This document shows positions 1-64,000 of a stretch of 64,000 nt of DNA, in pieces. Both the position numbers and the translations under genes were made by a program. The stretch is from Oscillospiraceae bacterium (GTDB lineage: Bacteria; Bacillota; Clostridia; Oscillospirales; Oscillospiraceae): positions 62,001-126,000 of the forward strand of contig CACYYN010000001.1 of NCBI GenBank assembly GCA_902778665.1, in the 5' to 3' direction. The notes beneath the pieces are model-generated. The model did not search any database. It was not told where the DNA came from and saw only the letters and a program-made list of their open reading frames with translations. Positions within the stretch are counted from its first letter, which is position 1. Each line of letters opens with the position of its first letter.

Positions 1-563
1 GAATACTGAAGATGCTGTGCCAGTCCTATATCCGTGACACCATCGGCCTTTACAAGGTGGACGATGTCATCACAACGGGGAAGAGTGAGATCCAGGCGGC
101 GATCAAGGATAAAATCCTGACGCGGCTGGAGCAGGAGGACCTGGGCATCACGCTGGTGAATATCACGATTCAGGACGCGGAGCCGCCTACAACCAAGGTT
201 CAGGAGGCTTTCAAGGCGGTTGAGACGGCAAAACAGGATGCGGAAACCGCCACAAACAACGCCAACAAGTACGCCAACGAAGTCCTGCCGGCGGCCCAAG
301 CCGACGCCGATGAGGTGCTGCAGCAGGCGGAGGCATACAAGACCGCCCGCATCAATGAAGCCAACGGACAGGCATCCAGATTCCAGAAGCTCTATGAGGA
401 GTATTCCAAGTACCCGGAGATCACGAGACAGAGACTCTTCTATGAGACAATCTCGGATATCTTCCCGGGGATGAAGGTGATTATCACCGGGAAGGACGGC
501 AGCGAGATGACCACGGTGCTGCCACTGGATGATTTTGTACAGACCGGAAAGGAGGACGGCTGA
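1..563 (+). CDS. hflK: HflK-like SPFH/band-7 membrane protease regulator (5' truncated by window edge)
   Basis: C-terminal part (about 187 residues visible) of an SPFH/prohibitin-family protein. The frame is already open at base 3, so the ATG at 12 is internal and the true start lies upstream of the window. The visible part holds the end of the SPFH domain (GITLVNITIQDAEPP) followed by an Ala/Glu/Gln-rich coiled coil (VETAKQDAETATNNANKY region) typical of HflK. In bacteria HflK and HflC form a large membrane-anchored cage that modulates FtsH proteolysis. The stop is 2 bp before the ATG of hflC, so the pair is one operon. Assignment rests on the coiled coil and the hflC neighbour. Confidence 0.85.
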   Translation, partial: ILKMLCQSYIRDTIGLYKVDDVITTGKSEIQAAIKDKILTRLEQEDLGITLVNITIQDAEPPTTKVQEAFKAVETAKQDAETATNNANKYANEVLPAAQADADEVLQQAEAYKTARINEANGQASRFQKLYEEYSKYPEITRQRLFYETISDIFPGMKVIITGKDGSEMTTVLPLDDFVQTGKEDG

Positions 564-565
564 CC

Positions 566-1447
566 ATGAAGAATGCCTTTGCAGGAAAGCCGATCACCAG
601 AGTGCTGGTGATTGCGGCGGTAATTGTGCTGGTGCTGATCCTTTTCGGATCCATGTATATTGTGCATCAGAATGAGTACGGGATCGTATGGCAGTTCGGC
701 GCCGTCAACACGGTGAGGAACGAACCGGGGCTCTATCTCAAGGTGCCCTTTGTGCAGTCGGTTTCCATCCTGCCGAAGACGGAGCTCCTCTATGACCTGC
801 CCATCAGCGATGTCATCACGGGCGACAAGCACTCCATGGTGCTCGATTCCTTCGCCCTCTGGCGCATCAGTGACCCGCGGCTGTTTATTGAATCCCTCTC
901 CGGCAGCCTTGCCAACGCGGAAAGCCGCATCAACGCTATCATCTACAACGCCCTGAAGACTGTTATCTCATCCCAGAAGCAGGAGACGATTATTTCCGGA
1001 CGTGACGGCCGGGTGGTCAAGCTGGTGATGGATAACATCGGCAATAACTTTGATCGGTACGGCATTGAAATCCTCGCAGTGGAGACGAAGACGCTGGATC
1101 TGCCGGACGACAACAAGGATGCGGTTTATACCCGTATGATCTCGGAGCGCAACAACATCGCGGCCTCCTATACGGCCGAAGGAAACGCCGAAGCGAAGCG
1201 AATCCGCAATGAGGCGGACAAAAAGGTTATGATCACCCTCTCTGAGGCCAATGCCAGAGCGGCGGAGCTGCGCGCCGAGGGAGATGCGGAATACATGCGG
1301 ATTCTTGCTGACGTCTATGATTCGGAAAACGAAGCGGAATTTTACACGTTTATGATCGCGCTGGATGCCCTGCAGCAGTCCATGACCGGATCGGAAAAGA
1401 CCCTGATCCTTGACGCGGACAGCCCGATAGCAAAGCTCTTCTACTGA
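566..1447 (+). CDS. hflC: HflC-like SPFH/band-7 protein
   Basis: A 293-aa protein with one N-terminal transmembrane segment (about residues 11-31), a short extracytoplasmic start (VHQNEYGIVWQFGAV), the SPFH domain, and an Ala/Glu-rich helical stretch (RNNIAASYTAEGNAEAKRIR) as in HflC. It is the partner of the upstream hflK; the two are nearly abutting (2 bp gap, ribosome site GGAGG inside the end of hflK). The known role is to form the HflKC complex around FtsH; membrane location follows from the N-terminal helix. Length matches the family (about 290-330). The nitrilase-family gene starts 7 bp after its stop and is probably cotranscribed. Confidence 0.88.
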   Translation: MKNAFAGKPITRVLVIAAVIVLVLILFGSMYIVHQNEYGIVWQFGAVNTVRNEPGLYLKVPFVQSVSILPKTELLYDLPISDVITGDKHSMVLDSFALWRISDPRLFIESLSGSLANAESRINAIIYNALKTVISSQKQETIISGRDGRVVKLVMDNIGNNFDRYGIEILAVETKTLDLPDDNKDAVYTRMISERNNIAASYTAEGNAEAKRIRNEADKKVMITLSEANARAAELRAEGDAEYMRILADVYDSENEAEFYTFMIALDALQQSMTGSEKTLILDADSPIAKLFY

Positions 1448-1454
1448 GACAGAG

Positions 1455-2279
1455 ATGGACAGCACGAAGTTTAAAGCGGCAATCTGCCAGATCCGCACGG
1501 AGCTGGACCAGAGGGAAACCATGGAAAAAGCCGGCAGAATGGTGCGGGAGGCGGCAGAGAACGGAGCGAATGTCGTATGCCTGCCGGAGATGTTCAACTG
1601 CCCGTATTCCAGGGATTACTTCAGGCGGTATGCCCATCTCGGGCATGAGGATGCCGTACGGGAGATGTCCGGCTGGGCGAGGGAGAACGGAATTGTTCTG
1701 ATCGGCGGGTCTCTTCCCGAGACCGAAGGAGAAAAGCTCTACAACACCTGTTTCGTCTTTGATGAAGACGGAAAGCAGATCGCAAAACACCGGAAGGTGC
1801 ATCTCTTTGACGTGGACATCCCCGGGATGCGGTTTCACGAGTCGCACACGTTCACACCGGGGGAGGACATCACGGTGTTTGACACCCGGTACGGCCGTTT
1901 CGGCGTGGCAATCTGCTTTGATGTGAGGTTTCCAGAGCTCTTCCGCGCGATGGCGAAACGGGGGGCGAAGATGATCTTCCTGCCTGCCCAGTTTAACATG
2001 AAGACCGGGCCCGCCCACTGGGATCTCTCTCTCCGGATGCGGGCTGTGGACAACGAGGTGTTTTTCGCCGGCGCAGCCGCTGCACGGTATGAGGGATTTG
2101 CCTATGAATGCTGGGGGCACTCGGCGTTTATAGACCCCTACGGCGTCGTTCTTTCAAAATGTGACGAGAAGGAGCGGATCCTCTACGCGGAGATTGACCT
2201 CTCAAGAGTTGAAACCGTGAGAGAGCAGCTGCCAACCTTCAACCGCCTGCGGGAGGACGTATATCCGGTGGCGAAATAA
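1455..2279 (+). CDS. Carbon-nitrogen hydrolase (nitrilase superfamily, omega-amidase/Nit2-like)
   Basis: A 274-aa cytosolic enzyme of the nitrilase superfamily. The catalytic triad is visible: Glu45 (VCLPEMF), Lys114 (HRKVHLFD) and Cys154 (AICFDVRFPE), spaced as in omega-amidases, which hydrolyse alpha-ketoglutaramate and alpha-ketosuccinamate. Related aliphatic amidases and N-carbamoyl hydrolases share this triad, so the exact substrate is inferred. The start ATG follows a GAGACAGAG stretch 7 bp after hflC, suggesting read-through from that operon. Length is usual for single-domain Nit2 enzymes. Confidence 0.88.
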   Translation: MDSTKFKAAICQIRTELDQRETMEKAGRMVREAAENGANVVCLPEMFNCPYSRDYFRRYAHLGHEDAVREMSGWARENGIVLIGGSLPETEGEKLYNTCFVFDEDGKQIAKHRKVHLFDVDIPGMRFHESHTFTPGEDITVFDTRYGRFGVAICFDVRFPELFRAMAKRGAKMIFLPAQFNMKTGPAHWDLSLRMRAVDNEVFFAGAAAARYEGFAYECWGHSAFIDPYGVVLSKCDEKERILYAEIDLSRVETVREQLPTFNRLREDVYPVAK

Positions 2280-2310
2280 GTCCCGGAACAAAAAAGCACA
2301 ACTTTTGGCA

Positions 2311-2339
2311 CAGGAACCGCCCGGGAGGGACGGTTCCTG
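2311..2339 (+). terminator. Stem-loop after the amidase gene
   Basis: Perfect 9-bp inverted repeat, CAGGAACCG and CGGTTCCTG, with an 11-nt loop, 31 bp after the stop and followed by a short T-rich stretch. It is a plausible but not ideal intrinsic terminator for the hflKC-amidase unit. Confidence 0.5.
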
Positions 2340-2368
2340 TTTCCGTTGGCTCTTTAGAGACAAAACAG

Positions 2369-2397
2369 CGAACCGCTCCTTTTTTCGGAGCGGTTCG
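2369..2397. terminator. Bidirectional intrinsic terminator between convergent genes
   Basis: An 11-bp perfect stem, CGAACCGCTCC and GGAGCGGTTCG, with a T-rich loop, sits between the amidase gene (plus) and the Feo genes (minus). T-rich sequence follows on the plus side and the minus side reads CTGTTTTGTC, so it could stop both transcripts. Confidence 0.7.
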
Positions 2398-2422
2398 TGA
2401 TCTCTTTTCTATTTCCTGTATA

Positions 2423-2614
2423 CTACGGGTGGGAATGATCCTGCGGGGTGCCGGAATGGGCGCAGGTGCCGGCGCTGCAGCCCGAGCATCCTGCACAGCT
2501 TCCGGAGCAGCAGGAGGACCCGGAGCAGCAGGAGGAATCCCTTCGGTAAGCCCGGAGGGCGAAAAAGATGATGCAGGCGACGGCCAGGAGAATCAGAATA
2601 TCCCAGAGATTCAT
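2423..2614 (-). CDS. FeoB-associated Cys-rich membrane protein
   Basis: A 63-aa protein with one N-terminal membrane helix (LWDILILLAVACIIFFAL), then a very Cys/Ser/Gly-rich tail with paired cysteines (CCSG repeated, CAGCSGC) and a His-containing end. This is the recognisable layout of the FeoB-associated Cys-rich membrane proteins found after feoB in Clostridia; the role is unproven, possibly metal or redox handling at the transporter. Its SD (GAGGTG) overlaps the feoB stop and the start is 9 bp downstream, so translation is probably coupled. Confidence 0.85.
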   Translation of the reverse strand: MNLWDILILLAVACIIFFALRAYRRDSSCCSGSSCCSGSCAGCSGCSAGTCAHSGTPQDHSHP

Positions 2615-2623
2615 GCCGCCACC

Positions 2624-4981
2624 TCAGCCGAGCCCGAGGGCGAGGCCGATGAGATGTACCAGAAGGGCCATCACCCAGGCGATGCCGCACTGCCAGAGAA
2701 CCACACAGACTGCCCATTTGCCGCCCAGCTCCCGCTTGATGGAGGCGATGGCCGCGACACAGGGCGTGTAGAGCAGGCTGAAGACCAGAAGGCAGGCAGC
2801 GGTGAGGCTGCTGATCATGGTGGTGATGCCGCCGGGAGCGGCGAAGAGAAGCTCCATGACGGAGACGACGCTCTCCTTTGCCATAAAGCCGCTGACAAGG
2901 GAGGTGACGATGCGCCAGTCACCCAGACCGACGGGGCGGAACACGGGAACAAGCAGGCCGGAGACGGCGGCGAGGATGCTTTCGCGGGAGTCTTCCACCA
3001 TGTTGAAGCCGAAGTCAAAGGACTGGAGGAACCAGACCACAAGGGTGGCGATGAGAATGACGGAGAAGGCACGCTGCAGAAAGTCTTTGGCCTTTTCCCA
3101 GAGCAGCTGCATCACATTGCGCGGGCTGGGGAGGCGGTAATTGGGCAGCTCCATCACAAAGGGGACCGCCTCGCCTTTGAAAAGGGTGCCCTTGAAGAGA
3201 AAGGCCACGAGGATGCCCACGAGGATGCCAAGGAAGTAGAGCCCCGTGATAATCAGCCAGCCGGCACGGGGGAAGAAGGCGTTGACAAAGAAGCTGTAGA
3301 TAGGGAGCTTTGCCGTGCAGGACATGAAGGGCGTAAGGAGAATGGTCATGCGGCGATCGCGGTCGCTGGGGAGGGTACGGGTGGACATGACGGCGGGCAC
3401 CGTGCAGCCGAAGCCGATGAGCATCGGCACGATGCTGCGGCCGGAGAGGCCGATACGGCGCAGGAGCTTATCCATGAAGAAGGCGACGCGGGCGATATAG
3501 CCGCTGTCTTCCAGCAGGGAAAGGAAGAAGAACAGAATGACGATAAGCGGCAGGAAGCTGAGAACACTGCCGACGCCCTCAAAGAGGCCGTTCATCACAA
3601 GGCTCTGCACCGCTGCGTTGACATGGCCTGCCTGCATGGCCTTTTCCACCAGACCGCCGAGGGACGCAATGCCGGCGGCCAGAAGATCCTGCAGGAAGGG
3701 GCCGATGACGAAAAACGTGAGGAAAAACACCATGCCCATGATGAGGATGAACATGGGGATAGCAGTGTATTTGCCGGTGAGAATGCGGTCAATGCGCTGA
3801 CTGCGAAGATGCTCCCGGCTCTCCCGGGGCTTCACAACACAGGCATCACAGACCTTGCCGATGTATTCAAAACGCATGTCGGCAATGGCAGCGCTGCGGT
3901 CGAGCCCGCGTTCCTTTTCCATCTGGAGGACAATGTGCTCCAGCATTTCCGTTTCATTCTGATCCAGATTCAGCTGGGAGGCGATCAGGGAATCGCCCTC
4001 GATGAGCTTGGAGGCGGCAAAGCGGACGGGGAGACCGGCGGCTTCGGCATGGTCTTCAATCAGATGACTGACGGCGTGCAGAGCGCGGTGAACGGCACCG
4101 TTATGGTCCTCCGCACTGCAGAAATCCTGCCGGAGCGGCCGCTCCTGATAGCGGGCGATGTGCACGGCATGGCGGACAAGCTCATCCACACCCTGATTCT
4201 TGGCGGCGGAAATGGGAACAACCGGGACGCCGAGCATGGCCTCCATAGCGTTGATATCCACCGTGCCGCCGTTGCCCGTCAGCTCATCCATCATATTGAG
4301 AGCCACCACCATAGGCACGTTCATCTCCAGCAGCTGCATGGTGAGATAGAGATTGCGCTCGATGTTTGTAGCGTCCACAATGTTGATGATGGCCTTCGGC
4401 TTATCATTCAGCACAAAGTTGCGGGAGACCAGCTCTTCACTGGAATAGGGGGACATGGAGTAGATGCCGGGCAGATCGGTGATGGAGGTGTCCGCATGGC
4501 CGCGAATGGCACCGTCCTTCCGGTCGACCGTGACGCCGGGGAAGTTGCCCACGTGCTGATTGGAGCCCGTCAGCTGATTGAACAGGGTGGTTTTGCCGCT
4601 GTTCTGATTTCCAACGAGGGCGAAGGTCAGGAGCGTCCCGTCAGGGAGGGGAGTGCCGGTGCCCTTCGGGTGGAAAATGCCCTCTTCACCGAGGCCGGGG
4701 TGGGGATGTTTCTTCTTTCTGGAGGAGAGAGACGAGGCCTCTGAAGAGGTGCTCTGCAGAGGGGTTATGAGTATTTTTTCGGCGTCTGCCAGACGCAGCG
4801 TCAGCTCATAGCCGTGGATTCTGAGCTCCATGGGGTCGCCCAGAGGGGCGAGCTTCATCATGGTGACTTCTGCACCCGGGATGACGCCCATATCCAGAAA
4901 ATGCTGGCGGAGGGCGCCTTCACCGCCTACCTGCTCGATGCGGGCGGACTGGCCGGGCTTCAATTCATTGAGTTTATTCAT
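2624..4981 (-). CDS. feoB: FeoA-FeoB fusion, ferrous iron transporter
   Basis: A 785-aa inner-membrane Fe(II) uptake protein. Residues about 1-75 are an SH3-like FeoA domain (LKPGQSARIEQV to ITPL). A Ser/Lys-rich linker follows, then the FeoB GTPase with G1 GNQNSGKT (about 124-131), G3 DLPG and G4 NMMD, and a membrane core with repeated gate motifs (FGCTVPAVMSTR, SCTAKLPIYSFF). FeoA and FeoB are usually separate, so this is the fused form. The start chosen is the ATG at 4981, placed ideally after AAGGAG; a start 45 bp upstream lacks an SD. The Cys-rich partner follows directly. Confidence 0.95.
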   Translation of the reverse strand: MNKLNELKPGQSARIEQVGGEGALRQHFLDMGVIPGAEVTMMKLAPLGDPMELRIHGYELTLRLADAEKILITPLQSTSSEASSLSSRKKKHPHPGLGEEGIFHPKGTGTPLPDGTLLTFALVGNQNSGKTTLFNQLTGSNQHVGNFPGVTVDRKDGAIRGHADTSITDLPGIYSMSPYSSEELVSRNFVLNDKPKAIINIVDATNIERNLYLTMQLLEMNVPMVVALNMMDELTGNGGTVDINAMEAMLGVPVVPISAAKNQGVDELVRHAVHIARYQERPLRQDFCSAEDHNGAVHRALHAVSHLIEDHAEAAGLPVRFAASKLIEGDSLIASQLNLDQNETEMLEHIVLQMEKERGLDRSAAIADMRFEYIGKVCDACVVKPRESREHLRSQRIDRILTGKYTAIPMFILIMGMVFFLTFFVIGPFLQDLLAAGIASLGGLVEKAMQAGHVNAAVQSLVMNGLFEGVGSVLSFLPLIVILFFFLSLLEDSGYIARVAFFMDKLLRRIGLSGRSIVPMLIGFGCTVPAVMSTRTLPSDRDRRMTILLTPFMSCTAKLPIYSFFVNAFFPRAGWLIITGLYFLGILVGILVAFLFKGTLFKGEAVPFVMELPNYRLPSPRNVMQLLWEKAKDFLQRAFSVILIATLVVWFLQSFDFGFNMVEDSRESILAAVSGLLVPVFRPVGLGDWRIVTSLVSGFMAKESVVSVMELLFAAPGGITTMISSLTAACLLVFSLLYTPCVAAIASIKRELGGKWAVCVVLWQCGIAWVMALLVHLIGLALGLG

Positions 4982-5034
4982 GGTTCTCCTTATTAAGCTG
5001 CAGGCTGCTGCAGCGGTCTTATACACAAGGACAG

Positions 5035-5063
5035 ATTATAGCATGCCTGAGGGGCATCGTAAA
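5035..5063 (-). promoter_or_regulatory. Probable feo promoter
   Basis: On the minus strand, TTTACG, a 17-bp spacer and a perfect TATAAT lie about 55 bp upstream of the feoAB start. The leader also carries CTGCAG-N4-CTGCAG (4998-5014), a small hairpin just before the ribosome site. No Fur-like palindrome was recognised. Confidence 0.55.
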
Positions 5064-5085
5064 GAAAAGAAACACCGGAAAATGA

Positions 5086-5120
5086 AAAAACAGCGGGAAC
5101 AACTTTGCTCCTGCTGTTTT
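5086..5120 (-). terminator. Intrinsic terminator of the small secreted protein gene
   Basis: Minus-strand hairpin AAAACAGCAGGA paired with TCCCGCTGTTTT and a T-run directly after it, 26 bp past the stop of the 104-aa gene. It also insulates the feo promoter from that gene. Confidence 0.75.
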
Positions 5121-5145
5121 CAGATCTGAATTGCGTGCGGGGAGA

Positions 5146-5460
5146 TCAGAAGGCGGTGAGAACCATGTCGGAAGTGGCGATGGTTTCCGCATTGACGGCC
5201 TCTTCGCCGCAGTGCCAGTGAGAGAGGACGGCACCGTCCGGGGCCTCGATTTCAGGGAGGAAGCCGAGGGCTTCACCGGCGTGTGCATAGCGCCTCTGGG
5301 CGATCTTTCCGTTCACGATAAAGGTGAGGGTGTAGAGGGTTTCTTCTTCAGCATCTGCTGAATCGGTATCTTCCGCGAAGGCAGCTCCGGGAAAAACCAG
5401 AAATGCCTGGAAGATCATGGCTAATGCCAGAACAAATGAAAGATTTCTTCTTGTTTTCAT
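5146..5460 (-). CDS. Small secreted protein of unknown function
   Basis: A 104-aa protein with a clear Sec signal peptide (basic MKTRR, hydrophobic core LSFVLALAMIFQAFLVF, cleavage near AFA-ED at about residue 29). The mature part starts with an acidic stretch, then YTLTFIVNGKIAQRRYAHAGEALGFLPEIEAPDG. That resembles a single Listeria-Bacteroides (InlB B-type) repeat, where a beta-strand is followed by a G-rich turn and a tryptophan-cysteine segment (SHWHCGEE). Function is unknown. The ribosome site AGGAAAAGGA is good. The gene stands alone, with its own terminator and an unusual promoter with direct repeats at the -35 position, so it may be induced by a two-component system. Confidence 0.75.
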   Translation of the reverse strand: MKTRRNLSFVLALAMIFQAFLVFPGAAFAEDTDSADAEEETLYTLTFIVNGKIAQRRYAHAGEALGFLPEIEAPDGAVLSHWHCGEEAVNAETIATSDMVLTAF

Positions 5461-5548
5461 TCCTTTTCCTCTTTCCTGCTGCCGAACAGCAAATTATTTT
5501 CCGTGTAGAGAGCAGCGGGTTTAACCCACTGTCTTTTTTCTTGCACTC

Positions 5549-5591
5549 AGTATAGCAGGAAGAAGTTTCATGACCGGTTACATTCCGGTTA
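5549..5591 (-). promoter_or_regulatory. Activator-type promoter with 11-bp direct repeats
   Basis: On the minus strand the -10 box is TATACT (5549-5554) but no -35 consensus lies 17 bp upstream. Instead two copies of TAACCGG (5585-5591 and 5574-5580) repeat every 11 bp, with the proximal copy over the expected -35. That is the arrangement used by OmpR/PhoB-family response regulators. An 11-bp palindrome, GGGTTTAACCC (5517-5527), lies in the leader. Confidence 0.5.
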
Positions 5592-5616
5592 TTTCAACTT
5601 TTTTCAAAAAATATTT

Positions 5617-5778
5617 TTACGCGGGGGTCAGTGTTTCAGCAGCAGAAGAATCTGCTGCTGAAACATTTGTTTTATTTTCTTTTTGCTTCAGGACGTAATT
5701 TGCAACGGTCAGGCCCAGGTAGACAATCGCCAGCACAAGGCGGAGGCGCTGTTCAAAAATCACTTCACTGCGGGTCAT
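5617..5778 (-). CDS. Candidate 53-aa single-pass membrane peptide downstream of nrdD
   Basis: An open frame of 54 codons from ATG at 5778 to TAA at 5617, starting 14 nt after the nrdD stop. It encodes a basic and amphipathic start (MTRSEVIFEQRLRLV), one membrane-helix candidate (LVLAIVYLGLTVANYVL), a Lys-rich stretch and a Ser/Ala/Thr tail. No convincing ribosome site is visible, so expression may depend on coupling to nrdD. A perfect 14-bp inverted repeat (5632-5665) lies inside its 3' end. Whether it is a real gene is undecided. Confidence 0.4.
   Translation of the reverse strand: MTRSEVIFEQRLRLVLAIVYLGLTVANYVLKQKENKTNVSAADSSAAETLTPA
5632..5665. repeat. Perfect 14-bp inverted repeat
   Basis: Arms 5632-5645 and 5652-5665 (TGTTTCAGCAGCAG and its complement) with a 6-nt loop. 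A T-rich run follows on the plus strand only, yet no plus-strand gene precedes it. On the minus strand it is within the last codons of the candidate 53-aa ORF and could stabilise the 3' end of the nrd transcript. Confidence 0.7.
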
Positions 5779-5792
5779 AGACGTTCGTACGA

Positions 5793-8249
5793 TTATGCGC
5801 TGACAGAGGCGTTTTCGTTGAGAAAGCCTTTGATGGCGCCGGCGCCGGCGTATTTGGTGTAGCTTCCGTCATCGGCAAAGACGATGAGGGTGGGCGCCTG
5901 CTTGACACCGTAGGTGACTGCCAGATCGGCGTTTTCGTTTGCCAGGAGTGCCTCATAGGGGAAGCCGGCCTTATCCAGATAGCTGATGGCGATGCGGCAG
6001 TTGGGGCAGGTGGCGGTTTTGAACAGGATCGGCTTGCGGGCACCGGAGGTTGCGGGGGCAGCGGCGGCTTCTGCAGCAGGAGCGGCGGATTTTGCCGGGG
6101 CTTCGGTGCGGGTATATTTGCCGATCAGCCGGGTGGTGATTTCACCGTCGGGCAGGGGACCGTCGTGGGTCAGGCGGGAGATCTCGGGCCTGTAGGTCTT
6201 GCGCTCTTTGAATTCCTGCGTCTTGCCGGCATTCCAGTTCTGCACGGGGCGGTAGTAACCGGTGATACGGCTATAGACCTCGGCGGATTCACCGCACTCG
6301 GGGCAGGTGAACTGCTCACCGTTGAGATAACCGTGGTTTTTGCAGACGGAGTAGGTGGGGGAGATGGTGTAATAGGGGAGCTTGTAGTTTTCGGCGATCT
6401 TTCGCACCAGGTTTGCTGCGGCTTCCCAGCTCGGCAGCTTCTCGCCCAGGAAGGCGTGGAAGACCGTGCCGGAGGTGTAGCGGGTCTGGAGATCGTCCTG
6501 AATGTCGAGAGCGGCAAAGACATCGTCCGTGTATCCGACGGGGAGATGAGAGGAGTTGGTGTAATAGGGCGTTCCGCCGGGCTCTGCAGCGGTGATAATG
6601 TCGGGATAGAGCTCAACATCATGCTTGGCGAGACGGTAGGAGGTGGACTCGGCCGGGGTCGCCTCGAGATTGAAGAGGTCGCCGTACTTTTCCTGATAGT
6701 CGCTGAGGCGTTCCCGCATGTGATCGAGCACCTGCTTGGTGAACTCCTGGCAGCGGGGATCTGTCATGTCGCAGCGCAACCAGTTGGCGTTGAGGCCGGC
6801 TTCATTCATGCCGACAAGACCGATGGTGGAGAAATGATTGGCAAAGGTGCCGAGGTAATACTTGGTGTAGGGATAGAGGCCGGCATCGAGAAGGCGGGTA
6901 ATGACCTTGCGCTTCACATCGAGGCTGCGGGCGGCGATGTCCATCAGCTTGTCAAGGCGGCGGTAGAAGTCGGCCTCGTCGGTGGCGAGATAGGCGATAC
7001 GCGGCATGTTGATGGTGACGACACCGATGGAGCCGGTGCTCTCGCCGGAGCCGAAGAAACCACCGGATTTCTTACGCAGCTCACGCAGATCAAGACGGAG
7101 ACGGCAGCACATGGAACGGACATCGGAGGGCTCCATATCGGAGTTGATGTAGTTGGAGAAGTAGGGCGTGCCGTATTTTGCCGTCATCTCGAAGAGGAGA
7201 CGGTTGTTCTCGGTGGGAGACCAGTCAAAATCGCGGGTAATGGAGTAGGTGGGGATGGGGTACTGGAAGCCGCGGCCGTTGGCATCGCCTTCGATCATGA
7301 TGTCGATAAAGGCCTTGTTGACCATGTCCATCTCTTTTTTGCAGTCACCGTAGGTGAAGTCCATCTCCTTGCCGCCGACGATGGCCGGGAGATCCTTCAG
7401 GTCGGAAGGAACCGTCCAGTCCAGCGTGATGTTGGAGAAGGGAGCCTGGGTGCCCCAGCGGGACGGGGTGTTGACACCGAAAATGAAGCTCTGGATGCAC
7501 TGCTTGACTTCGCGCTGGGAGAGATTGTCAACCTTGACGAAGGGGGCGAGATAGGTGTCGAAGGAGGAGAAGGCCTGTGCGCCTGCCCACTCATTCTGCA
7601 TGATGCCGAGGAAGTTGACCATCTGGTTGCAGAGAGTGGAGAGGTGACTGGCAGGGGCGGAATTGGTCTTGCCGGGGATGCCGAGACCCTGCTGGATGAG
7701 CTGCTTCAGGCTCCAGCCGGCGCAGTAGCCGGTGAGCATGGAGAGGTCGTGCAGGTGGAGGTCACAGTTGCGGTGGGCGTTGGCGATTTCCTCGTCATAG
7801 ACCTCGGATAGCCAGTAGTTGGCGGTGATGGCACCCGAGTTGGAGAGAATCAGACCGCCGACCGAGTAGGTGACGGTGGAGTTTTCTTTGACGCGCCAGT
7901 CTTCAATGTTAAGATATTTGTCCACGGTCTCCTTATAGTCGAGATAGGAGGACTTGGTGTTTCTCAGTTTTTCACGCTGCTTGCGGTAGAGAATGTAGGC
8001 CTTGGCAACCTGCTCATAGCCGCCGCGGGAGAGAACGGCTTCCACGCTGTCCTGAATATCCTCCACGGCGATGGTGCCGTTTTTGATTTTGCTCTGAAAA
8101 TCTGCAGTTGTTTTAAGGGCCAGAAAATCAATGACAGAGTCATTATATTCGGTTTCGGTGGCTTCAAAAGCCTTGCGGATAGCATCGGCAATCTTCTGAA
8201 TATCAAAATCCACAACTTTGCCGTCCCGCTTCATTACTTTGTTGTACAT
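5793..8249 (-). CDS. nrdD: Anaerobic (class III) ribonucleoside-triphosphate reductase with fused C-terminal redoxin domain
   Basis: An 818-aa oxygen-sensitive enzyme that makes deoxynucleotides from NTPs. An ATP-cone occupies about residues 1-90 (VMKRDGKVVDFDIQKI), followed by the catalytic barrel. A zinc site is formed by Cys636, His639, Cys649 and Cys652, and the glycyl radical lies in SRITGYYRPV (Gly664). After an Ala/Pro-rich linker (about 713-738) the last 80 residues form a glutaredoxin/NrdH-like domain with CPNC (Cys748/Cys751) and the cis-Pro motif QAPTL. Formate-dependent enzymes lack this; the fusion suggests a built-in thiol reductant as in NrdD forms that use redoxins. It lies after nrdG in one operon and has a good SD (AGGAG). 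Confidence 0.96.
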   Translation of the reverse strand: MYNKVMKRDGKVVDFDIQKIADAIRKAFEATETEYNDSVIDFLALKTTADFQSKIKNGTIAVEDIQDSVEAVLSRGGYEQVAKAYILYRKQREKLRNTKSSYLDYKETVDKYLNIEDWRVKENSTVTYSVGGLILSNSGAITANYWLSEVYDEEIANAHRNCDLHLHDLSMLTGYCAGWSLKQLIQQGLGIPGKTNSAPASHLSTLCNQMVNFLGIMQNEWAGAQAFSSFDTYLAPFVKVDNLSQREVKQCIQSFIFGVNTPSRWGTQAPFSNITLDWTVPSDLKDLPAIVGGKEMDFTYGDCKKEMDMVNKAFIDIMIEGDANGRGFQYPIPTYSITRDFDWSPTENNRLLFEMTAKYGTPYFSNYINSDMEPSDVRSMCCRLRLDLRELRKKSGGFFGSGESTGSIGVVTINMPRIAYLATDEADFYRRLDKLMDIAARSLDVKRKVITRLLDAGLYPYTKYYLGTFANHFSTIGLVGMNEAGLNANWLRCDMTDPRCQEFTKQVLDHMRERLSDYQEKYGDLFNLEATPAESTSYRLAKHDVELYPDIITAAEPGGTPYYTNSSHLPVGYTDDVFAALDIQDDLQTRYTSGTVFHAFLGEKLPSWEAAANLVRKIAENYKLPYYTISPTYSVCKNHGYLNGEQFTCPECGESAEVYSRITGYYRPVQNWNAGKTQEFKERKTYRPEISRLTHDGPLPDGEITTRLIGKYTRTEAPAKSAAPAAEAAAAPATSGARKPILFKTATCPNCRIAISYLDKAGFPYEALLANENADLAVTYGVKQAPTLIVFADDGSYTKYAGAGAIKGFLNENASVSA

Positions 8250-8276
8250 GACTGCTTTCTCCTGTTTACGTCGTGA

Positions 8277-8972
8277 TTATATTCCTCTGACCTGTACACC
8301 CGGGATAAGGGGCCTGACAGCGTCGGCCAGCGTGTGCATTTCCTGTTCGTCAAATGCTGAGAGGGTGCCGACGGCTACAAGATCACCAGAATCTTTAAAT
8401 TGCTGGAGATAGTATTCCTTCGCTCCGGCAATCCATTCGGCCGCCTCCACGAGGCTTTCGGCAGTGTGGAGGCCTTTGACAACCGTCGTTCTGAATTCGT
8501 AATCCACGATACCGGAGAGAAGAAGGTTTTTGCTCTGTTCGATGCGGGAGAGATCAAGATCGGGGATGCCAGCTGTTTCCGCGTAAAGGGCGGGAGAATT
8601 TTTGATATCCATCGCGACCCGGTCTACCAGGCCCTCGGAAATCAGATTTTCCAGCGTGTCGGGGAAAGAGCCGTTGGTGTCCAGCTTGACAAGAAATCCC
8701 AGATCCTTTACCCGGCGCAAAAAATCGGGCATCTCCCGATGCAGGAGAGGCTCACCGCCGGTGACGGCTACTCCGTCCAGAATGCCGGTGCGCTTTTTCA
8801 GAAAGGTGAACACCTCATCCTCCGTGACATGCTGCTCCAGGCGATCCGGGAGGACGAGAGAAGCATTGTGGCAGAAGGGACAGCGAAAATTACAGCCTGC
8901 CGTGAACACCGTGCAGGCAACTTTGCCGGGATAATCCAGAAGCGTCATCTTTTGAAGACCCGATAGAAACAT
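8277..8972 (-). CDS. nrdG: Anaerobic ribonucleotide reductase activating protein (radical SAM)
   Basis: A 231-aa radical SAM activase that installs the glycyl radical on NrdD. The 4Fe-4S motif CX3CX2C is Cys27, Cys31, Cys34 (GCNFRCPFCHN), followed by the SAM-binding TGGEPLL. It is longer than the E. coli form (about 155 aa) and matches the larger clostridial type. The start follows AAAGGAG by 6 nt. The gene precedes nrdD by 27 bp. Its upstream region holds two NrdR-like boxes and a 9-bp hairpin (8994-9014). Confidence 0.94.
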   Translation of the reverse strand: MFLSGLQKMTLLDYPGKVACTVFTAGCNFRCPFCHNASLVLPDRLEQHVTEDEVFTFLKKRTGILDGVAVTGGEPLLHREMPDFLRRVKDLGFLVKLDTNGSFPDTLENLISEGLVDRVAMDIKNSPALYAETAGIPDLDLSRIEQSKNLLLSGIVDYEFRTTVVKGLHTAESLVEAAEWIAGAKEYYLQQFKDSGDLVAVGTLSAFDEQEMHTLADAVRPLIPGVQVRGI

Positions 8973-8993
8973 GATTTCTCCTTTGCATATGAG

Positions 8994-9014
8994 TGCTGCC
9001 GCAATGCGGCAGCA
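8994..9014 (-). repeat. Hairpin in the nrdG leader
   Basis: Perfect inverted repeat TGCTGCCGC, AAT, GCGGCAGCA located immediately upstream of the nrdG ribosome site. It lacks a T-run, so it is more likely an mRNA leader structure than a terminator. Confidence 0.6.
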
Positions 9015-9055
9015 TGGTTATCATAAATCTTTCTTCTGCTTCTGTCAAGAGGGTT

Positions 9056-9071
9056 TCACAATATTTAGAAT
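9056..9071. promoter_or_regulatory. NrdR-like box (distal copy)
   Basis: TCACAATATTTAGAAT matches the NrdR palindrome consensus ACACWATATATWGTGT at 12 of 16 positions. It lies exactly 42 bp (four helical turns) from the second box. Confidence 0.5.
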
Positions 9072-9091
9072 TTTTTCCCGGTTTGTAACCA

Positions 9092-9118
9092 ATTTTACCA
9101 CAAAATATAGTATGACAA
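9092..9118 (-). promoter_or_regulatory. nrdG-nrdD promoter with embedded NrdR-like box
   Basis: Minus-strand TTGTCA (9113-9118) and TAAAAT (9092-9097) are separated by 15 bp. The spacer is CCACAAAATATAGTAT in plus-strand reading (9098-9113), a 13 of 16 match to the NrdR consensus. Repressor binding here would block polymerase. The short spacer makes the exact promoter call uncertain. Confidence 0.5.
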
Positions 9119-9167
9119 CTATAATTGAAAATGTTAAAAGGGGTGACTGTACGAAACAGGAGTTTTA

Positions 9168-9176
9168 TGATATAAT
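9168..9176 (+). promoter_or_regulatory. Extended -10 promoter of trkA
   Basis: TGATATAAT, an extended -10 element (TGn before TATAAT), lies 49 bp before the trkA start. No good -35 is present, which extended -10 promoters tolerate. Confidence 0.6.
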
Positions 9177-9224
9177 TACTTTTTAAGAACAATAGAACCG
9201 GGAAAACCCGGAGGTACAGGAAAA

Positions 9225-10580
9225 ATGAAGATTGTTATTGCAGGTGCCGGACGGATCGGCAGTTCTCTGGCAGAGGTGCTCTCACAGGAGGGGCATGACA
9301 TCACCATCATCGACAGAGATGAAGAAACTATCAGCCATGTATCCAATGATATCGATGTTATCTGCCTGGAGGGAAACGCGATAAACCCTGATGTGCTGAC
9401 AGAAGCAGGGGCAAAGGATGCGGATCTCCTGATTGCAGCGACGGAGCAGGATGAGGTCAACATGGTGTGCGGGATCTCTGCCCGGAAGCTGGGCACAAAG
9501 CATGTGGTTGCGCGGGTAAGAGACACCGAGTATCTGGGAAAAACAGAATTTCTGCGGGAGGCACTGGGGATTTCTCTGCTTGTCAACCCGGAGTTTTCGT
9601 GCGCCAAGGAGATATCCCGCATTCTTCGTTTTCCCAGCGCATCGCGCATTGACGCTTTTTCCAAGGGAAGCCTGGAGATTGTGGAGCATAAGGTAGCCCC
9701 CGGCGGACAGCTGGACGGTGTGGCGCTGAAGGATCTGCAGAAAATCTCGGGAGCAAAGGTGCTTGTAAGCCTGGCAGAGCGCGAAGGGAACGCCATTATA
9801 CCGAAAGGCGACTTTACTGTCAAGGGCGGGGATATACTGAGCATCACCGGTATATCCAGCGAGCTGCGCAGGTTTTTCATGGCAGTGGGAGCTTATAAAA
9901 GACCGGTACGGAACGTGATGATTACCGGCGGCGGACGCATTTCGGTGTATCTGGCCAGAATCCTGCAGGAGAACGGAATCAGCGCCACCGTCATCGAGGA
10001 GGACAGAAAGCGCTGCGAAAAGCTCTGTGAGCTGATCCCGGATGCGAAGATCATCTGCGGGAAGGCGTCCAAAAGCGATGTGCTGCTGGAGGAAGGCATC
10101 CGTACGACGGACGGTTTTGTGGCACTGCTTGGGGATGACGGGGACAACATCATCACGTCGATCTATGCACGGCACTGCACAGACGGGAAGATCGTCACGT
10201 GCATCAACCATGAGCATTTTGCCGAGATTCTGGGCGACAAGGAATTGGACAGCATAGTGATCCCCAAAAAGATCATTGTGCAGCAGATCACGCGGTATGT
10301 AAGAGCCATGAGCAACTCCATGGGGAGCAGCATGGAAACACTCTACAAGCTGGCAGACGGTAAAGCGGAGGCACTGGAGTTTCGCGTCACCACGGAGGCA
10401 AAGTGCATCGGCGTGCCCATCCGGGAGCTGCGCCTGAAACCGAATGTGCTGATTGCAGCGGTGATCCGGGGAGGAAAAAGCATTATCCCCGACGGCAGCA
10501 CGGAAATCAAAGCCGGTGACCACGCGGTGATTGTGACGGAAGCGGGCTGGCTTGAGACGATTGACGGCATTATGAAGTGA
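9225..10580 (+). CDS. trkA: Trk potassium uptake regulatory subunit TrkA
   Basis: A 451-aa cytosolic NAD(H)-binding gating subunit of the Trk/Ktr K+ channel. It has two RCK repeats. The first Rossmann motif is GAGRIGSSLA near residue 6; the second, at about residue 230, is GGGRISVYLA. Each is followed by a TrkA-C domain (VDGVALKDL region and IGVPIRELRL region). Length fits two-domain TrkA. The ribosome site GGAGG is clear. trkH follows after 10 bp, so the subunits are made together. Confidence 0.95.
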   Translation: MKIVIAGAGRIGSSLAEVLSQEGHDITIIDRDEETISHVSNDIDVICLEGNAINPDVLTEAGAKDADLLIAATEQDEVNMVCGISARKLGTKHVVARVRDTEYLGKTEFLREALGISLLVNPEFSCAKEISRILRFPSASRIDAFSKGSLEIVEHKVAPGGQLDGVALKDLQKISGAKVLVSLAEREGNAIIPKGDFTVKGGDILSITGISSELRRFFMAVGAYKRPVRNVMITGGGRISVYLARILQENGISATVIEEDRKRCEKLCELIPDAKIICGKASKSDVLLEEGIRTTDGFVALLGDDGDNIITSIYARHCTDGKIVTCINHEHFAEILGDKELDSIVIPKKIIVQQITRYVRAMSNSMGSSMETLYKLADGKAEALEFRVTTEAKCIGVPIRELRLKPNVLIAAVIRGGKSIIPDGSTEIKAGDHAVIVTEAGWLETIDGIMK

Positions 10581-10590
10581 GAGGAACACC

Positions 10591-12030
10591 ATGAACAGAA
10601 AGAAAATCTGGTGGATGGTGGGGCTTGCGCTGCTGGTGGAGAGCGGGTTGATGCTTCTGCCGATCGTGGCGGGGCTGTGCTTCGGGGAACGGCCGGGAGC
10701 ATATATGATTTCTGCCCTGATCACGGCGGCGGCGGGGTTCCTGCTGAGCCGCCTGCGCTCAGCCGATGACACGATTTACGCCCGGGACGGGTTTGTGACA
10801 GTGACACTGGTGTGGCTTGTCATGTCTGCCTTCGGCGCACTGCCGTTTGTGCTTTCGGGAGATATCCCGTCGTATGTTGACGCATTTTTTGAAACCATGT
10901 CCGGCCTGACAACGACAGGTGCATCCATCCTCAATAACATAGAGGGGCTTTCCAAGGCGAGTCTTTTCTGGCGATCCTTTACCCATTGGATCGGCGGTAT
11001 GGGTGTGCTGGTGTTTATGATGGCAGTGCTGCCCATGAGCGGCGAACACTCCATGCATATCATGCGGGCGGAAGTGCCCGGCCCGGTGGTAGGCAAACTG
11101 GTGCCGCGCGCAGGAGAGACAGCGAAGATTCTCTATTATATCTACGGGGCTTTGACAGCGGCGGAGACACTCTTCCTGTGGTTTGGCGGAATGAGCTTTT
11201 TTGAAGCACTCCTGCATGCATTCGCCACGGCCGGAACAGGCGGATTTTCAACGAGAAACAGCAGTGTTGCGTCCTTCAACAGTCCGTACGTGGAGACGGT
11301 TATTGCGTTGTTCCTGGTCCTGTTCGGGATGAACTTCAACCTGTATTACCTGATGCTGAAGGGGAAAATCAGGGAAGCGCTGAAGAGTGAGGAATTCCGT
11401 TGGTATATTGCAGTGATCTGCATTACCACCGCTGCAATTGCAGCCGGCATATTCGGCATATACGGAAATGTGTGGGATACGGTTCGGAACGCATTCTTCA
11501 ATGTAATGACGATTATGAGCACGGCAGGGTTCTGCACGGTGGATTTCACCACGTGGCCGCAGTACACCCAGGTGCTGATTGTGCTGCTGATGTTTATCGG
11601 CGGATGCGCCGGCAGCACGGGCGGCGGACTGAAGCTCTCCAGGGTGATGCTGCTGGTGAAAAACGCCGGGACCGATGTCAGGCGGATGGTATCGCCGAGA
11701 CGCGTCAAGCGGGTGAGAATGGACGGAAAATGCGTTTCAGACAGCGTTCTGACGACGGTGGGAACCTTTTTCTTCCTGTATATTCTGATTCTGCTGATCT
11801 GCACGTTTGTGGTGTCGTTTGACGGGAATGATTTTACCACAAACTTCACCGCATCACTCTCCTGCATCTCCAATGTGGGACCCGGGCTTGCCAAGGTAGG
11901 GCCGAAATACAATTACGCAGGGTTCTCCGATCTTTCCAAAATCGTAATGTCAGTGACGATGCTGGCAGGAAGACTGGAGATTTACCCGGTTCTGATTCTC
12001 CTGATGCCGAAAAAAACCGGCAGAGGATAA
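10591..12030 (+). CDS. trkH: Trk potassium channel membrane subunit TrkH
   Basis: A 479-aa multi-helix K+ uptake subunit. The four selectivity-filter P-loops are recognisable as TTTGASIL, TAGTGGFST, MSTAGFCT and the region after GCAGSTGGGLK, the standard arrangement for TrkH/KtrB. It works with the adjacent TrkA in the cytoplasmic membrane. It sits 10 bp after trkA and 12 bp before ispE. Confidence 0.95.
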   Translation: MNRKKIWWMVGLALLVESGLMLLPIVAGLCFGERPGAYMISALITAAAGFLLSRLRSADDTIYARDGFVTVTLVWLVMSAFGALPFVLSGDIPSYVDAFFETMSGLTTTGASILNNIEGLSKASLFWRSFTHWIGGMGVLVFMMAVLPMSGEHSMHIMRAEVPGPVVGKLVPRAGETAKILYYIYGALTAAETLFLWFGGMSFFEALLHAFATAGTGGFSTRNSSVASFNSPYVETVIALFLVLFGMNFNLYYLMLKGKIREALKSEEFRWYIAVICITTAAIAAGIFGIYGNVWDTVRNAFFNVMTIMSTAGFCTVDFTTWPQYTQVLIVLLMFIGGCAGSTGGGLKLSRVMLLVKNAGTDVRRMVSPRRVKRVRMDGKCVSDSVLTTVGTFFFLYILILLICTFVVSFDGNDFTTNFTASLSCISNVGPGLAKVGPKYNYAGFSDLSKIVMSVTMLAGRLEIYPVLILLMPKKTGRG

Positions 12031-12042
12031 ACAACAGAGACC

Positions 12043-12918
12043 ATGAATATGAACAACATTACGGAAAAAGCTTATGCAAAACTGAATATCTCGCTGGACG
12101 TTTCCAAGCCGAGAGAGGACGGATATCACGATATGATCATGGTGATGCAGACCGTTTCTCTCTGCGATGAACTGACAATTGTGCCGGATGAAACAGGAAC
12201 CGTGCGGGCGGAGGCGGATCTCCGTTATATCCCGAGAGACGACCGCAACCTGGCCGTAAAGGCGGCGAAGCTGTACTTCCGGAAAACCGGGCGGGAAAAA
12301 GCCGGCGCCGTGATCCGCATAAAAAAAAGAATCCCGGTGGGAGCAGGAATGGCCGGAGGATCGTCCGACGCGGCAGCCGTGATACGGGCACTCAACAGGG
12401 CACACGGCGATGAACTGAAAAAGGAAGAAATGCTGGAGCTCGCCGAAATGACCGGATCGGACGTGGCATTCTGCCTGATGGGAGGTACGGCCCTTGCCGA
12501 GGGCAGAGGAGAGATCCTGACGCCGCTGCGGCCGCTGCCGGAATGCACCTTTGTAATATGCAAGCCGGAATTTTCCGTCTCCACGCCGGAGCTTTTCCAC
12601 GCACTTGACCGGGAGAAGCTGCGGGTTCACCCGGATACGGCGGGAATCCTGGCGGCCATAAAGGAAGGGAACCTGGCACAGGTGTGCAGGCGGATGTACA
12701 ACGTGTTTGAAGACGTATCAGACGGGCGGATGAAACCCATAGCCGAGATCAAAAACAGACTGATGAACAGAGGCGCTGTCGGCGCTGTGATGACCGGGAC
12801 CGGGTCTGCGGTGTTCGGGATTTTCACGGACGAGGAAAGAGCGAAAAAAGCCTGTGCTGCCTTTGCAAAGGAATATCCCTTTGCCTGTACGGCAAAGCCG
12901 GTGAAAACCCTGATATGA
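12043..12918 (+). CDS. ispE: 4-diphosphocytidyl-2-C-methyl-D-erythritol kinase
   Basis: A 291-aa GHMP-family kinase of the MEP isoprenoid pathway. AYAKLNISLDV at the N-terminus and the ATP-binding glycine-rich motif PVGAGMAGGSSDAAA (about residues 99-113) identify IspE. The 3' end overlaps the next start by 4 bp (ATGA). Presence in a Trk operon is unusual but the catalytic motifs are intact. The ATG at 12043 is used; in-frame ATG at 12049 is an alternative. Confidence 0.95.
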   Translation: MNMNNITEKAYAKLNISLDVSKPREDGYHDMIMVMQTVSLCDELTIVPDETGTVRAEADLRYIPRDDRNLAVKAAKLYFRKTGREKAGAVIRIKKRIPVGAGMAGGSSDAAAVIRALNRAHGDELKKEEMLELAEMTGSDVAFCLMGGTALAEGRGEILTPLRPLPECTFVICKPEFSVSTPELFHALDREKLRVHPDTAGILAAIKEGNLAQVCRRMYNVFEDVSDGRMKPIAEIKNRLMNRGAVGAVMTGTGSAVFGIFTDEERAKKACAAFAKEYPFACTAKPVKTLI

Positions 12919-14657
12919 AAACTGCCGGGAAAATACTTGCAGGCCTTCTTGCCGTCCTTCTGCTCGTCGGAGCCGCGGGCTGGGGGATCTGGTTTCACTT
13001 CAGCCGGCAGGCGCCCTATGCGGTGCCGGAGGATGGGAAAGAAGCCCTCTTCGCCGGGAAAAAGGTGATGGTGATTGTGCCCCATGAGGACGATGAGCTG
13101 AATCTTTTCGGCGGTCTTTTTGAGGCATATCTTCGTCACGGCAGTACGGTGAAGGTTGTGTTCGTCACGAACGGGGATCTGTATCTCCCGCGGGAGACGA
13201 GAATCGGCGAGGCAATTCGGGCCATGCATGAGGTGGGCGTGGCGGAGGAAGACATCATTTTTCTCGGTTACGGCGACGGTTATTACGGACGGCATCTCTA
13301 CAATGCCTATGACGGAGAGCGGATGATCTCGCAGGCGGGGTTTATGGAGACCCACGGAGCGGACTTTCACCCGGCATTCGCGGAAGAACGTCCCTTTACC
13401 AGAGAGAACTTTATCGGCGACATCAAAGCGTGCATCCTGCAGGAACGGCCGGATGTGGTTTTCTGCAACGATTATGACAGTCATCCCGACCACCAGGCAG
13501 TTTCTCTGGGTTTTGAAGAAGCCATGGGAGAGATTTTGTGGGAAGAGGCGGATTACCGGCCGGCGGTATACAAAGGGTATGCCTACAGCACGGGGTTTTA
13601 CGCGCCGGAGGATTTCTATGCATCCCTGAATATCCTCTCAACCCGGAACCCTTCAGACAGCGACAGCGTGCAGGAGGGGATTTACCGGTGGAGCGAGAGA
13701 GTGCGCTTTCCGGTGAGTGCGGCGAGCCTTTCCCACTCGCTGTATCAGTGCTCGGTTTACCGGGCGGCAGTTCAGCACGAATCCCAGAATGCAAAAATAC
13801 ATGCAATCTCGGTGATCAACGGGGACAAGGTTTTCTGGCAGAGAAGAACGGATTCGCTCTGCGCGAAAGCCGTGATTACGGCAAGCTCCGGGCATTCGGA
13901 ACGCCTGAACGACTTCAAGCTGCTGGACAGTACGGACCTGATGGGATGGGCGGCACCGTATGACGGCGTCTGGACGCCGGAGAAAGGGGACGCAGACAGG
14001 TCGTTTACGGTCACATTTGCGGAGGAATCGACAGTTGCTTCCGTAAGGCTATACGGCAGCCCGTCGAAAGAGGACCGGGTGCTCAATGCGCTGGTGACGT
14101 TAAGTGACGGCACAAAAAAAGAAACCGGACCCATCGGCCCGGAAGGAACAGAAATTCAATTTGAAAGAACGAAAGCTGTCTCGGGATTCACGGTGAAGCT
14201 TCTGGAGACAGAAGGAGAGAAAGCGGGGATCACGGAGGCGGAAGCGTTTGCTGCAGAAGCTGCCTGCCCTGGTGCGTATCTCAAAATGATGGAGGGGGAT
14301 GACTTCGTCTACGACTATATGACCGAACGGGACGGGAAGGCTGTGTTTACCATTTATGGAGCAGGTACTGATATTTCAAACAGTTTTGTACTCTCATGTG
14401 ACAATCCGCGGTGCACAGCAGTTTCGGAAAACGGAACAATCTCCGTCACATGCCCGAAGGGGGAGAAGTGCATCCTGTCAGCGGAGGATCCGGAGAGCGG
14501 GCTAACCGATCGGGTGCGGGTGTCGAACCCCGGGATGATGACACGCTGGGGGAGAGATATTGAGCGAATCTGGTACAGGGCGTCCGGCTATGCCATGCGG
14601 GAGGGTTCTTTCCTGTACAGGGTAACAGAAGCAGTGGAGAGACGACTGGGGAAATAA
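12915..14657 (+). CDS. Membrane-anchored PIG-L family (LmbE-like) deacetylase with C-terminal domains
   Basis: A 580-aa protein with an N-terminal membrane anchor (about residues 7-29) and an extracytoplasmic catalytic domain. The zinc-binding PIG-L motifs are present: PHEDDE (56-61) and the HPDH motif within DSHPDH (near 190). The family removes N-acetyl groups from sugar derivatives. Beyond the approx. 250-residue catalytic domain lies a discoidin-like beta region (DSTDLMGWAAPYDGVW, SFTVTFAEESTVASVRLYG) and a further unassigned domain. It overlaps ispE by 4 bp and is translationally coupled. The substrate, probably a cell-wall or surface glycan, is inferred. Confidence 0.85.
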   Translation: MKTAGKILAGLLAVLLLVGAAGWGIWFHFSRQAPYAVPEDGKEALFAGKKVMVIVPHEDDELNLFGGLFEAYLRHGSTVKVVFVTNGDLYLPRETRIGEAIRAMHEVGVAEEDIIFLGYGDGYYGRHLYNAYDGERMISQAGFMETHGADFHPAFAEERPFTRENFIGDIKACILQERPDVVFCNDYDSHPDHQAVSLGFEEAMGEILWEEADYRPAVYKGYAYSTGFYAPEDFYASLNILSTRNPSDSDSVQEGIYRWSERVRFPVSAASLSHSLYQCSVYRAAVQHESQNAKIHAISVINGDKVFWQRRTDSLCAKAVITASSGHSERLNDFKLLDSTDLMGWAAPYDGVWTPEKGDADRSFTVTFAEESTVASVRLYGSPSKEDRVLNALVTLSDGTKKETGPIGPEGTEIQFERTKAVSGFTVKLLETEGEKAGITEAEAFAAEAACPGAYLKMMEGDDFVYDYMTERDGKAVFTIYGAGTDISNSFVLSCDNPRCTAVSENGTISVTCPKGEKCILSAEDPESGLTDRVRVSNPGMMTRWGRDIERIWYRASGYAMREGSFLYRVTEAVERRLGK

Positions 14658-14664
14658 AAAAATA

Positions 14665-14682
14665 GAGAGGATTAATCCTCTC
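14665..14682 (-). terminator. Terminator overlapping the carD stop codon
   Basis: Perfect 18-bp palindrome GAGAGGATTAATCCTCTC that contains the carD TAA; on the minus strand it is followed by TATTTTTTTATTT, giving an intrinsic terminator. It could also stop the convergent plus-strand transcript. Confidence 0.75.
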
Positions 14683-15154
14683 CCAGCCGACTCTTGATGT
14701 ATTTCTCCACTTCAGGGTATGCAATGTCCAACGCAACACTCAACTCACCGTGCAATACTTCTTTGGCCCGCTTCATGGTAGCTTCCGCTCGTGTACTCTT
14801 TGTCTTTCTGGAATTGATGCGAATGTGAAGCCCTTTTATAATGGAAACCATGGCTTCCGGCGTATGCTGCCGGAAAATTTCCCGATAAAAGGCATCCACG
14901 TGATTGAATCGGTTATCTTCACAGATTGCCGGTTCAATAACAGGGATAGAGGAGATAAGGGCTTCTGCTTCGTCCCGACTGATCACAGGCCTCATGTAGG
15001 CGTCGGAATCGACAGGGGAAAAATACGTTCCTCTCCCGATATAGGGCCGCAGATGATAATAAAGCCTGTCACCAGCATGTTCCAGAGGGGCAATTTGTTC
15101 GACCGTACACACACCACTTTCAGCGTAGATAATCTTATCTCCGACTGAATACAT
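14672..15154 (-). CDS. CarD/CdnL family transcription factor
   Basis: A 160-aa protein of the CarD_CdnL_TRCF family. The N-terminal RNA-polymerase-interacting domain is seen in MYSVGDKIIYAESGVCTVEQI and LYYHLRP, followed by a helical C-terminal domain (LISSIPVIE to KYIKSRLGED). Such proteins bind the RNAP beta subunit and stabilise open promoter complexes. A monocistronic unit is likely: it has its own promoter and its terminator overlaps the stop. Confidence 0.88.
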   Translation of the reverse strand: MYSVGDKIIYAESGVCTVEQIAPLEHAGDRLYYHLRPYIGRGTYFSPVDSDAYMRPVISRDEAEALISSIPVIEPAICEDNRFNHVDAFYREIFRQHTPEAMVSIIKGLHIRINSRKTKSTRAEATMKRAKEVLHGELSVALDIAYPEVEKYIKSRLGED

Positions 15155-15187
15155 GTAAAATATACCCCCACTCTATAATTATGAATT

Positions 15188-15216
15188 ATTTTACCATATA
15201 ATGACAAATAAAGCAA
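15188..15216 (-). promoter_or_regulatory. Promoter of the CarD-family gene
   Basis: Minus-strand TTGCTT, 17-bp spacer, TAAAAT, 34 bp upstream of the start. The surrounding sequence is very AT-rich. Confidence 0.6.
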
Positions 15217-15259
15217 GAAGAATTTCGGCAAATAATTATTTTTTTACGGTGTTTTAAGA

Positions 15260-16744
15260 ATGAAACTACAATTAATCGGCCATAATTACAGATATGCGGC
15301 AGAACAGATGCTTTCGACGCTCTTTCGGGGGGAAAAACCGGACTATTCACGGAAGAAGCCGGAAGAAAACGGAATGAAAATCACACTGCGCACTGCCAGA
15401 ATCTATACAACGGCCACCTGCATTTACATCAATGAATCCGGGCGGTTCAGCGGCAGGGCAGCGGTCAGAACGGAAGAAATGACAGACGAGACGGAGCGGG
15501 ACCGACTGTGCCAGTTTATCATTAAAAATGCCGTTTACCGTGCCGTGAGGGCATCCGGCATGGAGCGGCCGCCCTGGGGAGCGCTGACCGGAGTGAGGCC
15601 GGGAAAGCTGATGCACGGGATCATCCGGCAATGCAAAAGCAGGGAAGAGGCGGTTGCACGGTTCGAGACAGAGTACGATGTGACCCGCCGGCGGGCGGAG
15701 CTGTGCTATGAAACGACACTTGCGACGGAGAGGGCGGAAAGCTCTCTGGGAGAAAAGGATGTATGCCTGTATATCGGCATACCCTTCTGCCCAACGCGGT
15801 GTGCTTACTGCAGCTTTGTCAGCCAGGCAACAGAGAAAAGCATGAAGCTGATCGAACCCTTCCTGGATGCACTGATCCGTGAGATCCGGGCGAATGCGGA
15901 GCAGGTCAGGAAAAAGGGCCTGCGCGTCGTGGCCATTTATGCCGGCGGGGGAACGCCTACAACCCTGTCCGCATCCCAGCTCGACCGTCTCTGCACCTGC
16001 ATGGAAGAGGAATTTGATCTCAGCGGAATGCGGGAATACAGCGTGGAAGCCGGCAGGCCGGACACCATCACGGAAGAAAAGCTGCTGGTGCTTCGACGGC
16101 ACGGGGTTGACAGGGTTTCCGTCAACCCTCAGACGATGCGGGATGAGGTTCTGGAGGCAATCGGGAGAAAACACACGGCCTGGGATATCCTGGAGGCGCT
16201 GGAAAAGGTGCGGAAAGTTGGCGGATTTGCCGTTAACATGGACCTGATTGCAGGGCTGCCGAAGGATGATCCGGAAGGATTTGCAAAGTCTCTGGAACAG
16301 GTTCTGGCTCTGAAACCGGAGAATATCACCATCCATACTCTTTCACTGAAACGAGGTTCTACCCTGATGGCCCAGCCCGGAATCATTCCGACGGCGGCGG
16401 AGGTGGAACGGATGCTGGATAATGCCTACAGAAGGCTTAACGGCAAGGACTATGCCCCGTATTACCTTTACCGCCAGAAAAACATGTCCGGCGGGTTTGA
16501 GAACACCGGATGGACGAAGCAGGGCTATGAAAATCTCTACAATATCTGCATGATGGAAGAATTGTGCAGCATTCTCGCATCGGGGGGAGGTGGATCCACA
16601 AAGCTGATTCACCCCGAGGGAGGAAAAAACATACGCATCACGGCACCCAAATACCCGCTGGAATACATTCAGCAGATTGAAAAAACCTGTGAAGAAAAAC
16701 GGAGGATAGGTGAATTTTATGAGTATGATGTACGATCTCGATGA
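15260..16744 (+). CDS. hemZ: HemZ-type coproporphyrinogen dehydrogenase-like radical SAM protein
   Basis: A 494-aa radical SAM protein. The cluster motif is IPFCPTRCAYCSF with Cys177, Cys181 and Cys184, and the SAM motif AGGGTPTTLSASQL follows. An N-terminal domain of about 160 residues (RPPWGALTGVRPGKLMH) is characteristic of HemZ rather than HemN/HemW. Members are annotated as oxygen-independent coproporphyrinogen III dehydrogenases, but activity of HemZ in haem synthesis is not firmly shown. No strong ribosome site precedes the ATG. The next gene begins inside its 3' end. Confidence 0.9.
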   Translation: MKLQLIGHNYRYAAEQMLSTLFRGEKPDYSRKKPEENGMKITLRTARIYTTATCIYINESGRFSGRAAVRTEEMTDETERDRLCQFIIKNAVYRAVRASGMERPPWGALTGVRPGKLMHGIIRQCKSREEAVARFETEYDVTRRRAELCYETTLATERAESSLGEKDVCLYIGIPFCPTRCAYCSFVSQATEKSMKLIEPFLDALIREIRANAEQVRKKGLRVVAIYAGGGTPTTLSASQLDRLCTCMEEEFDLSGMREYSVEAGRPDTITEEKLLVLRRHGVDRVSVNPQTMRDEVLEAIGRKHTAWDILEALEKVRKVGGFAVNMDLIAGLPKDDPEGFAKSLEQVLALKPENITIHTLSLKRGSTLMAQPGIIPTAAEVERMLDNAYRRLNGKDYAPYYLYRQKNMSGGFENTGWTKQGYENLYNICMMEELCSILASGGGGSTKLIHPEGGKNIRITAPKYPLEYIQQIEKTCEEKRRIGEFYEYDVRSR

Positions 16745-17654
16745 AATCAACATGAAAACAGTGGCAGATCCGAAAGGGTTCTGCGAAGAATGCGAGGAGA
16801 ACTACAACGGGAAGATCAGGGAAGTTTCCCAGATGATAGCCGAAAACCTGAAGAATTCCCCCATTGTGCTGCTTGCAGGCCCCTCGGGCTCAGCGAAAAC
16901 AACCACGGCCATGAAGATCAGTGAAGAGCTCAACCGGAGGGGCATCGGCACCCACTATGTGAGCATGGATGATTACTTCAACACCGTGGGGGAGAACACG
17001 CCGAGAACACCGGAAGGGGATTATGACCTGGAGTCGCCCCTGTGCCTGGATATGGATCTGATGACCCGGCATTTTGATGACCTGGAAAAAGGAAAACGCA
17101 TCTATGTGCCGAAATATGAGTTCTCCCGCAGAATGCGCGTGACGGAACCGTCCAAATCCATCCGCCTGAAGAAGGATGAGATCTGCATTTTTGAAGGAAT
17201 CCATGCCCTGAATGATCAGATTGCAGGGAGACATCCGGCGGCATTTAAACTGCACGTATCGGCGGCGAGCAGTGTAAGCTTCCGGGGAGTAATGGCGTTT
17301 AAAAACACCTGGTTCCGCCTGGTGCGCAGAGTCGTGCGTGACTATAACTTCCGCGGAACAGACCCGAGTGAGACAATGGCCATGTGGGCGAATATACGCC
17401 GGGGAGAGAAGCTCTATATTACACCTTTCAAAAGCAGGGCGGATTATCAGCTCGATTCGACTATGGCATGCGAGGGAGCTGTTATGAACGAAACTGCGAC
17501 GAAACTCTTCCAGTCGGTACCGGAAGGGATTGAGCGGTTTGAAGAGCTGCGCAAAGTTCTGCCTGCAATTCAGCTTTTCGGTGTGATTGATGAGAGCGAC
17601 TTGCCGGCGGACTCCGTTCTGAGGGAGTTTATCGGCGGCGGAATCTATTCGTAA
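16719..17654 (+). CDS. Uridine kinase/phosphoribulokinase-family nucleoside kinase
   Basis: A 311-aa P-loop kinase with Walker A GPSGSAKTTTA (near residue 50), the substrate-lid region YVSMDDYFNT and a catalytic segment (EGIHALNDQI). It belongs to the uridine kinase/PRK family and resembles the stand-alone C-terminal half of longer clostridial proteins that carry a TGS/threonyl-tRNA-synthetase-like N-terminus, absent here. The ATG at 16719 is preferred because AGGTGA lies 5 nt upstream; a GTG at 16710 is possible. The start overlaps the end of hemZ by 26 bp, implying coupling. Substrate is unknown. Confidence 0.85.
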   Translation: MSMMYDLDEINMKTVADPKGFCEECEENYNGKIREVSQMIAENLKNSPIVLLAGPSGSAKTTTAMKISEELNRRGIGTHYVSMDDYFNTVGENTPRTPEGDYDLESPLCLDMDLMTRHFDDLEKGKRIYVPKYEFSRRMRVTEPSKSIRLKKDEICIFEGIHALNDQIAGRHPAAFKLHVSAASSVSFRGVMAFKNTWFRLVRRVVRDYNFRGTDPSETMAMWANIRRGEKLYITPFKSRADYQLDSTMACEGAVMNETATKLFQSVPEGIERFEELRKVLPAIQLFGVIDESDLPADSVLREFIGGGIYS

Positions 17655-17744
17655 CTGTGAAAATTGCACAAAAATCCGAATATAAAATTAAGAAATTCCG
17701 TCAAAATTCAGCAATTTTGGAGTCAGACATTTTTTGCGTTTTTA

Positions 17745-17773
17745 TTGATTTTTCAGGACTTTTTTGATATTAT
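17745..17773 (+). promoter_or_regulatory. Promoter of gap
   Basis: TTGATT, 17-bp spacer, TATTAT, in an AT-rich stretch; the gap start is about 70 bp downstream. The intergenic region 17655-17845 holds no other convincing gene. Confidence 0.6.
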
Positions 17774-17806
17774 TATTAAGCTTTTAAGGGAATTTTCCCC
17801 GGATGA

Positions 17807-18874
<1,068 letters not shown>

Positions 18875-18894
18875 TTTAACAGCACATAAAAATG

Positions 18895-18925
18895 AATCCG
18901 GAGCGAAAGCTCCGGATTTTTTATT
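18895..18925 (+). terminator. Strong intrinsic terminator of gap
   Basis: Perfect 10-bp stem AATCCGGAGC and GCTCCGGATT closed by a GAAA tetraloop and followed by a T-rich tail (TTTTATT), starting 20 bp after the gap stop. Confidence 0.93.
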
Positions 18926-18929
18926 GAGT

Positions 18930-19379
18930 TTATGATCTAATTGTTTCTCCGGTGTACCAGTCCATCCCGCCGATGCTGGTGACATCGGTGTAGCCGGCGT
19001 CTTTCAGCATGGAGGCGGCGTAACCGCTGCGTCTGCCGCGATAGCAGTAAACGAAGATCGGCGTGCTGCGGTCGGGATTGATGGCCTCGACAGCAGAGAC
19101 AATGTCCCGTAGCGGTGCGAAGGTGCTGCCGGGGATGTGACCGGCGTCATAATCTTCCTTCTCTCGCACATCAAGGAGAAGAGCACCGGCGGTATCATGA
19201 AAAGACTGGATGCCGGCAAGAAGCTTCTCGTTCTGCGTTTTCTCCCAATTGCGCTTTTCAGTCTCACGCTGATTCTGCAGATCGATGATGCGTTTTTTCG
19301 TGCCGGAAGCAGACAGCACGAGCCCGACGCCAGCGGCAACCAGAGCCGAACCCAGCTTCCATAAACGTAAGTAATTCAT
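18930..19379 (-). CDS. Membrane-anchored rhodanese-domain protein
   Basis: A 149-aa protein with an N-terminal helix (LWKLGSALVAAGVGLVL), a charged linker (NQRETEKRNWEKTQNEK) and a rhodanese domain (LLLDVREKEDYDAGHIPGS). The active-site loop is CYRGRRSG, so the catalytic Cys is present (VYCYRG). Such single-domain proteins transfer sulfane sulfur or act in thiol redox; the exact role here is unknown. The start at 19379 follows AGGAGG; a longer frame starting 78 bp upstream lacks an SD. A long hairpin precedes the gene. Confidence 0.85.
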   Translation of the reverse strand: MNYLRLWKLGSALVAAGVGLVLSASGTKKRIIDLQNQRETEKRNWEKTQNEKLLAGIQSFHDTAGALLLDVREKEDYDAGHIPGSTFAPLRDIVSAVEAINPDRSTPIFVYCYRGRRSGYAASMLKDAGYTDVTSIGGMDWYTGETIRS

Positions 19380-19392
19380 ATCAAACCTCCTG

Positions 19393-19446
19393 AAAGCCTT
19401 GTTTTCCCTGACTTTACCCGAAAGTGGAGCGGAAAACAAGGGCTTT
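19393..19446 (-). repeat. Long hairpin in the rhodanese gene leader
   Basis: Arms AAAGCCTTGTTTTCC (19393-19407) and GGAAAACAAGGGCTTT (19431-19446) pair over 15 bp with a single bulged G. The loop contains a further ACTTT/AAAGT stem. It lies 14 bp upstream of the start on the minus strand. A T-rich tail occurs only on the plus side, where no gene precedes it. Confidence 0.7.
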
Positions 19447-19529
19447 TCTGTAAACAAGTATCTGTGAGGACTTGAAAAGAACCGGAATCTATTGTAAAAT
19501 CATCAGACACGCATGGATATTGAGGGACT

Positions 19530-21149
19530 ATGATGAAAGAAAAAACCGCTAAGAAACAGAATTTTATGCATGGCGCTGCTATATTGACCATCGGCGTCAT
19601 GATCATGAAGGTGCTGGGGGCAATTTACAAGGTGCCGCTGGCCAATATTCTGGGCGACTACGGCTATGGGCTGTTTCTGGCGACCTATAATGTTTATAAT
19701 ATCTTTTTTACGCTGTCCACTGCCGGTTTGCCGGTGGCGCTCTCAAGACTCATAGCCGAGGCTGATGCCAACGGTCTGGAGGCACGGAAGGAGAAAACAT
19801 TCCGTACTGCGGTAGGAACCTTTGCGGTGATCGGCATTCTGTTTTCCATGATTATGTTCTTCGGAAACGAATGGTTGGCTGAAGCATACCTGCGCAAACC
19901 GGACGCGGCATTGAGCGTACGGGCTATGGCACCGGCAATTCTGCTGGTCTGTTTGGTGTCCGCCTACCGGGGTTATTGCCAGGGCAACGGGAATATGATC
20001 CCCACCACGGTGGATGAGGTTCTGGAGGTCCTTTTCAAGGTTATCTCAGGGCTGATCCTTGCAAGCCTCATCGTGAAGGCCGGGCGCGGCCTGTCGGAGG
20101 CGTCTGCAGGTGCGATTCTCGGGGTATCCATCGGTTCGGTGGTCTCGTTAGGGTATATGCTGGTTTATAAACACAGGAATTACCCCTACAGCAGAAACAG
20201 CAGGAATGAACCGACAGAGAGCACCGGCAAAATCATATGGTCGATTCTCCGTATCGGGATTCCGATTTCTCTCGGAGCAAGCATCATGGCGATTCTCAGT
20301 TCTCTTGATCCCGGCATCTGCCAGAGCAGGCTGGAGGCGGCAGGGTTTTCGCAATATGATGCGGGCGTGCTGTACGGGATTTACGGCAAGGTGCAGACGC
20401 TGTTTAATCTGCCGGCAGCTTTCATGACGCCGTTGACCATTGCTATCGTTCCTGCGGTGGCGGGTGCGATCGCAAGAGGAAACCGGGTGGAGGCGGAAAA
20501 AACCGGAGAAGACGCCATGCGGATTGCGTCTGTTATTTCCATGCCCATGGGTGTGGGGCTGGCAGTGCTCTCTTTCCCGATTGTCAATGTGCTCTATCCC
20601 AACAGCAACGCGGCAGGCCCCGGGCTTTTGAGCATTATGGGGATTGCATCCTTTTTCGTGTGCCTGGTGCTGATGGAAAATGCGATTCTGCAGGCATCCG
20701 GTAAGGAACGGCTGCCGATGTACGCCCTTGTGACAGGATCGCTGCTGAAGATCCTGATCAACTGGATTATTATTGCCATCCCGTCGGTGAATATTTACGG
20801 AGCACCGGTGGGAACGCTCTTCGGTTACTGCTGCATGGCGGTGATGGATTATATCTTTATCCGGAAAGCGCTGGGACAGAAACCGAATCTGGTCAAGGTT
20901 TTCGGAAAGCCGATGGTATGCAGCCTTCTGATGGGAGGCGCTGCCTACGGCATCTATGCACTTTGCAGCCGAATCATCGGGACGGCAGGAACAATGCGGA
21001 TGCTGGTGTGCATGGCAGCGGCAGTTGTAGCCGGGGTTGTGGTGTATGGCATTGTTGTGATAGCATCCCGGGCAATTACAAACGAGGATATGAAGCTGAT
21101 TCCCGGCGGTGAGAAACTGGGGAAAATTCTCCATATGGGAAAAGAATGA
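19530..21149 (+). CDS. SpoVB/MurJ-like polysaccharide flippase (MOP superfamily)
   Basis: A 539-aa polytopic membrane protein with about 14 helices. The N-terminus GAAILTIGVMIMKVLGAIYKVPLANILG is a signature of the SpoVB/lipid II flippase branch of the MOP superfamily. The likely role is export of a lipid-linked cell-wall or sporulation precursor; which one is not decidable. Two adjacent ATGs (19530, 19533) are possible starts; the SD is weak. rqcP follows 10 bp after the stop, an arrangement common in Clostridia. Confidence 0.88.
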   Translation: MMKEKTAKKQNFMHGAAILTIGVMIMKVLGAIYKVPLANILGDYGYGLFLATYNVYNIFFTLSTAGLPVALSRLIAEADANGLEARKEKTFRTAVGTFAVIGILFSMIMFFGNEWLAEAYLRKPDAALSVRAMAPAILLVCLVSAYRGYCQGNGNMIPTTVDEVLEVLFKVISGLILASLIVKAGRGLSEASAGAILGVSIGSVVSLGYMLVYKHRNYPYSRNSRNEPTESTGKIIWSILRIGIPISLGASIMAILSSLDPGICQSRLEAAGFSQYDAGVLYGIYGKVQTLFNLPAAFMTPLTIAIVPAVAGAIARGNRVEAEKTGEDAMRIASVISMPMGVGLAVLSFPIVNVLYPNSNAAGPGLLSIMGIASFFVCLVLMENAILQASGKERLPMYALVTGSLLKILINWIIIAIPSVNIYGAPVGTLFGYCCMAVMDYIFIRKALGQKPNLVKVFGKPMVCSLLMGGAAYGIYALCSRIIGTAGTMRMLVCMAAAVVAGVVVYGIVVIASRAITNEDMKLIPGGEKLGKILHMGKE

Positions 21150-21159
21150 GAGGAAATAT

Positions 21160-21405
21160 ATGCGTTTAGATAAATATCTGAAGGTTTCAAGACTGATCAA
21201 GCGGCGTACGGTTGCCAATGAGGCCTGTGATGAAGAGTGCATCCTCGTTAACGGCAGGCAGCAGAAGGCCGGATATCAGGTGAAGATCGGGGATGTGATC
21301 CAGCTGAATCTGGGCAGACGGGTGCTGAAGGTGGAGGTGCTTTCTACGGAGGACAATGCCAGCAAGGCGACCGCTGCAGCAATGTATCGGGAAATACAGG
21401 AATAA
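21160..21405 (+). CDS. rqcP: RqcP (YabO-like S4-domain protein)
   Basis: An 81-aa S4 RNA-binding protein (MRLDKYLKVSRLIKRRTVANEAC, VNGRQQKAGYQVKIGDVIQL). In Bacillus, RqcP works with RqcH on stalled 50S subunits to add C-terminal poly-Ala tails. The ATG at 21160 follows GAGAGGAAAT; a longer upstream frame would overlap the flippase gene and is not needed. It ends in a strong terminator. Confidence 0.9.
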   Translation: MRLDKYLKVSRLIKRRTVANEACDEECILVNGRQQKAGYQVKIGDVIQLNLGRRVLKVEVLSTEDNASKATAAAMYREIQE

Positions 21406-21432
21406 AAAAACGGGCCAAACAGGCCCGTTTTT
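21406..21432. terminator. Bidirectional terminator
   Basis: CGGGCC, AAACA loop, GGCCCG flanked by seven A on the left and five T on the right, right after the rqcP stop. In reverse it also ends the convergent P-loop gene. Confidence 0.9.
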
Positions 21433-21456
21433 GCTTGAACGGTTTAAGATGCGGAT

Positions 21457-21870
21457 TCAGACAGAAAGCTCTTTCAGAATGGCAGGTGCAGTTTCCTTAT
21501 CACAGGTAACACTGACAACAAAGTCAATATGCTCTCTCTCGGCAAAGCCGCAAAGCCAGGTGAAAAAGGTTGTGACGGCTTCATCACTTTTGTCTTTTAC
21601 GAGTTTAAAGAAGTTGTCGATAAAAATATGGGTGATATCGTAGTTGCCGGAATGGATGCCGCAGATAGCGCCTTTCAGGAATTCATAGGAACCGATATCA
21701 TAGACACCTGCATCAATCAGGCGTGCCTGATAGGGAATATCAAAAGTAAGCTTGCGGTCTTTCTCGATTACAACAACGTCTCCGTTGGCCTCGTTCACTG
21801 CCTCGATTACGAGATCAACAAGCTTTTTCGTCTTCCCTGAGCCCTTGTTCCCGATTATTGTTTTTACCAT
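21457..21870 (-). CDS. Small P-loop ATPase-like protein of unknown function
   Basis: A 137-aa protein with Walker A GNKGSGKTKK at residues 7-16, a basic strand (VVVIEKDRKLTFD), and a hydrophobic strand ending in acidic residues (DITHIFIDNFF) that could be Walker B. It ends with SVTCDKETAPAILKEL. It resembles conserved clostridial proteins annotated only as ATP-binding; no function is claimed. AAGGAG lies 14 nt upstream of the start, slightly far. A promoter precedes it, so it is monocistronic. Confidence 0.8.
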   Translation of the reverse strand: MVKTIIGNKGSGKTKKLVDLVIEAVNEANGDVVVIEKDRKLTFDIPYQARLIDAGVYDIGSYEFLKGAICGIHSGNYDITHIFIDNFFKLVKDKSDEAVTTFFTWLCGFAEREHIDFVVSVTCDKETAPAILKELSV

Positions 21871-21931
21871 GGCATATATACTCCTTTAAATATTTCATTT
21901 TGCCGTGAAAGGCTTTTGCCCTTGTAGCTAT

Positions 21932-21960
21932 ATACTACCATTTTTCTCGGGATGATGCAA
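21932..21960 (-). promoter_or_regulatory. Promoter of the small P-loop gene
   Basis: Minus-strand TTGCAT, 17-bp spacer, TAGTAT; leader of about 55 nt to the start at 21870. Confidence 0.6.
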
Positions 21961-21996
21961 GGGGAGAAAAGATAACAAGGTTGCTTTTTCTGAGAA

Positions 21997-23001
21997 TTAT
22001 GTGTGAACAATAAATCCGCCGCCGAGAACACGGTCTCCGGAATAGAGAACGGCGCTCTGACCGGCAGCCGGGGCCCGGACCGGTTCTGTGCAGGCAATGA
22101 GAACGGAACCGTCAGAGCAGGGAAGGGCGGTGCAGGGCGGATTTTCCCACTTCGTATGGCGGACACGGACGGTTGCGGATATCTCTCCATCCGGCGTGTC
22201 GCAAAGCCAGTTGAAATCACGGGCATGAACCTCCGTCTGAAAGAGCTCCTCCCAGAGGGCAAGCTCAATGGTGTTGTCAGAGGGGTTGATGCGTGAGATA
22301 TAAACTTTTCTTCCGTCCATCAGGCCGGGGAGACGCTGCCCCACGGTGTAGCAGTGAATCCCTTTGTGCGTCCCTGCTTCCGTGCCGTGGAAAAGAAGCT
22401 TACCGGGAGCGGGGAGGGAAGTGCGGGAGGAAAGCCAGCCGATGTAATCCTTATCCGGAATGAAGCAGATCTCCATGCTGTCAGGCTTGTGGGCGACCGG
22501 AAGATTGAATTCTTCCGCCATTGCCCGTACTTCCCGCTTGGCATATCTGCCGAGGGGAAGAAGAAGCCTGCTCAGTTGGTTGCGGGTAATGCGACAGAGC
22601 ATGTAGCTCTGATCATTTTCAGGATGACCTTTGAATAGAGATCCGCCTTCGGCACGGGCATAGTGCCCGGTGGCAATATAGTCAGCTCCGGTTTTGTCTG
22701 CATATGCCAGAAGATTCCGGAACTTGAGAGCTGGGTTGCAGATAATACAGGGATTCGGCGTCTCTCCCTGCAGATAGGCACGCTGGAAGGGCAGACACAC
22801 CTTCTCCTCCAGCTCCGCCTTTACATCAACGGCATCGAAGGGGATGCCGATGGAAGCCGCTGTACTCTCCGCGCAGGAGAGCGCAGCGGAGTCGGTATTG
22901 TCGAGATAAAGACCAGTTACTTCGTATCCGGCCTTTTTCAGCAGAACGGCCGAAACAGCAGAATCCACACCGCCGGAAAACCCAAGAATCACTTTTTTCA
23001 T
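21997..23001 (-). CDS. mnmA: tRNA-specific 2-thiouridylase MnmA
   Basis: A 334-aa enzyme that thiolates U34 of tRNA Lys, Glu and Gln. The PP-loop is [11 protein letters not shown] near the N-terminus, the first catalytic Cys lies in [12 protein letters not shown], the second in SMEICFIPD, and TGHYAR is conserved. The C-terminal domain is slightly shorter than in E. coli (about 370 aa). The start overlaps the mnmG stop by 4 bp; both enzymes modify the same wobble base, so cotranscription is logical. Confidence 0.95.
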
Positions 23002-24869
23002 GTTCTGTTCTCCAGATAGATCATCAGAACCCCGATATCAGCCGGAGAGACACCGGATATTCTGCTTGCCCGCCCGAAGTTTTCCGGCCGGATTTTCAGG
23101 AGCTTTTCCCGAGCTTCCAGTCGCAGACCGGTGACAGCATTATAATCCAGATCGGCAGGAATCGGTCGGGACTCCAGCTTTGTGAATTCCTCTACCTGCT
23201 TCAGCTGACGCTGAATATAACCCTCGTACTTCAGGCTGATTTCCACCTCATTGATAATCGCTTTGCTGAGTGAGGGGCGATCGGAATCAAAGGGGGAGAG
23301 ATCTGCATAGTGCAGCTGCGGGCGGCGGATGAGTTCCGCCAGGGAGGCACCGCTTTGCATGGGGGTTGTGCCGCGTTCTGTCAAAAGGGCGTTCAGTGCC
23401 TCAGTCGGTGCCGTGTGAGTGTGCTCCAGGCGCTGCAGCTCTCGGGCAACGGCGGCATATTTCGCCTGCACTGCCTGATACTGCTCTTCGGTTACCAGGC
23501 CGATCCTGCGCCCGATTGCACTGAGCCGCTGATCGGCATTGTCCTGCCGATGGAGAAGGCGGTATTCACTGCGGGAGGTCATCATACGGTAGGGCTCATT
23601 AGTGCCCTTGGTGACAAGGTCGTCAATCAGTGTGCCAATGTATCCGTCACTCCGGCGGAGAATCAGAGGCTCTCTGCCCTGCAGCTTCAGCGCGGCATTG
23701 ACACCGGCCACAAAGCCCTGAACGGCGGCCTCCTCATAGCCGGAGGAACCGTTAAACTGGCCTGCCCCGTAAAGCCCGGAGATTTTTTTGTCCTCCAGGG
23801 TGGCTGCAAGCTCCGTAGGATCAATGCAGTCATATTCAATGGCGTAAGCGGGGCGCGTCATCTCGGCGTGCTCCAGACCGGGGATGGTATGCAGCATCTG
23901 AAGCTGCACCTCCTCGGGGAGAGAGGAAGAAAAACCCTGAATATAGAGCTCTTCGGTATTCAGGCCCATGGGCTCAATAAAGAGCTGATGGCGTTTTTTG
24001 TCGGCAAAGGTCATCACCTTGGTCTCGATGCTCGGACAGTAACGGGGGCCGATGCCCTCGATTACCCCGGAATAGATGGGACTGCGGTCGAGATTTGCAC
24101 GAATGATGTTGTGGGTTTCCTCATTGGTATAGGTGAGGTAGCAGACCGCCCGGTTTTTCGGAGGCTCGGCAGTGGAGAAGGAGAAGGGCTCCGTTTCTGC
24201 GTCACCCTCCTGCAGCTCCATCACGGAGAAGTCAACCGATCGGCGATTGATGCGGGGAGGCGTGCCTGTTTTGAAACGGCGCATCCCGAGGCCGAGTTCC
24301 CGGAGCCTGACGGAAAGCGGAATCGCCGGGGAGAGGCCGTCCGGCCCGGAGGAGCGGACCATTTCACCGGTGATGGTTCTCCCGTCCAGATAGGTGCCGG
24401 TGGCGAGAATAACCGCCCGGCAGGAATAGACTGCGCCGGTGGCGGTGGTCACAGAGACAACATGAGCGTCCTCCACACCGAGATCCACCACCTCAGCCTG
24501 CTTGACACGGAGATTTTCCTGAAGCTCCAGTGTGTGCTTCATAACCTCCTGATAACGACGCCTGTCCGCCTGTGCGCGAAGAGAGTGAACCGCGGGACCT
24601 TTTCCGAGATTAAGCATGCGGTATTGAATGCAGGCACGGTCTGCGGCTTTGGCCATTTCGCCTCCGAGAGCGTCGAGCTCGCGAACCAGATGCCCCTTTC
24701 CGGTTCCTCCGATGGCCGGGTTACACGGCATATTACCGACGGCGTCGAGATTGACGGTGAAGCAGATGGTGTCCAGCCCGAGGCGTGCTGCAGCGAGCGC
24801 AGCCTCGATTCCGGCATGGCCTGCACCGACAACGGCAATATCACATTTTCCAGCATTGAAAAGTATCAT
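22998..24869 (-). CDS. mnmG: tRNA uridine-5-carboxymethylaminomethyl modification enzyme MnmG
   Basis: A 623-aa FAD enzyme that with MnmE adds the cmnm5 group to U34. The dinucleotide fold is [23 protein letters not shown], followed by [16 protein letters not shown] and the [11 protein letters not shown] region. The ATG at 24869 gives the usual family N-terminus. No ribosome site exists there, and a consensus promoter ends only 7 nt before it, so the mRNA may be leaderless. An ATG at 24911 would add 14 residues but also lacks an SD. mnmE is not in the window. Confidence 0.94.
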
Positions 24870-24876
24870 GAAAAGG

Positions 24877-24905
24877 ATTATAATTTCTTGACGGAGAGAA
24901 ATCAA
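24877..24905 (-). promoter_or_regulatory. mnmG promoter, apparently giving a leaderless mRNA
   Basis: Minus-strand TTGATT (24900-24905), a 17-bp spacer and a perfect TATAAT (24877-24882). The mnmG ATG begins 8 nt after the -10 box, which is where transcription should start. Confidence 0.6.
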
Positions 24906-24992
24906 GATCATATACTGTGGAAAAGTAATTATTTTTTTGCGTTGCTCCGATGTTATTCCAAACCGGATACTCCGCGGAGGTGTTTTTGCGGC

Positions 24993-26222
24993 ATGAAGAA
25001 GATAGCTGTTTGTTTACTGATTATTTCATTGCTCCTGACGGTACTGCCGACGGCAGGGGCAGAGCTGGTTGTTGACAGGGTTCTCTGCCAGACACTGCCG
25101 GGGAACGGGTCGGTTGATCTGCCCAGCGTCGGGCAGGATTACTCGGCCTTTTCCTGTAGAGCGTCGATTGACGGCATCCATGTGGAGTCATGGGCACTGG
25201 TGGACGGCAGCGGCGTGCCATGCACGGGTATGATCGAGAATAAGCCTTATACGCTCTATATCAATGTTGCAACCAACGATCCCAATTATGTGTTCACACT
25301 GGATTCGAGAGCATTTGTTAACAACGAGGCTTCGTCTCTGACGATTGCGGATGACTGGCACTATGCCACCATCACCCGACAGATCAAGCCTCACTATCTG
25401 GCACCGACCGTATGGCACAACCCGACGGACGAGGCCCATAACAGGGGCGATTTGTTTGCGTTTCTGGCCTCGGCACAGCCCGGATACACTTCCTTTGAGT
25501 GGTATCTCCGGTCGCCGGACAACAGGGAAATCCGCGCGGAAAACATCACAGAGATTTATCCGGAAGTGCGCGTCAGCATTGAAGATCTGGGAAAAGGCAC
25601 CGGTGTCCGGTGCAACTTCAACAAGGTGCCGGCAGGGCTGGACGGTTGGGCGGTTTACTGTATCTTCCGGCTCTATGAGCAGAAGGCCGTGACGAAGGAT
25701 GCCTATATCCGTGTGCTGGATGCTGCATCCGCGACGCCCACACCGGCTCCCACCCCCGAACCTACACCGACACCTGCACCTACTCCCATGCCCACACCAT
25801 CACCCACGCCGGCTCCTACACCGGAGCCGACCCCGGAGCCAGAAGAAGAACTGCCGGAGGGCATCTATATTACACCGGAGGACTGGGATTTGAACTGGTC
25901 CTACGATGAGGATTATCACTGGCACGAGAGCCTCAACCCGGACAGCAATGAAACCAGCGACCGGGGCACCCATGATTTGGAATGGACGGAAGTAACACCT
26001 GCCACCAAGCAGAAGGAAGGAACGGAAGAAGGGGTCTGCGCTGTGTGCGGTTATAAGACAACGCGTCCGGTTGCCTATGTCTCCCCGACGGGGGCTTCGC
26101 CCGATATCGTCATGTATGCGATCTACGGTGTGGGCGGTGCACTGGCACTCGTCATCCCCATTATCCTGATTGTGAGCCTGGTGCGAAATCACAGCAGAAA
26201 AACAAAAAGACGGAGGAAATAG
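24993..26222 (+). CDS. Surface protein with Pro/Thr stalk and C-terminal membrane anchor
   Basis: A 409-aa protein. It has a signal peptide ([23 protein letters not shown]), an extracellular part with beta-rich repeats resembling Ig-like surface modules ([16 protein letters not shown]), a 40-residue TPxPAP stalk (about residues 248-288), a tail domain with [11 protein letters not shown] preceded by [17 protein letters not shown] as in many gut Firmicute adhesins, and a C-terminal membrane helix followed by a basic end (RKTKRRRK). No LPXTG sortase motif is seen. The start at 24993 follows GGAGGTG; the open frame extends much further upstream only as antisense to mnmG. The ligand is unknown. 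Confidence 0.82.
25735..25855 (+). repeat. Pro/Thr-coding simple repeat
   Basis: Irregular tandem hexamers (CCNACN-type, coding TP/AP/EP) forming the stalk of the surface protein. Such tracts expand and contract easily, so length may vary between strains. Confidence 0.8.
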
Positions 26223-26269
26223 ATCTTCTGACCCAATCCTCCGACTTGAAGAGACATTAAGAGACAATA

Positions 26270-28315
26270 TTACAGCGCTGCATCTCCGAAGAGAACGGTA
26301 ATCTCTTTCGGAGCTGCGGCGTTTTTAATTTTACCGTTGCAGACTTCGCAGGTGAGATGCCCGTAAGGCGTCGGCACAGTGATCAGAGAGGGCTCAGGCG
26401 TCTTCAGCCGGGGTGAAAGACGAATGACACGAAAGCCCGGTTCAAGAATGTCCAGCCCGATCAGAGCTCTCGGCAACCAGTATCGCGGGCAGCCGCCCCA
26501 GGCGTGACTGTGGTCGAAAACATACCCGTCGCAGGGAGGAATCCAACCCTCCGCCAGCCCTTTGCTGCATTTTTCAACCATGGGGACCCAGCGGCGGAAT
26601 AGCGGCATTGCCAGGTCTCCGAAGAGCCCGGTCTTCCAGAGGGCAAGAGAAACGAAATGGGCAAAATAGGGCTGATAATCCGGGAGAGAGGTGTCAGAAA
26701 GAATCTTCAGCATCACGGCACGGGCGGTTTCGCCTTCACAGACACCGCAGGCGACGGCCATGGCATTGGCGTGAAGCGTGAAGACCACATCCGGAATGTT
26801 CTCAGGCAACCATTCATTTGTGCCTGTGCTGTCCGTCCGGCCGGAAATAAAGAGCTGTGCCTTATCATCCCAGAAGGCAACGCGGAAAGCAGACTTCAGT
26901 TTTTCGGCACGGGAATAATATGCCTCGCTATACAGCAGACGGGAGGCAGTTAGAAGCGCACGGTAATAGAGAGCATTTAGCAGTGTCTGACCGAGGGCTT
27001 TGGGAGGGTGATGCATGGAACAGCCGGCAATCTCCACCCAGTCAGCAAACATATAATTGGGCGGACGATCAAGAATTCCGTCCTCATCCTCATAGGACTG
27101 AAATTTAGCCAGCAGCGTTCGAATTGCATTCTCACATTCCGGAAGAACGGACTGATCCCCAGTATAGAGAATATAGTCCTTCAGCATGGAGATCCACATC
27201 AGGCTGTAACCTGTATGGAACATAACACCGCCGGTGGCCTCCAGAAGACGGGCGGTACGCACAATGTCAAAGCGGGTGAGCCGATGGTCGGAAAAGCAGT
27301 AATACTCCATCAGGCTTTCAATATAGTAGTCTCCGGTGCAGCCGAGGGGCTCCATGTGCCTGGGAGAGTCGAGGTGGATGCTCTGACGGCAGATGCGGAG
27401 CGTATGCTCGCATGTCCGCATCACGAGATCGAGCCCTCTGTCGCCTGTGACGCACTGCCCTTCGAGATCACCGGGGTAGAAGGAGGCGCGGACAGACAGA
27501 TTGCGGATCACCGGATGGCCGCTGAGCACTTCCACCCGGACGCCGCCCACGCTCCGGATGCGAAATCCCTCATAATGCAGGGAGCTACAGCAGGTGATTT
27601 CTTCGGCATCATCCTCCAGATCCCGGGTTTCAAAGGGAATCAGGCGGATCACGCAGGGCTCATCCGTTTCAATGTCAGCACACAGCGTGCCGGTATATAT
27701 TTTGTCCAGTTCACCGGTGAGAGGGATCGGGATCATCTGATATTCACAGGGCGGGATTTCGGACGGCCGCGGGAGCGCTCGCTCCGAAGCCTCGGCACAT
27801 CCCCAATCTTCTGCAGAGGCGGATGCATCATAGCAGAGGTCTGACTTCCAACGGAAGTCAGGGGCACACTGCCAGGTGTCATCGGTGCAGACGGGCAGGA
27901 TTTCTCCGGTTTCCAGCTCCATTATCCCGTCGAGATAAAACCCGCCTCTCCCGTCTGAGATGTCGCACAGCAGGGAGGGAGGAAGCTGGACCTCTGCCTC
28001 CAGCAGCAGAGAGGGGACAGGACCGGAGAGAGAATACCGATCGGCATAACGCTGAGGCATCGTCTCCGTTCTTGCCCAGTCACCGCCGGGAAAGGCGGGC
28101 CCCATGCCGAGAAAGCTGCCGTTGGCATAGAGACGGAAACGGCAGTCACCGGAGGCCAGCAAGGTAACCTTACTGATCGGGGCACCGGGACAAAACTCCT
28201 TTCGAAATCGGACAAGAAGGAAGGGAAGCTCCCGCTTGTCAAAAACCGTGTGTTTGGTCTTCTGAAATGCCGGATAATCCTTTTCCGGCAACCAGATCCA
28301 TTTTGCTGTGTTCAT
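26270..28315 (-). CDS. GH78-like alpha-L-rhamnosidase-family glycosidase
   Basis: A 681-aa protein with no signal peptide, so probably cytosolic. An N-terminal beta-sandwich (LLASGDCRFRLYANGSFLGMGPAFPGGDW) is followed by a six-hairpin (alpha/alpha)6 core: HLDSPRHMEPLGCTGDYYIES, DGILDRPPNYMFADWVEIAG and VFDHSHAWGGCPRYWLPRALIG, and a C-terminal beta domain (PGFRVIRLSP). The order matches bacterial rhamnosidases of family GH78, although substrate is uncertain. Length is below many GH78 enzymes (about 900) because one beta domain appears to be missing. It follows the DUF3267 gene by 28 bp with SD AAGGAAGG. Confidence 0.75.
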   Translation of the reverse strand: MNTAKWIWLPEKDYPAFQKTKHTVFDKRELPFLLVRFRKEFCPGAPISKVTLLASGDCRFRLYANGSFLGMGPAFPGGDWARTETMPQRYADRYSLSGPVPSLLLEAEVQLPPSLLCDISDGRGGFYLDGIMELETGEILPVCTDDTWQCAPDFRWKSDLCYDASASAEDWGCAEASERALPRPSEIPPCEYQMIPIPLTGELDKIYTGTLCADIETDEPCVIRLIPFETRDLEDDAEEITCCSSLHYEGFRIRSVGGVRVEVLSGHPVIRNLSVRASFYPGDLEGQCVTGDRGLDLVMRTCEHTLRICRQSIHLDSPRHMEPLGCTGDYYIESLMEYYCFSDHRLTRFDIVRTARLLEATGGVMFHTGYSLMWISMLKDYILYTGDQSVLPECENAIRTLLAKFQSYEDEDGILDRPPNYMFADWVEIAGCSMHHPPKALGQTLLNALYYRALLTASRLLYSEAYYSRAEKLKSAFRVAFWDDKAQLFISGRTDSTGTNEWLPENIPDVVFTLHANAMAVACGVCEGETARAVMLKILSDTSLPDYQPYFAHFVSLALWKTGLFGDLAMPLFRRWVPMVEKCSKGLAEGWIPPCDGYVFDHSHAWGGCPRYWLPRALIGLDILEPGFRVIRLSPRLKTPEPSLITVPTPYGHLTCEVCNGKIKNAAAPKEITVLFGDAAL

Positions 28316-28343
28316 TGTCTATATCCTTCCTTGTCAGTCGGAT

Positions 28344-28925
28344 TTATTCTTCCACTGCAGCTGAATACACCAGATAGGTGGGCCCCACGTTTTGCACCAG
28401 TATGTCGGCAGGCATCTGGGTGAAACGGACGCTTGCATAGATGTTCCCAACGGCGAAGCACAGATTGACAATCATCACAATCCAAACCATCCACCGCCAG
28501 GATGAATCCGGCGCGGAAAGCAGCAGAATGATCAGAATGACTGTCAGCAGGAGAATCGGTAATAGGTTGATAATCTGCTCTTTTTTGCGAGGGAAATAAG
28601 CGTCACATCCGGCGTGGAGATAAGCACCTGCAAAGCGCAGGGTAGGTTTCACGCCGCTGAAAAGTCTCATCAGAAGCCCACGTCCCAGCTCATGCACGAC
28701 GGAGACCGAAAGCATCCCCAGCATCAGCGCGACCAGATGTTCAAACGGATCCGGCATATTTGTCAGCTCGGCAGGAGGCATAAAAAGACAACCGGCGGCA
28801 AGCAGCAACACCGCAAGAATGGCCTGGATCGTTTTAATCAACCGGGAGAGAATTTTGCTCCGTTCCAGCTCGATACGGGAAATCTGTTTGCCCTTGTATG
28901 CTTCCGGCAGCTTTTTGTAAACCAT
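28344..28925 (-). CDS. DUF3267-type membrane protein with degenerate zincin motif
   Basis: A 193-aa protein with about four membrane helices. It resembles the DUF3267 putative zincin peptidase family: helix, then VVHELGRGLLMRLFSGVKPTLRF, GAYLHAGCDAYFPRKKEQIINLLPILLLTV and IVNLCFAVGNIYA. The site-2-protease-like HEXXH motif reads HELGR, so the second zinc histidine is replaced by Arg; the protein may be a non-catalytic homologue. The ATG at 28925 is preferred over a TTG 9 bp upstream (SD AGAGGG). It leads a two-gene unit with the glycosidase. Confidence 0.75.
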   Translation of the reverse strand: MVYKKLPEAYKGKQISRIELERSKILSRLIKTIQAILAVLLLAAGCLFMPPAELTNMPDPFEHLVALMLGMLSVSVVHELGRGLLMRLFSGVKPTLRFAGAYLHAGCDAYFPRKKEQIINLLPILLLTVILIILLLSAPDSSWRWMVWIVMIVNLCFAVGNIYASVRFTQMPADILVQNVGPTYLVYSAAVEE

Positions 28926-28960
28926 CAAAACCAATTCCCTCTTTCAAAAAATTGTTTTTC

Positions 28961-28989
28961 TTGCATTTTTCAGAAGACTGGGTTATTAT
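28961..28989 (+). promoter_or_regulatory. Promoter of the 59-aa gene (rightward)
   Basis: TTGCAT, 17-bp spacer, TATTAT (28984-28989). It overlaps the -10 of the leftward promoter almost exactly. It may also serve the downstream aldolase and TRAP genes, since no separate promoter was found between 29222 and 29247. Confidence 0.6.
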
Positions 28990-29013
28990 AAAAAAAACTG
29001 ATCTCTCCGTCAA
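28985..29013 (-). promoter_or_regulatory. Promoter of the DUF3267-glycosidase unit (leftward)
   Basis: Minus-strand TTGACG, 17-bp spacer, perfect TATAAT (28985-28990), 60 bp upstream of the start. The -10 shares five bases with the opposite promoter. Confidence 0.65.
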
Positions 29014-29041
29014 GTATGATCCCCGGCAAAAGGAGCAGTGT

Positions 29042-29221
29042 ATGAAAAAAGACGGCTTTTTCGCCAGCATCCTGCAGGCTGCGGTGGAAGAGGAAAAAAA
29101 GAAATATGCGGCAAAAAAACCAAACTGGTACACCGATCAGAAAAAACAGCTTTGGTATATGCTGATGAACCAGATTGACGGGAATGAGGATGCCGAGGAG
29201 GTATCCCAAAGAGAAAAATGA
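29042..29221 (+). CDS. Small charged protein of unknown function
   Basis: A 59-aa protein, very rich in Lys and Glu (VEEEKKKYAAKKPNWY, NEDAEEVSQREK) with aromatic residues WYTDQKKQLWYMLMNQI. No signal peptide or membrane segment is visible. The ribosome site AAAGGAG and the dedicated promoter support it as a real gene. It ends 26 bp before the aldolase gene. Function is unknown. Confidence 0.65.
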   Translation: MKKDGFFASILQAAVEEEKKKYAAKKPNWYTDQKKQLWYMLMNQIDGNEDAEEVSQREK

Positions 29222-29247
29222 AAAATTACAATAGATAAGGAGTTCCT

Positions 29248-30213
29248 ATGAAAGAAATTGCCAACGGCGTATGGCCGGTAATGATCACCCCATTTACAGC
29301 GGACAACAAAATTGACTATGAAGCTGTCCAGAGAATTATCGACTGGTATGCCGACCATAAGGTCACCGGTATTTTTGCAGTGTGTCAGTCCAGCGAGATG
29401 TTCTTCCTTACAAAAGAAGAGCGGCTGGAGCTGGCGAAGTATGTTATTGACCATGGCCATGAAAAAGGTATGGGCGTTATCGCTTCCGGTCATGTAGCTG
29501 AATCTGTTGAGGATCAGATTGCCGAGGCACAGGCAATTGTGGACATGGGTGTTGACTCCTATGTGTTTATTTCCAACCAGTTTGCGGCTCCCGATGAGAG
29601 CGAAGAGGTGGTAAAAGAGCGGATTCAGTACCTGATTGACCATGTTAAGGCCGATAGCTTCGGCATTTATGAGTGCCCCTATCCCTATAAGCGCGTCATC
29701 TCTCCGGAGCTTCTGAAATGGATTGCCTCTACCGGTAAATTTGCATTCCTGAAGGATACCTGCTGTGATCTGGATATTCTCAAGGCCAAGTGCGAAGCTG
29801 TGAAGGGCACCTCTCTGAAGATCTTTAACGCCAACGCAGCTACTCTGCTGGAGAGCATGCGAATGGGTGTTGCCGGATATTCTGGTGTTATGGCAAACTT
29901 CCATTCCGATCTCTATGCATGGCTCATTGAGAATTATCAGAACCCTGCCGAGGCTGAGCGAGTGGAAGAGATGATGGCCTTCCTCGGTGCCACCTCCATG
30001 GTGGAGTGCCAGGTTTACCCGGTTAACTGCAAATACCATATGAACCTGATGGGCGTGCCGATGACGCTTGTCACTCGCACCCGCAAGCCGGATGAACTGA
30101 CATGGAATAAGGTCACCACGGCTACGGCAGAACAGTATCCCAGCAGCAAGATTATTGAGATCGACCAGTTCTACGCCTGCGAGCAGATGTTCCGCAAGGC
30201 CTTCTTCGGCTGA
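29248..30213 (+). CDS. DapA-family aldolase (dihydrodipicolinate synthase/N-acetylneuraminate lyase superfamily)
   Basis: A 321-aa class I aldolase of the DapA/NanA family. The Schiff-base Lys is in FAFLKDTCCD (near residue 168) and the catalytic Tyr in GIYECPYPY (near 138); the usual GTTGE loop is replaced by CQSSEMFF. This divergence and the TRAP transporter downstream suggest a catabolic lyase or dehydratase for an imported sugar or keto acid rather than lysine biosynthesis. SD AAGGAG is well placed. Substrate is not determined. Confidence 0.88.
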   Translation: MKEIANGVWPVMITPFTADNKIDYEAVQRIIDWYADHKVTGIFAVCQSSEMFFLTKEERLELAKYVIDHGHEKGMGVIASGHVAESVEDQIAEAQAIVDMGVDSYVFISNQFAAPDESEEVVKERIQYLIDHVKADSFGIYECPYPYKRVISPELLKWIASTGKFAFLKDTCCDLDILKAKCEAVKGTSLKIFNANAATLLESMRMGVAGYSGVMANFHSDLYAWLIENYQNPAEAERVEEMMAFLGATSMVECQVYPVNCKYHMNLMGVPMTLVTRTRKPDELTWNKVTTATAEQYPSSKIIEIDQFYACEQMFRKAFFG

Positions 30214-30289
30214 TCTGTCTGATTAAGGCATTCACTCCGACAGGAGTTAATGACATATTTATTCATTTTTTTAACAGGAGGAAAAATCG

Positions 30290-31309
30290 ATGAAAAAGAC
30301 CCTCGCACTTCTTCTTGCACTGGCAATGGTAGTCGCCCTCGGCGCTTCCGCCTTCGCTGAAGATGTCTCCAAAGACCCGAAAGTCAATCTGATTTTCACC
30401 GCAAACGCACTCAGCTCCGACTGGCACGGCAAAGCCATGCAGGTCTTCGCTGACAAAGTTGCCGAACTCTCCGGCGGCTCCGTCACCTGTGATGTTTATT
30501 CCGACTCCACCCTCTTCTCCTCCGAGAATGAGTGGGATGCCATCAACACCGGCGGTATGGCCGGCGGCGCTGACATCGCTTACATCTCCTTCCAGACTCT
30601 TTCCACCCAGCCGGGTCTTGAGTGGTGCGAAATGATTGGCACTGCTTATTTCTGGAACAGCTATGAGCACATGACCTCCACCCTCAACGGTGAAGTCGGC
30701 CAGCAGATCTATGACAAGATCGCAGCAGCAACCGGTGTTACCCCGATCAACGCCTTCTACCTCGGTTCCCGCGTCATCAACACCCGCAATAAGCCCATCA
30801 ATTCCTATGCAGATATGAAGGGCGTTCTCCTCCGTATGCCCGGCAGCGAAGCATGGCAGAATCTCGGCCGCGCTCTCGGCGCTGAGCCCACTCCGCTTGC
30901 TTACTCCGAGCTCTACACCGCTCTCCAGACCGGCGCTGTTGACGGCCAGGACAACCCGCTGCCCTCCGACTGGAACGCAGGCTTCTATGAGGTCGCAAAG
31001 TATTTTGCTATCACCAACCATGTTGTTGACTCCATCCTCCCCTGCATCAACACCGAGACCTGGAACTCCATGACCCCGGCACAGCAGGAGTGCGTGAAGG
31101 AAGCCTTTGAGGCTGCCCGCCAGTACAACGACGAGGAGCGTATCAACCAGGAGAACAGCATCATCGCCGATCTCGAGGCTGCAGGCTGCACCGTCACCTA
31201 TCCTGACATTGCTGACTTCAAAGCCAATGCAACCGCATGGTACGATGCACATCCGGAAGTCACCGGCAACTGGGATATGGATCTCTACGCACTGCTCCAG
31301 GGCGAATAA
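30290..31309 (+). CDS. TRAP transporter substrate-binding protein (DctP family), system 1
   Basis: A 339-aa periplasmic-type (extracellular, probably tethered or free) binding protein. The signal peptide is MKKTLALLLALAMVVALGASAFAED with no lipobox Cys. DctP features include the strand VLLRMPGSEAWQNLGRALGAEPTPLAYSELYTALQTGAVDG, where the conserved Arg usually binds the ligand carboxylate. Codon use is highly biased, indicating strong expression. SD AGGAGG. A stem-loop follows the stop before the membrane genes. Ligand probably an organic or sugar acid handled by the aldolase. Confidence 0.93.
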   Translation: MKKTLALLLALAMVVALGASAFAEDVSKDPKVNLIFTANALSSDWHGKAMQVFADKVAELSGGSVTCDVYSDSTLFSSENEWDAINTGGMAGGADIAYISFQTLSTQPGLEWCEMIGTAYFWNSYEHMTSTLNGEVGQQIYDKIAAATGVTPINAFYLGSRVINTRNKPINSYADMKGVLLRMPGSEAWQNLGRALGAEPTPLAYSELYTALQTGAVDGQDNPLPSDWNAGFYEVAKYFAITNHVVDSILPCINTETWNSMTPAQQECVKEAFEAARQYNDEERINQENSIIADLEAAGCTVTYPDIADFKANATAWYDAHPEVTGNWDMDLYALLQGE

Positions 31310-31347
31310 TTTCTTAGCGAGTTCTTAACACAGAAAGTACCCTTTAC

Positions 31348-31375
31348 CGGGAGCAGATCACCGGATCTGCTCCCG
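31348..31375 (+). terminator. Stem-loop after the DctP gene
   Basis: 12-bp perfect stem CGGGAGCAGATC and its complement with a 4-nt loop. Only a weak T-rich stretch follows, so it probably acts as a partial terminator or 3' stabiliser that lowers expression of the downstream membrane subunits. Confidence 0.65.
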
Positions 31376-31409
31376 CGCCTTCATTTTCAGACAAAGGGGG
31401 TTTCAAGCC

Positions 31410-31949
31410 TTGAAAAAATTTGGAAAGATCATGAAGCGGATTTCCGACGTCTGGGGCGTGTGGTTTCCGTGCCTGATCTTTGTGGTTCTGTTCCTGTGTT
31501 TCGTAGCGACGATTGTCCTGCGCTATTTCTTCCGTAAATCCCTTTCCTGGGGCAATGAGCTTGCCGTCCTCTGCTATATGTGGATTATGTTCTGGGGCTG
31601 CGGCAAAGCCATGGAAAACGACGAGCACGTGGTTTTCTCCCTTGTCTATGACAAGTGCTCCCCGAAAGTTCAGATGCTTATGAAGGTGGCTTACAACATC
31701 ATTCTCGCGGTGCTGGTGGCTCTCGCCTTCCGGCCCAGCCTTAACCTGATGCTCAAGAGCACCATGAAAACCGGTATTCTGAAGATTCCGTATAAAATCG
31801 CCTTTGCACCGTTCTTCTGGATGCTGGGCGAGATGATTGTACGCTCTCTCATTAATGTGAAAAAAGCAATTGATGAATACAGACACCCGCATCACGTCTC
31901 AGCCGCCGAGGCTGAGCTGAAGGAAGCGGAAGAGGAGGTGACAGCATGA
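31410..31949 (+). CDS. TRAP transporter small permease (DctQ), system 1
   Basis: A 179-aa membrane protein with four helices (FPCLIFVVLFLCFVATIVL; LAVLCYMWIMFWGCG; VAYNIILAVLVALAF; FAPFFWMLGEMIV). The DctQ hallmark FFRKSLSWGNELAVLCYMW is present. The TTG at 31410 is used because AAGGGGG lies 10 nt upstream; ATG at 31431 is the alternative. It overlaps the DctM start by 4 bp. It partners with DctM as the membrane module. Confidence 0.88.
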   Translation: MKKFGKIMKRISDVWGVWFPCLIFVVLFLCFVATIVLRYFFRKSLSWGNELAVLCYMWIMFWGCGKAMENDEHVVFSLVYDKCSPKVQMLMKVAYNIILAVLVALAFRPSLNLMLKSTMKTGILKIPYKIAFAPFFWMLGEMIVRSLINVKKAIDEYRHPHHVSAAEAELKEAEEEVTA

Positions 31950-33235
31950 ACTGGGGTGTATTTGCACTGTTCGCGTCTCTCGCGATCTTCTTTATCATCC
32001 GCATGCCGATCTCCTTCTCCATGCTGGCATCCTGTATTGTCTATTTCCTGATTGCCCGCCCGGCAAGCATGGGCATGGTCTACTCCGTTATCACGGGCGA
32101 CATGATCACCGGTTTCACCATGCTGGCCGCCCCGCTCTTCGTGTTCATGGCCAACGTGCTCAATGAGGGCGAAGTGACGGATAAGATGTTCAGCTTCTGC
32201 AACGGCCTGCTCGGTCGTCTGAAGGGCGGCACGGCACAGGTCAACGTTTTCATCTCCCTCATTTTCTCCGGGATGAGCGGATCCGCCATCGCGGATGCTT
32301 CCGGTATCGGACTGATGGAGATTGAGCAGATGAAAAAAGAGGGCTATGATGCTGAGTTCAGCTGCGCCATCACGGCGGCATCCGCCACCGTCGGCCCTAT
32401 CTTCCCGCCGTCGATCCCTATGGTCATTTACGCTATGCTTTCCGGCGCATCCGTCGGCAAACTGTTTGCAGGCGGCATGGTGCCCGGCGTGCTGCTGGCG
32501 CTGATGCTGATGGTATATTGCTTCTACATCTCCTATAAGCGCAATTATCCTGCCGGTGTGAAGATGACCCTCAAACAGTTCGGCAGAGCGACTCTGGTAG
32601 CCTTCCCGGCACTGTTTACCGTTATCCTGCTGCTCGGCGGCATCTACTCAGGCGTCTGCACCCCGACAGAAGCCGGCGCTGTTGCATCTGCCTATGCGCT
32701 TCTCATCAGCGCTGTAGTCTACCGCACTCTCGGCTGGAAGCGGCTTGCCACCATCCTGAAAAAGACGGCAGCCAACACCGCAACCCTGGCTGCACTCTGC
32801 GGCACGGCTTATCTCTTCTCCAAGATCATCGCGCTGGAGAAGGTGCCGAATGCGGTTTCCAGCTTTGTAACCGGCATCACCACCAACAAGAATCTGTTTT
32901 TGCTGGTTGTGAACATCGTGTTCCTGCTTCTGGGCTGTGTGCTGGACGTATCCACCATTCAGCTGGTATTTGTGCCGATGGTGCTTCCTATCGTCAAGGC
33001 TTTCGGCATTGACCTGGTCCACTTCGGCGTGGTGATCTGCCTGAATATGATGATCGGCCTCTCCACGCCTCCTTTCGGCATGCTGCTGTTTATCGTCTCC
33101 GGCCTCGGTAAGACGAAGATCGGCGGTGTCATCAAGGAGATTATCCCAATGGTGCTGATTATGATATTGCTCCTGTTTATGTGCACCTACATACCGGACA
33201 TTATCATGTTCATCCCGAACCACATGGCAGGCTGA
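31946..33235 (+). CDS. TRAP transporter large permease (DctM), system 1
   Basis: A 429-aa membrane protein with about 11-12 helices that moves substrate with sodium. DctM signatures include MLAAPLFVFMANVLNEG, LIFSGMSGSAIADASGIG, ASATVGPIFPPSIPMVIYA and STPPFGMLLFIVSG. The ATG overlaps the DctQ stop (ATGA). It is the last gene of the unit, followed by a terminator shared with the convergent flavoprotein gene. Confidence 0.94.
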   Translation: MNWGVFALFASLAIFFIIRMPISFSMLASCIVYFLIARPASMGMVYSVITGDMITGFTMLAAPLFVFMANVLNEGEVTDKMFSFCNGLLGRLKGGTAQVNVFISLIFSGMSGSAIADASGIGLMEIEQMKKEGYDAEFSCAITAASATVGPIFPPSIPMVIYAMLSGASVGKLFAGGMVPGVLLALMLMVYCFYISYKRNYPAGVKMTLKQFGRATLVAFPALFTVILLLGGIYSGVCTPTEAGAVASAYALLISAVVYRTLGWKRLATILKKTAANTATLAALCGTAYLFSKIIALEKVPNAVSSFVTGITTNKNLFLLVVNIVFLLLGCVLDVSTIQLVFVPMVLPIVKAFGIDLVHFGVVICLNMMIGLSTPPFGMLLFIVSGLGKTKIGGVIKEIIPMVLIMILLLFMCTYIPDIIMFIPNHMAG

Positions 33236-33259
33236 CGCTAAACCGCTTATACAATCACA

Positions 33260-33292
33260 AAACCCGTGGCTTTTGGTTAAAGCCACGGGTTT
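33260..33292. terminator. Bidirectional terminator
   Basis: Perfect 12-bp stem AAACCCGTGGCT and AGCCACGGGTTT with a 9-nt loop, between convergent dctM and the flavoprotein gene; A/T tails on both sides. Confidence 0.85.
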
Positions 33293-33316
33293 TCCGTTGA
33301 ATAAAAGTGAATGAAT

Positions 33317-34702
33317 TTAAGCTTTTTCGGCAATCCTGCGGGCAACATAGACGCCGCTGGCGGAGGCATGGGAGAGAGAGTGGGTTACACCGCTGCCGTC
33401 TCCAATGACATAGAGGCCTTTATGGCGGGTTTCCAGATTTTTGTCAAGCTCGACCTCCATGTTGTAGAACTTCACCTCAACACCGTAGAGAAGGGTGTCA
33501 TCGTTGGCGGTGCCCGGAGCAATCTTGTCGAGAGCGTAAATCATCTCCATAATCCCGTCCAGAATGCGTTTCGGCATGACAAGGGACAGGTCACCCGGGG
33601 TAGCCTTCAAAGTGGGAGTGATGAAGGCGCGGGAGATGCGCTTTTCCGTGCTCCGCTGCCCGCGGATCAGGTCGCCGAAACGCTGCACAATCACGCCGCC
33701 GCCAAGCATGTTTGAGAGCCTTGCGATGCTTTCGCCGTATCCGTTGGAGTCTTTAAAAGGCTCGGTGAAGTGCTTGGAAACCAGCAGAGCAAAGTTGGTG
33801 TTGTCGGTTTTCAGGGCTTCATCTTCGTAGCTGTGACCGTTCACGGTCACGATACCGTTGGTGTTTTCCATAACCACAGCTCCGCGGGGGTTCATGCAGA
33901 AGGTACGGACAAGATCCTGGTATTTCTCGGTCTTATAGACAATTTTGCTCTCATATACCTCGTCGGTGATGTGTTTAAAGATATCTGCCAGAAGCTCCAC
34001 CCGCACGCCGATGTCCACACGGTTGGAGCGGGTGGGAATGTCCAGCGACTTGCAGATCTGCTCCATCCAGCTGCTGCCGCTTCTGCCCACGGAAATAATG
34101 CACTCCGAGCAGGTGAAGTTGCCTTTTGCGGTTTCAATTTTATATCCATCACCGTCTGCTTTGACATCTATAACCGGGGTCAGAAAATGGAAATCCACTT
34201 TATCCTTCAGCTCACTGAAGATATTGGAGAGCACCTTATAATTGATATCTGTGCCGAGATGACGGACAGAGGCGTCCAGCAGGTGCAGATTGTTGCGCAG
34301 GCACTGGGTTTTCAGCTCCAGATCAGCAGAGCAATCGGTGGTGGAATAGAGCTTCGTTTTGGCGCCGCCGTATTTCACATTGATGCCGTCAACATACTGC
34401 ATCAGCTCCAGAGCCTTTTTCTTGCCGATGAATTCATGGAGTGTGCCACCGAATTCGTTGGTGATATTGTATTTTCCGTCGGAAAAAGCGCCGGCTCCAC
34501 CGAACCCTGTCATAATGGAGCACTGCGGGCAGTTGATACATTTTGTGATCTTCTCCCCATCAATGGGGCAATGGCGCTGCTCCAGCGGTTTGCCGGATTC
34601 AAAAACGGCTATTTTCAGTTCCGGACGCAGGGCAGAGAGCTCGTAGGCGGAAAAAATGCCGCCGGGCCCCGCTCCGATAATAATTACATCATAATGACTC
34701 AC
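33317..34702 (-). CDS. FAD-dependent oxidoreductase (COG2509-type dehydrogenase)
   Basis: A 461-aa flavoprotein. The FAD-binding fold starts at HYDVIIIGAGPGGIFSAYEL, with a cysteine pair KCINCPQCSIMTGFGGAGAFSDGKYN following, the QRHCPIDG motif upstream, and a C-terminal FAD motif LYVIGDGSGVTHSLSHASASG. This is the layout of the uncharacterised FAD-dependent dehydrogenases of COG2509. The GTG at 34702 is chosen: SD GAGGG is 7 nt upstream and residues before it add only non-conserved sequence. Substrate is unknown. Confidence 0.85.
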   Translation of the reverse strand: MSHYDVIIIGAGPGGIFSAYELSALRPELKIAVFESGKPLEQRHCPIDGEKITKCINCPQCSIMTGFGGAGAFSDGKYNITNEFGGTLHEFIGKKKALELMQYVDGINVKYGGAKTKLYSTTDCSADLELKTQCLRNNLHLLDASVRHLGTDINYKVLSNIFSELKDKVDFHFLTPVIDVKADGDGYKIETAKGNFTCSECIISVGRSGSSWMEQICKSLDIPTRSNRVDIGVRVELLADIFKHITDEVYESKIVYKTEKYQDLVRTFCMNPRGAVVMENTNGIVTVNGHSYEDEALKTDNTNFALLVSKHFTEPFKDSNGYGESIARLSNMLGGGVIVQRFGDLIRGQRSTEKRISRAFITPTLKATPGDLSLVMPKRILDGIMEMIYALDKIAPGTANDDTLLYGVEVKFYNMEVELDKNLETRHKGLYVIGDGSGVTHSLSHASASGVYVARRIAEKA

Positions 34703-34843
34703 AGGGATCCCTCTTTTCGTAAACTGCCCGCCTATCATAGCAAAAATGCAGAAAAGATGCAAGCATGAAAGCACAGCATGGCAACGGATTCAAAATAAAT
34801 ATAAACAAACTGGAAAGATTAGCAGGGAAGAGGTTCCCCTTTC

Positions 34844-34872
34844 TTGCCAATGAAAGCGGAAGCTGATATAAT
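34844..34872 (+). promoter_or_regulatory. Promoter of the MoxR operon
   Basis: TTGCCA, 17-bp spacer, TATAAT preceded by TG (extended -10). Leader of about 30 nt to the start at 34909. Confidence 0.75.
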
Positions 34873-34908
34873 CATGTTTTGGAAAGAAACGGAAACGGAG
34901 AGAAGCTT

Positions 34909-35856
34909 ATGGAAGTGAATGCAAACAGCAATAACAGTGCCAGGGAGATTATCCGCGAGGTCAGCCGTGTGATTGCAGGGAAGGATGCCGTCATTGTGAA
35001 GGTGCTTCTGGCAATTCTGGCGGGCGGCCATATTCTGATGGAGGATATCCCCGGGGTGGGAAAAACCACGCTTGCGGTTTCCATGTCGAGGGCGCTGGGA
35101 CTGGAATATAACCGGGTTCAGTTTACTCCGGACGTGCTTCCGTCTGACATCACGGGCTATTCTCTCTATGATAAAAACTCCGGCACCATGCTCTACCAGA
35201 AGGGAGCTATTCTCTGCAACCTGTTTCTCGCCGATGAGCTCAACCGCGCCACCAGCCGCACCCAGTCTGCGCTTCTGCAGGCAATGGAGGAGGGCGAGGT
35301 GACAGTGGATAACCGCACTTACCCGGTGCCGCAGCCCTTTGTCGTCATCGCCACCCAGAATCCCACCGGGGCAAAAGGAACCCAGATGCTGCCCGACTCC
35401 CAGATGGACCGGTTTATGATCCGGCTGACCATGGGATATCCCGAGCATGCGGATGAGATCGAGATGGTGCGCAGAAAACAGAACGGCATCAGCGCCGAGT
35501 CTGTCCGGCAGATTGTCACCCGGGAGCAACTGATCGCCCTCCGTCAGGAGGTGGATCAGGTATATGTGAAGGATTCAATGATTGACTATATTGTGAGTCT
35601 CTGTGAGAAGACCCGTTCCCATCCGCGGATTCTGCAGGGGGCAAGCCCGCGGGCGTCTCTTGCACTGACTTCGCTGGCAAAGGCAGCGGCTTGGCTTCAG
35701 AAGCGGGACTATGTGCTGCCCCAGGATGTGCGCTTTAACTTCTATGACTGCATCGACCATCGGATGATCTGGAGGCAGGAGACAGCAGACCCGTCTGCCC
35801 GGGCGGAGGTTCTGTCGGAGATTCTGCGCACGGTCAAGGCTCCGGCTATTGTGTAG
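34909..35856 (+). CDS. MoxR-family AAA+ ATPase
   Basis: A 315-aa ATPase with Walker A EDIPGVGKTTLA (near residue 50), Walker B LADELNRA and sensor-1 region VVIATQNPTGAKGTQMLPDSQMDRF. MoxR proteins act as chaperones with a von Willebrand/DUF58 partner, which is encoded next. The ATG at 34909 follows GGAGAG; an upstream TTG 30 bp earlier is unlikely. The promoter lies directly upstream. Starts a three-gene operon. Confidence 0.92.
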   Translation: MEVNANSNNSAREIIREVSRVIAGKDAVIVKVLLAILAGGHILMEDIPGVGKTTLAVSMSRALGLEYNRVQFTPDVLPSDITGYSLYDKNSGTMLYQKGAILCNLFLADELNRATSRTQSALLQAMEEGEVTVDNRTYPVPQPFVVIATQNPTGAKGTQMLPDSQMDRFMIRLTMGYPEHADEIEMVRRKQNGISAESVRQIVTREQLIALRQEVDQVYVKDSMIDYIVSLCEKTRSHPRILQGASPRASLALTSLAKAAAWLQKRDYVLPQDVRFNFYDCIDHRMIWRQETADPSARAEVLSEILRTVKAPAIV

Positions 35857-35859
35857 ATT

Positions 35860-36807
35860 ATGCCGACCTTTACCTGTGTTTTCTATATATTCTGCATCGG
35901 AGCGCTGTATCTCTTTCGTGCAGTGTATCAGGGCTGGGCAATTTCCTACCTGATGCTGGCGATGGCGGCTGCACCGGTGCTGATTTTGCTTCTTTCCCTC
36001 CCGGCGATGCTTTCTCTCGGGCTTCATATGGAGGGAAAACGTTATGTGATGAAGGGCGAGCCGGGAGACATCATCCTGTCCTTTCGCTCCCGCCGGATTC
36101 TCCCCGTGGGGAGAGTACGGGTGACGCTTCTGTTTGAGAATGCCTATACCGGAGAGAGCTTTCACACGGCGGAGATTTTTCATCAGGTTTCCGGTGGGGA
36201 AGGCCGTCTCCTCGCTTTTCCGACCGACACCTGCGGGACGGTCAGCTTTCGTGTTTTACGATGGGAATGCCGGGATCTGCTTGGCTTTTTCTCCATCCGG
36301 AGGAAGTGCAGCGAGATGTTCACCTGCACGGTGCTGCCTGCCGCCGTTGCCCCGGAAGAAAAGCCGAATCTGGATGCTGTCTTCCGCCGGGAGATGCGGC
36401 TGAAGCCGAAATACGGCGGAGGCTTTGCCGAGGATTATGACCTGAGAGACTATCGCCCCGGCGACATGGGCAACAGCATCCACTGGAAGCTGAGCTCCAA
36501 GGCGGACCGGCTGATCGTACGGGAGGCACTGGTGCCGGAGAATGACAAAATATTTCTCGTCCTGTCTGACGCAGGGGAGAAGCAGCGGGGGCTCGAGGTC
36601 CTGCGCTGGCTGTCTGACGAGCTCTGGCGGCGGGAGCTGCCCCATCTGATTGTCTCGGGGAATGTAGCTGTTGTTGACAACGAGGAAGCCTGCCTGGGCG
36701 CACTTGCCGAACTTCTCTCTTCTCCCGCTTCTGCCCCTGCTGCGTTTGATGACTCCCATGCCCGGTGCATCTTCTTCATCTCCGGAGAGGAGGTGACGGT
36801 GAAGTGA
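35860..36807 (+). CDS. DUF58 domain protein
   Basis: A 315-aa protein with two N-terminal membrane helices (VFYIFCIGALYLF; YLMLAMAAAPVLILLLSLPAML), a beta region and the DUF58 signature YDLRDYRPGDMGNSIHWKLSSK (around residues 192-213). DUF58 proteins are the usual partners of MoxR ATPases and are thought to act at the envelope. It starts 3 bp after the MoxR stop and overlaps the next GTG start. Confidence 0.88.
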   Translation: MPTFTCVFYIFCIGALYLFRAVYQGWAISYLMLAMAAAPVLILLLSLPAMLSLGLHMEGKRYVMKGEPGDIILSFRSRRILPVGRVRVTLLFENAYTGESFHTAEIFHQVSGGEGRLLAFPTDTCGTVSFRVLRWECRDLLGFFSIRRKCSEMFTCTVLPAAVAPEEKPNLDAVFRREMRLKPKYGGGFAEDYDLRDYRPGDMGNSIHWKLSSKADRLIVREALVPENDKIFLVLSDAGEKQRGLEVLRWLSDELWRRELPHLIVSGNVAVVDNEEACLGALAELLSSPASAPAAFDDSHARCIFFISGEEVTVK

Positions 36808-39170
36808 AGAAAAACGCCAACCGCGTTGTCAACCTACTTCTCCTTATGACAGGGACGATCGCACAGCTTTATCTTCTTTCCGATACGGTAGGATGCAGAC
36901 TCTCCCGCCGTTTCCCGCTTTGGATGGTGCTGCTGTGTCTTGTGATCTGGTTCAGCGCCCACATCAGGCACGGTGCCCTGATCGGAATCCCGGTTTTCGG
37001 GGTGCTGGCAGCCCTGGCTGTGCGAAACGCCGGGCCTGAACTCCTTTTGGAATTCCAGGATTTCTTTGACCGGCTCACCGGAACATTTTACGAGAATATT
37101 CTTTACCGTGGCAGAACCTATCCGTTTCTCAATCTGGTGCAGGATCACACCTTGCTCTTTCTGATCATCGGCGTGCTGGTGGCAGGGTATCTGGCAATGG
37201 CGCTGTCATCCAGGGGAGCCCGCACCAGTCTGGTGCTGATCGGTGCTTTGCCCATGACGGCTGCCTGCATCCTGATCAATGAGACTCCTCCCGCGGCAGC
37301 TTTGCTGGCCATTGTGCTGTTCCTTTTTCTCACTGCGGTCGGCGGCAGCTTCTACCGGGATAATTCCGGCAGCTTTGCTGCAGTGTTGGGCACCCTTGCC
37401 CCGCTGGCGTTGCTGCTGAGCCTGCTTTTGCTTGCGGTGGATCCCCAAAACTATGTTTACGAACCTCCCAAGGTGGATCTGCGGGAAGAAATGAAAAACT
37501 TCCTCCAGGCAGCGGATGAATGGGCGGACGACCTGCTGAACGATCATGACATCTCCGTGCCGGAATTCCTTACCGCGCCGCGGGATAATGCTTCTTCCGG
37601 TCAGAACCCCTCTGCCGGGGCACTGCCTCCGTCAGATCCCTCCCTGATTTCACCGGAGGAACTGCCGGAGGGGATAACGCCTGATCTGATCTGGCAGAGT
37701 GTTGACGGCGCGCTGGACCTGACGCAGAATGCTTCCCCCGAGGATCTGGAACTGGTAGTGCTCCGGGTGAAGTCTGATACGGGAGGCAGAATCTACCTGC
37801 GCGGCTCCTCCTTCGGCGATTACACCGGCACCGGATGGAAGCGGGTGGAGCAGGAGGTGGAAGTATCGTCTCTGCCTTTTACCGCCCGGGCTCTGGCGAC
37901 GACCGGGGCAGGGGAACAGAAGCTCTCCGTGCGGGTGCAATCTGCTTCGGGGATACGCTTTCTGCCTTATTTCAGCGAGGAACAGCAGGGGCTGGACAGC
38001 TATGTCCCTTCAAATGGGGAAGACCGCTATGAGGCCCTTTTCCGGAGCGCCCCTTCCATTGCCGGTATTTCTGCTCCGGCTGAGCAGGACGAGCTGGAAG
38101 CACAATATCGCACTTATGCCCATTCCTTCTACACCCGTCTTCCGGAGGAAACCCGTACAGCTATGCTCAACCTGTGTTCGTCGGAAGGTCTGGACCCTGC
38201 CTCCGGAAACCTGATTGCCGAGGTCGCTTCCTTTGTGCGCTCCTCCGGTGAGTATGACCTGAACACGCCCGCCTATCCCGGCAATGACTACGCGCTCTAC
38301 TTTCTAACTACTGCTCATCAGGGCTACTGCATCCACTTTGCCACGGCGGCCACGGTGCTGTACAGGGCCCTCGGCATCCCGGCCAGAATGACGGCCGGCT
38401 TTGTGGCGGAGACGGAGGCGGGCCGCTATACCGATGTGAAGGCTGCCGACGCTCACGCCTGGGTGGAGGTTTATCAGGACGGGATCGGGTGGATCCCTGT
38501 GGAGGTGACCGGCAGGAGCGGCCTGAACGAGGGCATCCCGGGTCCACAGGATGAGACGCAGCCGGAAAACGCTTCCCCGGAAGAGGAATTGCCGGAAGGT
38601 GCCCTGCAGGAGGAGCCCCTGACCGAACAGCCCGCGGAAACTGGCTCTGTGCAAAATAGCGGTGATCTCTCGCCGACAGAGGGGCAGACAGCTGCAGACG
38701 GCGCTCAGACCCTTCAGCCTACCCCCGTTCCCACGCCTCAGCCCTCTGCTTCTCTGCCGGTCGGCCCGGTGACGCAGCCGGTTCAGACCCCACAGAGCGA
38801 AGCGGCCCGGCACAGCCGCACCCTTCAGCGCATTGTGCTGGCGGTTCTCTGTGCCCTCCTGCCTCCGGCGGCAATTCTGCTGCGGCGTGCGGCCGTACTC
38901 TCCCTTCGGCGGCGCAGATTGCAGCAGGCCGACGCAAATAAGGCCGTTGCAACAGTGTTTCGCACAGCGGAGCTGGCTGCCCGCTACGGAGAAGAAATCC
39001 CGCGTGAAATCCGCACGGCGGCGGAAAAGGCCGCCTTCAGCCGAAACGGTGTCTCTGAGACTGAGGCCGAAGCCTCCAGGGCCCACCTGCATCTTCTGCT
39101 GCAGCGGGTTTATCAGAAACAGAATCTCTGGAACAAGTTCCGTTACAAATACCTCTCCGCTTTGATCTGA
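36804..39170 (+). CDS. Transglutaminase-like membrane protein
   Basis: A 788-aa membrane protein. Five or six N-terminal helices (about residues 10-210) are followed by an extracytoplasmic transglutaminase-like domain with the Cys-His-Asp triad in GYCIHFATAATVLYRALG, ADAHAWVEVY and GWIPVEVT. A Pro/Gln/Thr-rich stretch (TLQPTPVPTPQPSAS) leads to a last helix (RIVLAVLCALLPPAAILL) and a cytosolic tail (DUF4129-like). This is the standard third member of MoxR-DUF58-transglutaminase operons. The GTG start at 36804 overlaps the DUF58 stop; SD GGAGGTGA. Confidence 0.9.
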   Translation: MKKNANRVVNLLLLMTGTIAQLYLLSDTVGCRLSRRFPLWMVLLCLVIWFSAHIRHGALIGIPVFGVLAALAVRNAGPELLLEFQDFFDRLTGTFYENILYRGRTYPFLNLVQDHTLLFLIIGVLVAGYLAMALSSRGARTSLVLIGALPMTAACILINETPPAAALLAIVLFLFLTAVGGSFYRDNSGSFAAVLGTLAPLALLLSLLLLAVDPQNYVYEPPKVDLREEMKNFLQAADEWADDLLNDHDISVPEFLTAPRDNASSGQNPSAGALPPSDPSLISPEELPEGITPDLIWQSVDGALDLTQNASPEDLELVVLRVKSDTGGRIYLRGSSFGDYTGTGWKRVEQEVEVSSLPFTARALATTGAGEQKLSVRVQSASGIRFLPYFSEEQQGLDSYVPSNGEDRYEALFRSAPSIAGISAPAEQDELEAQYRTYAHSFYTRLPEETRTAMLNLCSSEGLDPASGNLIAEVASFVRSSGEYDLNTPAYPGNDYALYFLTTAHQGYCIHFATAATVLYRALGIPARMTAGFVAETEAGRYTDVKAADAHAWVEVYQDGIGWIPVEVTGRSGLNEGIPGPQDETQPENASPEEELPEGALQEEPLTEQPAETGSVQNSGDLSPTEGQTAADGAQTLQPTPVPTPQPSASLPVGPVTQPVQTPQSEAARHSRTLQRIVLAVLCALLPPAAILLRRAAVLSLRRRRLQQADANKAVATVFRTAELAARYGEEIPREIRTAAEKAAFSRNGVSETEAEASRAHLHLLLQRVYQKQNLWNKFRYKYLSALI

Positions 39171-39178
39171 CAAAAGAA

Positions 39179-39219
39179 CAATACCGCTGCGGTGATTGAT
39201 TGTCACCTCGGCGGTATTG
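39179..39219. terminator. Nested hairpin between convergent operons
   Basis: Outer stem CAATACCGC with GCGGTATTG and inner stem GGTGA with TCACC. It sits between the transglutaminase gene and convergent ecfT. There is no good T-run, so efficiency is doubtful. Confidence 0.5.
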
Positions 39220-39233
39220 CTGTACTTGGGGGT

Positions 39234-40064
39234 TCAGGCAAGAAACGGATTCCAGAATCTTCCGCCGTTTCGGGCGTTGAGCCAGACGGAAGCGGCCAGA
39301 AGCAGCGCACACAGCATCATTGCCAGAATGTCCCACTTCCGGAAGGGCCTGCCCATATACCAGGTCCTTTTTTTATTCTTTCCAAACCCACGCAGAAGCA
39401 TGGCATTGGAGATCACCTCAATCCTGTCCATGCTGGAGAGAATCAGCGGAATCAGAATTGCACCGGCGCTTTTCAGACGCTTGACCAGAGACTGCTTTTT
39501 GCTCATCTCAATGCCTCTGGCCTGCTGGGCCTGGGAGATCTCATGAAACTCCCGCTGGATATCCGGGATATAGCGCAGCGCCAGAGAGACCGAGTAAGCG
39601 ATAGAATAGCTCACGCCGATTCTGTTGAGCGAGGCGGCGAATTCGCTGGGCTGGGTGGTACAGACAAACAGCAGCACAATCGGGATGGTTGCGAGATACT
39701 TCAGCACCAGGTTCAGGTGATAGAAAAGCTGTTCCTTCGTCACAACATAGTTCCCGCCCAACGAGAAGAGCACGTGCTTCGTCCCGTAAAGGCTCACTCC
39801 GTGCTGTGGCGCAAACAGAAACACCAGCACGTTGTTCAGCACCATAAAGACCAGCGTGAAGCCCAGCATAAACCGGACGTCCCTTAAGCGAATTTTCGAC
39901 ACAATGAACAGCACAATGCTGATGACCGGCAGCACGGCAAGAAGCCTGGTGTCATAGGTCATCATGGCGGCGAAGCTCCACAGCAGCAGGCACACAAGCT
40001 TGGTGGCGCCGGTAAGGCGATGGATGGGGGATTCCCGGTCAATATAATTGAATATTCCGTTCAT
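39234..40064 (-). CDS. ECF transporter transmembrane subunit EcfT
   Basis: A 276-aa membrane subunit with five to six helices that couples the ATPases to the S-component. The two cytosolic coupling motifs are visible as QQARGIEM and MLLRGFGKNKKR (Ala-Arg-Gly type). It overlaps the ATPase gene by 4 bp. The order S-A-T in one operon indicates a dedicated rather than shared module. Confidence 0.9.
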   Translation of the reverse strand: MNGIFNYIDRESPIHRLTGATKLVCLLLWSFAAMMTYDTRLLAVLPVISIVLFIVSKIRLRDVRFMLGFTLVFMVLNNVLVFLFAPQHGVSLYGTKHVLFSLGGNYVVTKEQLFYHLNLVLKYLATIPIVLLFVCTTQPSEFAASLNRIGVSYSIAYSVSLALRYIPDIQREFHEISQAQQARGIEMSKKQSLVKRLKSAGAILIPLILSSMDRIEVISNAMLLRGFGKNKKRTWYMGRPFRKWDILAMMLCALLLAASVWLNARNGGRFWNPFLA

Positions 40065-41767
40065 TCTGCCCGCCGCCCCCTCTCACAGTCGATAAACCGC
40101 TGAACGAAAGCCTGCCCGTCCTCTATGCTGCAGAGGAGTGCAAGGTCGTAAAGGCTGGTCTCCTTCAGGTTTGCGGTTTTAACGATCTCGGGATTTGTCA
40201 GAATGGCTGCGCTGCTGTCGTCGGCAATCAGTCTTCCGTCGTGAAACACCAGAGCCCGCTCGGCGTACTCCAGCATCAGATGCATGTCGTGTGTGATCAT
40301 CAGCACGGTGATTCCCCGCTTCTTCAGCTGCTCGAGAAACTGCATGATCTCGGTATAATGCCGGTAGTCCTGTCCGGCCGTCGGCTCATCGAGGATGATC
40401 AGCTTCGGCTCCAGCACCAGGATGGATGCAATCGTCACGCGTTTTTTCTGCCCGTAGCTCAGAGCGGAAACCGGCCAGGACCGGAATGGCCACAGCCCGC
40501 AGACCTTCAACGTGTCTTCCACCCGAGGTTTTATTTCCCCCTCCGCCACACCTCGGGTCCGAAGCCCGAGAGCAACCTCGTCAAAAATCATGGTCTTGGA
40601 GATCATCTGGTTGGGGTTCTGCATCACGTAGCCGATTTTATCTGCCCGTTCCTTGATGCTGAGCGTGTCCAGGCTCTCATCGGCGAAACGCAGTGTGCCT
40701 TTCTGCTGCCGCTCAAACCCGCATATCACCTTGGAGAAGCTGGTTTTGCCTGCGCCGTTGGTTCCGACGATGGCCGTCAGCTCTCCCTCGCGGATGCTTA
40801 CTGTCAGATCCTTCACAGCAGTGAATCCGTTTGGATAGGTAAAGGTGATGGCATCCGCCGTCAGCAGGGGAGGGCGTACCGTTCCGGCTTCATTTTTCTG
40901 TCCCCGCTGCCAGGTGCGTACCCGTTCCTTGTCCGCCTCCGTCAGGGTAAGCGTGCGGAGACTGTGGGGGTTCATCTCCGGCGTGAGACGGACGCCGGCG
41001 AATTTCAGCGCCGTCAGATACAGGGGCTCTCGGATGCCGTTTTTCTCCAGCAGGTTGCTGCAGAGCAGCTCATCCGGAGCACAGTCGGCAAGAATCCGCC
41101 CCTCTGCCATCAGTACAATCCGGTCTACATCCCGGTGGAGCGCATCCTCAAGCCGGTGCTCAATGATCACAACCGCTGCCCCGGTCTGCTGATGAATCTC
41201 ATCGATCAGCTCCATGGCATATTTTCCAGTGGCGGGGTCCAGGTTGGCAAGCGGCTCGTCAAACAGCAGCAGATCCACGTCATTCACCATGATCCCCGCG
41301 AGAGCCACTCGCTGCTTCTGCCCGCCGGACAGCTCATTGGGGGCGTGGTGCAGATGCGACTCCACCGAGACCAATCCCGCCGTCTTTCGCACTCTCTCGT
41401 GCATCTCCTCATTACCCACGCAGTCATTTTCCAGTGCGAAGGCGATGTCCTCCGCCACGGTCAGCCCGATAAACTGGCCGTCCGAGTCCTGCAGCACGGT
41501 GCCTACATGGCGGGAGATCTCAAACAGCCCCAGCTCCCGTGTCTCCTTGCCGCAAACCGTTACGCTCCCTTGCATCTCCCCGTGATAGGAAAAGGGAATC
41601 AGCCCGTTAATGCAGTGGGCAAGGCTGCTCTTTCCGCAGCCCGAAGGGCCCGCAATCAGCACCTTTTCCCCCTTGCGGATCGTCAGGCAGATGTCGTGCA
41701 GGGTAGGCTCCGCCTGCGCGTTATATTGAAAGCTGAAATGATCAAACCGAATGATACAATCGTCCAT
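40061..41767 (-). CDS. ECF transporter ATPase, two fused ABC domains
   Basis: A 568-aa protein carrying two nucleotide-binding domains in one chain, equivalent to EcfA1 plus EcfA2. Domain 1: Walker A GPSGCGKSS, signature ELSGGQKQRVALA, Walker B LLLFDEP. Domain 2: GTNGAGKTS, signature LSYGQKKRVTIA, Walker B LIILDEP. The start at 41767 follows GGAGAG. Fused ATPases are typical of YkoD-like and UPF0397-linked ECF systems. Confidence 0.93.
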   Translation of the reverse strand: MDDCIIRFDHFSFQYNAQAEPTLHDICLTIRKGEKVLIAGPSGCGKSSLAHCINGLIPFSYHGEMQGSVTVCGKETRELGLFEISRHVGTVLQDSDGQFIGLTVAEDIAFALENDCVGNEEMHERVRKTAGLVSVESHLHHAPNELSGGQKQRVALAGIMVNDVDLLLFDEPLANLDPATGKYAMELIDEIHQQTGAAVVIIEHRLEDALHRDVDRIVLMAEGRILADCAPDELLCSNLLEKNGIREPLYLTALKFAGVRLTPEMNPHSLRTLTLTEADKERVRTWQRGQKNEAGTVRPPLLTADAITFTYPNGFTAVKDLTVSIREGELTAIVGTNGAGKTSFSKVICGFERQQKGTLRFADESLDTLSIKERADKIGYVMQNPNQMISKTMIFDEVALGLRTRGVAEGEIKPRVEDTLKVCGLWPFRSWPVSALSYGQKKRVTIASILVLEPKLIILDEPTAGQDYRHYTEIMQFLEQLKKRGITVLMITHDMHLMLEYAERALVFHDGRLIADDSSAAILTNPEIVKTANLKETSLYDLALLCSIEDGQAFVQRFIDCERGRRAE

Positions 41768-41830
41768 ATTCTCTCCGAAAAGAAAAGACGGGACGGTCTC
41801 GTCTCTCAAAACCGTTCCCGTCAGGCTGTG

Positions 41831-42382
41831 TTATTTTTCTTCCTTCAGGCTGCCTTTTTTCGGCTTCGTGGCCGCATAAGCAACGCACAGCAATGTGCCG
41901 ATGATGGCCGTCGTCACAATGTTGGCCAGCCCGCCGACAAGCCCCTGCACAAACACCTTGTTGGCCGGCTCTGCATACATCACAATGTCCAGCACCGGGG
42001 CAAACAGACCCCATGCAAGAACGTGGCCGATGACCTGCGCAACGTTAAAGGTGAGGATTTCCTTTGTGCTGAACTCACCGTCAGCCAGGTTGATGCGTTT
42101 GGACGCAAGGCCCATGATAATGCCGAAAATCGCGGAGGCGATAACCCAGCTCCACCAAATGCCCCAGCCGTAGCTGAAGTCAATCAGTGCATGGCCGATC
42201 AGGCCGATCAGCGCACCGGCAACCGGACCAAACAGTGCCGCCATGAAGGCCAGCAGACCGTACTGGGTGGAGATGTTGGTGTTGGGTACCGGGCTCGGGA
42301 TTGCCACAAAACGGCCGAGCACAAAAAACAGTGCCGCTCCGATACCGACTGCCACAATGGTTCTGACAGAATTGTTTTTCAT
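41831..42382 (-). CDS. ECF transporter S-component, UPF0397 family
   Basis: A 183-aa substrate-binding membrane subunit with about five helices: VRTIVAVGIGAALFFVLGRF, VPNTNISTQYGLLAFMAALFGPVAGALIGLIGHALID, YGWGIWWSWVIASAIFGI. These are family landmarks of UPF0397, often annotated as riboflavin- or thiamine-precursor-type ECF S-components. The exact vitamin is inferred, not shown. A long structured leader precedes it and it heads the S-A-T operon. Confidence 0.85.
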   Translation of the reverse strand: MKNNSVRTIVAVGIGAALFFVLGRFVAIPSPVPNTNISTQYGLLAFMAALFGPVAGALIGLIGHALIDFSYGWGIWWSWVIASAIFGIIMGLASKRINLADGEFSTKEILTFNVAQVIGHVLAWGLFAPVLDIVMYAEPANKVFVQGLVGGLANIVTTAIIGTLLCVAYAATKPKKGSLKEEK

Positions 42383-42410
42383 GGTTTGTTCCTTCCTTAC
42401 ACAGTCGCAC

Positions 42411-42464
42411 CTGATAAGGCGGAAAGCACTCCGGGGCCTCCGGAGTGCGTGCCGCTCTTGTCAG
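42411..42464 (-). promoter_or_regulatory. Structured leader of the ECF S-component gene
   Basis: On the minus strand CTGACAAGAGCGG pairs with CCGCCTTATCAG (one mismatch, one bulge), enclosing a 9-bp stem GCACTCCGG/CCGGAGTGC; flanking ACAC and GTGT may add an outer helix. No poly-T run follows. It does not match TPP, FMN or preQ1 riboswitch cores that I can recognise. A regulatory role is inferred from its place between promoter and start. Confidence 0.5.
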
Positions 42465-42482
42465 CGTGTTCAATTGCCTCAA

Positions 42483-42510
42483 ATTATATCAGCAAAACGC
42501 CATTTGTCAA
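42483..42510 (-). promoter_or_regulatory. Promoter of the ECF transporter operon
   Basis: Minus-strand consensus TTGACA, 16-bp spacer, TG-A-TATAAT. The predicted leader is about 94 nt. Confidence 0.75.
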
Positions 42511-42573
42511 CGAATTTTTAACTTTTTGACAAGCATGTTGTATTTGTGGTCAACTGTAGTGCTGTTCAAAAAC

Positions 42574-43170
42574 TTAAAGGTGCTCCGGTTCGCTGTTTCT
42601 GCTGTCAAGCCACATGCGCAGGCGGCGGATGGGGGTCAGGCGGCGGATGAATTTTTTCCCGGTTTTGCTCTGTACAAAGTTTCGGAAGGCTTCTTCCTGC
42701 TCACCCAGCTCTGCCTTAGGAATCATATACCCGCCGTACTGATCACGGAAAAGGTAATAGGCCTTCATGTCCTCACCAAGCTGCAGCACTTTGCTGTAGG
42801 GGAGGGGCTCCAGCTCCTCGCCGTCCGGAAGGGTGATGATGCGCATTCCATCCTGCCCGAAGATATACCGGGAGGCAGGGAAGGGGAGATTTGCCGCTTT
42901 GAGCTGCTCTGAGAGCTTATGGGCCGTGCGGTTGGAGGAAGCGTAGGTGCTGGTCGTCAGATAACACGCGTAGGCGATGATCAGCAGACTCCACCAGCTG
43001 CCGCCGCCATAAAGCAGCGCAAGGATTACCAACAGCACGCTCAGCACCGACCGGGCTACCCGGTTTCTGGTGCAGAACAGGTCGTACTGCATATGGGAGA
43101 GCGAGACGAGTGTGTCCTCGTCGTGCTGCATTTTTACTTCGAATGTCCCGGTCTGTTCGCGTTTCGACAT
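42574..43170 (-). CDS. YcxB-like membrane protein
   Basis: A 198-aa protein with two adjacent membrane helices (VARSVLSVLLVILALLYGG, WWSLLIIAYACYLTT) and a C-terminal cytosolic domain: YIFGQDGMRIITLPDGEELEPLPYSKVLQLGEDMKAYYLFRDQYGGYMIPKAELGEQEEAF, split by the usual YcxB-like turns. YcxB family function is unknown. The start at 43170 has AAGG 10 nt upstream; the longer reading frame lacks an SD. Confidence 0.75.
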   Translation of the reverse strand: MSKREQTGTFEVKMQHDEDTLVSLSHMQYDLFCTRNRVARSVLSVLLVILALLYGGGSWWSLLIIAYACYLTTSTYASSNRTAHKLSEQLKAANLPFPASRYIFGQDGMRIITLPDGEELEPLPYSKVLQLGEDMKAYYLFRDQYGGYMIPKAELGEQEEAFRNFVQSKTGKKFIRRLTPIRRLRMWLDSRNSEPEHL

Positions 43171-43317
43171 CGCTTTTCGCCTTCTTTCTGTCCTCCGCAA
43201 TCCTATCATATCCACATGAAAAATACAAGGGAACATTTTCGCGTAACGGAAGCAAAATTTCGTAAAAATTAGCAAAAACTGACAACATTTGGAGATTGTT
43301 AAAAACTAAAAACTTCA

Positions 43318-43330
43318 TTGCATTATGCAA
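43318..43330. promoter_or_regulatory. Palindromic site upstream of TRAP system 2
   Basis: TTGCATTATGCAA, a perfect 6-bp inverted repeat around a central T, 38 bp upstream of the -35 box. AAGCGCTC follows directly. It is a candidate operator; no regulator gene is adjacent. Confidence 0.35.
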
Positions 43331-43368
43331 AGCGCTCAAAAAATTTTGATTTGATTCAATGCATTTCA

Positions 43369-43398
43369 TTGACATTCCCACTGCCGGTATGGTACAAT
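43369..43398 (+). promoter_or_regulatory. Promoter of TRAP system 2
   Basis: TTGACA, 18-bp spacer, TACAAT, about 60 bp before the start at 43465. The 43171-43368 stretch upstream is AT-rich and holds no gene. Confidence 0.7.
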
Positions 43399-43464
43399 AA
43401 ACCCACAGGTTGACATTGTTTTGTGTCAACGGAAAAATAATTGAATAAAGGAGAAAAACCGAAA

Positions 43465-44517
43465 ATGAAAAAGTTCCTGGCAGTGATTCTTGCATTGGCC
43501 ATGGTCTTCGCTCTGGCTGCCGCAGCAAGTGCTGACTACACAGCCGAAGAGGAAGCTGAAGCCGAAGCCTACCACATTGATCTCATCTATTCCAACGTGT
43601 TCAACCCGAAAGAATGGAACTACAAAGCAGCCGAAAAGTTCGCTGAAATGGTTACTGAGCGGACTGAAGGCCATGTAAAAGTCGAGTTCCATGGCCTCAA
43701 CGAGCTGGACTGCTACCGTGACTCCGTTGTTCATGCTGTCAACGGCGACAAATGGATCGGCCTGGAAGAGCCCTCCCTCTTTGCTGACTGGGTTGGTGAC
43801 TGTGCTGTTCTCGTCGGCCCGATGCTCTACAACAACGACGAAGAGTACAACTATGTTATGGACTCTGACATTGTGAAGGACGTTCTGGACCGCCTCGCAG
43901 AGGAGAATATCCACATCCTCGACACTCACTACTCCTTCGGTTACCGTTCTGTCGTCACCAATGCCGACATTTACAAGCCCGAAGACCTCAAGGGCATGAA
44001 GCTCCGCTCCACCACCGCAGCCCTCTTCATCAAGACCATCGAGTGCCTCGGCGCAACCCCGGTTCCCATGTCCTTCACCGAATGCCTCTCCTCCATCTCC
44101 TCCGGTGTTGTTGACGGTTTTGAAGGCTCCACCTCCACCCTCGCCGGTGCAGGCGCACCGTACGAGCTGGTGAAGAAGGTCGCTCTCACCAACCACTTCA
44201 TCGCAACCCGCTGGCTGTTCATGGCACAGGATGTCTATGAAGAGATGCCTGTGAAGTGGAGAGATATCCTCGACCAGTGCGCAGTTGAGTGCGGCGAATG
44301 GGAACAGACCATGTGTGCTGAAGACGAGTCTGTCCAGATCGAGAAGATGAAGACCGAAGCCGGTGTCACCTGGAATGAGGTTGACATCGATGCCTTCACC
44401 GAGGCGTGCGCACCGGTTTATGACTGGATCGTCGAAGAGTACGGCGCAACGCCCGAGCTGCACCAGCAGCTGGTCGACCTGATCAACGCCTTCCGCGCTG
44501 AGAAGGCCGCTGCCTGA
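43465..44517 (+). CDS. TRAP transporter substrate-binding protein (DctP family), system 2
   Basis: A 350-aa binding protein with a signal peptide (MKKFLAVILALAMVFALAAAASAD) and no lipobox. DctP features include GMKLRSTTAALFIKTIECLGATPVPMSFTE and SSGVVDGFEGSTSTLAG, with the ligand-binding Arg in KLRS. It is only distantly similar to the system 1 protein, so a different acid ligand is likely. Strong codon bias. SD AAGGAG. A 10-bp stem-loop follows the stop. Confidence 0.92.
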   Translation: MKKFLAVILALAMVFALAAAASADYTAEEEAEAEAYHIDLIYSNVFNPKEWNYKAAEKFAEMVTERTEGHVKVEFHGLNELDCYRDSVVHAVNGDKWIGLEEPSLFADWVGDCAVLVGPMLYNNDEEYNYVMDSDIVKDVLDRLAEENIHILDTHYSFGYRSVVTNADIYKPEDLKGMKLRSTTAALFIKTIECLGATPVPMSFTECLSSISSGVVDGFEGSTSTLAGAGAPYELVKKVALTNHFIATRWLFMAQDVYEEMPVKWRDILDQCAVECGEWEQTMCAEDESVQIEKMKTEAGVTWNEVDIDAFTEACAPVYDWIVEEYGATPELHQQLVDLINAFRAEKAAA

Positions 44518-44556
44518 TTTCAGGTTCTGACGGTTTTAAACAGTTTCTAAATGGCT

Positions 44557-44582
44557 GGACTGCCCGTTAACCCGGGCAGTCC
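44557..44582 (+). terminator. Stem-loop after DctP of system 2
   Basis: GGACTGCCCG and CGGGCAGTCC with a 6-nt loop, no clear T-run. Position matches the stem-loops behind the other two binding-protein genes and suggests a processing or attenuation element. Confidence 0.6.
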
Positions 44583-44635
44583 ATGTCAGATGTACAGCAT
44601 TGCTGCACTTCAGTTGATTTTGTTAAGGATTGCCT

Positions 44636-45226
44636 ATGAAAAAGAAAATTACGCCAAAACTCATTCTCACCAACCTTGACGCAATCATCTGCGGTGTCAC
44701 GTTGACTCTCTGTGTCATCCTGGTCAACGTGAATGTAATTTTCCGCTACTTCCTGAGCAGCCCCATAAAATGGACGGACGAGATTGTGACCTCTCTCTTC
44801 GTCTGGACGGTGTTTATGGGCAGTGCCTATGCCCACCGCAGGCATGCACATCTCGGCGTTGACATCGTGGTCAACCTGATCCACGGCAAGTCCAAGGATG
44901 TGATTGCTCTTGTCGTAAGCATTCTGGAGATGGCCATTCTGCTGCTGCTGACCTATATCAGCGCCCAGTATGTGGCCAATCTGATCTGGAAGCGTGGAAT
45001 TATCTTCAAAACCGTAGACGGCGTCTTCCGATATGCAGGGCAGATCAAACTGACCTATACCGACACGCTGCGTCTCCCCAAATGGTGGACCGGCATTGCG
45101 GTGCCCCTCGGCTTCGGCCTGTCCTTCTGCTACTCGGTATATTTCTTCCTGAGAGACAGGCTGCATCTGATCAAGTCCAAAACGCCGGAAACGGTGGATG
45201 AAATTCCGGAAGGAGGGGTATTCTGA
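44636..45226 (+). CDS. TRAP transporter small permease (DctQ), system 2
   Basis: A 196-aa membrane protein with four helices. DctQ landmarks are VNVIFRYFLSSPIKWTDEIVTSLFVW and AYAHRRHAHLGVDIVV. The ATG at 44636 follows AAGGA by 7 nt. Its stop shares a base with the DctM ATG (TGATG), so the two membrane subunits are translationally coupled. Confidence 0.9.
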   Translation: MKKKITPKLILTNLDAIICGVTLTLCVILVNVNVIFRYFLSSPIKWTDEIVTSLFVWTVFMGSAYAHRRHAHLGVDIVVNLIHGKSKDVIALVVSILEMAILLLLTYISAQYVANLIWKRGIIFKTVDGVFRYAGQIKLTYTDTLRLPKWWTGIAVPLGFGLSFCYSVYFFLRDRLHLIKSKTPETVDEIPEGGVF

Positions 45227-46557
45227 TGGGTTCTCTGACTTTCGTGAATCTGATTCCTGTTTTCCTGGTATTCATTCTGTACTTCCTGGGTATGCCCATT
45301 GTGTATGCCCTGTTCGGCTCCACATTCGTCTATTTCTACTTCATCAACACCGGTGTTCAGCCCTGGACAATCTTGCAGAAGGTTATGAACTCCACACAAT
45401 CCTTCTCCATGCTGGCCATCCCGTTCTTTGTCATGTCCGGTTCGGTCATGAACTACGGCGGCATCAGCGACAAGATGATGGACTTCTGTGAGTGTGTCAC
45501 CGGGCATATGAAGGGCGGCCTTGCCCAGGTCAACGTCCTTCTCAGTATGCTGATGGGCGGATGCTCCGGCTCTGCCAATGCCGACTGCGCCATGCAGTCC
45601 AAAATGCTGGTTCCCGAGATGGAGAAGCGCGGCTACTCCAAGGCCTTCTCCGCCGCCATCACGGCGGCTTCCTCTGCGGCGACCCCGGTCATTCCTCCCG
45701 GCGTCAACCTGATTGTCTACTCCCTCATCGCCCAGGCCTCCCTCGGCCGCATCTTCGCAGCGGGCTATGTGCCCGGCATTCTGATGTCGGTCAGTATGAT
45801 GATCGTGGTTACGATTATCGCCCACCGGAGAAACTACCCCACCACGAGAGACAAGTTCCCCCCGATGAAGACGGTTCTCAAGCAGGCGTTCATCTCATTC
45901 TGGGGGCTGTTCTTCCCCTTCGGCATCATTCTGGGAATGCGTTTCGGCCTCTTCACCCCGGCGGAAGGCGGCGCAGTCGCCGTGCTGTATTGCTTCATTA
46001 TCGGCAAGTTCGTCTATAAGAAGCTCAGCTTCAGAAAGCACTTTATTCCGATCCTGCTCGATACCATCGCCGGCACATCCAGCGTCGTGCTGATCATGGT
46101 CTCCGCCAGCACCTTCGGCAACTACATGAGCTATATCAACCTGCCGAAGATTGTTGCGGCCTCCATCACCACTATGACGAGCAACAAATACGTCTTCCTG
46201 ATGCTGGTCAATGTGGTTCTGCTGATCATGGGCATGTTCCTGGAGGGCGGCGCGGCGCTGATGATCGCCACTCCGCTGCTCCTGCCGGTCGCCCAGAATC
46301 TCGGCGTGGATACCATCCACTTCGGTCTTGTCTGCATTGTCAATATCATGATCGGCGGCATCACACCTCCGTTCGGTTCCATGATGTTCACAACCTGCGG
46401 CATCACGGGTTGCCGTGTGGGTGACTTTATCAAGGAAGTCTGGCCGTTTATCCTGTGTCTGTTCATTGTCCTGCTGCTCATCACCTTTGTCCCGTTCCTG
46501 GTGACGGTGGTTCCGGACCTGATCTACGGACCAATCAACGGCTCCATCTCCATGTAG
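45226..46557 (+). CDS. TRAP transporter large permease (DctM), system 2
   Basis: A 443-aa membrane protein with about 12 helices. DctM motifs include MLAIPFFVMSGSVMNYGG, LLSMLMGGCSGSANADCAM, AASSAATPVIPPGVNLIVY and ITPPFGSMMFTTCG. SD GGAGGGG overlaps the end of DctQ. It ends the operon before a terminator. No catabolic gene accompanies this system. Confidence 0.94.
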   Translation: MGSLTFVNLIPVFLVFILYFLGMPIVYALFGSTFVYFYFINTGVQPWTILQKVMNSTQSFSMLAIPFFVMSGSVMNYGGISDKMMDFCECVTGHMKGGLAQVNVLLSMLMGGCSGSANADCAMQSKMLVPEMEKRGYSKAFSAAITAASSAATPVIPPGVNLIVYSLIAQASLGRIFAAGYVPGILMSVSMMIVVTIIAHRRNYPTTRDKFPPMKTVLKQAFISFWGLFFPFGIILGMRFGLFTPAEGGAVAVLYCFIIGKFVYKKLSFRKHFIPILLDTIAGTSSVVLIMVSASTFGNYMSYINLPKIVAASITTMTSNKYVFLMLVNVVLLIMGMFLEGGAALMIATPLLLPVAQNLGVDTIHFGLVCIVNIMIGGITPPFGSMMFTTCGITGCRVGDFIKEVWPFILCLFIVLLLITFVPFLVTVVPDLIYGPINGSISM

Positions 46558-46579
46558 CGAATCCGCTGACGTGCGGTTT

Positions 46580-46612
46580 GTCCCTGTGTATGGATATGCA
46601 CAGGGACATTTT
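46580..46612 (+). terminator. Terminator of TRAP system 2
   Basis: GTCCCTGTG and CACAGGGAC stem (9 bp) with a 10-nt loop, followed by ATTTTTG, 22 bp after the dctM stop. Confidence 0.8.
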
Positions 46613-46671
46613 TGTCGTGCAGCGCTCAGGCTGGAGTGATTTAAAATGCACTTTCCCTGTATAAACTGTTC

Positions 46672-46700
46672 TTGCAGGGAAGAAATTGGTATGGTATAAT
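46672..46700 (+). promoter_or_regulatory. Promoter of the ABC transporter operon
   Basis: TTGCAG, 17-bp spacer, perfect TATAAT, 30 bp before the start at 46731. Confidence 0.75.
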
Positions 46701-46730
46701 TTCACAAGATTTACTATGGAGGAATGCAAA

Positions 46731-47813
46731 ATGAAAAAAATACTCGCACTTATTCTTGCAGCGGTTATGCTGACCGGCGCTTTTGCCGTCAGTGCTTCGG
46801 CAGTCAACGAGGACGTGGAGGGCACCGTCGGGATTTATTCCTCCATGTATCAGTTTGTCATCGACATGATGGACGAAGCCATTAAAAAAGAGTTTCCCAA
46901 TCTGACGCCCGCCTATGACGGCAGCTTCTTCTTCTACGGTGGCACCTCCTCCCTGATCACCAAGATCTACGGGGAAATGGAGACCGGTGTGCTCGGCTGT
47001 GACATGATGCTGGTTGCCGAGCCAGCCTTCTCCCTGGAGCTGAAGGAAGCCGGCTATCTCGAGCCCATCGAGGTGGAGGGTGCTGACACCCTGCTCCGCT
47101 TCCCCTATGATGAGGAAGGCTACTGGTATCCGGTCCGCGTTTGCAACATGGTGCTTGCCTATAACCCCGAGATGGTGGATGAGTGGGCAGCAAAGGGCGT
47201 AACCATTCCGAAGACGTTTCAGGATTTCGCCAATGACCCGTCTCTGAAAGGCTATATCTCCATGGGTAACCCCCTCACCTCCGGCACTACCTTTGCTGCC
47301 GTGGCCTCCCTCACGCAGGATAATCATTACGGTGAATCTTATCTGGACGGCCTTGCTGCCAATGAAGTGATGATTGAGTCCGGTTCAACCGCCATCACCA
47401 AGCTGCAGACGGGCGAGTGCGCAGCCATCATGATTCTCGAAGAGTCCATCCTCAAGGTCCTGAAGGAGGCCGAGGATGCAGGCACGCCCATCACCAACCT
47501 GGAAGTAATCTATCCGGAGGACGGCGTGGTTCTCATCCCCTCCACCGTGATGACCGTTGCGGAAGATCACTCTGCCAACGTCAATACCGAGGCCTGTGAG
47601 GCACTTGAGCAGTGGCTTCTCAGTGAAGAGGCGCAGAAGCTCATCCTTCAGGGCTATATGCACTCCGTGTTTGCCGGGATGGAAGAGATCCCCTATGGCT
47701 CCGTGGACACCGATGGCTTGATTGCAAAGGACCTTGGTGTCGACTGGGAGAATGCCTACCGCAACCGCGAGGAGATCAACACTCTCTGGACGGAAAAGGT
47801 TACCACGAAGTAA
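46731..47813 (+). CDS. ABC transporter substrate-binding protein, iron(III)-type
   Basis: A 360-aa extracellular binding protein with a signal peptide (MKKILALILAAVMLTGAFAVSASA) and no lipobox. The body follows the FbpA/AfuA-like fold: VGIYSSMYQFVIDMMDEA, GTSSLITKIYGEMETG, GCDMMLVAEPAFSLELKEAGYLEP, PVRVCNMVLAYNPEMV. The family binds ferric iron, phosphonates or thiamine; the iron call is an inference from the two-domain permease and ATPase next door. SD GGAGG. Confidence 0.88.
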   Translation: MKKILALILAAVMLTGAFAVSASAVNEDVEGTVGIYSSMYQFVIDMMDEAIKKEFPNLTPAYDGSFFFYGGTSSLITKIYGEMETGVLGCDMMLVAEPAFSLELKEAGYLEPIEVEGADTLLRFPYDEEGYWYPVRVCNMVLAYNPEMVDEWAAKGVTIPKTFQDFANDPSLKGYISMGNPLTSGTTFAAVASLTQDNHYGESYLDGLAANEVMIESGSTAITKLQTGECAAIMILEESILKVLKEAEDAGTPITNLEVIYPEDGVVLIPSTVMTVAEDHSANVNTEACEALEQWLLSEEAQKLILQGYMHSVFAGMEEIPYGSVDTDGLIAKDLGVDWENAYRNREEINTLWTEKVTTK

Positions 47814-47833
47814 TTTTTACACAAGAAATAACG

Positions 47834-47860
47834 AAGGGAAGCCGCAAAGCGGCTTCCCTT
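47834..47860 (+). terminator. Hairpin between binding-protein and permease genes
   Basis: Perfect 12-bp stem AAGGGAAGCCGC and GCGGCTTCCCTT with a 3-nt loop, no strong T-run. It probably attenuates permease expression relative to the binding protein. Confidence 0.7.
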
Positions 47861-47887
47861 TCCAACCTGATGCTTTCGTAAAGGGGA

Positions 47888-50386
47888 ATGCAGGTGAGTT
47901 CGATCAAAGCACCCGGGCGGGATGTTTCTGCCCTTATCACAAAAATAGCCGTGTTTCTGGTCTTCCTTCTCGGAACGGGCATGGTGGTTTTCGGCCTGTC
48001 CGGGCTGAAGACCTCCGGAGAATCGGGTTTCAGTTCCGAGGCCGCCTATCAGGCGGTCTATGTCCTGTCCGGTGAAGTTCGCTCTGACTGGGACGATTTT
48101 CTCTCCCTCTTCCTGCAGTCGCTGGACGACGGACAGCGGCAGGCTTTTGACGCCGTTGCGGAGCAGCTGTTGCACTCTGCCTGGGAGGATCAGAAAAAAG
48201 ACTCCGGGGAGGAGCTTTCCGCCCTTCTGGATGATGCGGGGGAAAATGACCGGGAGGCATTATTGCATCGCCTGCTCTATTGCACCTATCAGGTGAACGG
48301 GCCAAAGGTATCTACCTCTGTGAAAAAGTCTCTTGCTGCCGTGCCGGAAGGTGAGAGGGACACCTTCTGTCTCGCCCTTCTCTCTGCTCTGCTGGACGGG
48401 GAGGCAGAGGTACCTCAGGCGGCTGCCGACGCATTGAAAAAGACGGACGAGGCTGACAGACCTGCCATGCTGCTGCAGCTCCTCTACACCAAGCTCACAG
48501 AAAACGGCCGTGTGAATTCGGAGGATATCTCCGCACTGAAAAAGAACATCCGCGACAAGGGCATGCAGCTCACCGCCTTCCGGATGATCGCCCTGCAGGA
48601 GATGAACTGGTTTACCCAGTTGGTGATCGGCAACGGGAAGACGGTTGTCCTCGCCGGCATTCTGCTGGCGCTTGACGCGCTCCTTCTCGGGCTGCTTATG
48701 GCCTCGGGGAGGAACTGGCACTTTGATATAAAATGGATCATTATCCTTGCTATTGTTGATTTTCTGCTGCTTTTCCAGATGCTGCCCCTTGTCTATATGC
48801 TTATCAAGGCCTTTTTCCCGGACAGCAGCTTCTCCCTCGAGACCGTCCGCCGCCTGTATACTTATCCCCTGAATCTGGATGCCCTTAGTAACACTATTAT
48901 CGCCGCCTTCTCCACCATGGTGATCGGTACGCTCCTGGCCTTTCCGCTGGCGTGGCTTGTGGGGAGGACGAATCTGTACGGCAGGCGGTTTTTCCGCTCC
49001 CTCTTTGTGCTGACGTATATGGTTCCGCCTTATGTGGGGGCTATGGCCTGGCTGCGCCTTTTAAACCCCAATGTGGGCACCATCAATCAGTGGATGCGTG
49101 CTCTTTTGCATTTACCGGATACCCCAGGACCCATGAATGTCTATTCTCTCCCGGGGCTCATCTGGGTGCTCACCACCTTTTATTATCCCTACGCCTTCAT
49201 CACCATCAGCCGTGCCATGGAGAAGATGGACCCGTCTCTGGAGGAGGCCAGCCGAATTTCCGGGGCGTCCCCGGTGAGGACGGTTGCAAGGGTCACGCTG
49301 CCGCTGATGATGCCTTCGCTGGTTTCCGGTGCACTGCTTGTTTTTGTCAGTGCCGCCAGCTGCTACGGCATTCCCTCGATCATTGGCTCTCCCGGCCGTG
49401 TCCACACGGTGACCACAAGAATCGTGGAGTACGTGGGTCTCGGCCAGCAGGGCATGAATGACGCCACCGGCATGGCGGTCTTCCTGCTGACGGTGGCTGT
49501 GCTGATTCTTTTCCTCTCGGATGTGGTGCTGGCGAAAAAGCAGTACATCACGGTCTCCGGTAAATCCGTCAGCCCCGCCGTAGTGGATCTGCGCTTCTGG
49601 CGTGTCCCTTTGACGGTCCTGGTCTCCCTCTTTGCCGTGGTGGTTATTCTCATCCCCTTTGCCACCATTTTTGCCACCTCTTTCAAAGTGGATGTGGGCA
49701 AGAGCATGCTCCGGCCAGGTAACTTCACCCTCTCCAACTGGCAGACGGTTTTCGGGCGGACGGAGACGATCAATTGTTTGAAAAATTCTCTTCTCTTCGC
49801 CTCTGTGGCGGCTTCCATCGGCATCATTATTGCCTGCACCATGAGCTACCTCCTGCAGCGTACCTCCATCCGCGGCCGCAAAATTCCTGATTTTCTCATC
49901 ACGCTGGGCAGCGGGACGCCCTCTGTCGTTATTGCTCTCGGCCTGATCATGACCATGAAGGGAAATTTCGGCATCAATATTTATAACACTGCCTATATTA
50001 TGATCATCGCCTATCTCATCAAATATCTGATGATGGGCATGCGCACGGTAGTTTCCGCCATGTCGCAGATACATGTCTCTCTGGAGGAGTGTTCCCAGAT
50101 TGCAGGTGCTTCCTGGCTCAGAACCATGTTCCGCATCACCGGCAGACTGATTTTTCCGTCTATTGCCGCAGGCTGGTTTCTCATTTTTATCCCCAGCTTC
50201 TATGAGCTCTCCATGACCACTTTGCTCTATTCCAGCACCACCAAAACCATCGGCTTCCAGCTCTATGAATACTGGACGTTTACCAGCCAGCCTATGGCAT
50301 GTGCCATGGCCTTCGGCATTCTGATGATCGTCGTTCTGCTGAATTTTGTGCTGAACCGCCTTACGAAGGGGCAGTTCTCTATCTGA
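47888..50386 (+). CDS. Fused iron-type ABC permease with large N-terminal insertion
   Basis: An 832-aa permease with two binding-protein-dependent transport domains in one chain, as in FbpB/SfuB. EAA loops lie at EEASRISGASPVRTVARVTLPLM and EECSQIAGASWLRTMFRI. Unusually, between TM1 (about residues 16-38) and TM2 (about 256-276) there is a 200-residue hydrophilic helical region (LLDDAGENDREALLHRLLY, LLDGEAEVPQAAADALKKT) that would lie outside the membrane. Usual FbpB proteins are about 500-560 aa. ATG at 47888 follows AAGGGGA. Confidence 0.88.
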   Translation: MQVSSIKAPGRDVSALITKIAVFLVFLLGTGMVVFGLSGLKTSGESGFSSEAAYQAVYVLSGEVRSDWDDFLSLFLQSLDDGQRQAFDAVAEQLLHSAWEDQKKDSGEELSALLDDAGENDREALLHRLLYCTYQVNGPKVSTSVKKSLAAVPEGERDTFCLALLSALLDGEAEVPQAAADALKKTDEADRPAMLLQLLYTKLTENGRVNSEDISALKKNIRDKGMQLTAFRMIALQEMNWFTQLVIGNGKTVVLAGILLALDALLLGLLMASGRNWHFDIKWIIILAIVDFLLLFQMLPLVYMLIKAFFPDSSFSLETVRRLYTYPLNLDALSNTIIAAFSTMVIGTLLAFPLAWLVGRTNLYGRRFFRSLFVLTYMVPPYVGAMAWLRLLNPNVGTINQWMRALLHLPDTPGPMNVYSLPGLIWVLTTFYYPYAFITISRAMEKMDPSLEEASRISGASPVRTVARVTLPLMMPSLVSGALLVFVSAASCYGIPSIIGSPGRVHTVTTRIVEYVGLGQQGMNDATGMAVFLLTVAVLILFLSDVVLAKKQYITVSGKSVSPAVVDLRFWRVPLTVLVSLFAVVVILIPFATIFATSFKVDVGKSMLRPGNFTLSNWQTVFGRTETINCLKNSLLFASVAASIGIIIACTMSYLLQRTSIRGRKIPDFLITLGSGTPSVVIALGLIMTMKGNFGINIYNTAYIMIIAYLIKYLMMGMRTVVSAMSQIHVSLEECSQIAGASWLRTMFRITGRLIFPSIAAGWFLIFIPSFYELSMTTLLYSSTTKTIGFQLYEYWTFTSQPMACAMAFGILMIVVLLNFVLNRLTKGQFSI

Positions 50387-50415
50387 CAGCACTGCCGGAA
50401 AGGGAAGAAAAAAAT

Positions 50416-51492
50416 ATGTCTGAAATTATCATAAAAAACCTGACAAAGAGCTTCGGTTCCAGCCTGGTATTGAAAGAATTCAATGAGGTTTTCCGTGACG
50501 GGGAATTTGTAACGCTTTTAGGCCCTTCGGGCTGCGGCAAAACCACGATACTGCGCATGATAGCCGGTTTTGAGACGCCTACCACAGGTGAGATCTGGAT
50601 CGGTGACAGGCTTGTCTCCGGCGGCAAAACTTTTGTTCCGCCGGAAAAGCGGAATATCGGAATGGTATTCCAGTCCTACGCGGTATGGCCCCATATGAAT
50701 GTGTTTGATAATGTGGCCTATCCGCTGACTATCCAGCATGTGGGCAAGGATGAAATCCACACCAGAGTCTCGAAGATTTTGGAGACGGTTCATCTCTCAC
50801 AATATGCCAAGCGCCTGCCGAGCCAGCTCTCCGGCGGCCAGCAGCAGCGTATTGCACTGGCACGTGCTCTTGTGGCGGAGCCCAAACTCCTCCTGCTGGA
50901 TGAGCCACTGTCAAATCTGGATGCCAAACTACGGGAATCCATGCGTTTCGAGATCAAGGATGTGACAAAGACGCTCGGCATTTCGGTGGTCTACGTCACC
51001 CATGACCAGGCAGAGGCCATGGCCATGAGCGACAGGATTTTCCTCATCAATGACGGCGTGGTGCAGCAGTCCGGCACACCGGATGAGATCTACAACCACC
51101 CCGCCAATCCCTTCGTGGCAGACTTCCTCGGAAAGGTGGATTTCTTCCCGGGAACGGCGGAGGAAGGGGAAATAATCCTCCCGGGCTGGGGTGTTGCCGT
51201 GCCTTACCCCGAGATGGCACTGACCGGGAAAGTTCTTCTGGCCGTGCGGCCCGAGAATATCCGCATTGCCAGAGAGGGAGGCAGCATCCCCGGCAAAGTG
51301 GAGCGGATGTACTATCTGGGTGATGTTACAGATTACCGCGTCCGAGTCGGGCAGACACTGGTGCGGGTAATCGGCGATGGCATCAGCCATCTGGATTATC
51401 GGGAGGGCGACACGGTGTCTCTGGAGATCCGGTCCTTTATGGTCTTCCCGGACGACGGCAGTGCAGAAGAACAGCTCCGCATCCTCACCTGA
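50416..51492 (+). CDS. ABC transporter ATP-binding protein with TOBE domain
   Basis: A 358-aa ATPase for the preceding permease. Walker A is GPSGCGKTT, Q-loop MVFQSYAVWPHMNVFDNV, signature LSGGQQQRIALARAL, Walker B LLLLDEPLSNLDAKLRE, H-loop THDQAEAMA. The C-terminal 110 residues are a TOBE domain as in FbpC/PotA. The SD (AAAGGGAAG) is fair; the start is at 50416, 29 bp after the permease stop. Confidence 0.93.
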   Translation: MSEIIIKNLTKSFGSSLVLKEFNEVFRDGEFVTLLGPSGCGKTTILRMIAGFETPTTGEIWIGDRLVSGGKTFVPPEKRNIGMVFQSYAVWPHMNVFDNVAYPLTIQHVGKDEIHTRVSKILETVHLSQYAKRLPSQLSGGQQQRIALARALVAEPKLLLLDEPLSNLDAKLRESMRFEIKDVTKTLGISVVYVTHDQAEAMAMSDRIFLINDGVVQQSGTPDEIYNHPANPFVADFLGKVDFFPGTAEEGEIILPGWGVAVPYPEMALTGKVLLAVRPENIRIAREGGSIPGKVERMYYLGDVTDYRVRVGQTLVRVIGDGISHLDYREGDTVSLEIRSFMVFPDDGSAEEQLRILT

Positions 51493-51547
51493 TGAAGAAG
51501 ACGTTGGATTTCCTGCCTTTTTTGATACACGTAAGGAGTACGAACAC

Positions 51548-52192
51548 ATGAAGTGGACAACGGTGTTATTTGATTTTGACGGTACAGTGTTTGATACTGT
51601 GGAGGGAATCACCAAAAGCGTGCAGTATGCACTCCGGAAGCACGGCATGGAGGCACCACTGGAATCTCTCCGCTGCTTTGCCGGACCTCCGCTGGTGGAT
51701 AAATTTATGGAAGTTTTCGGAGTGAATCAGCCGGAAGCCGAGCAGCTGGTAACGGATTTTCGCGAGCGATACCGGCCTACAGGCGTCTATGAGAGCAGCC
51801 CCTTCCCGGGCATACGCGATCTGCTCCTGCACCTGAAAAGTTCCGGGCTCACGCTCGGCATAGCAACGTCCAAGCCTCAGCCCATGGCGGAGCTGCTGCT
51901 GGACCGATCCAATCTGCGAGAGCTCTTCGATGTTGTGGTGGGCAGCACCCCCGGCATTAACAACGACAGGAAGAGCGATATAGTAAAGCGTGCCATGGCC
52001 TGCGCCGGATCCGATCCGGAAAACACCATCCTCATCGGCGATACAAAATACGATGTTTCCGGTGCCCATGCCTGCTCCATCCACTGTGCGGGCGTCCGCT
52101 GGGGCTACGCCTCAGACGGGGAGTTGGAGGCTGCCGGGGCTGACTATATCGCAGCTGATATGCCTGAGTTGGAAGCTTTCCTTCTTGCATAG
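51548..52192 (+). CDS. HAD-family phosphatase (phosphoglycolate phosphatase-like)
   Basis: A 214-aa HAD hydrolase. Motif I is FDFDGTVFDT (residues 8-17), motif II LGIATSKPQ, motif III Lys near RKSDIVKRA and motif IV GDTKYDVSGA. The cap is the C1 alpha-helical type. Such enzymes (Gph/YieH-like) remove phosphate from small metabolites. SD AAGGAG is 9 nt upstream. It may be cotranscribed with the ABC operon 55 bp earlier. Substrate is unknown. Confidence 0.85.
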   Translation: MKWTTVLFDFDGTVFDTVEGITKSVQYALRKHGMEAPLESLRCFAGPPLVDKFMEVFGVNQPEAEQLVTDFRERYRPTGVYESSPFPGIRDLLLHLKSSGLTLGIATSKPQPMAELLLDRSNLRELFDVVVGSTPGINNDRKSDIVKRAMACAGSDPENTILIGDTKYDVSGAHACSIHCAGVRWGYASDGELEAAGADYIAADMPELEAFLLA

Positions 52193-52193
52193 A

Positions 52194-52231
52194 AAAAACC
52201 TCCTGTGAGCAGATGCTCACGGGAGGTTTTT
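52194..52231. terminator. Bidirectional terminator
   Basis: GTGAGCA/TGCTCAC and CCTCC/GGAGG form one stem with A-run left and T-run right, between convergent HAD and acpP genes. Confidence 0.85.
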
Positions 52232-52257
52232 CAACAGATTAATGGTTTTCAGGACCC

Positions 52258-52485
52258 TTACTGCATTCTTTCAATATAATCCACGATTTTGCGGACGGTC
52301 ACAAGCTCTGCCGCATCCTCATCGGAGATGGTAATGCCGTAATTGTCCTCAAGGGACATAATGAGTTCAACAACATCGAGAGAATCTGCACCAATGTCGT
52401 CGATGAGATTGGTATCCATCGTAATTTCGGAAGGATCAATTTCAAACTGTTCTGCAAGAGTGTCTCTGACGGTTTCGAAAGTCAT
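52258..52485 (-). CDS. acpP: Acyl carrier protein
   Basis: A 75-aa acidic four-helix protein. The phosphopantetheine attachment Ser35 is in GADSLDVVELIM. It carries acyl chains in fatty-acid synthesis. SD AAAGGAG. It lies 38 bp after jag in the same orientation, not with fab genes, so it may be cotranscribed with the rpmH-jag cluster. Confidence 0.95.
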   Translation of the reverse strand: MTFETVRDTLAEQFEIDPSEITMDTNLIDDIGADSLDVVELIMSLEDNYGITISDEDAAELVTVRKIVDYIERMQ

Positions 52486-52523
52486 ATTAATCTCCTTTTA
52501 CCTGCGAACTTTCCGGGGTGCTT

Positions 52524-53378
52524 TTAAGCCCATTCACGGAACTTTGGTTTCTTGGCGGCGGGTTCTTCCTCGCCTTCGGGTTTGACATAGCTGACAACAA
52601 CACGGCGGTTGGGCTCCTCACCGGTGGATGCGGTGGTCACGCCCTCGTAATTCTGCAATGCCGTGTGAATGACATGCCGCTCATAGGAATTCATCGGCTC
52701 GAGAGACATGCTGCGCTTATATTTGATGGCTTTTTCTGCCATTTTCTCAGCCAGATGGGTGAGGGCATCTTCCCGCTTGGCGCGATAGGATTCCGCATCA
52801 ATGTTGATGTGTGCCCGCTTTTCACTGCCGCGGTTGATCACATAGTTGGTCAGGTGCTGAATGGCGTCGAGGGTTTCGCCGCGGCGCCCGATAATAGCGC
52901 CCATACCATTTCCGGAGAGGTTCACATCGATCCCGCCGTTCGGGCGTTCGCTGATCTCGATCTCAGCCTCAATATCCATCTTGTCCAGAAGCCCGGAGAG
53001 GAAAGAGCGGATAGCGGCATACTTTGGATTCTCGTCCGGTGCAACGGCTTTTGCTTCTGCTGTCGGAGCAGCCTCAGTCACTGCCTTTGCAGCTTCAGGC
53101 TCTGCCTTTTTTACCGGCTCTGCAGGTTTCTTTGCGCTCACCGGTGCTGCTTCTGCTTTCGGAGCAGGGTGGACTTCTTCTTTCCGGACTTCCGGTGCAT
53201 CCTGGCATTCATAGGTGATGCGCACGACAGCCTGCGTCGCGCCGATTCCGAAAAAGCCGGATTTCGCACGTTCCAGAATCTCTACCGAAACATCGTCACG
53301 TTCCAGACCCAACTCTTTCAGTGCGGCTTGGATGGCGTCTTCTTCCGTGCGGCCTGACTTTTCAAGAGTTTTAATCAT
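52524..53378 (-). CDS. jag: Jag/KhpB RNA-binding protein (SpoIIIJ-associated)
   Basis: A 284-aa protein. The Jag-N domain is residues 1-55 (KSGRTEEDAIQAALKELG, KSGFFGIGATQA), then an Ala/Lys/Glu-rich linker (about 66-115), a KH domain (MGAIIGRRGETLDAIQHLTNYVINRG) and an R3H domain (SMSLEPMNSYERHVIHTAL). It pairs with KhpA and binds sRNA and mRNA to influence cell-wall growth. It overlaps yidC by 4 bp. Confidence 0.94.
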   Translation of the reverse strand: MIKTLEKSGRTEEDAIQAALKELGLERDDVSVEILERAKSGFFGIGATQAVVRITYECQDAPEVRKEEVHPAPKAEAAPVSAKKPAEPVKKAEPEAAKAVTEAAPTAEAKAVAPDENPKYAAIRSFLSGLLDKMDIEAEIEISERPNGGIDVNLSGNGMGAIIGRRGETLDAIQHLTNYVINRGSEKRAHINIDAESYRAKREDALTHLAEKMAEKAIKYKRSMSLEPMNSYERHVIHTALQNYEGVTTASTGEEPNRRVVVSYVKPEGEEEPAAKKPKFREWA

Positions 53379-54763
53379 GTTTCATCCTTACTTTCGTTTG
53401 TTGTTTCATTCTGCTCGGGGGTGTTGTTTGCAGCGGTGTTTTCCGGAGCCTTTACGGCTTCAGCTTCAGCCTCAACGGTTTCCGGTGCTGCTGAACCGTC
53501 CGCTGGTGTTTTATCAGCGCCTTCAGAGGCTTTTTCAGCTGCTGCACTCTTATCTTCCGGATTCTTGAAGCGGTCCGGATCGTAAGCACGCCCTCTTGCA
53601 TAACGGCGGGTGCCCACCTGGGAAGCAGGAACTTCCGCTTCCTCTATGCCGAGCATTTCTCTGCGGGCGGCGCGGTCTTCTCTGTCGAGAGCGGCCTTCC
53701 GCTCGTTGCTCTTTTGTTTTTCACTTGCCTGAATTTTCTTCTTACTGGTATTGGCATTCTTCTCGCTGGTGCCTTCGGCATGCTTCCGCTCGGTTTCGAG
53801 GCGTTTGAGCTCGATGTCACGGTCACGCTCTTTGCGTGCGGCAATTCGCTCGGCATCTTCCTTATCCAGCTGCTTTTTAAAGATTTTGGTCATGACATAG
53901 TCACGCACCATGCCGAACACGCTGTTGGAAATCCAGTAAATACCCATTGCAGCCGGCATAATAAAGCAGAACCAGAGAGACATGAGCGGCATGGTCATCT
54001 GCATGGTTTTCATGGAGGCTGCTGCCTGATTGTCCTGCTGGGGGGTCGACATCTTGCCGACTTTCATCTGCAGCCAGGACAGAAGCGTGGAGATTACCGG
54101 GATCATGAAGAGGCCAACAGCCGGAAGCCACTTCTCAGCGGAGCTGAAATCAAAATTCCAGATCCGGAAGTCGGGGACACTTCCCATATCCATTCCGAGG
54201 AAGTGGAAGTCGATGTCTTTCAGTCTGGTCAGATCGACCTTGGAGAGAACCTCCTCACCGGAGGCAATGGCACTTTGAATATCTGCCCAGTGCTCATGCA
54301 CGATGCCTGCCAGTTTGATCTCAAAATAGGCATCTGCCCGCTCGGGAATGGTATACCAGCCGCTGTTTACAAAAAACTCCTGCAGAGCAGAAACGGCTTC
54401 GTTGGTCACGAACATCATTCTTGTGAGCGGCTGGCGGATTACGCTGTACAGCGCAATCAGAATCGGGAAGGGGATCAGAGACCAGAGACAGCCGGACATA
54501 GGGTTGATGCCCTCTTCCCGGTAAAGCTTCTGCATCTCTTCGTTGAGCTTTTGCTGGTTCCCTGCGTGTCTGGTCTGCAGTTCCTGAATTTTTGGCTGGA
54601 GCCGGGTTGTCTGCATGGAGCTTTTTTTGCTCTTTGCCATAAACGGAGTCAGAATCAGGTTGACCGCCAAGGCAAAGAGAATCAGCGCAACGCCATAATT
54701 CCCTGTCCACTCATAGAGCTGGAGCATCAGCCATGCGAAGGGTCTGGTAATGGTAGCCCACAT
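53375..54763 (-). CDS. yidC: Membrane protein insertase YidC/Oxa1
   Basis: A 462-aa insertase with five membrane segments. The hydrophilic groove region is KSSMQTTRLQPKIQELQTRHAGNQQKLNEEMQKLY and INPMSGCLWSLIPFPILIALY follows. The approx. 150-residue cytosolic tail is very charged (KKKIQASEKQKSNERKAA, then Ala/Glu-rich), longer than in Bacillus SpoIIIJ (about 260 aa total). No N-terminal lipobox is present. SD AGGAG. It follows yidD by 32 bp. Confidence 0.94.
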   Translation of the reverse strand: MWATITRPFAWLMLQLYEWTGNYGVALILFALAVNLILTPFMAKSKKSSMQTTRLQPKIQELQTRHAGNQQKLNEEMQKLYREEGINPMSGCLWSLIPFPILIALYSVIRQPLTRMMFVTNEAVSALQEFFVNSGWYTIPERADAYFEIKLAGIVHEHWADIQSAIASGEEVLSKVDLTRLKDIDFHFLGMDMGSVPDFRIWNFDFSSAEKWLPAVGLFMIPVISTLLSWLQMKVGKMSTPQQDNQAAASMKTMQMTMPLMSLWFCFIMPAAMGIYWISNSVFGMVRDYVMTKIFKKQLDKEDAERIAARKERDRDIELKRLETERKHAEGTSEKNANTSKKKIQASEKQKSNERKAALDREDRAARREMLGIEEAEVPASQVGTRRYARGRAYDPDRFKNPEDKSAAAEKASEGADKTPADGSAAPETVEAEAEAVKAPENTAANNTPEQNETTNESKDET

Positions 54764-54795
54764 AGGAAACTCCTCAAATAGATAAGATATTCCCG

Positions 54796-55014
54796 CTACG
54801 GTACGGGATCGTAAATGTCGTAATCACGCCCATGAAAGGGGTGACAGCGACAAATGCGCCTGAATGCAAGCCATCCGCCCTTTAAGGCTCCGTACTTTTC
54901 GATGGCTTCCAGCGCATACTGGGAGCAAGTGGGAATGAAGCGGCAGCAGGCGGGTCTCGCAGGAGATATTGAGCGCTGGTAAAACCGGATACAGGCGAGC
55001 AGAAATCTTTTCAT
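54796..55014 (-). CDS. yidD: Membrane protein insertion efficiency factor YidD
   Basis: A 72-aa protein with the YidD pattern [35 protein letters not shown] and GRDYDI. It is a peripheral membrane protein that helps YidC. It overlaps rnpA by 4 bp; SD AGGAGG. Confidence 0.95.
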
Positions 55015-55433
55015 CTGTCCTCCTTTCCCGTCATCAGGCCGGGATTTCCGTTTTCATCTCCGCCAGGCATCGGCTCAGGCTTTTCGTTTTTTTCACCGCT
55101 AAGCATCAGACCGAGTTTTCTGCAGGCTGAGAGAAAAGCATTCTCCATTTTCCCGTAATCCCCATGAATACAGCGGGATCTTGCCACCAGAACAATATCC
55201 CATCCGGTTTTCATTTCCCGGCTGTTCAGCCGATAGATCTCCCGGAGCTGTCTTCTGATCCTGTTTCGGGTAACGGCATTACCGAGCTTGGCAGATACGG
55301 TAAAACCCGATCTGTTCCTGTCTTTTCTGTTCCTTCGGCAGTATACCACGAGATAGGGGGTTACGGCACTTTTCCCTTTGGCGTAAAGGCGTCTGAAATC
55401 GCTGTTCTTTTTTACGGTATAACGCGGATCCAA
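55011..55433 (-). CDS. rnpA: Ribonuclease P protein component
   Basis: A 140-aa basic protein with the RnpA core ([19 protein letters not shown] and [14 protein letters not shown]). It binds the RNase P RNA in 5' tRNA processing. About 25 extra residues with Glu/Pro/Gly ([18 protein letters not shown]) follow the usual core. The start codon is TTG; the one at 55433 lies 9 nt after GGAGG, while an in-frame TTG at 55439 is too close. Confidence 0.93.
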
Positions 55434-55597
55434 ACTCAATCACCTCCGGAAAAATCCTGTGAAATACCACAGGGTGGATCCCATCACCTTCCTGTGAAAC
55501 CTCTGAGACGGTTTACCCACCCTCAGGGGGAAACTCACAGGGAGGAATTGCTCCACCCTAAAACTGCTGTTACATATTCCCGGTAGTGAAAGCAAAC

Positions 55598-55738
55598 TCA
55601 GGCGCTGAGTGTTGCTCTGCCCTTTGCTCTGCGTGCAGACAGAACTTTGCGGCCGTTTGCAGTCTTCATTCTTGCACGGAAACCGTGAACCTTGCTGCGC
55701 TGGCGCTTTTTCGGGTGATAAGTACGTACTGTTGCCAT
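55598..55738 (-). CDS. rpmH: 50S ribosomal protein L34
   Basis: A 46-aa very basic protein: [20 protein letters not shown], with [20 protein letters not shown] in the second half, which is the universal L34 pattern. SD AAAGGAG is well placed. It heads the rpmH-rnpA-yidD-yidC-jag order. Its 3' side is 159 bp from rnpA. dnaA does not lie upstream; a tRNA gene does. Confidence 0.96.
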
Positions 55739-55892
55739 AATAGAACTCCTTTCTTTCTTACCGGGAACTCCTGAATGTTCTGTCAGGAATTACCAATACA
55801 ATAATACTCAACATCGGGATGTCTCCCGAAGTAGTTGACTGACTATTTCGGCATTGCAGGTCATGGCAAAACTGTGCCCCCTACACTGCCGA
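55739..55892 (-). other. Long rpmH leader with hairpins
   Basis: About 154 nt between promoter and start. Hairpins are CGGGA/TCCCG (55815-55828) and TCCTGA/TCAGGA (55769-55788). A tiny 18-codon ORF (ATG ACC TGC start) has no SD. No DnaA-box cluster is seen, so there is no sign of oriC. Confidence 0.4.
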
Positions 55893-55898
55893 GTGTTG

Positions 55899-55928
55899 AT
55901 TATACATTATAGAAAGGAAGCTTGTCAA
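55899..55928 (-). promoter_or_regulatory. Promoter of rpmH
   Basis: Minus-strand TTGACA, 18-bp spacer, TATAAT (with TG one base upstream of the -10). Confidence 0.75.
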
Positions 55929-55962
55929 CAGTAATTTCTTACGAAGATTTTGAAAAAAACTA

Positions 55963-55991
55963 TTGCATTTCACCGCGACCTGTGCTAATAT
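55963..55991 (+). promoter_or_regulatory. Promoter of tRNA-Arg
   Basis: TTGCAT, 17-bp spacer, TAATAT, 20 bp upstream of the mature tRNA. Confidence 0.7.
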
Positions 55992-56011
55992 ACTCGGGCA
56001 GAAAAAAATAA

Positions 56012-56085
56012 GCGTTGTTAGCTCAGCTGGATAGAGCGTCTGGCTACGGACCAGAAGGTCGGGGGTTCGAATCCCTCACAGCGTG
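56012..56085 (+). tRNA. tRNA-Arg (anticodon ACG)
   Basis: A 74-nt tRNA: acceptor stem GCGTTGT with ACAGCGT (two G-T pairs), D arm AGCTCAGCTGGATAGAGC, anticodon loop CTACGGA between CTGG and CCAG, so anticodon ACG, and T loop GGTTCGAATCC. It reads CGU/CGC/CGA after A34-to-inosine editing. CCA is not encoded. It has its own promoter and terminator. Confidence 0.95.
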
Positions 56086-56094
56086 CTTACAAAG

Positions 56095-56128
56095 ATCCTC
56101 GAAACTGAAAGGTTTCGGGGATTTTTGC
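56095..56128 (+). terminator. Terminator of tRNA-Arg
   Basis: ATCCTCGAAAC and GTTTCGGGGAT (with a G-T pair) followed by TTTTTGC, 9 bp after the tRNA. Confidence 0.8.
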
Positions 56129-56255
56129 TTTTTCTTGCATTTGAAGCAACGGCAGGTTATAATATATTTTATTAAAGTTTGTTGTGGGGTTGCGGTTCTT
56201 TTTAGTGGACGGGACAGATGTAGAAAGTCTGTTCATAATGGAGAAAGGATGTATG

Positions 56256-57026
56256 ATGTCAAAAAGCAAAATCTATCTGGTGCTTCAAACTGTGCTCTGT
56301 ATTCTTCTTGTGGCACTGCTTTGTGCATCGGCTGTCAGTATTTATCTGGAAGGAAGCGAACGTAAGGCAGCCAATCCACTGGAGTGGATTTATACACGCG
56401 ATGAAGCCGCTAAACGGTTTGCACCCATAGCTCCATTGTTTTTTGCCTCCATCGGCTTGATGTTGGCGGGGCTGATTCTTGAAATCAGGGATGAGAATCA
56501 GGATAAACCAGTCAAGGATGCCGAGATCAGTCGGGATCTTCTGGTTGCCCGTGTTTCGGAGCCCAGTGACGCAATGAAAAAGGAACAGGCTCTGCAGAAA
56601 AAATATCTGCTGGGCGGTTGGGCAGCATTCGGAGTTTGTATGATACCGATTCTGCTCTATATTACCAACGGAAACCATTTCCCTGATGGCAATCTGGAGC
56701 CGATGTTTTATTCTCTTCTGACTGTTTTCCTCCCGTGGACTACCGTGGGACTGGGGTGCCTGATGGTGACTTCTGTTCTTCGGGAAAAAAGCATGGTACG
56801 TGAAACGGAAGCGGCAAAAGAGCAGATGAAAACGGCAAAAGCGGCAGGGAACCAAGAGAAGAGCAAAACAGTTGATAAAACAGACCAGAAGCCGAGAAAA
56901 ATCCTGTGTGCAGTACTTCTTGTTGTTGCGGTGCTTTTGATTGTTGCGGGCGTTTTCAACGGCAGCGCGGATGATGTTCATCATAAAGCCGTTAATATCT
57001 GTACGGAGTGTGTTGGCCTTGGATAA
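56256..57026 (+). CDS. Membrane protein ending in a CD1871A-like CXXC tail
   Basis: A 256-aa protein with about five helices: YLVLQTVLCILLVALLCASA, APLFFASIGLMLAGLILEI, WAAFGVCMIPILLYI, FLPWTTVGLGCLMVTSVL and CAVLLVVAVLLIVAGVF. The last helix plus HHKAVNICTECVGLG (Cys249, Cys252) matches the short CD1871A family of CXXC proteins, here fused to a longer membrane protein. Those peptides often occur beside ferredoxin-type membrane proteins and TlpA, as here. It overlaps the next gene by 8 bp. AAAGGA is 6 nt before the ATG at 56256; ATG at 56253 is also possible. Function is inferred to be thiol redox. Confidence 0.78.
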   Translation: MSKSKIYLVLQTVLCILLVALLCASAVSIYLEGSERKAANPLEWIYTRDEAAKRFAPIAPLFFASIGLMLAGLILEIRDENQDKPVKDAEISRDLLVARVSEPSDAMKKEQALQKKYLLGGWAAFGVCMIPILLYITNGNHFPDGNLEPMFYSLLTVFLPWTTVGLGCLMVTSVLREKSMVRETEAAKEQMKTAKAAGNQEKSKTVDKTDQKPRKILCAVLLVVAVLLIVAGVFNGSADDVHHKAVNICTECVGLG

Positions 57027-59109
57027 TGTTAAAACAACATGGTGGCAAAGCCACCGTCCTACAACCCGGAGACTTGCACAGCTTTACAGTGCCCTTTTGT
57101 ATAACGCTCATCTGAGAGGCTTTATCGACGGTGAGATTTATCAGGGGGCGGCAAAATATGCCTGTGTCCCCGGCTTTAACTGCTATTCATGCCCCGGAGC
57201 GGTGGGAGCCTGCCCTCTAGGGTCTATACAGAATGCTCTCGCATCTACCGGGCATCGCGCAGGGTGGTATGTACTTGGCATCATTCTTCTCTTCGGGCTG
57301 ATACTGGGGCGTACAATTTGCGGATGGTTCTGTCCGCTTGGCCTTATTCAGGAGCTTCTTCATAAGATTCCAACACCGAAGCTGAAAAAGAGCCGCATCA
57401 CACGTGCGCTTTCTTATCTGAAATACGTAATACTTGCTGTATTTGTAATAGCAATTCCACTCTGGTATGGGCTTGCGCATGATATGCCTTTGCCCGGATT
57501 CTGCAAATATATCTGTCCCGCAGGTACTTTTGAGGGAGCAATGGGACTCCTCTCCAATCCGAATAACACAAACATGTTCAGCATGCTGGGAATTCTCTTT
57601 ACGAGAAAGTTTGTAATCATGCTGATTATCGGACTGGCCTGTATTTTCTGCTACCGTTCATTCTGCAGATTTATCTGTCCGCTCGGCGCTATTTACGGCC
57701 TTTTCAATCGGTTTAATGTGATCGGCGTCAAGGTTGATTCCAACCGCTGCAATCATTGCGGAAACTGTGTCCGAAACTGCGGGATGGATGTACGGCACGT
57801 GGGTGACCATGAGTGCATCAATTGTGCCAAGTGCATGGAAGTGTGCAATCAAAAGGCTATTTCGCTAAAAGCAGGCACGATCACATTGAGAGCTCCGGCA
57901 GGCGGTTGTGCCGATGATAAAGCGGATTCCGAAGCAAAGCGCAGGTCGTTAAGCCGCGTTATCTGGGGTGTTGCCCTTGCAGTGTTGTGCTTTGCGCTGA
58001 TCTGGTTTAACTGGCTGGATCCTGCATTGCCCAAAACGCTACAACCGAAGGAAAGTGCTGTTCCTTCTGCTTCTGCCCCTGTTGAAACAGTGCCGACACA
58101 GACGGAAGCTCCGGTATCTGCAACAACAGAAACCTATGAAAGCGAGGCACCTGTCGGCTATGACATAGGCAATCAGCTGGCAGATTTCACGATAACATGT
58201 CTGGACGGGTCGGAATTCCACCTGGCAGATACACGCGGCAAGGTAACATTCATCAACCTCTGGGCAACATACTGCACACCGTGTGTGCAGGAACTGCCCC
58301 ACTTCATTGACCTTTATAAAGAACACGAAGGGGATATCGCTATGATAGCGGTACATTCCTCATTGGTAACGGATGACCCGGCGGAGTATGTTAAATCCAA
58401 GGAGTGGACAGATATCTCCTTTGCGGTAGACACAGACGATGATCTTGTTTTTGGCATTGTAAACGGATCGTCTACACTTCCGCAGACAATCGTGCTGAAC
58501 CGCTCGGGAGAGGTGATATACAACCAGAAAGGATCCGTGACGCCTGAGATGCTGGAAGCCCTCTATGAGCAGGCATCGGGAGGAACCCCGATTTCCGCTG
58601 TTGAATCCGGAACAGCTCCTGCGAATGAATCCAGAACAGCTCCTGCAGAAGTGACATCATATTCCAGCGAGGCACCTGTCGGCTATGACATAGGCAATCA
58701 GCTGGCAGATTTTACGATAACATGTCTGGATGGTTCGGAATTCCATCTGGCAGATACACGCGGCAAAGTGACATTCGTCAATCTCTGGGCAACATACTGC
58801 ACACCGTGTGTACAGGAATTGCCCCACTTCATTGACCTTTATAAAGAACACGAAGGGGATATCGCTATGATAGCGGTACACTCTTCGCTGGTAACAGATG
58901 ACCCGGCGGAGTATGTTAAATCCAAGGAGTGGACAGATATCTCCTTTGCAGTAGACACAGATGATGATCTTGTTTTTGGCATCGTAAACGGATCGTCTAC
59001 ACTTCCGCAGACAATCGTGCTGAACCGTTCGGGAGAAGTAATATACAACCAGAAAGGATCCGTGACGCCTGAGATGCTGGAAGCCCTCTATGAGCAAGCG
59101 AAAGGCTGA
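57019..59109 (+). CDS. NapH-type 4Fe-4S membrane protein fused to two tandem TlpA thioredoxin domains
   Basis: A 696-aa protein. The membrane part has an N-terminal Cys site (CYSCPGAVGACPLG, Cys55/58), CGWFCPLG (101/105), CKYICPAG (162/166), CRFICPLG (216/220) and two 4Fe-4S clusters: CNHCGNCVRNC (244, 247, 250, 254) and CINCAKCMEVC (266, 269, 272, 276). A further helix (about 314-334) leads outside to two TlpA/ResA-like domains (about 375-519 and 550-694), each with WATYCTPC (Cys419/422 and Cys594/597). The start chosen is TTG at 57019, SD GGAGTG; GTG at 57010 is possible. Inferred role: cross-membrane electron transfer to extracytoplasmic thiols. Confidence 0.85.
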   Translation: MDNVKTTWWQSHRPTTRRLAQLYSALLYNAHLRGFIDGEIYQGAAKYACVPGFNCYSCPGAVGACPLGSIQNALASTGHRAGWYVLGIILLFGLILGRTICGWFCPLGLIQELLHKIPTPKLKKSRITRALSYLKYVILAVFVIAIPLWYGLAHDMPLPGFCKYICPAGTFEGAMGLLSNPNNTNMFSMLGILFTRKFVIMLIIGLACIFCYRSFCRFICPLGAIYGLFNRFNVIGVKVDSNRCNHCGNCVRNCGMDVRHVGDHECINCAKCMEVCNQKAISLKAGTITLRAPAGGCADDKADSEAKRRSLSRVIWGVALAVLCFALIWFNWLDPALPKTLQPKESAVPSASAPVETVPTQTEAPVSATTETYESEAPVGYDIGNQLADFTITCLDGSEFHLADTRGKVTFINLWATYCTPCVQELPHFIDLYKEHEGDIAMIAVHSSLVTDDPAEYVKSKEWTDISFAVDTDDDLVFGIVNGSSTLPQTIVLNRSGEVIYNQKGSVTPEMLEALYEQASGGTPISAVESGTAPANESRTAPAEVTSYSSEAPVGYDIGNQLADFTITCLDGSEFHLADTRGKVTFVNLWATYCTPCVQELPHFIDLYKEHEGDIAMIAVHSSLVTDDPAEYVKSKEWTDISFAVDTDDDLVFGIVNGSSTLPQTIVLNRSGEVIYNQKGSVTPEMLEALYEQAKG
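58141..58575 (+). repeat. Tandem TlpA repeat, copy 1
   Basis: 435 bp, coding 145 residues from SEAPVGYD to LYEQA. Copy 2 starts 525 bp further. The copies differ at 22 positions by eye, 21 of them silent. Confidence 0.95.
58666..59100 (+). repeat. Tandem TlpA repeat, copy 2
   Basis: The second 435-bp copy, about 95 percent identical to copy 1; the only amino-acid change is Ile to Val in KVTF(I/V)NLWA. The 90-bp linker between the copies encodes GTAPANES/RTAP-type Ser/Thr/Ala sequence. Confidence 0.95.
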
Positions 59110-59120
59110 AAAAATAAAGA

Positions 59121-60047
59121 ATGGAAAACAGAAGCCTTATGAAAAGAATTCTTATAATCGGTTTATGTGTTATTATGCTTTTTCAGAGCGTTCCTGCTGT
59201 TTTCGCGGCCGGCGAATCAGAAGAAGCGATAGCCAATCTTTCTTTAGAGAATATTGATGTCTCTTTAGCAGAACCGGAAGAAAAAGACGATAATGTGGTT
59301 AATATTCTTCTTCTAGGGACGGATGAAAAACTTGCATATACGCATGATGTCGGCAGATCAGACTGCACGATGCTTGCGTCTTTGAATGTTAAGACCGGTG
59401 CTGTCAAGCTGGTTTCATTCGAACGCGGGATAATGGTTGAGGTGCCCCCTGAACAGGCTGAAGGAAGAACATCAGATCTTCTGACGCATGCTTTTCACTG
59501 GTGTGGCGCAGATTATATGGTGCAGATCATAGAGAATAATTTTGGTGTTGATATTGACGGCTACGCTCAGGTTGATTTCTTTGAGTTTGAGAAAATAATA
59601 GATGCTATCGGCGGAATAGATGTTGACATCGAATATATGGAAGCAATAATGATGAATTATGCCCCCCCTGTCCAGACACAGGAGCACATGCTGCTGGGAA
59701 AAAATCATCTCAACGGCCATGATGCAATGGTTTACTGTCGCCTGCGATCTTCTGATGATGATTGGGGCCGACAGGCACGGCAGAGGAAAGCTGTACAGGC
59801 AGTAATCAAAAAGCTGAGTTCAATGGGTGTGATAGAGGCAGTTTCTGCTATGGACAGGGTCTTACCTCTGATTCATATGGATATTTCTCCAATTGTACTG
59901 GCAAAGATTGCATTACATGCAGGGCAATTCCTGAATACGGAAATACAACAGCTCCAGGTCCCTGAAAAGAATCAGGATGAAGACGGATATATTGCCTGTG
60001 ACTTTATGAAAGAGTCTGAGCGGATAAGTGAATTCCTGGCGGAGTGA
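59121..60047 (+). CDS. LCP-family (LytR-CpsA-Psr) protein
   Basis: A 308-aa extracytoplasmic protein. After a signal-peptide-like start (RILIIGLCVIMLFQSVPAVFAAG) the LCP domain follows: VVNILLLGTDEKL, DVGRSDCTMLASLNVKTGAVKLVSFERGIMV, LNGHDAMVYCRLRSSDDDWGRQARQRKAVQAVI. LCP enzymes attach glycopolymers to peptidoglycan or related surfaces. The usual PRD motif is replaced by SFERG, seen in a clostridial subgroup. The AFA-AG end suggests a cleavable signal rather than the usual anchor. SD is weak; ATG at 59139 is an alternative. Confidence 0.85.
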   Translation: MENRSLMKRILIIGLCVIMLFQSVPAVFAAGESEEAIANLSLENIDVSLAEPEEKDDNVVNILLLGTDEKLAYTHDVGRSDCTMLASLNVKTGAVKLVSFERGIMVEVPPEQAEGRTSDLLTHAFHWCGADYMVQIIENNFGVDIDGYAQVDFFEFEKIIDAIGGIDVDIEYMEAIMMNYAPPVQTQEHMLLGKNHLNGHDAMVYCRLRSSDDDWGRQARQRKAVQAVIKKLSSMGVIEAVSAMDRVLPLIHMDISPIVLAKIALHAGQFLNTEIQQLQVPEKNQDEDGYIACDFMKESERISEFLAE

Positions 60048-60108
60048 TGCTACTCTTACAGTTCGGCAGGCACCGGCGATATATTTCTAAGAGTTTGCGG
60101 GAGAATTC

Positions 60109-62310
60109 ATGAAAAAAATCAGAAATATTGTTCTCGGGGGGATTCAGCAGAAGGTTTTTAATCTGGTGCTGATTACAATTCTTCTCGTGGTAGCAGCATA
60201 CACAGCGGTGATCCTCTATCAGGCAGGATATATCAATACTCTGGTGACGGATACCAACAACCAGCAGAAACAGTCTATTATTGCAACTTCCCGGGAGACA
60301 ATGGATGCTGTTATTCAAAACAGCCTTGGTACCGATACGCAGATGGAAGCCATGATTGCGGATAACCTGTTCAAGAATCTGGCAGGTGCAGTATCCATGC
60401 TCGGAGATTATGCCGAAAAAATCCTGGATAATCCGGAGGCCTATACTGAGCGTCCGGTCGAAGCTCCGGATCCTTCGACGGAAGGTGTAATAACAGCACA
60501 GCTTTTGACAGAGAATGGCACGGATGCAGAGGATCCTCGGCTTTCCTACAAGCTTGGGCTTTTGGGAAATATGTCTGAAATGATGACGGCTCTGTATCGT
60601 ACTTCGCGGATCAGTTCCTGTTACGTCGCACTTCCGGACGGAGCAATGATTATGGTGGATGATCATGCTGCTGCAAGATTCTCAGAGGACGGGAATCTGA
60701 TTTCCATCCCCATCCGTGAAAGACCGTGGTATACCGGGGCAGTTGAAACCGGCAGCCTCTTTTTTACTGATGTGGTGACAGATGTTTTCAGCGGCCAGAT
60801 CGGCATTATGTGTGCAATGCCTGTTTACCATGACGGGGAGCTGGGTGCAGTTGTAGGTGCGGATCTGTTTCTGGACACTATGGCGAATGCGGTCAACGCT
60901 ACAGGTGAAAACGGTAGATTTGTATGTATTATTAATGATAAAGGGCATGTGGTCTTCTCGCCGAGAGCAGACGGCGAATTTCGGGTGAGACCTCCGGAAG
61001 AAGCAGAAGATCTCCGCGAGGCAGAAAACAGCGAACTGGCATCCTTTGTGAAAGAGGCAATCGGCAAAGCGACGGATGTACAGATAATTCCTCTGGACGG
61101 AGAAGAGTACTATGCGGCGGGCGCACCCATTGGGACGGTTGGCTGGGCTGTGATCTCCGGTGTGAGCAGGGCAGTGGCAGATCAGCCGACAGTAAGAATG
61201 GAGCGGGAGTATGAAGACACGCTGAATAATGCTCTGTTATCATTCAGGCGTAATCTTTCGGCTTCAAAAAGCACAATTCTCGTTCTCCTGGCGGTAGTAA
61301 CGATCCTCGGGCTGGCGGCGGCGCTTATTCTTTCAAAAAGAATCGTAAAGCCTCTGAACACCATAACAGAAAGGGTGCAGTCACTGGGCGGTAACAGGCT
61401 TCAGTTCCAGATGGAAAAAACCTATCGTACCGGGGATGAGATTGAAGTGCTGGCGGAGTCTTTTGCAAAACTGTCCGCAAAGACGCTGCAGTACGTAGAA
61501 CAGGTGAAGACAGTTACGGCTGAGAAAGAACGGATCAGCGCAGAGCTCAATATGGCAACTGCGATTCAGGCAAGCCAGCTGCCGCGTCTTTTCCCTGCCT
61601 TTCCGGACAGGCCGGAATTTGATGTTTATGCTACCATGATACCGGCCAAGGAAGTAGGCGGAGATTTTTATGACTTCTTCCTGGTGGATGAAGATCACAT
61701 CGCACTGGTTATGGCGGACGTGTCCGGAAAAGGTGTTCCGGCGGCTTTGTTCATGATGGTATCCCGTGTGTTGATAAAATCCAGAGTTCAGAACGGTGAG
61801 AGTCCCGGAGAGGCTCTTGCCAATGTGAATATTCAGCTTTGCGAAGGGAATGAACCGGGCTTTTTTGTGACGGTCTGGCTGGGCATCCTTGAGATCTCCA
61901 CCGGAAAAGGCATCGCGGCGAATGCGGGGCATGAGCATCCTGCAATCTGTCGCAGGAACGGTAGCTATGAACTGTCCACTTATCGCCATTCTCCTGCAGT
62001 TGCAGCAATGGAGAATATTCGCTTTCGGGAACACGAGTTTGAATTGAATCCCGGCGACCGCCTTTTCGTATACACGGATGGAGTTACGGAAGCGACCAAT
62101 CAGGAAAATGAACTCTTCGGAACAGCACGGATGCTGGAGGCACTGAACAGCAAGGCGGATGCGAATCCGAAAGAGACCATTGAAAACGTGATGAATGGAA
62201 TTCATGGTTTTGTTGCCGATGCAGAGCAGTTTGACGATATAACAATGTTGTCGCTGAAATATCTCGGCCCGCAAAATAACAGCAGGAAAAAAACTGATAA
62301 AAACAAGTAA
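60109..62310 (+). CDS. Cache-HAMP-PP2C (SpoIIE/RsbU-type) serine phosphatase
   Basis: A 733-aa membrane sensor phosphatase. TM1 (about residues 16-40) and TM2 (about 385-405) flank a Cache-like extracytoplasmic sensor (RERPWYTGAVETGSLFFTDVVTDVFSGQIGI), then HAMP (KRIVKPLNTITERVQSL), a helical linker, and a PP2C domain with metal ligands in VGGDFYDFF, MADVSGKGVPAALFM, YTDGVTEATN and DDITMLSL. It resembles RsbU/SpoIIE regulators that dephosphorylate anti-anti-sigma factors; no such partner is adjacent. SD GGGAGA. It is 61 bp after the LCP gene, possibly an operon. Confidence 0.9.
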   Translation: MKKIRNIVLGGIQQKVFNLVLITILLVVAAYTAVILYQAGYINTLVTDTNNQQKQSIIATSRETMDAVIQNSLGTDTQMEAMIADNLFKNLAGAVSMLGDYAEKILDNPEAYTERPVEAPDPSTEGVITAQLLTENGTDAEDPRLSYKLGLLGNMSEMMTALYRTSRISSCYVALPDGAMIMVDDHAAARFSEDGNLISIPIRERPWYTGAVETGSLFFTDVVTDVFSGQIGIMCAMPVYHDGELGAVVGADLFLDTMANAVNATGENGRFVCIINDKGHVVFSPRADGEFRVRPPEEAEDLREAENSELASFVKEAIGKATDVQIIPLDGEEYYAAGAPIGTVGWAVISGVSRAVADQPTVRMEREYEDTLNNALLSFRRNLSASKSTILVLLAVVTILGLAAALILSKRIVKPLNTITERVQSLGGNRLQFQMEKTYRTGDEIEVLAESFAKLSAKTLQYVEQVKTVTAEKERISAELNMATAIQASQLPRLFPAFPDRPEFDVYATMIPAKEVGGDFYDFFLVDEDHIALVMADVSGKGVPAALFMMVSRVLIKSRVQNGESPGEALANVNIQLCEGNEPGFFVTVWLGILEISTGKGIAANAGHEHPAICRRNGSYELSTYRHSPAVAAMENIRFREHEFELNPGDRLFVYTDGVTEATNQENELFGTARMLEALNSKADANPKETIENVMNGIHGFVADAEQFDDITMLSLKYLGPQNNSRKKTDKNK

Positions 62311-62351
62311 AGCGAACAGAGATAGAATAGCCCATAAAATAACGATAACGG

Positions 62352-62382
62352 AGCACAGGAAACCCCTGTGCTTCCTGCTTTT
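62352..62382 (+). terminator. Terminator of the phosphatase gene
   Basis: AGCACAGG and CCTGTGCT (8 bp) with a 5-nt loop, then CTGCTTTTTA. Confidence 0.75.
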
Positions 62383-62446
62383 TATGGGGAGATCTGTGCT
62401 GAAGATAGAAAATTGCTGACTTTTTTGGGCTTTTTCCGGGTTTTAG

Positions 62447-62475
62447 TTGAATTCCGGAGGAAAAAACGATATAAT
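62447..62475 (+). promoter_or_regulatory. Promoter of ymdB
   Basis: TTGAAT, 17-bp spacer, perfect TATAAT, 31 bp before the ymdB start. Confidence 0.75.
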
Positions 62476-62506
62476 ATAAAGGTTAATAAGATGTAGGGAG
62501 ACTGTT

Positions 62507-63274
62507 ATGAAAATTCTGGCAGTTGGGGATGTTTGCGGCCAGCCCGGTCTGGCTTTCCTGAATAATCACCTGAAGGAATTCAGGGAAGCGCAGCACATTG
62601 ATTTCTGTGTAATAAACGGAGAAAACGCGAATGTGGTCGGAATAACGCCGAAACAGGCGGATCTGATATTCAAAGCCGGTGCGGATGTGATTACGCTGGG
62701 GAATCACACATGGACACGAACGGAACTGAAGCCGTATCTGGAGGAGCGGAAAAGAATACTCCGCCCTGCAAATTACGGTCCACAGTGCCCGGGGAGAGGC
62801 ATAAGCACTTTTCATACGCCGGTTGCAGATATCTGTGTTTTAAACCTTCTGGGCCGTTTTACGCTGGATAACAATACAGACAATCCTTTCGTTATAGCGG
62901 ATGGCTACATGCGGGAAATCCGTGAAAAAGTCATTCTGGTGGATTTTCATGCGGAAGGAACCAGTGAGAAGCAGGCGATGGGTTATTTGCTGGACGGGAA
63001 GGCGAGTGCCGTCTGGGGGACGCATACCCATGTGCAGACGTCAGATGCCAGAGTTCTGCCAAAAGGGACCGGTTTTATTACGGATCTCGGAATGACGGGA
63101 CCGATGGAATCTGTGCTGGGAATTGACCCGGAGCAGAGTATCGGGAAATTCATGGGAGATCCTCCGATGCGGTACCAATCTGCCGGCGGCCCCTGCAAGA
63201 TGGAGGGCTGCATATTTGAGATTGATCCGGATACGGGCAAGTGTCTTCATGCGGAGGGAATCAGAATTCAATGA
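62507..63274 (+). CDS. ymdB: YmdB-type metallophosphoesterase (TIGR00282)
   Basis: A 255-aa phosphodiesterase. Metal ligands are in VGDVCGQPG (Asp8), INGENANV (Glu/Asn near 39), TLGNHTW (Asn/His near 66), DFHAEGTSEKQAM and WGTHTHVQTSD. In Bacillus YmdB hydrolyses 2',3'-cyclic nucleotides and affects biofilm and sporulation. SD GGGAG. It overlaps the following nuclease by 4 bp. Confidence 0.93.
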   Translation: MKILAVGDVCGQPGLAFLNNHLKEFREAQHIDFCVINGENANVVGITPKQADLIFKAGADVITLGNHTWTRTELKPYLEERKRILRPANYGPQCPGRGISTFHTPVADICVLNLLGRFTLDNNTDNPFVIADGYMREIREKVILVDFHAEGTSEKQAMGYLLDGKASAVWGTHTHVQTSDARVLPKGTGFITDLGMTGPMESVLGIDPEQSIGKFMGDPPMRYQSAGGPCKMEGCIFEIDPDTGKCLHAEGIRIQ

Positions 63275-64000
63275 GCAGAATTAAAATCCTGCATACAGCT
63301 GACCTGCATATGGATTCTCCCTTTGAAATGCTTTCCCCCGGGAAGGCTGCCGTCAGGAGAGAAGAGCTTCGTGCACTGCCGAAAAAAATAGCGGCACTGG
63401 CAGTGAGAGAAAAGGTTGATCTGGTTCTGCTGAGCGGAGACCTTCTGGACGGGGAGAGTGCCTACAAGGAAACTGCGGACGAGCTGTGCCGGGCGCTGCG
63501 AAGAATACCTGCACCTGTGTTTATAGCACCCGGAAACCATGACTACTATACCGATAAATCAGTATATGCACGTATGGAACTGCCTGATAATGTGTTCCTC
63601 TTTAATAAAAACACCATTGAGCATTTCGACTTTCCAGAAAAAGGATTCCGGGTGTACGGAGCAGCCTTTACTGACAAAAGCTCTCGACCGCTGCTGGAGC
63701 GGTTCCATGCTGAGAGAACAGATGGAATGTTCAACCTGATGTGTATCCATGGGGAGACCGATGCTCCGGAATCAGCGTATAATCCGATCACAACCGGTCA
63801 GATTGCCGAGAGCGGGCTGGATTATCTTGCACTTGGGCATGTCCACAAAGCCAGCGGCCTTCAGAGGGCGGGTAATACCCGTTATTCCCAGCCGGGATGT
63901 CCGGAAGGAAGAGGATTCGACGAGATGGGAAAGAAGACGGTCAATCTTGTCGAGGCCTGTGACGGAAAGTGGACACTGAAAACAGTTCGGATTGCGGCCA
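63271..64000 (+). CDS. SbcD/Mre11-like DNA repair exonuclease (3' truncated by window edge)
   Basis: First 243 residues of a calcineurin-like metallophosphoesterase: HTADLHMDSPFEM, LLSGDLLDGE, APGNHDYY, MCIHGET and LGHVHKAS are the five metal-binding motifs in order. The family is the YhaO/SbcD-like exonucleases that pair with an SbcC/YhaN ATPase, expected downstream outside the window. The ATG overlaps the ymdB stop. Confidence 0.9.
   Translation, partial: MSRIKILHTADLHMDSPFEMLSPGKAAVRREELRALPKKIAALAVREKVDLVLLSGDLLDGESAYKETADELCRALRRIPAPVFIAPGNHDYYTDKSVYARMELPDNVFLFNKNTIEHFDFPEKGFRVYGAAFTDKSSRPLLERFHAERTDGMFNLMCIHGETDAPESAYNPITTGQIAESGLDYLALGHVHKASGLQRAGNTRYSQPGCPEGRGFDEMGKKTVNLVEACDGKWTLKTVRIAA

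Follow-up and report, generated by a model that had tools for sequence, protein, structure and literature searches.

The gene pair

Two overlapping genes make up the locus, which lies towards the end of the window, as the whole stretch of 64,000 nucleotides that was analysed is called here. P0001 (56256..57026) encodes a membrane protein of 256 amino acids with a C-terminal CXXC tail. It overlaps with P0002 (57010..59109), whose product counts 699 amino acids when read from a GTG codon and combines a NapH-like iron-sulfur membrane part, a last membrane helix and two TlpA domains. Both genes and the features mapped within them are located on the + strand, and both reading frames were confirmed at the coordinates of the first-pass annotation. 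A tRNA-Arg gene is found upstream of the pair (56012-56086). For P0002, two in-frame starts come into consideration, GTG at 57010 and TTG at 57019. The overlap of 8 bp that had been proposed holds for the TTG start, while the GTG start gives an overlap of 17 bp. Residues are numbered here from the GTG, so that the earlier Cys419/422 and Cys594/597 become Cys422/425 and Cys597/600.

Five transmembrane segments are predicted in P0001 (residues 13-31, 57-75, 118-136, 157-175 and 216-234). Its final 37 residues (220-256; 56913..57023) belong to the CD1871A family of NCBIfam (NF040920, 41.7 bits against a cut-off of 32), which bears out the earlier proposal of a CD1871A-like tail with Cys249 and Cys252 on a longer membrane protein. 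The C-terminus reads ICTECVGLG, with Cys252 only four residues from the end, and hydropathy and the charge rule predict it to lie outside the cell. The tail ends exactly with the motif C-x2-C-x-G-x-G in 79 of the 80 named loci (the 80 best among 576 relatives). Pfam hints of TctB and Trp_oprn_chp on P0001 were discarded, as they scored below the cut-offs and did not reappear in five long homologues.

The iron-sulfur membrane part of P0002

P0002 is a member of the Fer4_5 family (PF12801, 59.4 bits against a cut-off of 22). Its scores stay below the curated cut-offs for NapH, with 74.6 vs 213 bits for TIGR02163 and 59.9 vs 234 for PRK09477. Judged by these profiles, the protein is NapH-like and not NapH. 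The first-pass annotation had counted at least ten conserved cysteines in the membrane part along with two 4Fe-4S motifs, and this count proved accurate: 18 cysteines, ten in the membrane part and eight in the ferredoxin motifs, are conserved in every sequence of two alignments (19 and 30 sequences). The N-terminal motif C52-x5-C58-x2-C61-x6-C68 (57163..57213) was found in 188 of the 192 NapH-type rows scanned, and the rows without it include one from a locus with a tail (L232) and three from loci without (L267, L268 and L270). Three CX3CP motifs follow, namely motif 1 (C104 and C108; 57319..57336) at a helix end that is predicted to be cytosolic, motif 2 (C165 and C169; 57502..57519), predicted outside, and motif 3 (C219 and C223; 57664..57681), predicted on the cytosolic side. 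The two ferredoxin motifs (C247/250/253/257 and C269/272/275/279; 57748..57846) are likewise predicted to be cytosolic. Their 4Fe-4S Pfam matches remain below the cut-offs; both C-x2-C-x2-C-x3-C motifs are nonetheless there.

Hydropathy indicates four membrane segments in P0002 (88-106, 133-151, 195-213 and 313-331). The loop 107-132 contains six Lys/Arg residues and is assigned to the inside, the loop 152-194 contains only one and is assigned to the outside, and the loop 214-312, with fifteen Lys/Arg residues and the ferredoxin motifs, is again assigned to the inside. The residues before 88, including the four-cysteine motif, would therefore lie outside. The last membrane helix (307-336 in the structure model; 57928..58017) would carry the TlpA domains outward. 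The helices of the structure model (mean pLDDT 77.6, pTM 0.56) are placed in agreement with this topology. The membrane part is modelled with moderate confidence, as blocks of ten residues between 21 and 200 average 51-87. The model contains an extra helix at 19-39, possibly a fifth one in the membrane; the N-terminus would then be inside, with the four-cysteine motif still outside. A cytosolic location of the TlpA domains would have spoken against the first-pass interpretation, and both these domains and the CXXC tail of P0001 are predicted outside. From the predicted topology, we infer that C104/108 and C219/223 face the inner side, and C52-68 and C165/169 the outer side. With a profile of the NapH part, matches to 227 solved sequences were obtained. 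Among the 60 listed, the best stretches fall within positions 218-286, the ferredoxin region, and the membrane part has no solved counterpart among them.

The TlpA domains and their tandem duplication

The two C-terminal domains (58159..58584, active site C422-TP-C425, and 58684..59106, active site C597-TP-C600) were identified by both domain and fold matches. Redoxin is matched in two stretches (106.2 bits against a cut-off of 26.6), placing them in the Redoxin family with the TlpA-type thioredoxin fold, and confirming that two TlpA domains stand behind a final helix as first read. C422, C425 and P491 are invariant in 42 rows. The best fold matches of P0002 are 4nmu and 1st9, which have a ResA-like fold, and all among the 50 matches listed are thioredoxin-fold structures; a viral fold library returned mostly thioredoxin- and peroxidase-like matches. 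The ResA model PRK03147 scores 149.3 bits across both copies, below its curated cut-off of 170.

The two domains are encoded by a DNA repeat (58141..58581 and 58666..59106, spacing 525). The copies are in register and 94% identical over the 441 nt compared, with 23 synonymous and 2 non-synonymous differences in 147 codons. The repeat is a recent or homogenised tandem duplication under protein constraint. It exceeds chance but is a local event: a fused chain with both of two TlpA copies intact was found only in the window and in L136, while in L121 the first copy is weak. The presence of donor and two acceptors in a single polypeptide had been called unusual on first reading. This applies to the two acceptors. 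For the fusion as such it depends on the sample, as NapH and TlpA are fused in 62 of the 80 named loci (the best 80 of 576, chosen by similarity), so that a chain with one TlpA domain is common among the closest relatives, vs only 3 of the 71 loci scored in the class sample.

Conservation of the tail-NapH pairing

The pairing was followed at several taxonomic levels and from both partners. In the order, a search of 197 genomes seeded on the tail family found it in 22 genomes at 24 places. Leaving the window aside, 23 places remain, and at 22 of them a NapH-like gene directly adjoins the tail and a TlpA gene is located beside it or fused. The exception is genome G009, where the tail (L048) and NapH with TlpA (L071, without an adjoining tail) are on different contigs. 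In the class, a search of 391 genomes seeded on NapH gave matches at E below 1e-40 in 70 genomes, at 72 places. Two of these are the window and a place in G118; the remaining 70 loci (L197-L266) were examined. The tail adjoins NapH or is fused to it in 69 of them, 68 by the scoring rule and L266 with a split NapH match. In the 70th locus (L207) the contig breaks off, and an in-frame CLECIGIG end is present at the contig start. Only weaker NapH relatives occur in seven class genomes, and none of the four examined (L267-L270) has a tail or TlpA in the stretch.

Of 36 further genomes from the same genus as the window, 16 contain the NapH part (E below 1e-60), and the tail is found in 16 of the 17 loci; in L074, no tail was detected beside NapH. 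Tail and NapH-like part adjoin or are fused in all 80 named GTDB loci, the best 80 of 576 relatives. Across the phylum, the tail family was matched in 60 of 398 genomes (45 over the cut-off), and NapH adjoins the tail at all of the 30 best among these 60 places, the window's own place not being counted; two of the 30 recur in the class sample. The pair as claimed in the first-pass annotation is thus kept across Clostridia, and by these comparisons of sequences tail and NapH form a conserved module.

The TlpA domain is less constant. Of the 71 loci scored in the class sample, 59 have it either fused or inside the distance limit, the misses including L267 and L268. L238 was scored negative only because the domain lies far along the adjoining gene, and in L207 and L265 the contig breaks off. 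No TlpA match was obtained in the stretch for seven class loci that are flanked on either side (L214, L224, L228, L231, L241, L258 and L259), and the same is true for the genus loci L066 and L067. In three loci (L153, L197 and L198, the latter two from one genus) the tail is located at the C-terminus of NapH itself, and a fusion of tail and TlpA was found in none of the scanned frames. A structure model of the L153 fusion, intended to reveal contact between tail and NapH, is too poor for that purpose (pLDDT 60.6, pTM 0.35), and no fold match to it reached an E value below 4.

The partner TlpA gene has TGA in place of the codon for the first active-site cysteine in five loci (L217, L221, L222, L223 and L233), all of one family. 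L215 is a sixth case, in which the locus is cut soon after the TGA. Going by the codon position, the TGA probably encodes selenocysteine, as expected of a redox enzyme. A review already lists TlpA-type selenoproteins with a UxxC motif (PMC13188914).

Neighbouring genes

Neighbouring genes were clustered over 41 loci, and ten neighbour proteins were scanned for domains. In the clustering, no enzyme was seen to recur beside the cassette across lineages. Within the order, the recurrent neighbours among the ten proteins are a two-component system, a pseudouridine synthase and an aminotransferase. A response regulator is located near the cassette in L028, L032, L033 and L036, accompanied by a kinase in L032 and L033, which hints at regulation in those loci. 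The pseudouridine synthase and aminotransferase are apparently ordinary genes of related genomes. The downstream LCP and SpoIIE genes were rejected as partners, with no LCP match and one partial SpoIIE match in the available flanks of 99 loci. Carriage by a mobile element was also considered; relatives occur on just one plasmid record and two scaffolds labelled as phage, which is insufficient for such a reading.

CcdA/DsbD, quinone genes and possible clients

The first-pass annotation had noted the absence of a CcdA/DsbD gene from the window. This observation extends to the whole genome, in an assembly that is 84% complete: neither PF02683 nor PF13386 is matched, and a CcdA homologue that could serve the TlpA domains instead was not encountered. 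In the order, PF02683 is matched in 2 of 22 tail genomes vs 66 of 175 others (Fisher p 0.008, inflated by shared ancestry). In the class, CcdA occurs in 21 of 70 genomes with NapH vs 175 of 321 without (p 0.0002, likewise inflated by shared ancestry). Collapsed by genus, the depletion becomes weaker (19/49 vs 99/174, p 0.035, inflated in the same way; 118 or 119 genera with CcdA by two counts). At most, it can be claimed that the module and CcdA are partially interchangeable. It is not a strict replacement, because the 21 class genomes mentioned have both.

Three further proteins with a Redoxin domain are encoded in the window's genome. Two of them (L163 and L164) have a start that resembles a signal peptide by eye; the third (L165) was read from an internal start only. 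Genes for quinone synthesis were looked for as well, and neither menB nor MqnA/D is matched in the same 84%-complete genome.

Proposed mechanism and alternatives

The pair probably functions as an outward electron-transfer module for thiols. Low-potential electrons from the cytosol, most likely from reduced ferredoxin, would enter at the two 4Fe-4S motifs of P0002. They would next pass to an iron-sulfur centre at the inner face of the membrane, held by CX3CP motifs 1 and 3, and then to a centre at the outer face, made up of the N-terminal four-cysteine motif together with CX3CP motif 2. At the outer centre, the electrons would be converted into a dithiol, aided by the P0001 CXXC tail. Either the tail or the outer centre would reduce the tethered TlpA domains, and these in turn would reduce disulfides that have been exported, or further oxidised targets. 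The module would thereby take the place that CcdA/DsbD has for thiol proteins in other systems. The domain content, the invariant cysteines, the pairing and fusions, the lack of a CcdA match in this genome and the lower frequency of CcdA in genomes with the module are shown by the sequences. These findings support the interpretation given in the first-pass annotation, where we infer the donor, the outward direction, the order of the relay with the tail as a member, and the clients. Ferredoxin is suggested as donor by the motifs, and the anaerobic physiology of Clostridia fits with it. The sides of the membrane on which the clusters lie follow from the predicted topology.

Several other readings of the same parts have to be weighed. 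The one that comes closest is a variant of the mechanism just described, in which the tail would act as a ligand that completes the outer iron-sulfur cluster. The cluster would then reduce the TlpA disulfide directly, in a manner resembling ferredoxin:thioredoxin reductase, and P0001 would not be a thiol relay. This variant is a serious, if somewhat less favoured, possibility. The tail appears closer to NapH than to TlpA, because it is almost never separated from NapH while some loci lack a TlpA in the vicinity, and the count of three tail-NapH fusions against zero tail-TlpA fusions points the same way. However, a CXXC motif beside an extracytoplasmic TlpA domain also looks like a relay, and the closeness to NapH would fit relay and ligand alike. 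The donor might also be a quinol, as in NapH, to which P0002 is homologous; the lack of menB and MqnA/D matches makes a quinol donor less likely, and we consider it improbable.

The direction and purpose of the electron flow can be questioned in the same way. The same parts would serve an inward flow, in which the module oxidises exported thiols in a DsbB-like manner and passes the electrons to cytosolic iron-sulfur acceptors. The TlpA domains, however, match best to ResA, which is a reductant family, and matches to CcdA, an outward reductant path, are rarer in genomes with the module. With the usual potentials, moreover, electrons run downhill from ferredoxin to a disulfide and uphill in reverse, and an inward flow is therefore unlikely. 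Nearly the same is to be said of a purpose other than thiols, for instance the reduction of metals or the maturation of a cofactor, where TlpA would assist the enzyme concerned. Some loci indeed have no TlpA match, and NapH-like proteins serve several outlets according to a published survey (PMC8238504). The clustering over 41 loci and the domain scan of ten neighbour proteins gave no enzyme that recurs beside the cassette across lineages, which leaves this purpose rather unlikely. The outward thiol module remains the preferred reading.

Relation to known systems

In NCBI annotation, the parts of the module are found elsewhere under generic names. On a plasmid of Peptoclostridium acidaminophilum, the genes for a CD1871A-family protein, a 4Fe-4S binding protein and TlpA are annotated separately. 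There, too, the CXXC gene overlaps with the 4Fe-4S membrane gene, and the TlpA gene is two genes away. The window differs in that its CXXC protein has four additional membrane helices and its iron-sulfur protein two fused TlpA domains.

CcdA/DsbD relies on two membrane cysteines, which receive electrons from thioredoxin, to supply proteins of the ResA/TlpA type. The same kind of TlpA would be supplied across the membrane here, in contrast by iron-sulfur motifs, and the two systems have no family match in common (PF02683 and PF13386, the membrane domains of CcdA/DsbD, are not among the Pfam matches of P0001 or P0002). Ferredoxin:thioredoxin reductase is comparable in that an iron-sulfur cluster reduces a disulfide, as would be the case here. 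That enzyme is soluble, however, and its families are not among the Pfam matches of the pair.

NapH-like proteins have been proposed as transmembrane iron-sulfur conduits to extracytosolic flavin domains (PMC8238504). In both cases a PF12801 iron-sulfur membrane protein would lead to an extracytosolic redox domain. The outlet there is an FMN-binding domain, whereas in the window it is a thioredoxin-fold TlpA domain, and a near-constant CXXC partner is added; the N-terminal four-cysteine motif may be a further difference. No FMN-binding domain is among the Pfam matches of P0001, P0002 and the three downstream genes, and the term 'TlpA' is absent from the main text of that study by term count. 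In the open-licence literature of PubMed Central, searched by title and start of the abstract, no description of the module was found (papers elsewhere could contain one), and no published function was found there for the plasmid genes named above or for the CD1871A family. The module would add a thiol outlet to NapH-like electron transfer.

For Clostridia in general, chances are about even that a further thiol-reducing export route exists, consisting of a ferredoxin-fed iron-sulfur wire with a near-constant CXXC tail, which is partly interchangeable with CcdA/DsbD and in which wire and thioredoxin-fold outlets can be fused. In Clostridia like the one analysed here, TlpA-type domains are predicted outside the cell and CcdA/DsbD is unmatched, and the module is a candidate for their electron supply. 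If this is true, the energy metabolism based on ferredoxin would be linked to the cell surface, and the curated family CD1871A would gain a role.

Genomic context of the cassette

The gene for the CXXC-tail membrane protein and the NapH-like gene were seen unlinked in a single genome (G009), where the tail gene (L048, 6857-6994) and the NapH-TlpA genes (L071, 3382-4811) lie on separate contigs. Near the cassette, a two-component system is found at loci from the order (L028, 6815-7531; L032, 4554-6322; L033, 7765-9575; L036, 4985-6756). Its response regulator is present in all of these, and the histidine kinase was confirmed in L032 and L033. In the window, a LytR-CpsA-Psr gene (59121-60047) starts 11 bp past P0002, the NapH-like protein with two TlpA domains; no such gene was found in the available flanks of 99 related loci.

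The window's own genome encodes a second NapH-like protein, distinct from P0002 (L166, contig C57, 6781-7647), which sits at a contig end and lacks the N-terminal four-cysteine motif. A further NapH relative, with a tail motif immediately upstream, is encoded by a human faecal scaffold (L272, MT836098.1) whose record is unverified and labelled 'Bacteriophage sp.'; the scaffold is possibly a bacterial fragment mislabelled as phage.

Variation among the TlpA domains

Three additional Redoxin/TlpA-domain proteins are encoded by the window's own genome (L163, L164 and L165). Judged by eye, the N-terminal start of two of them (330 and 792 aa) resembles a signal peptide. CcdA, the usual electron supplier of TlpA domains, gave no match in this genome. 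In G211, each of two cassettes adjoins a protein (L061, 2430-3785; L062, 1794-3122) that is about 450 residues long and carries a TlpA domain in the middle of its chain; the one read full-length (L061) has a hydrophobic segment close to its N-terminal start.

Elsewhere, an intact TlpA domain appears to follow a first TlpA-like copy that lacks the CXXC, as suggested by a weak profile match in L121 (residues 448-549) and by eye only in L147 (about 560-680).

In one family, the first active-site cysteine position of the partner TlpA is a TGA codon (UxxC; L217, L221, L222, L223 and L233), and likewise in L215, where the sequence is cut. These partner TlpA proteins are probably selenoproteins.
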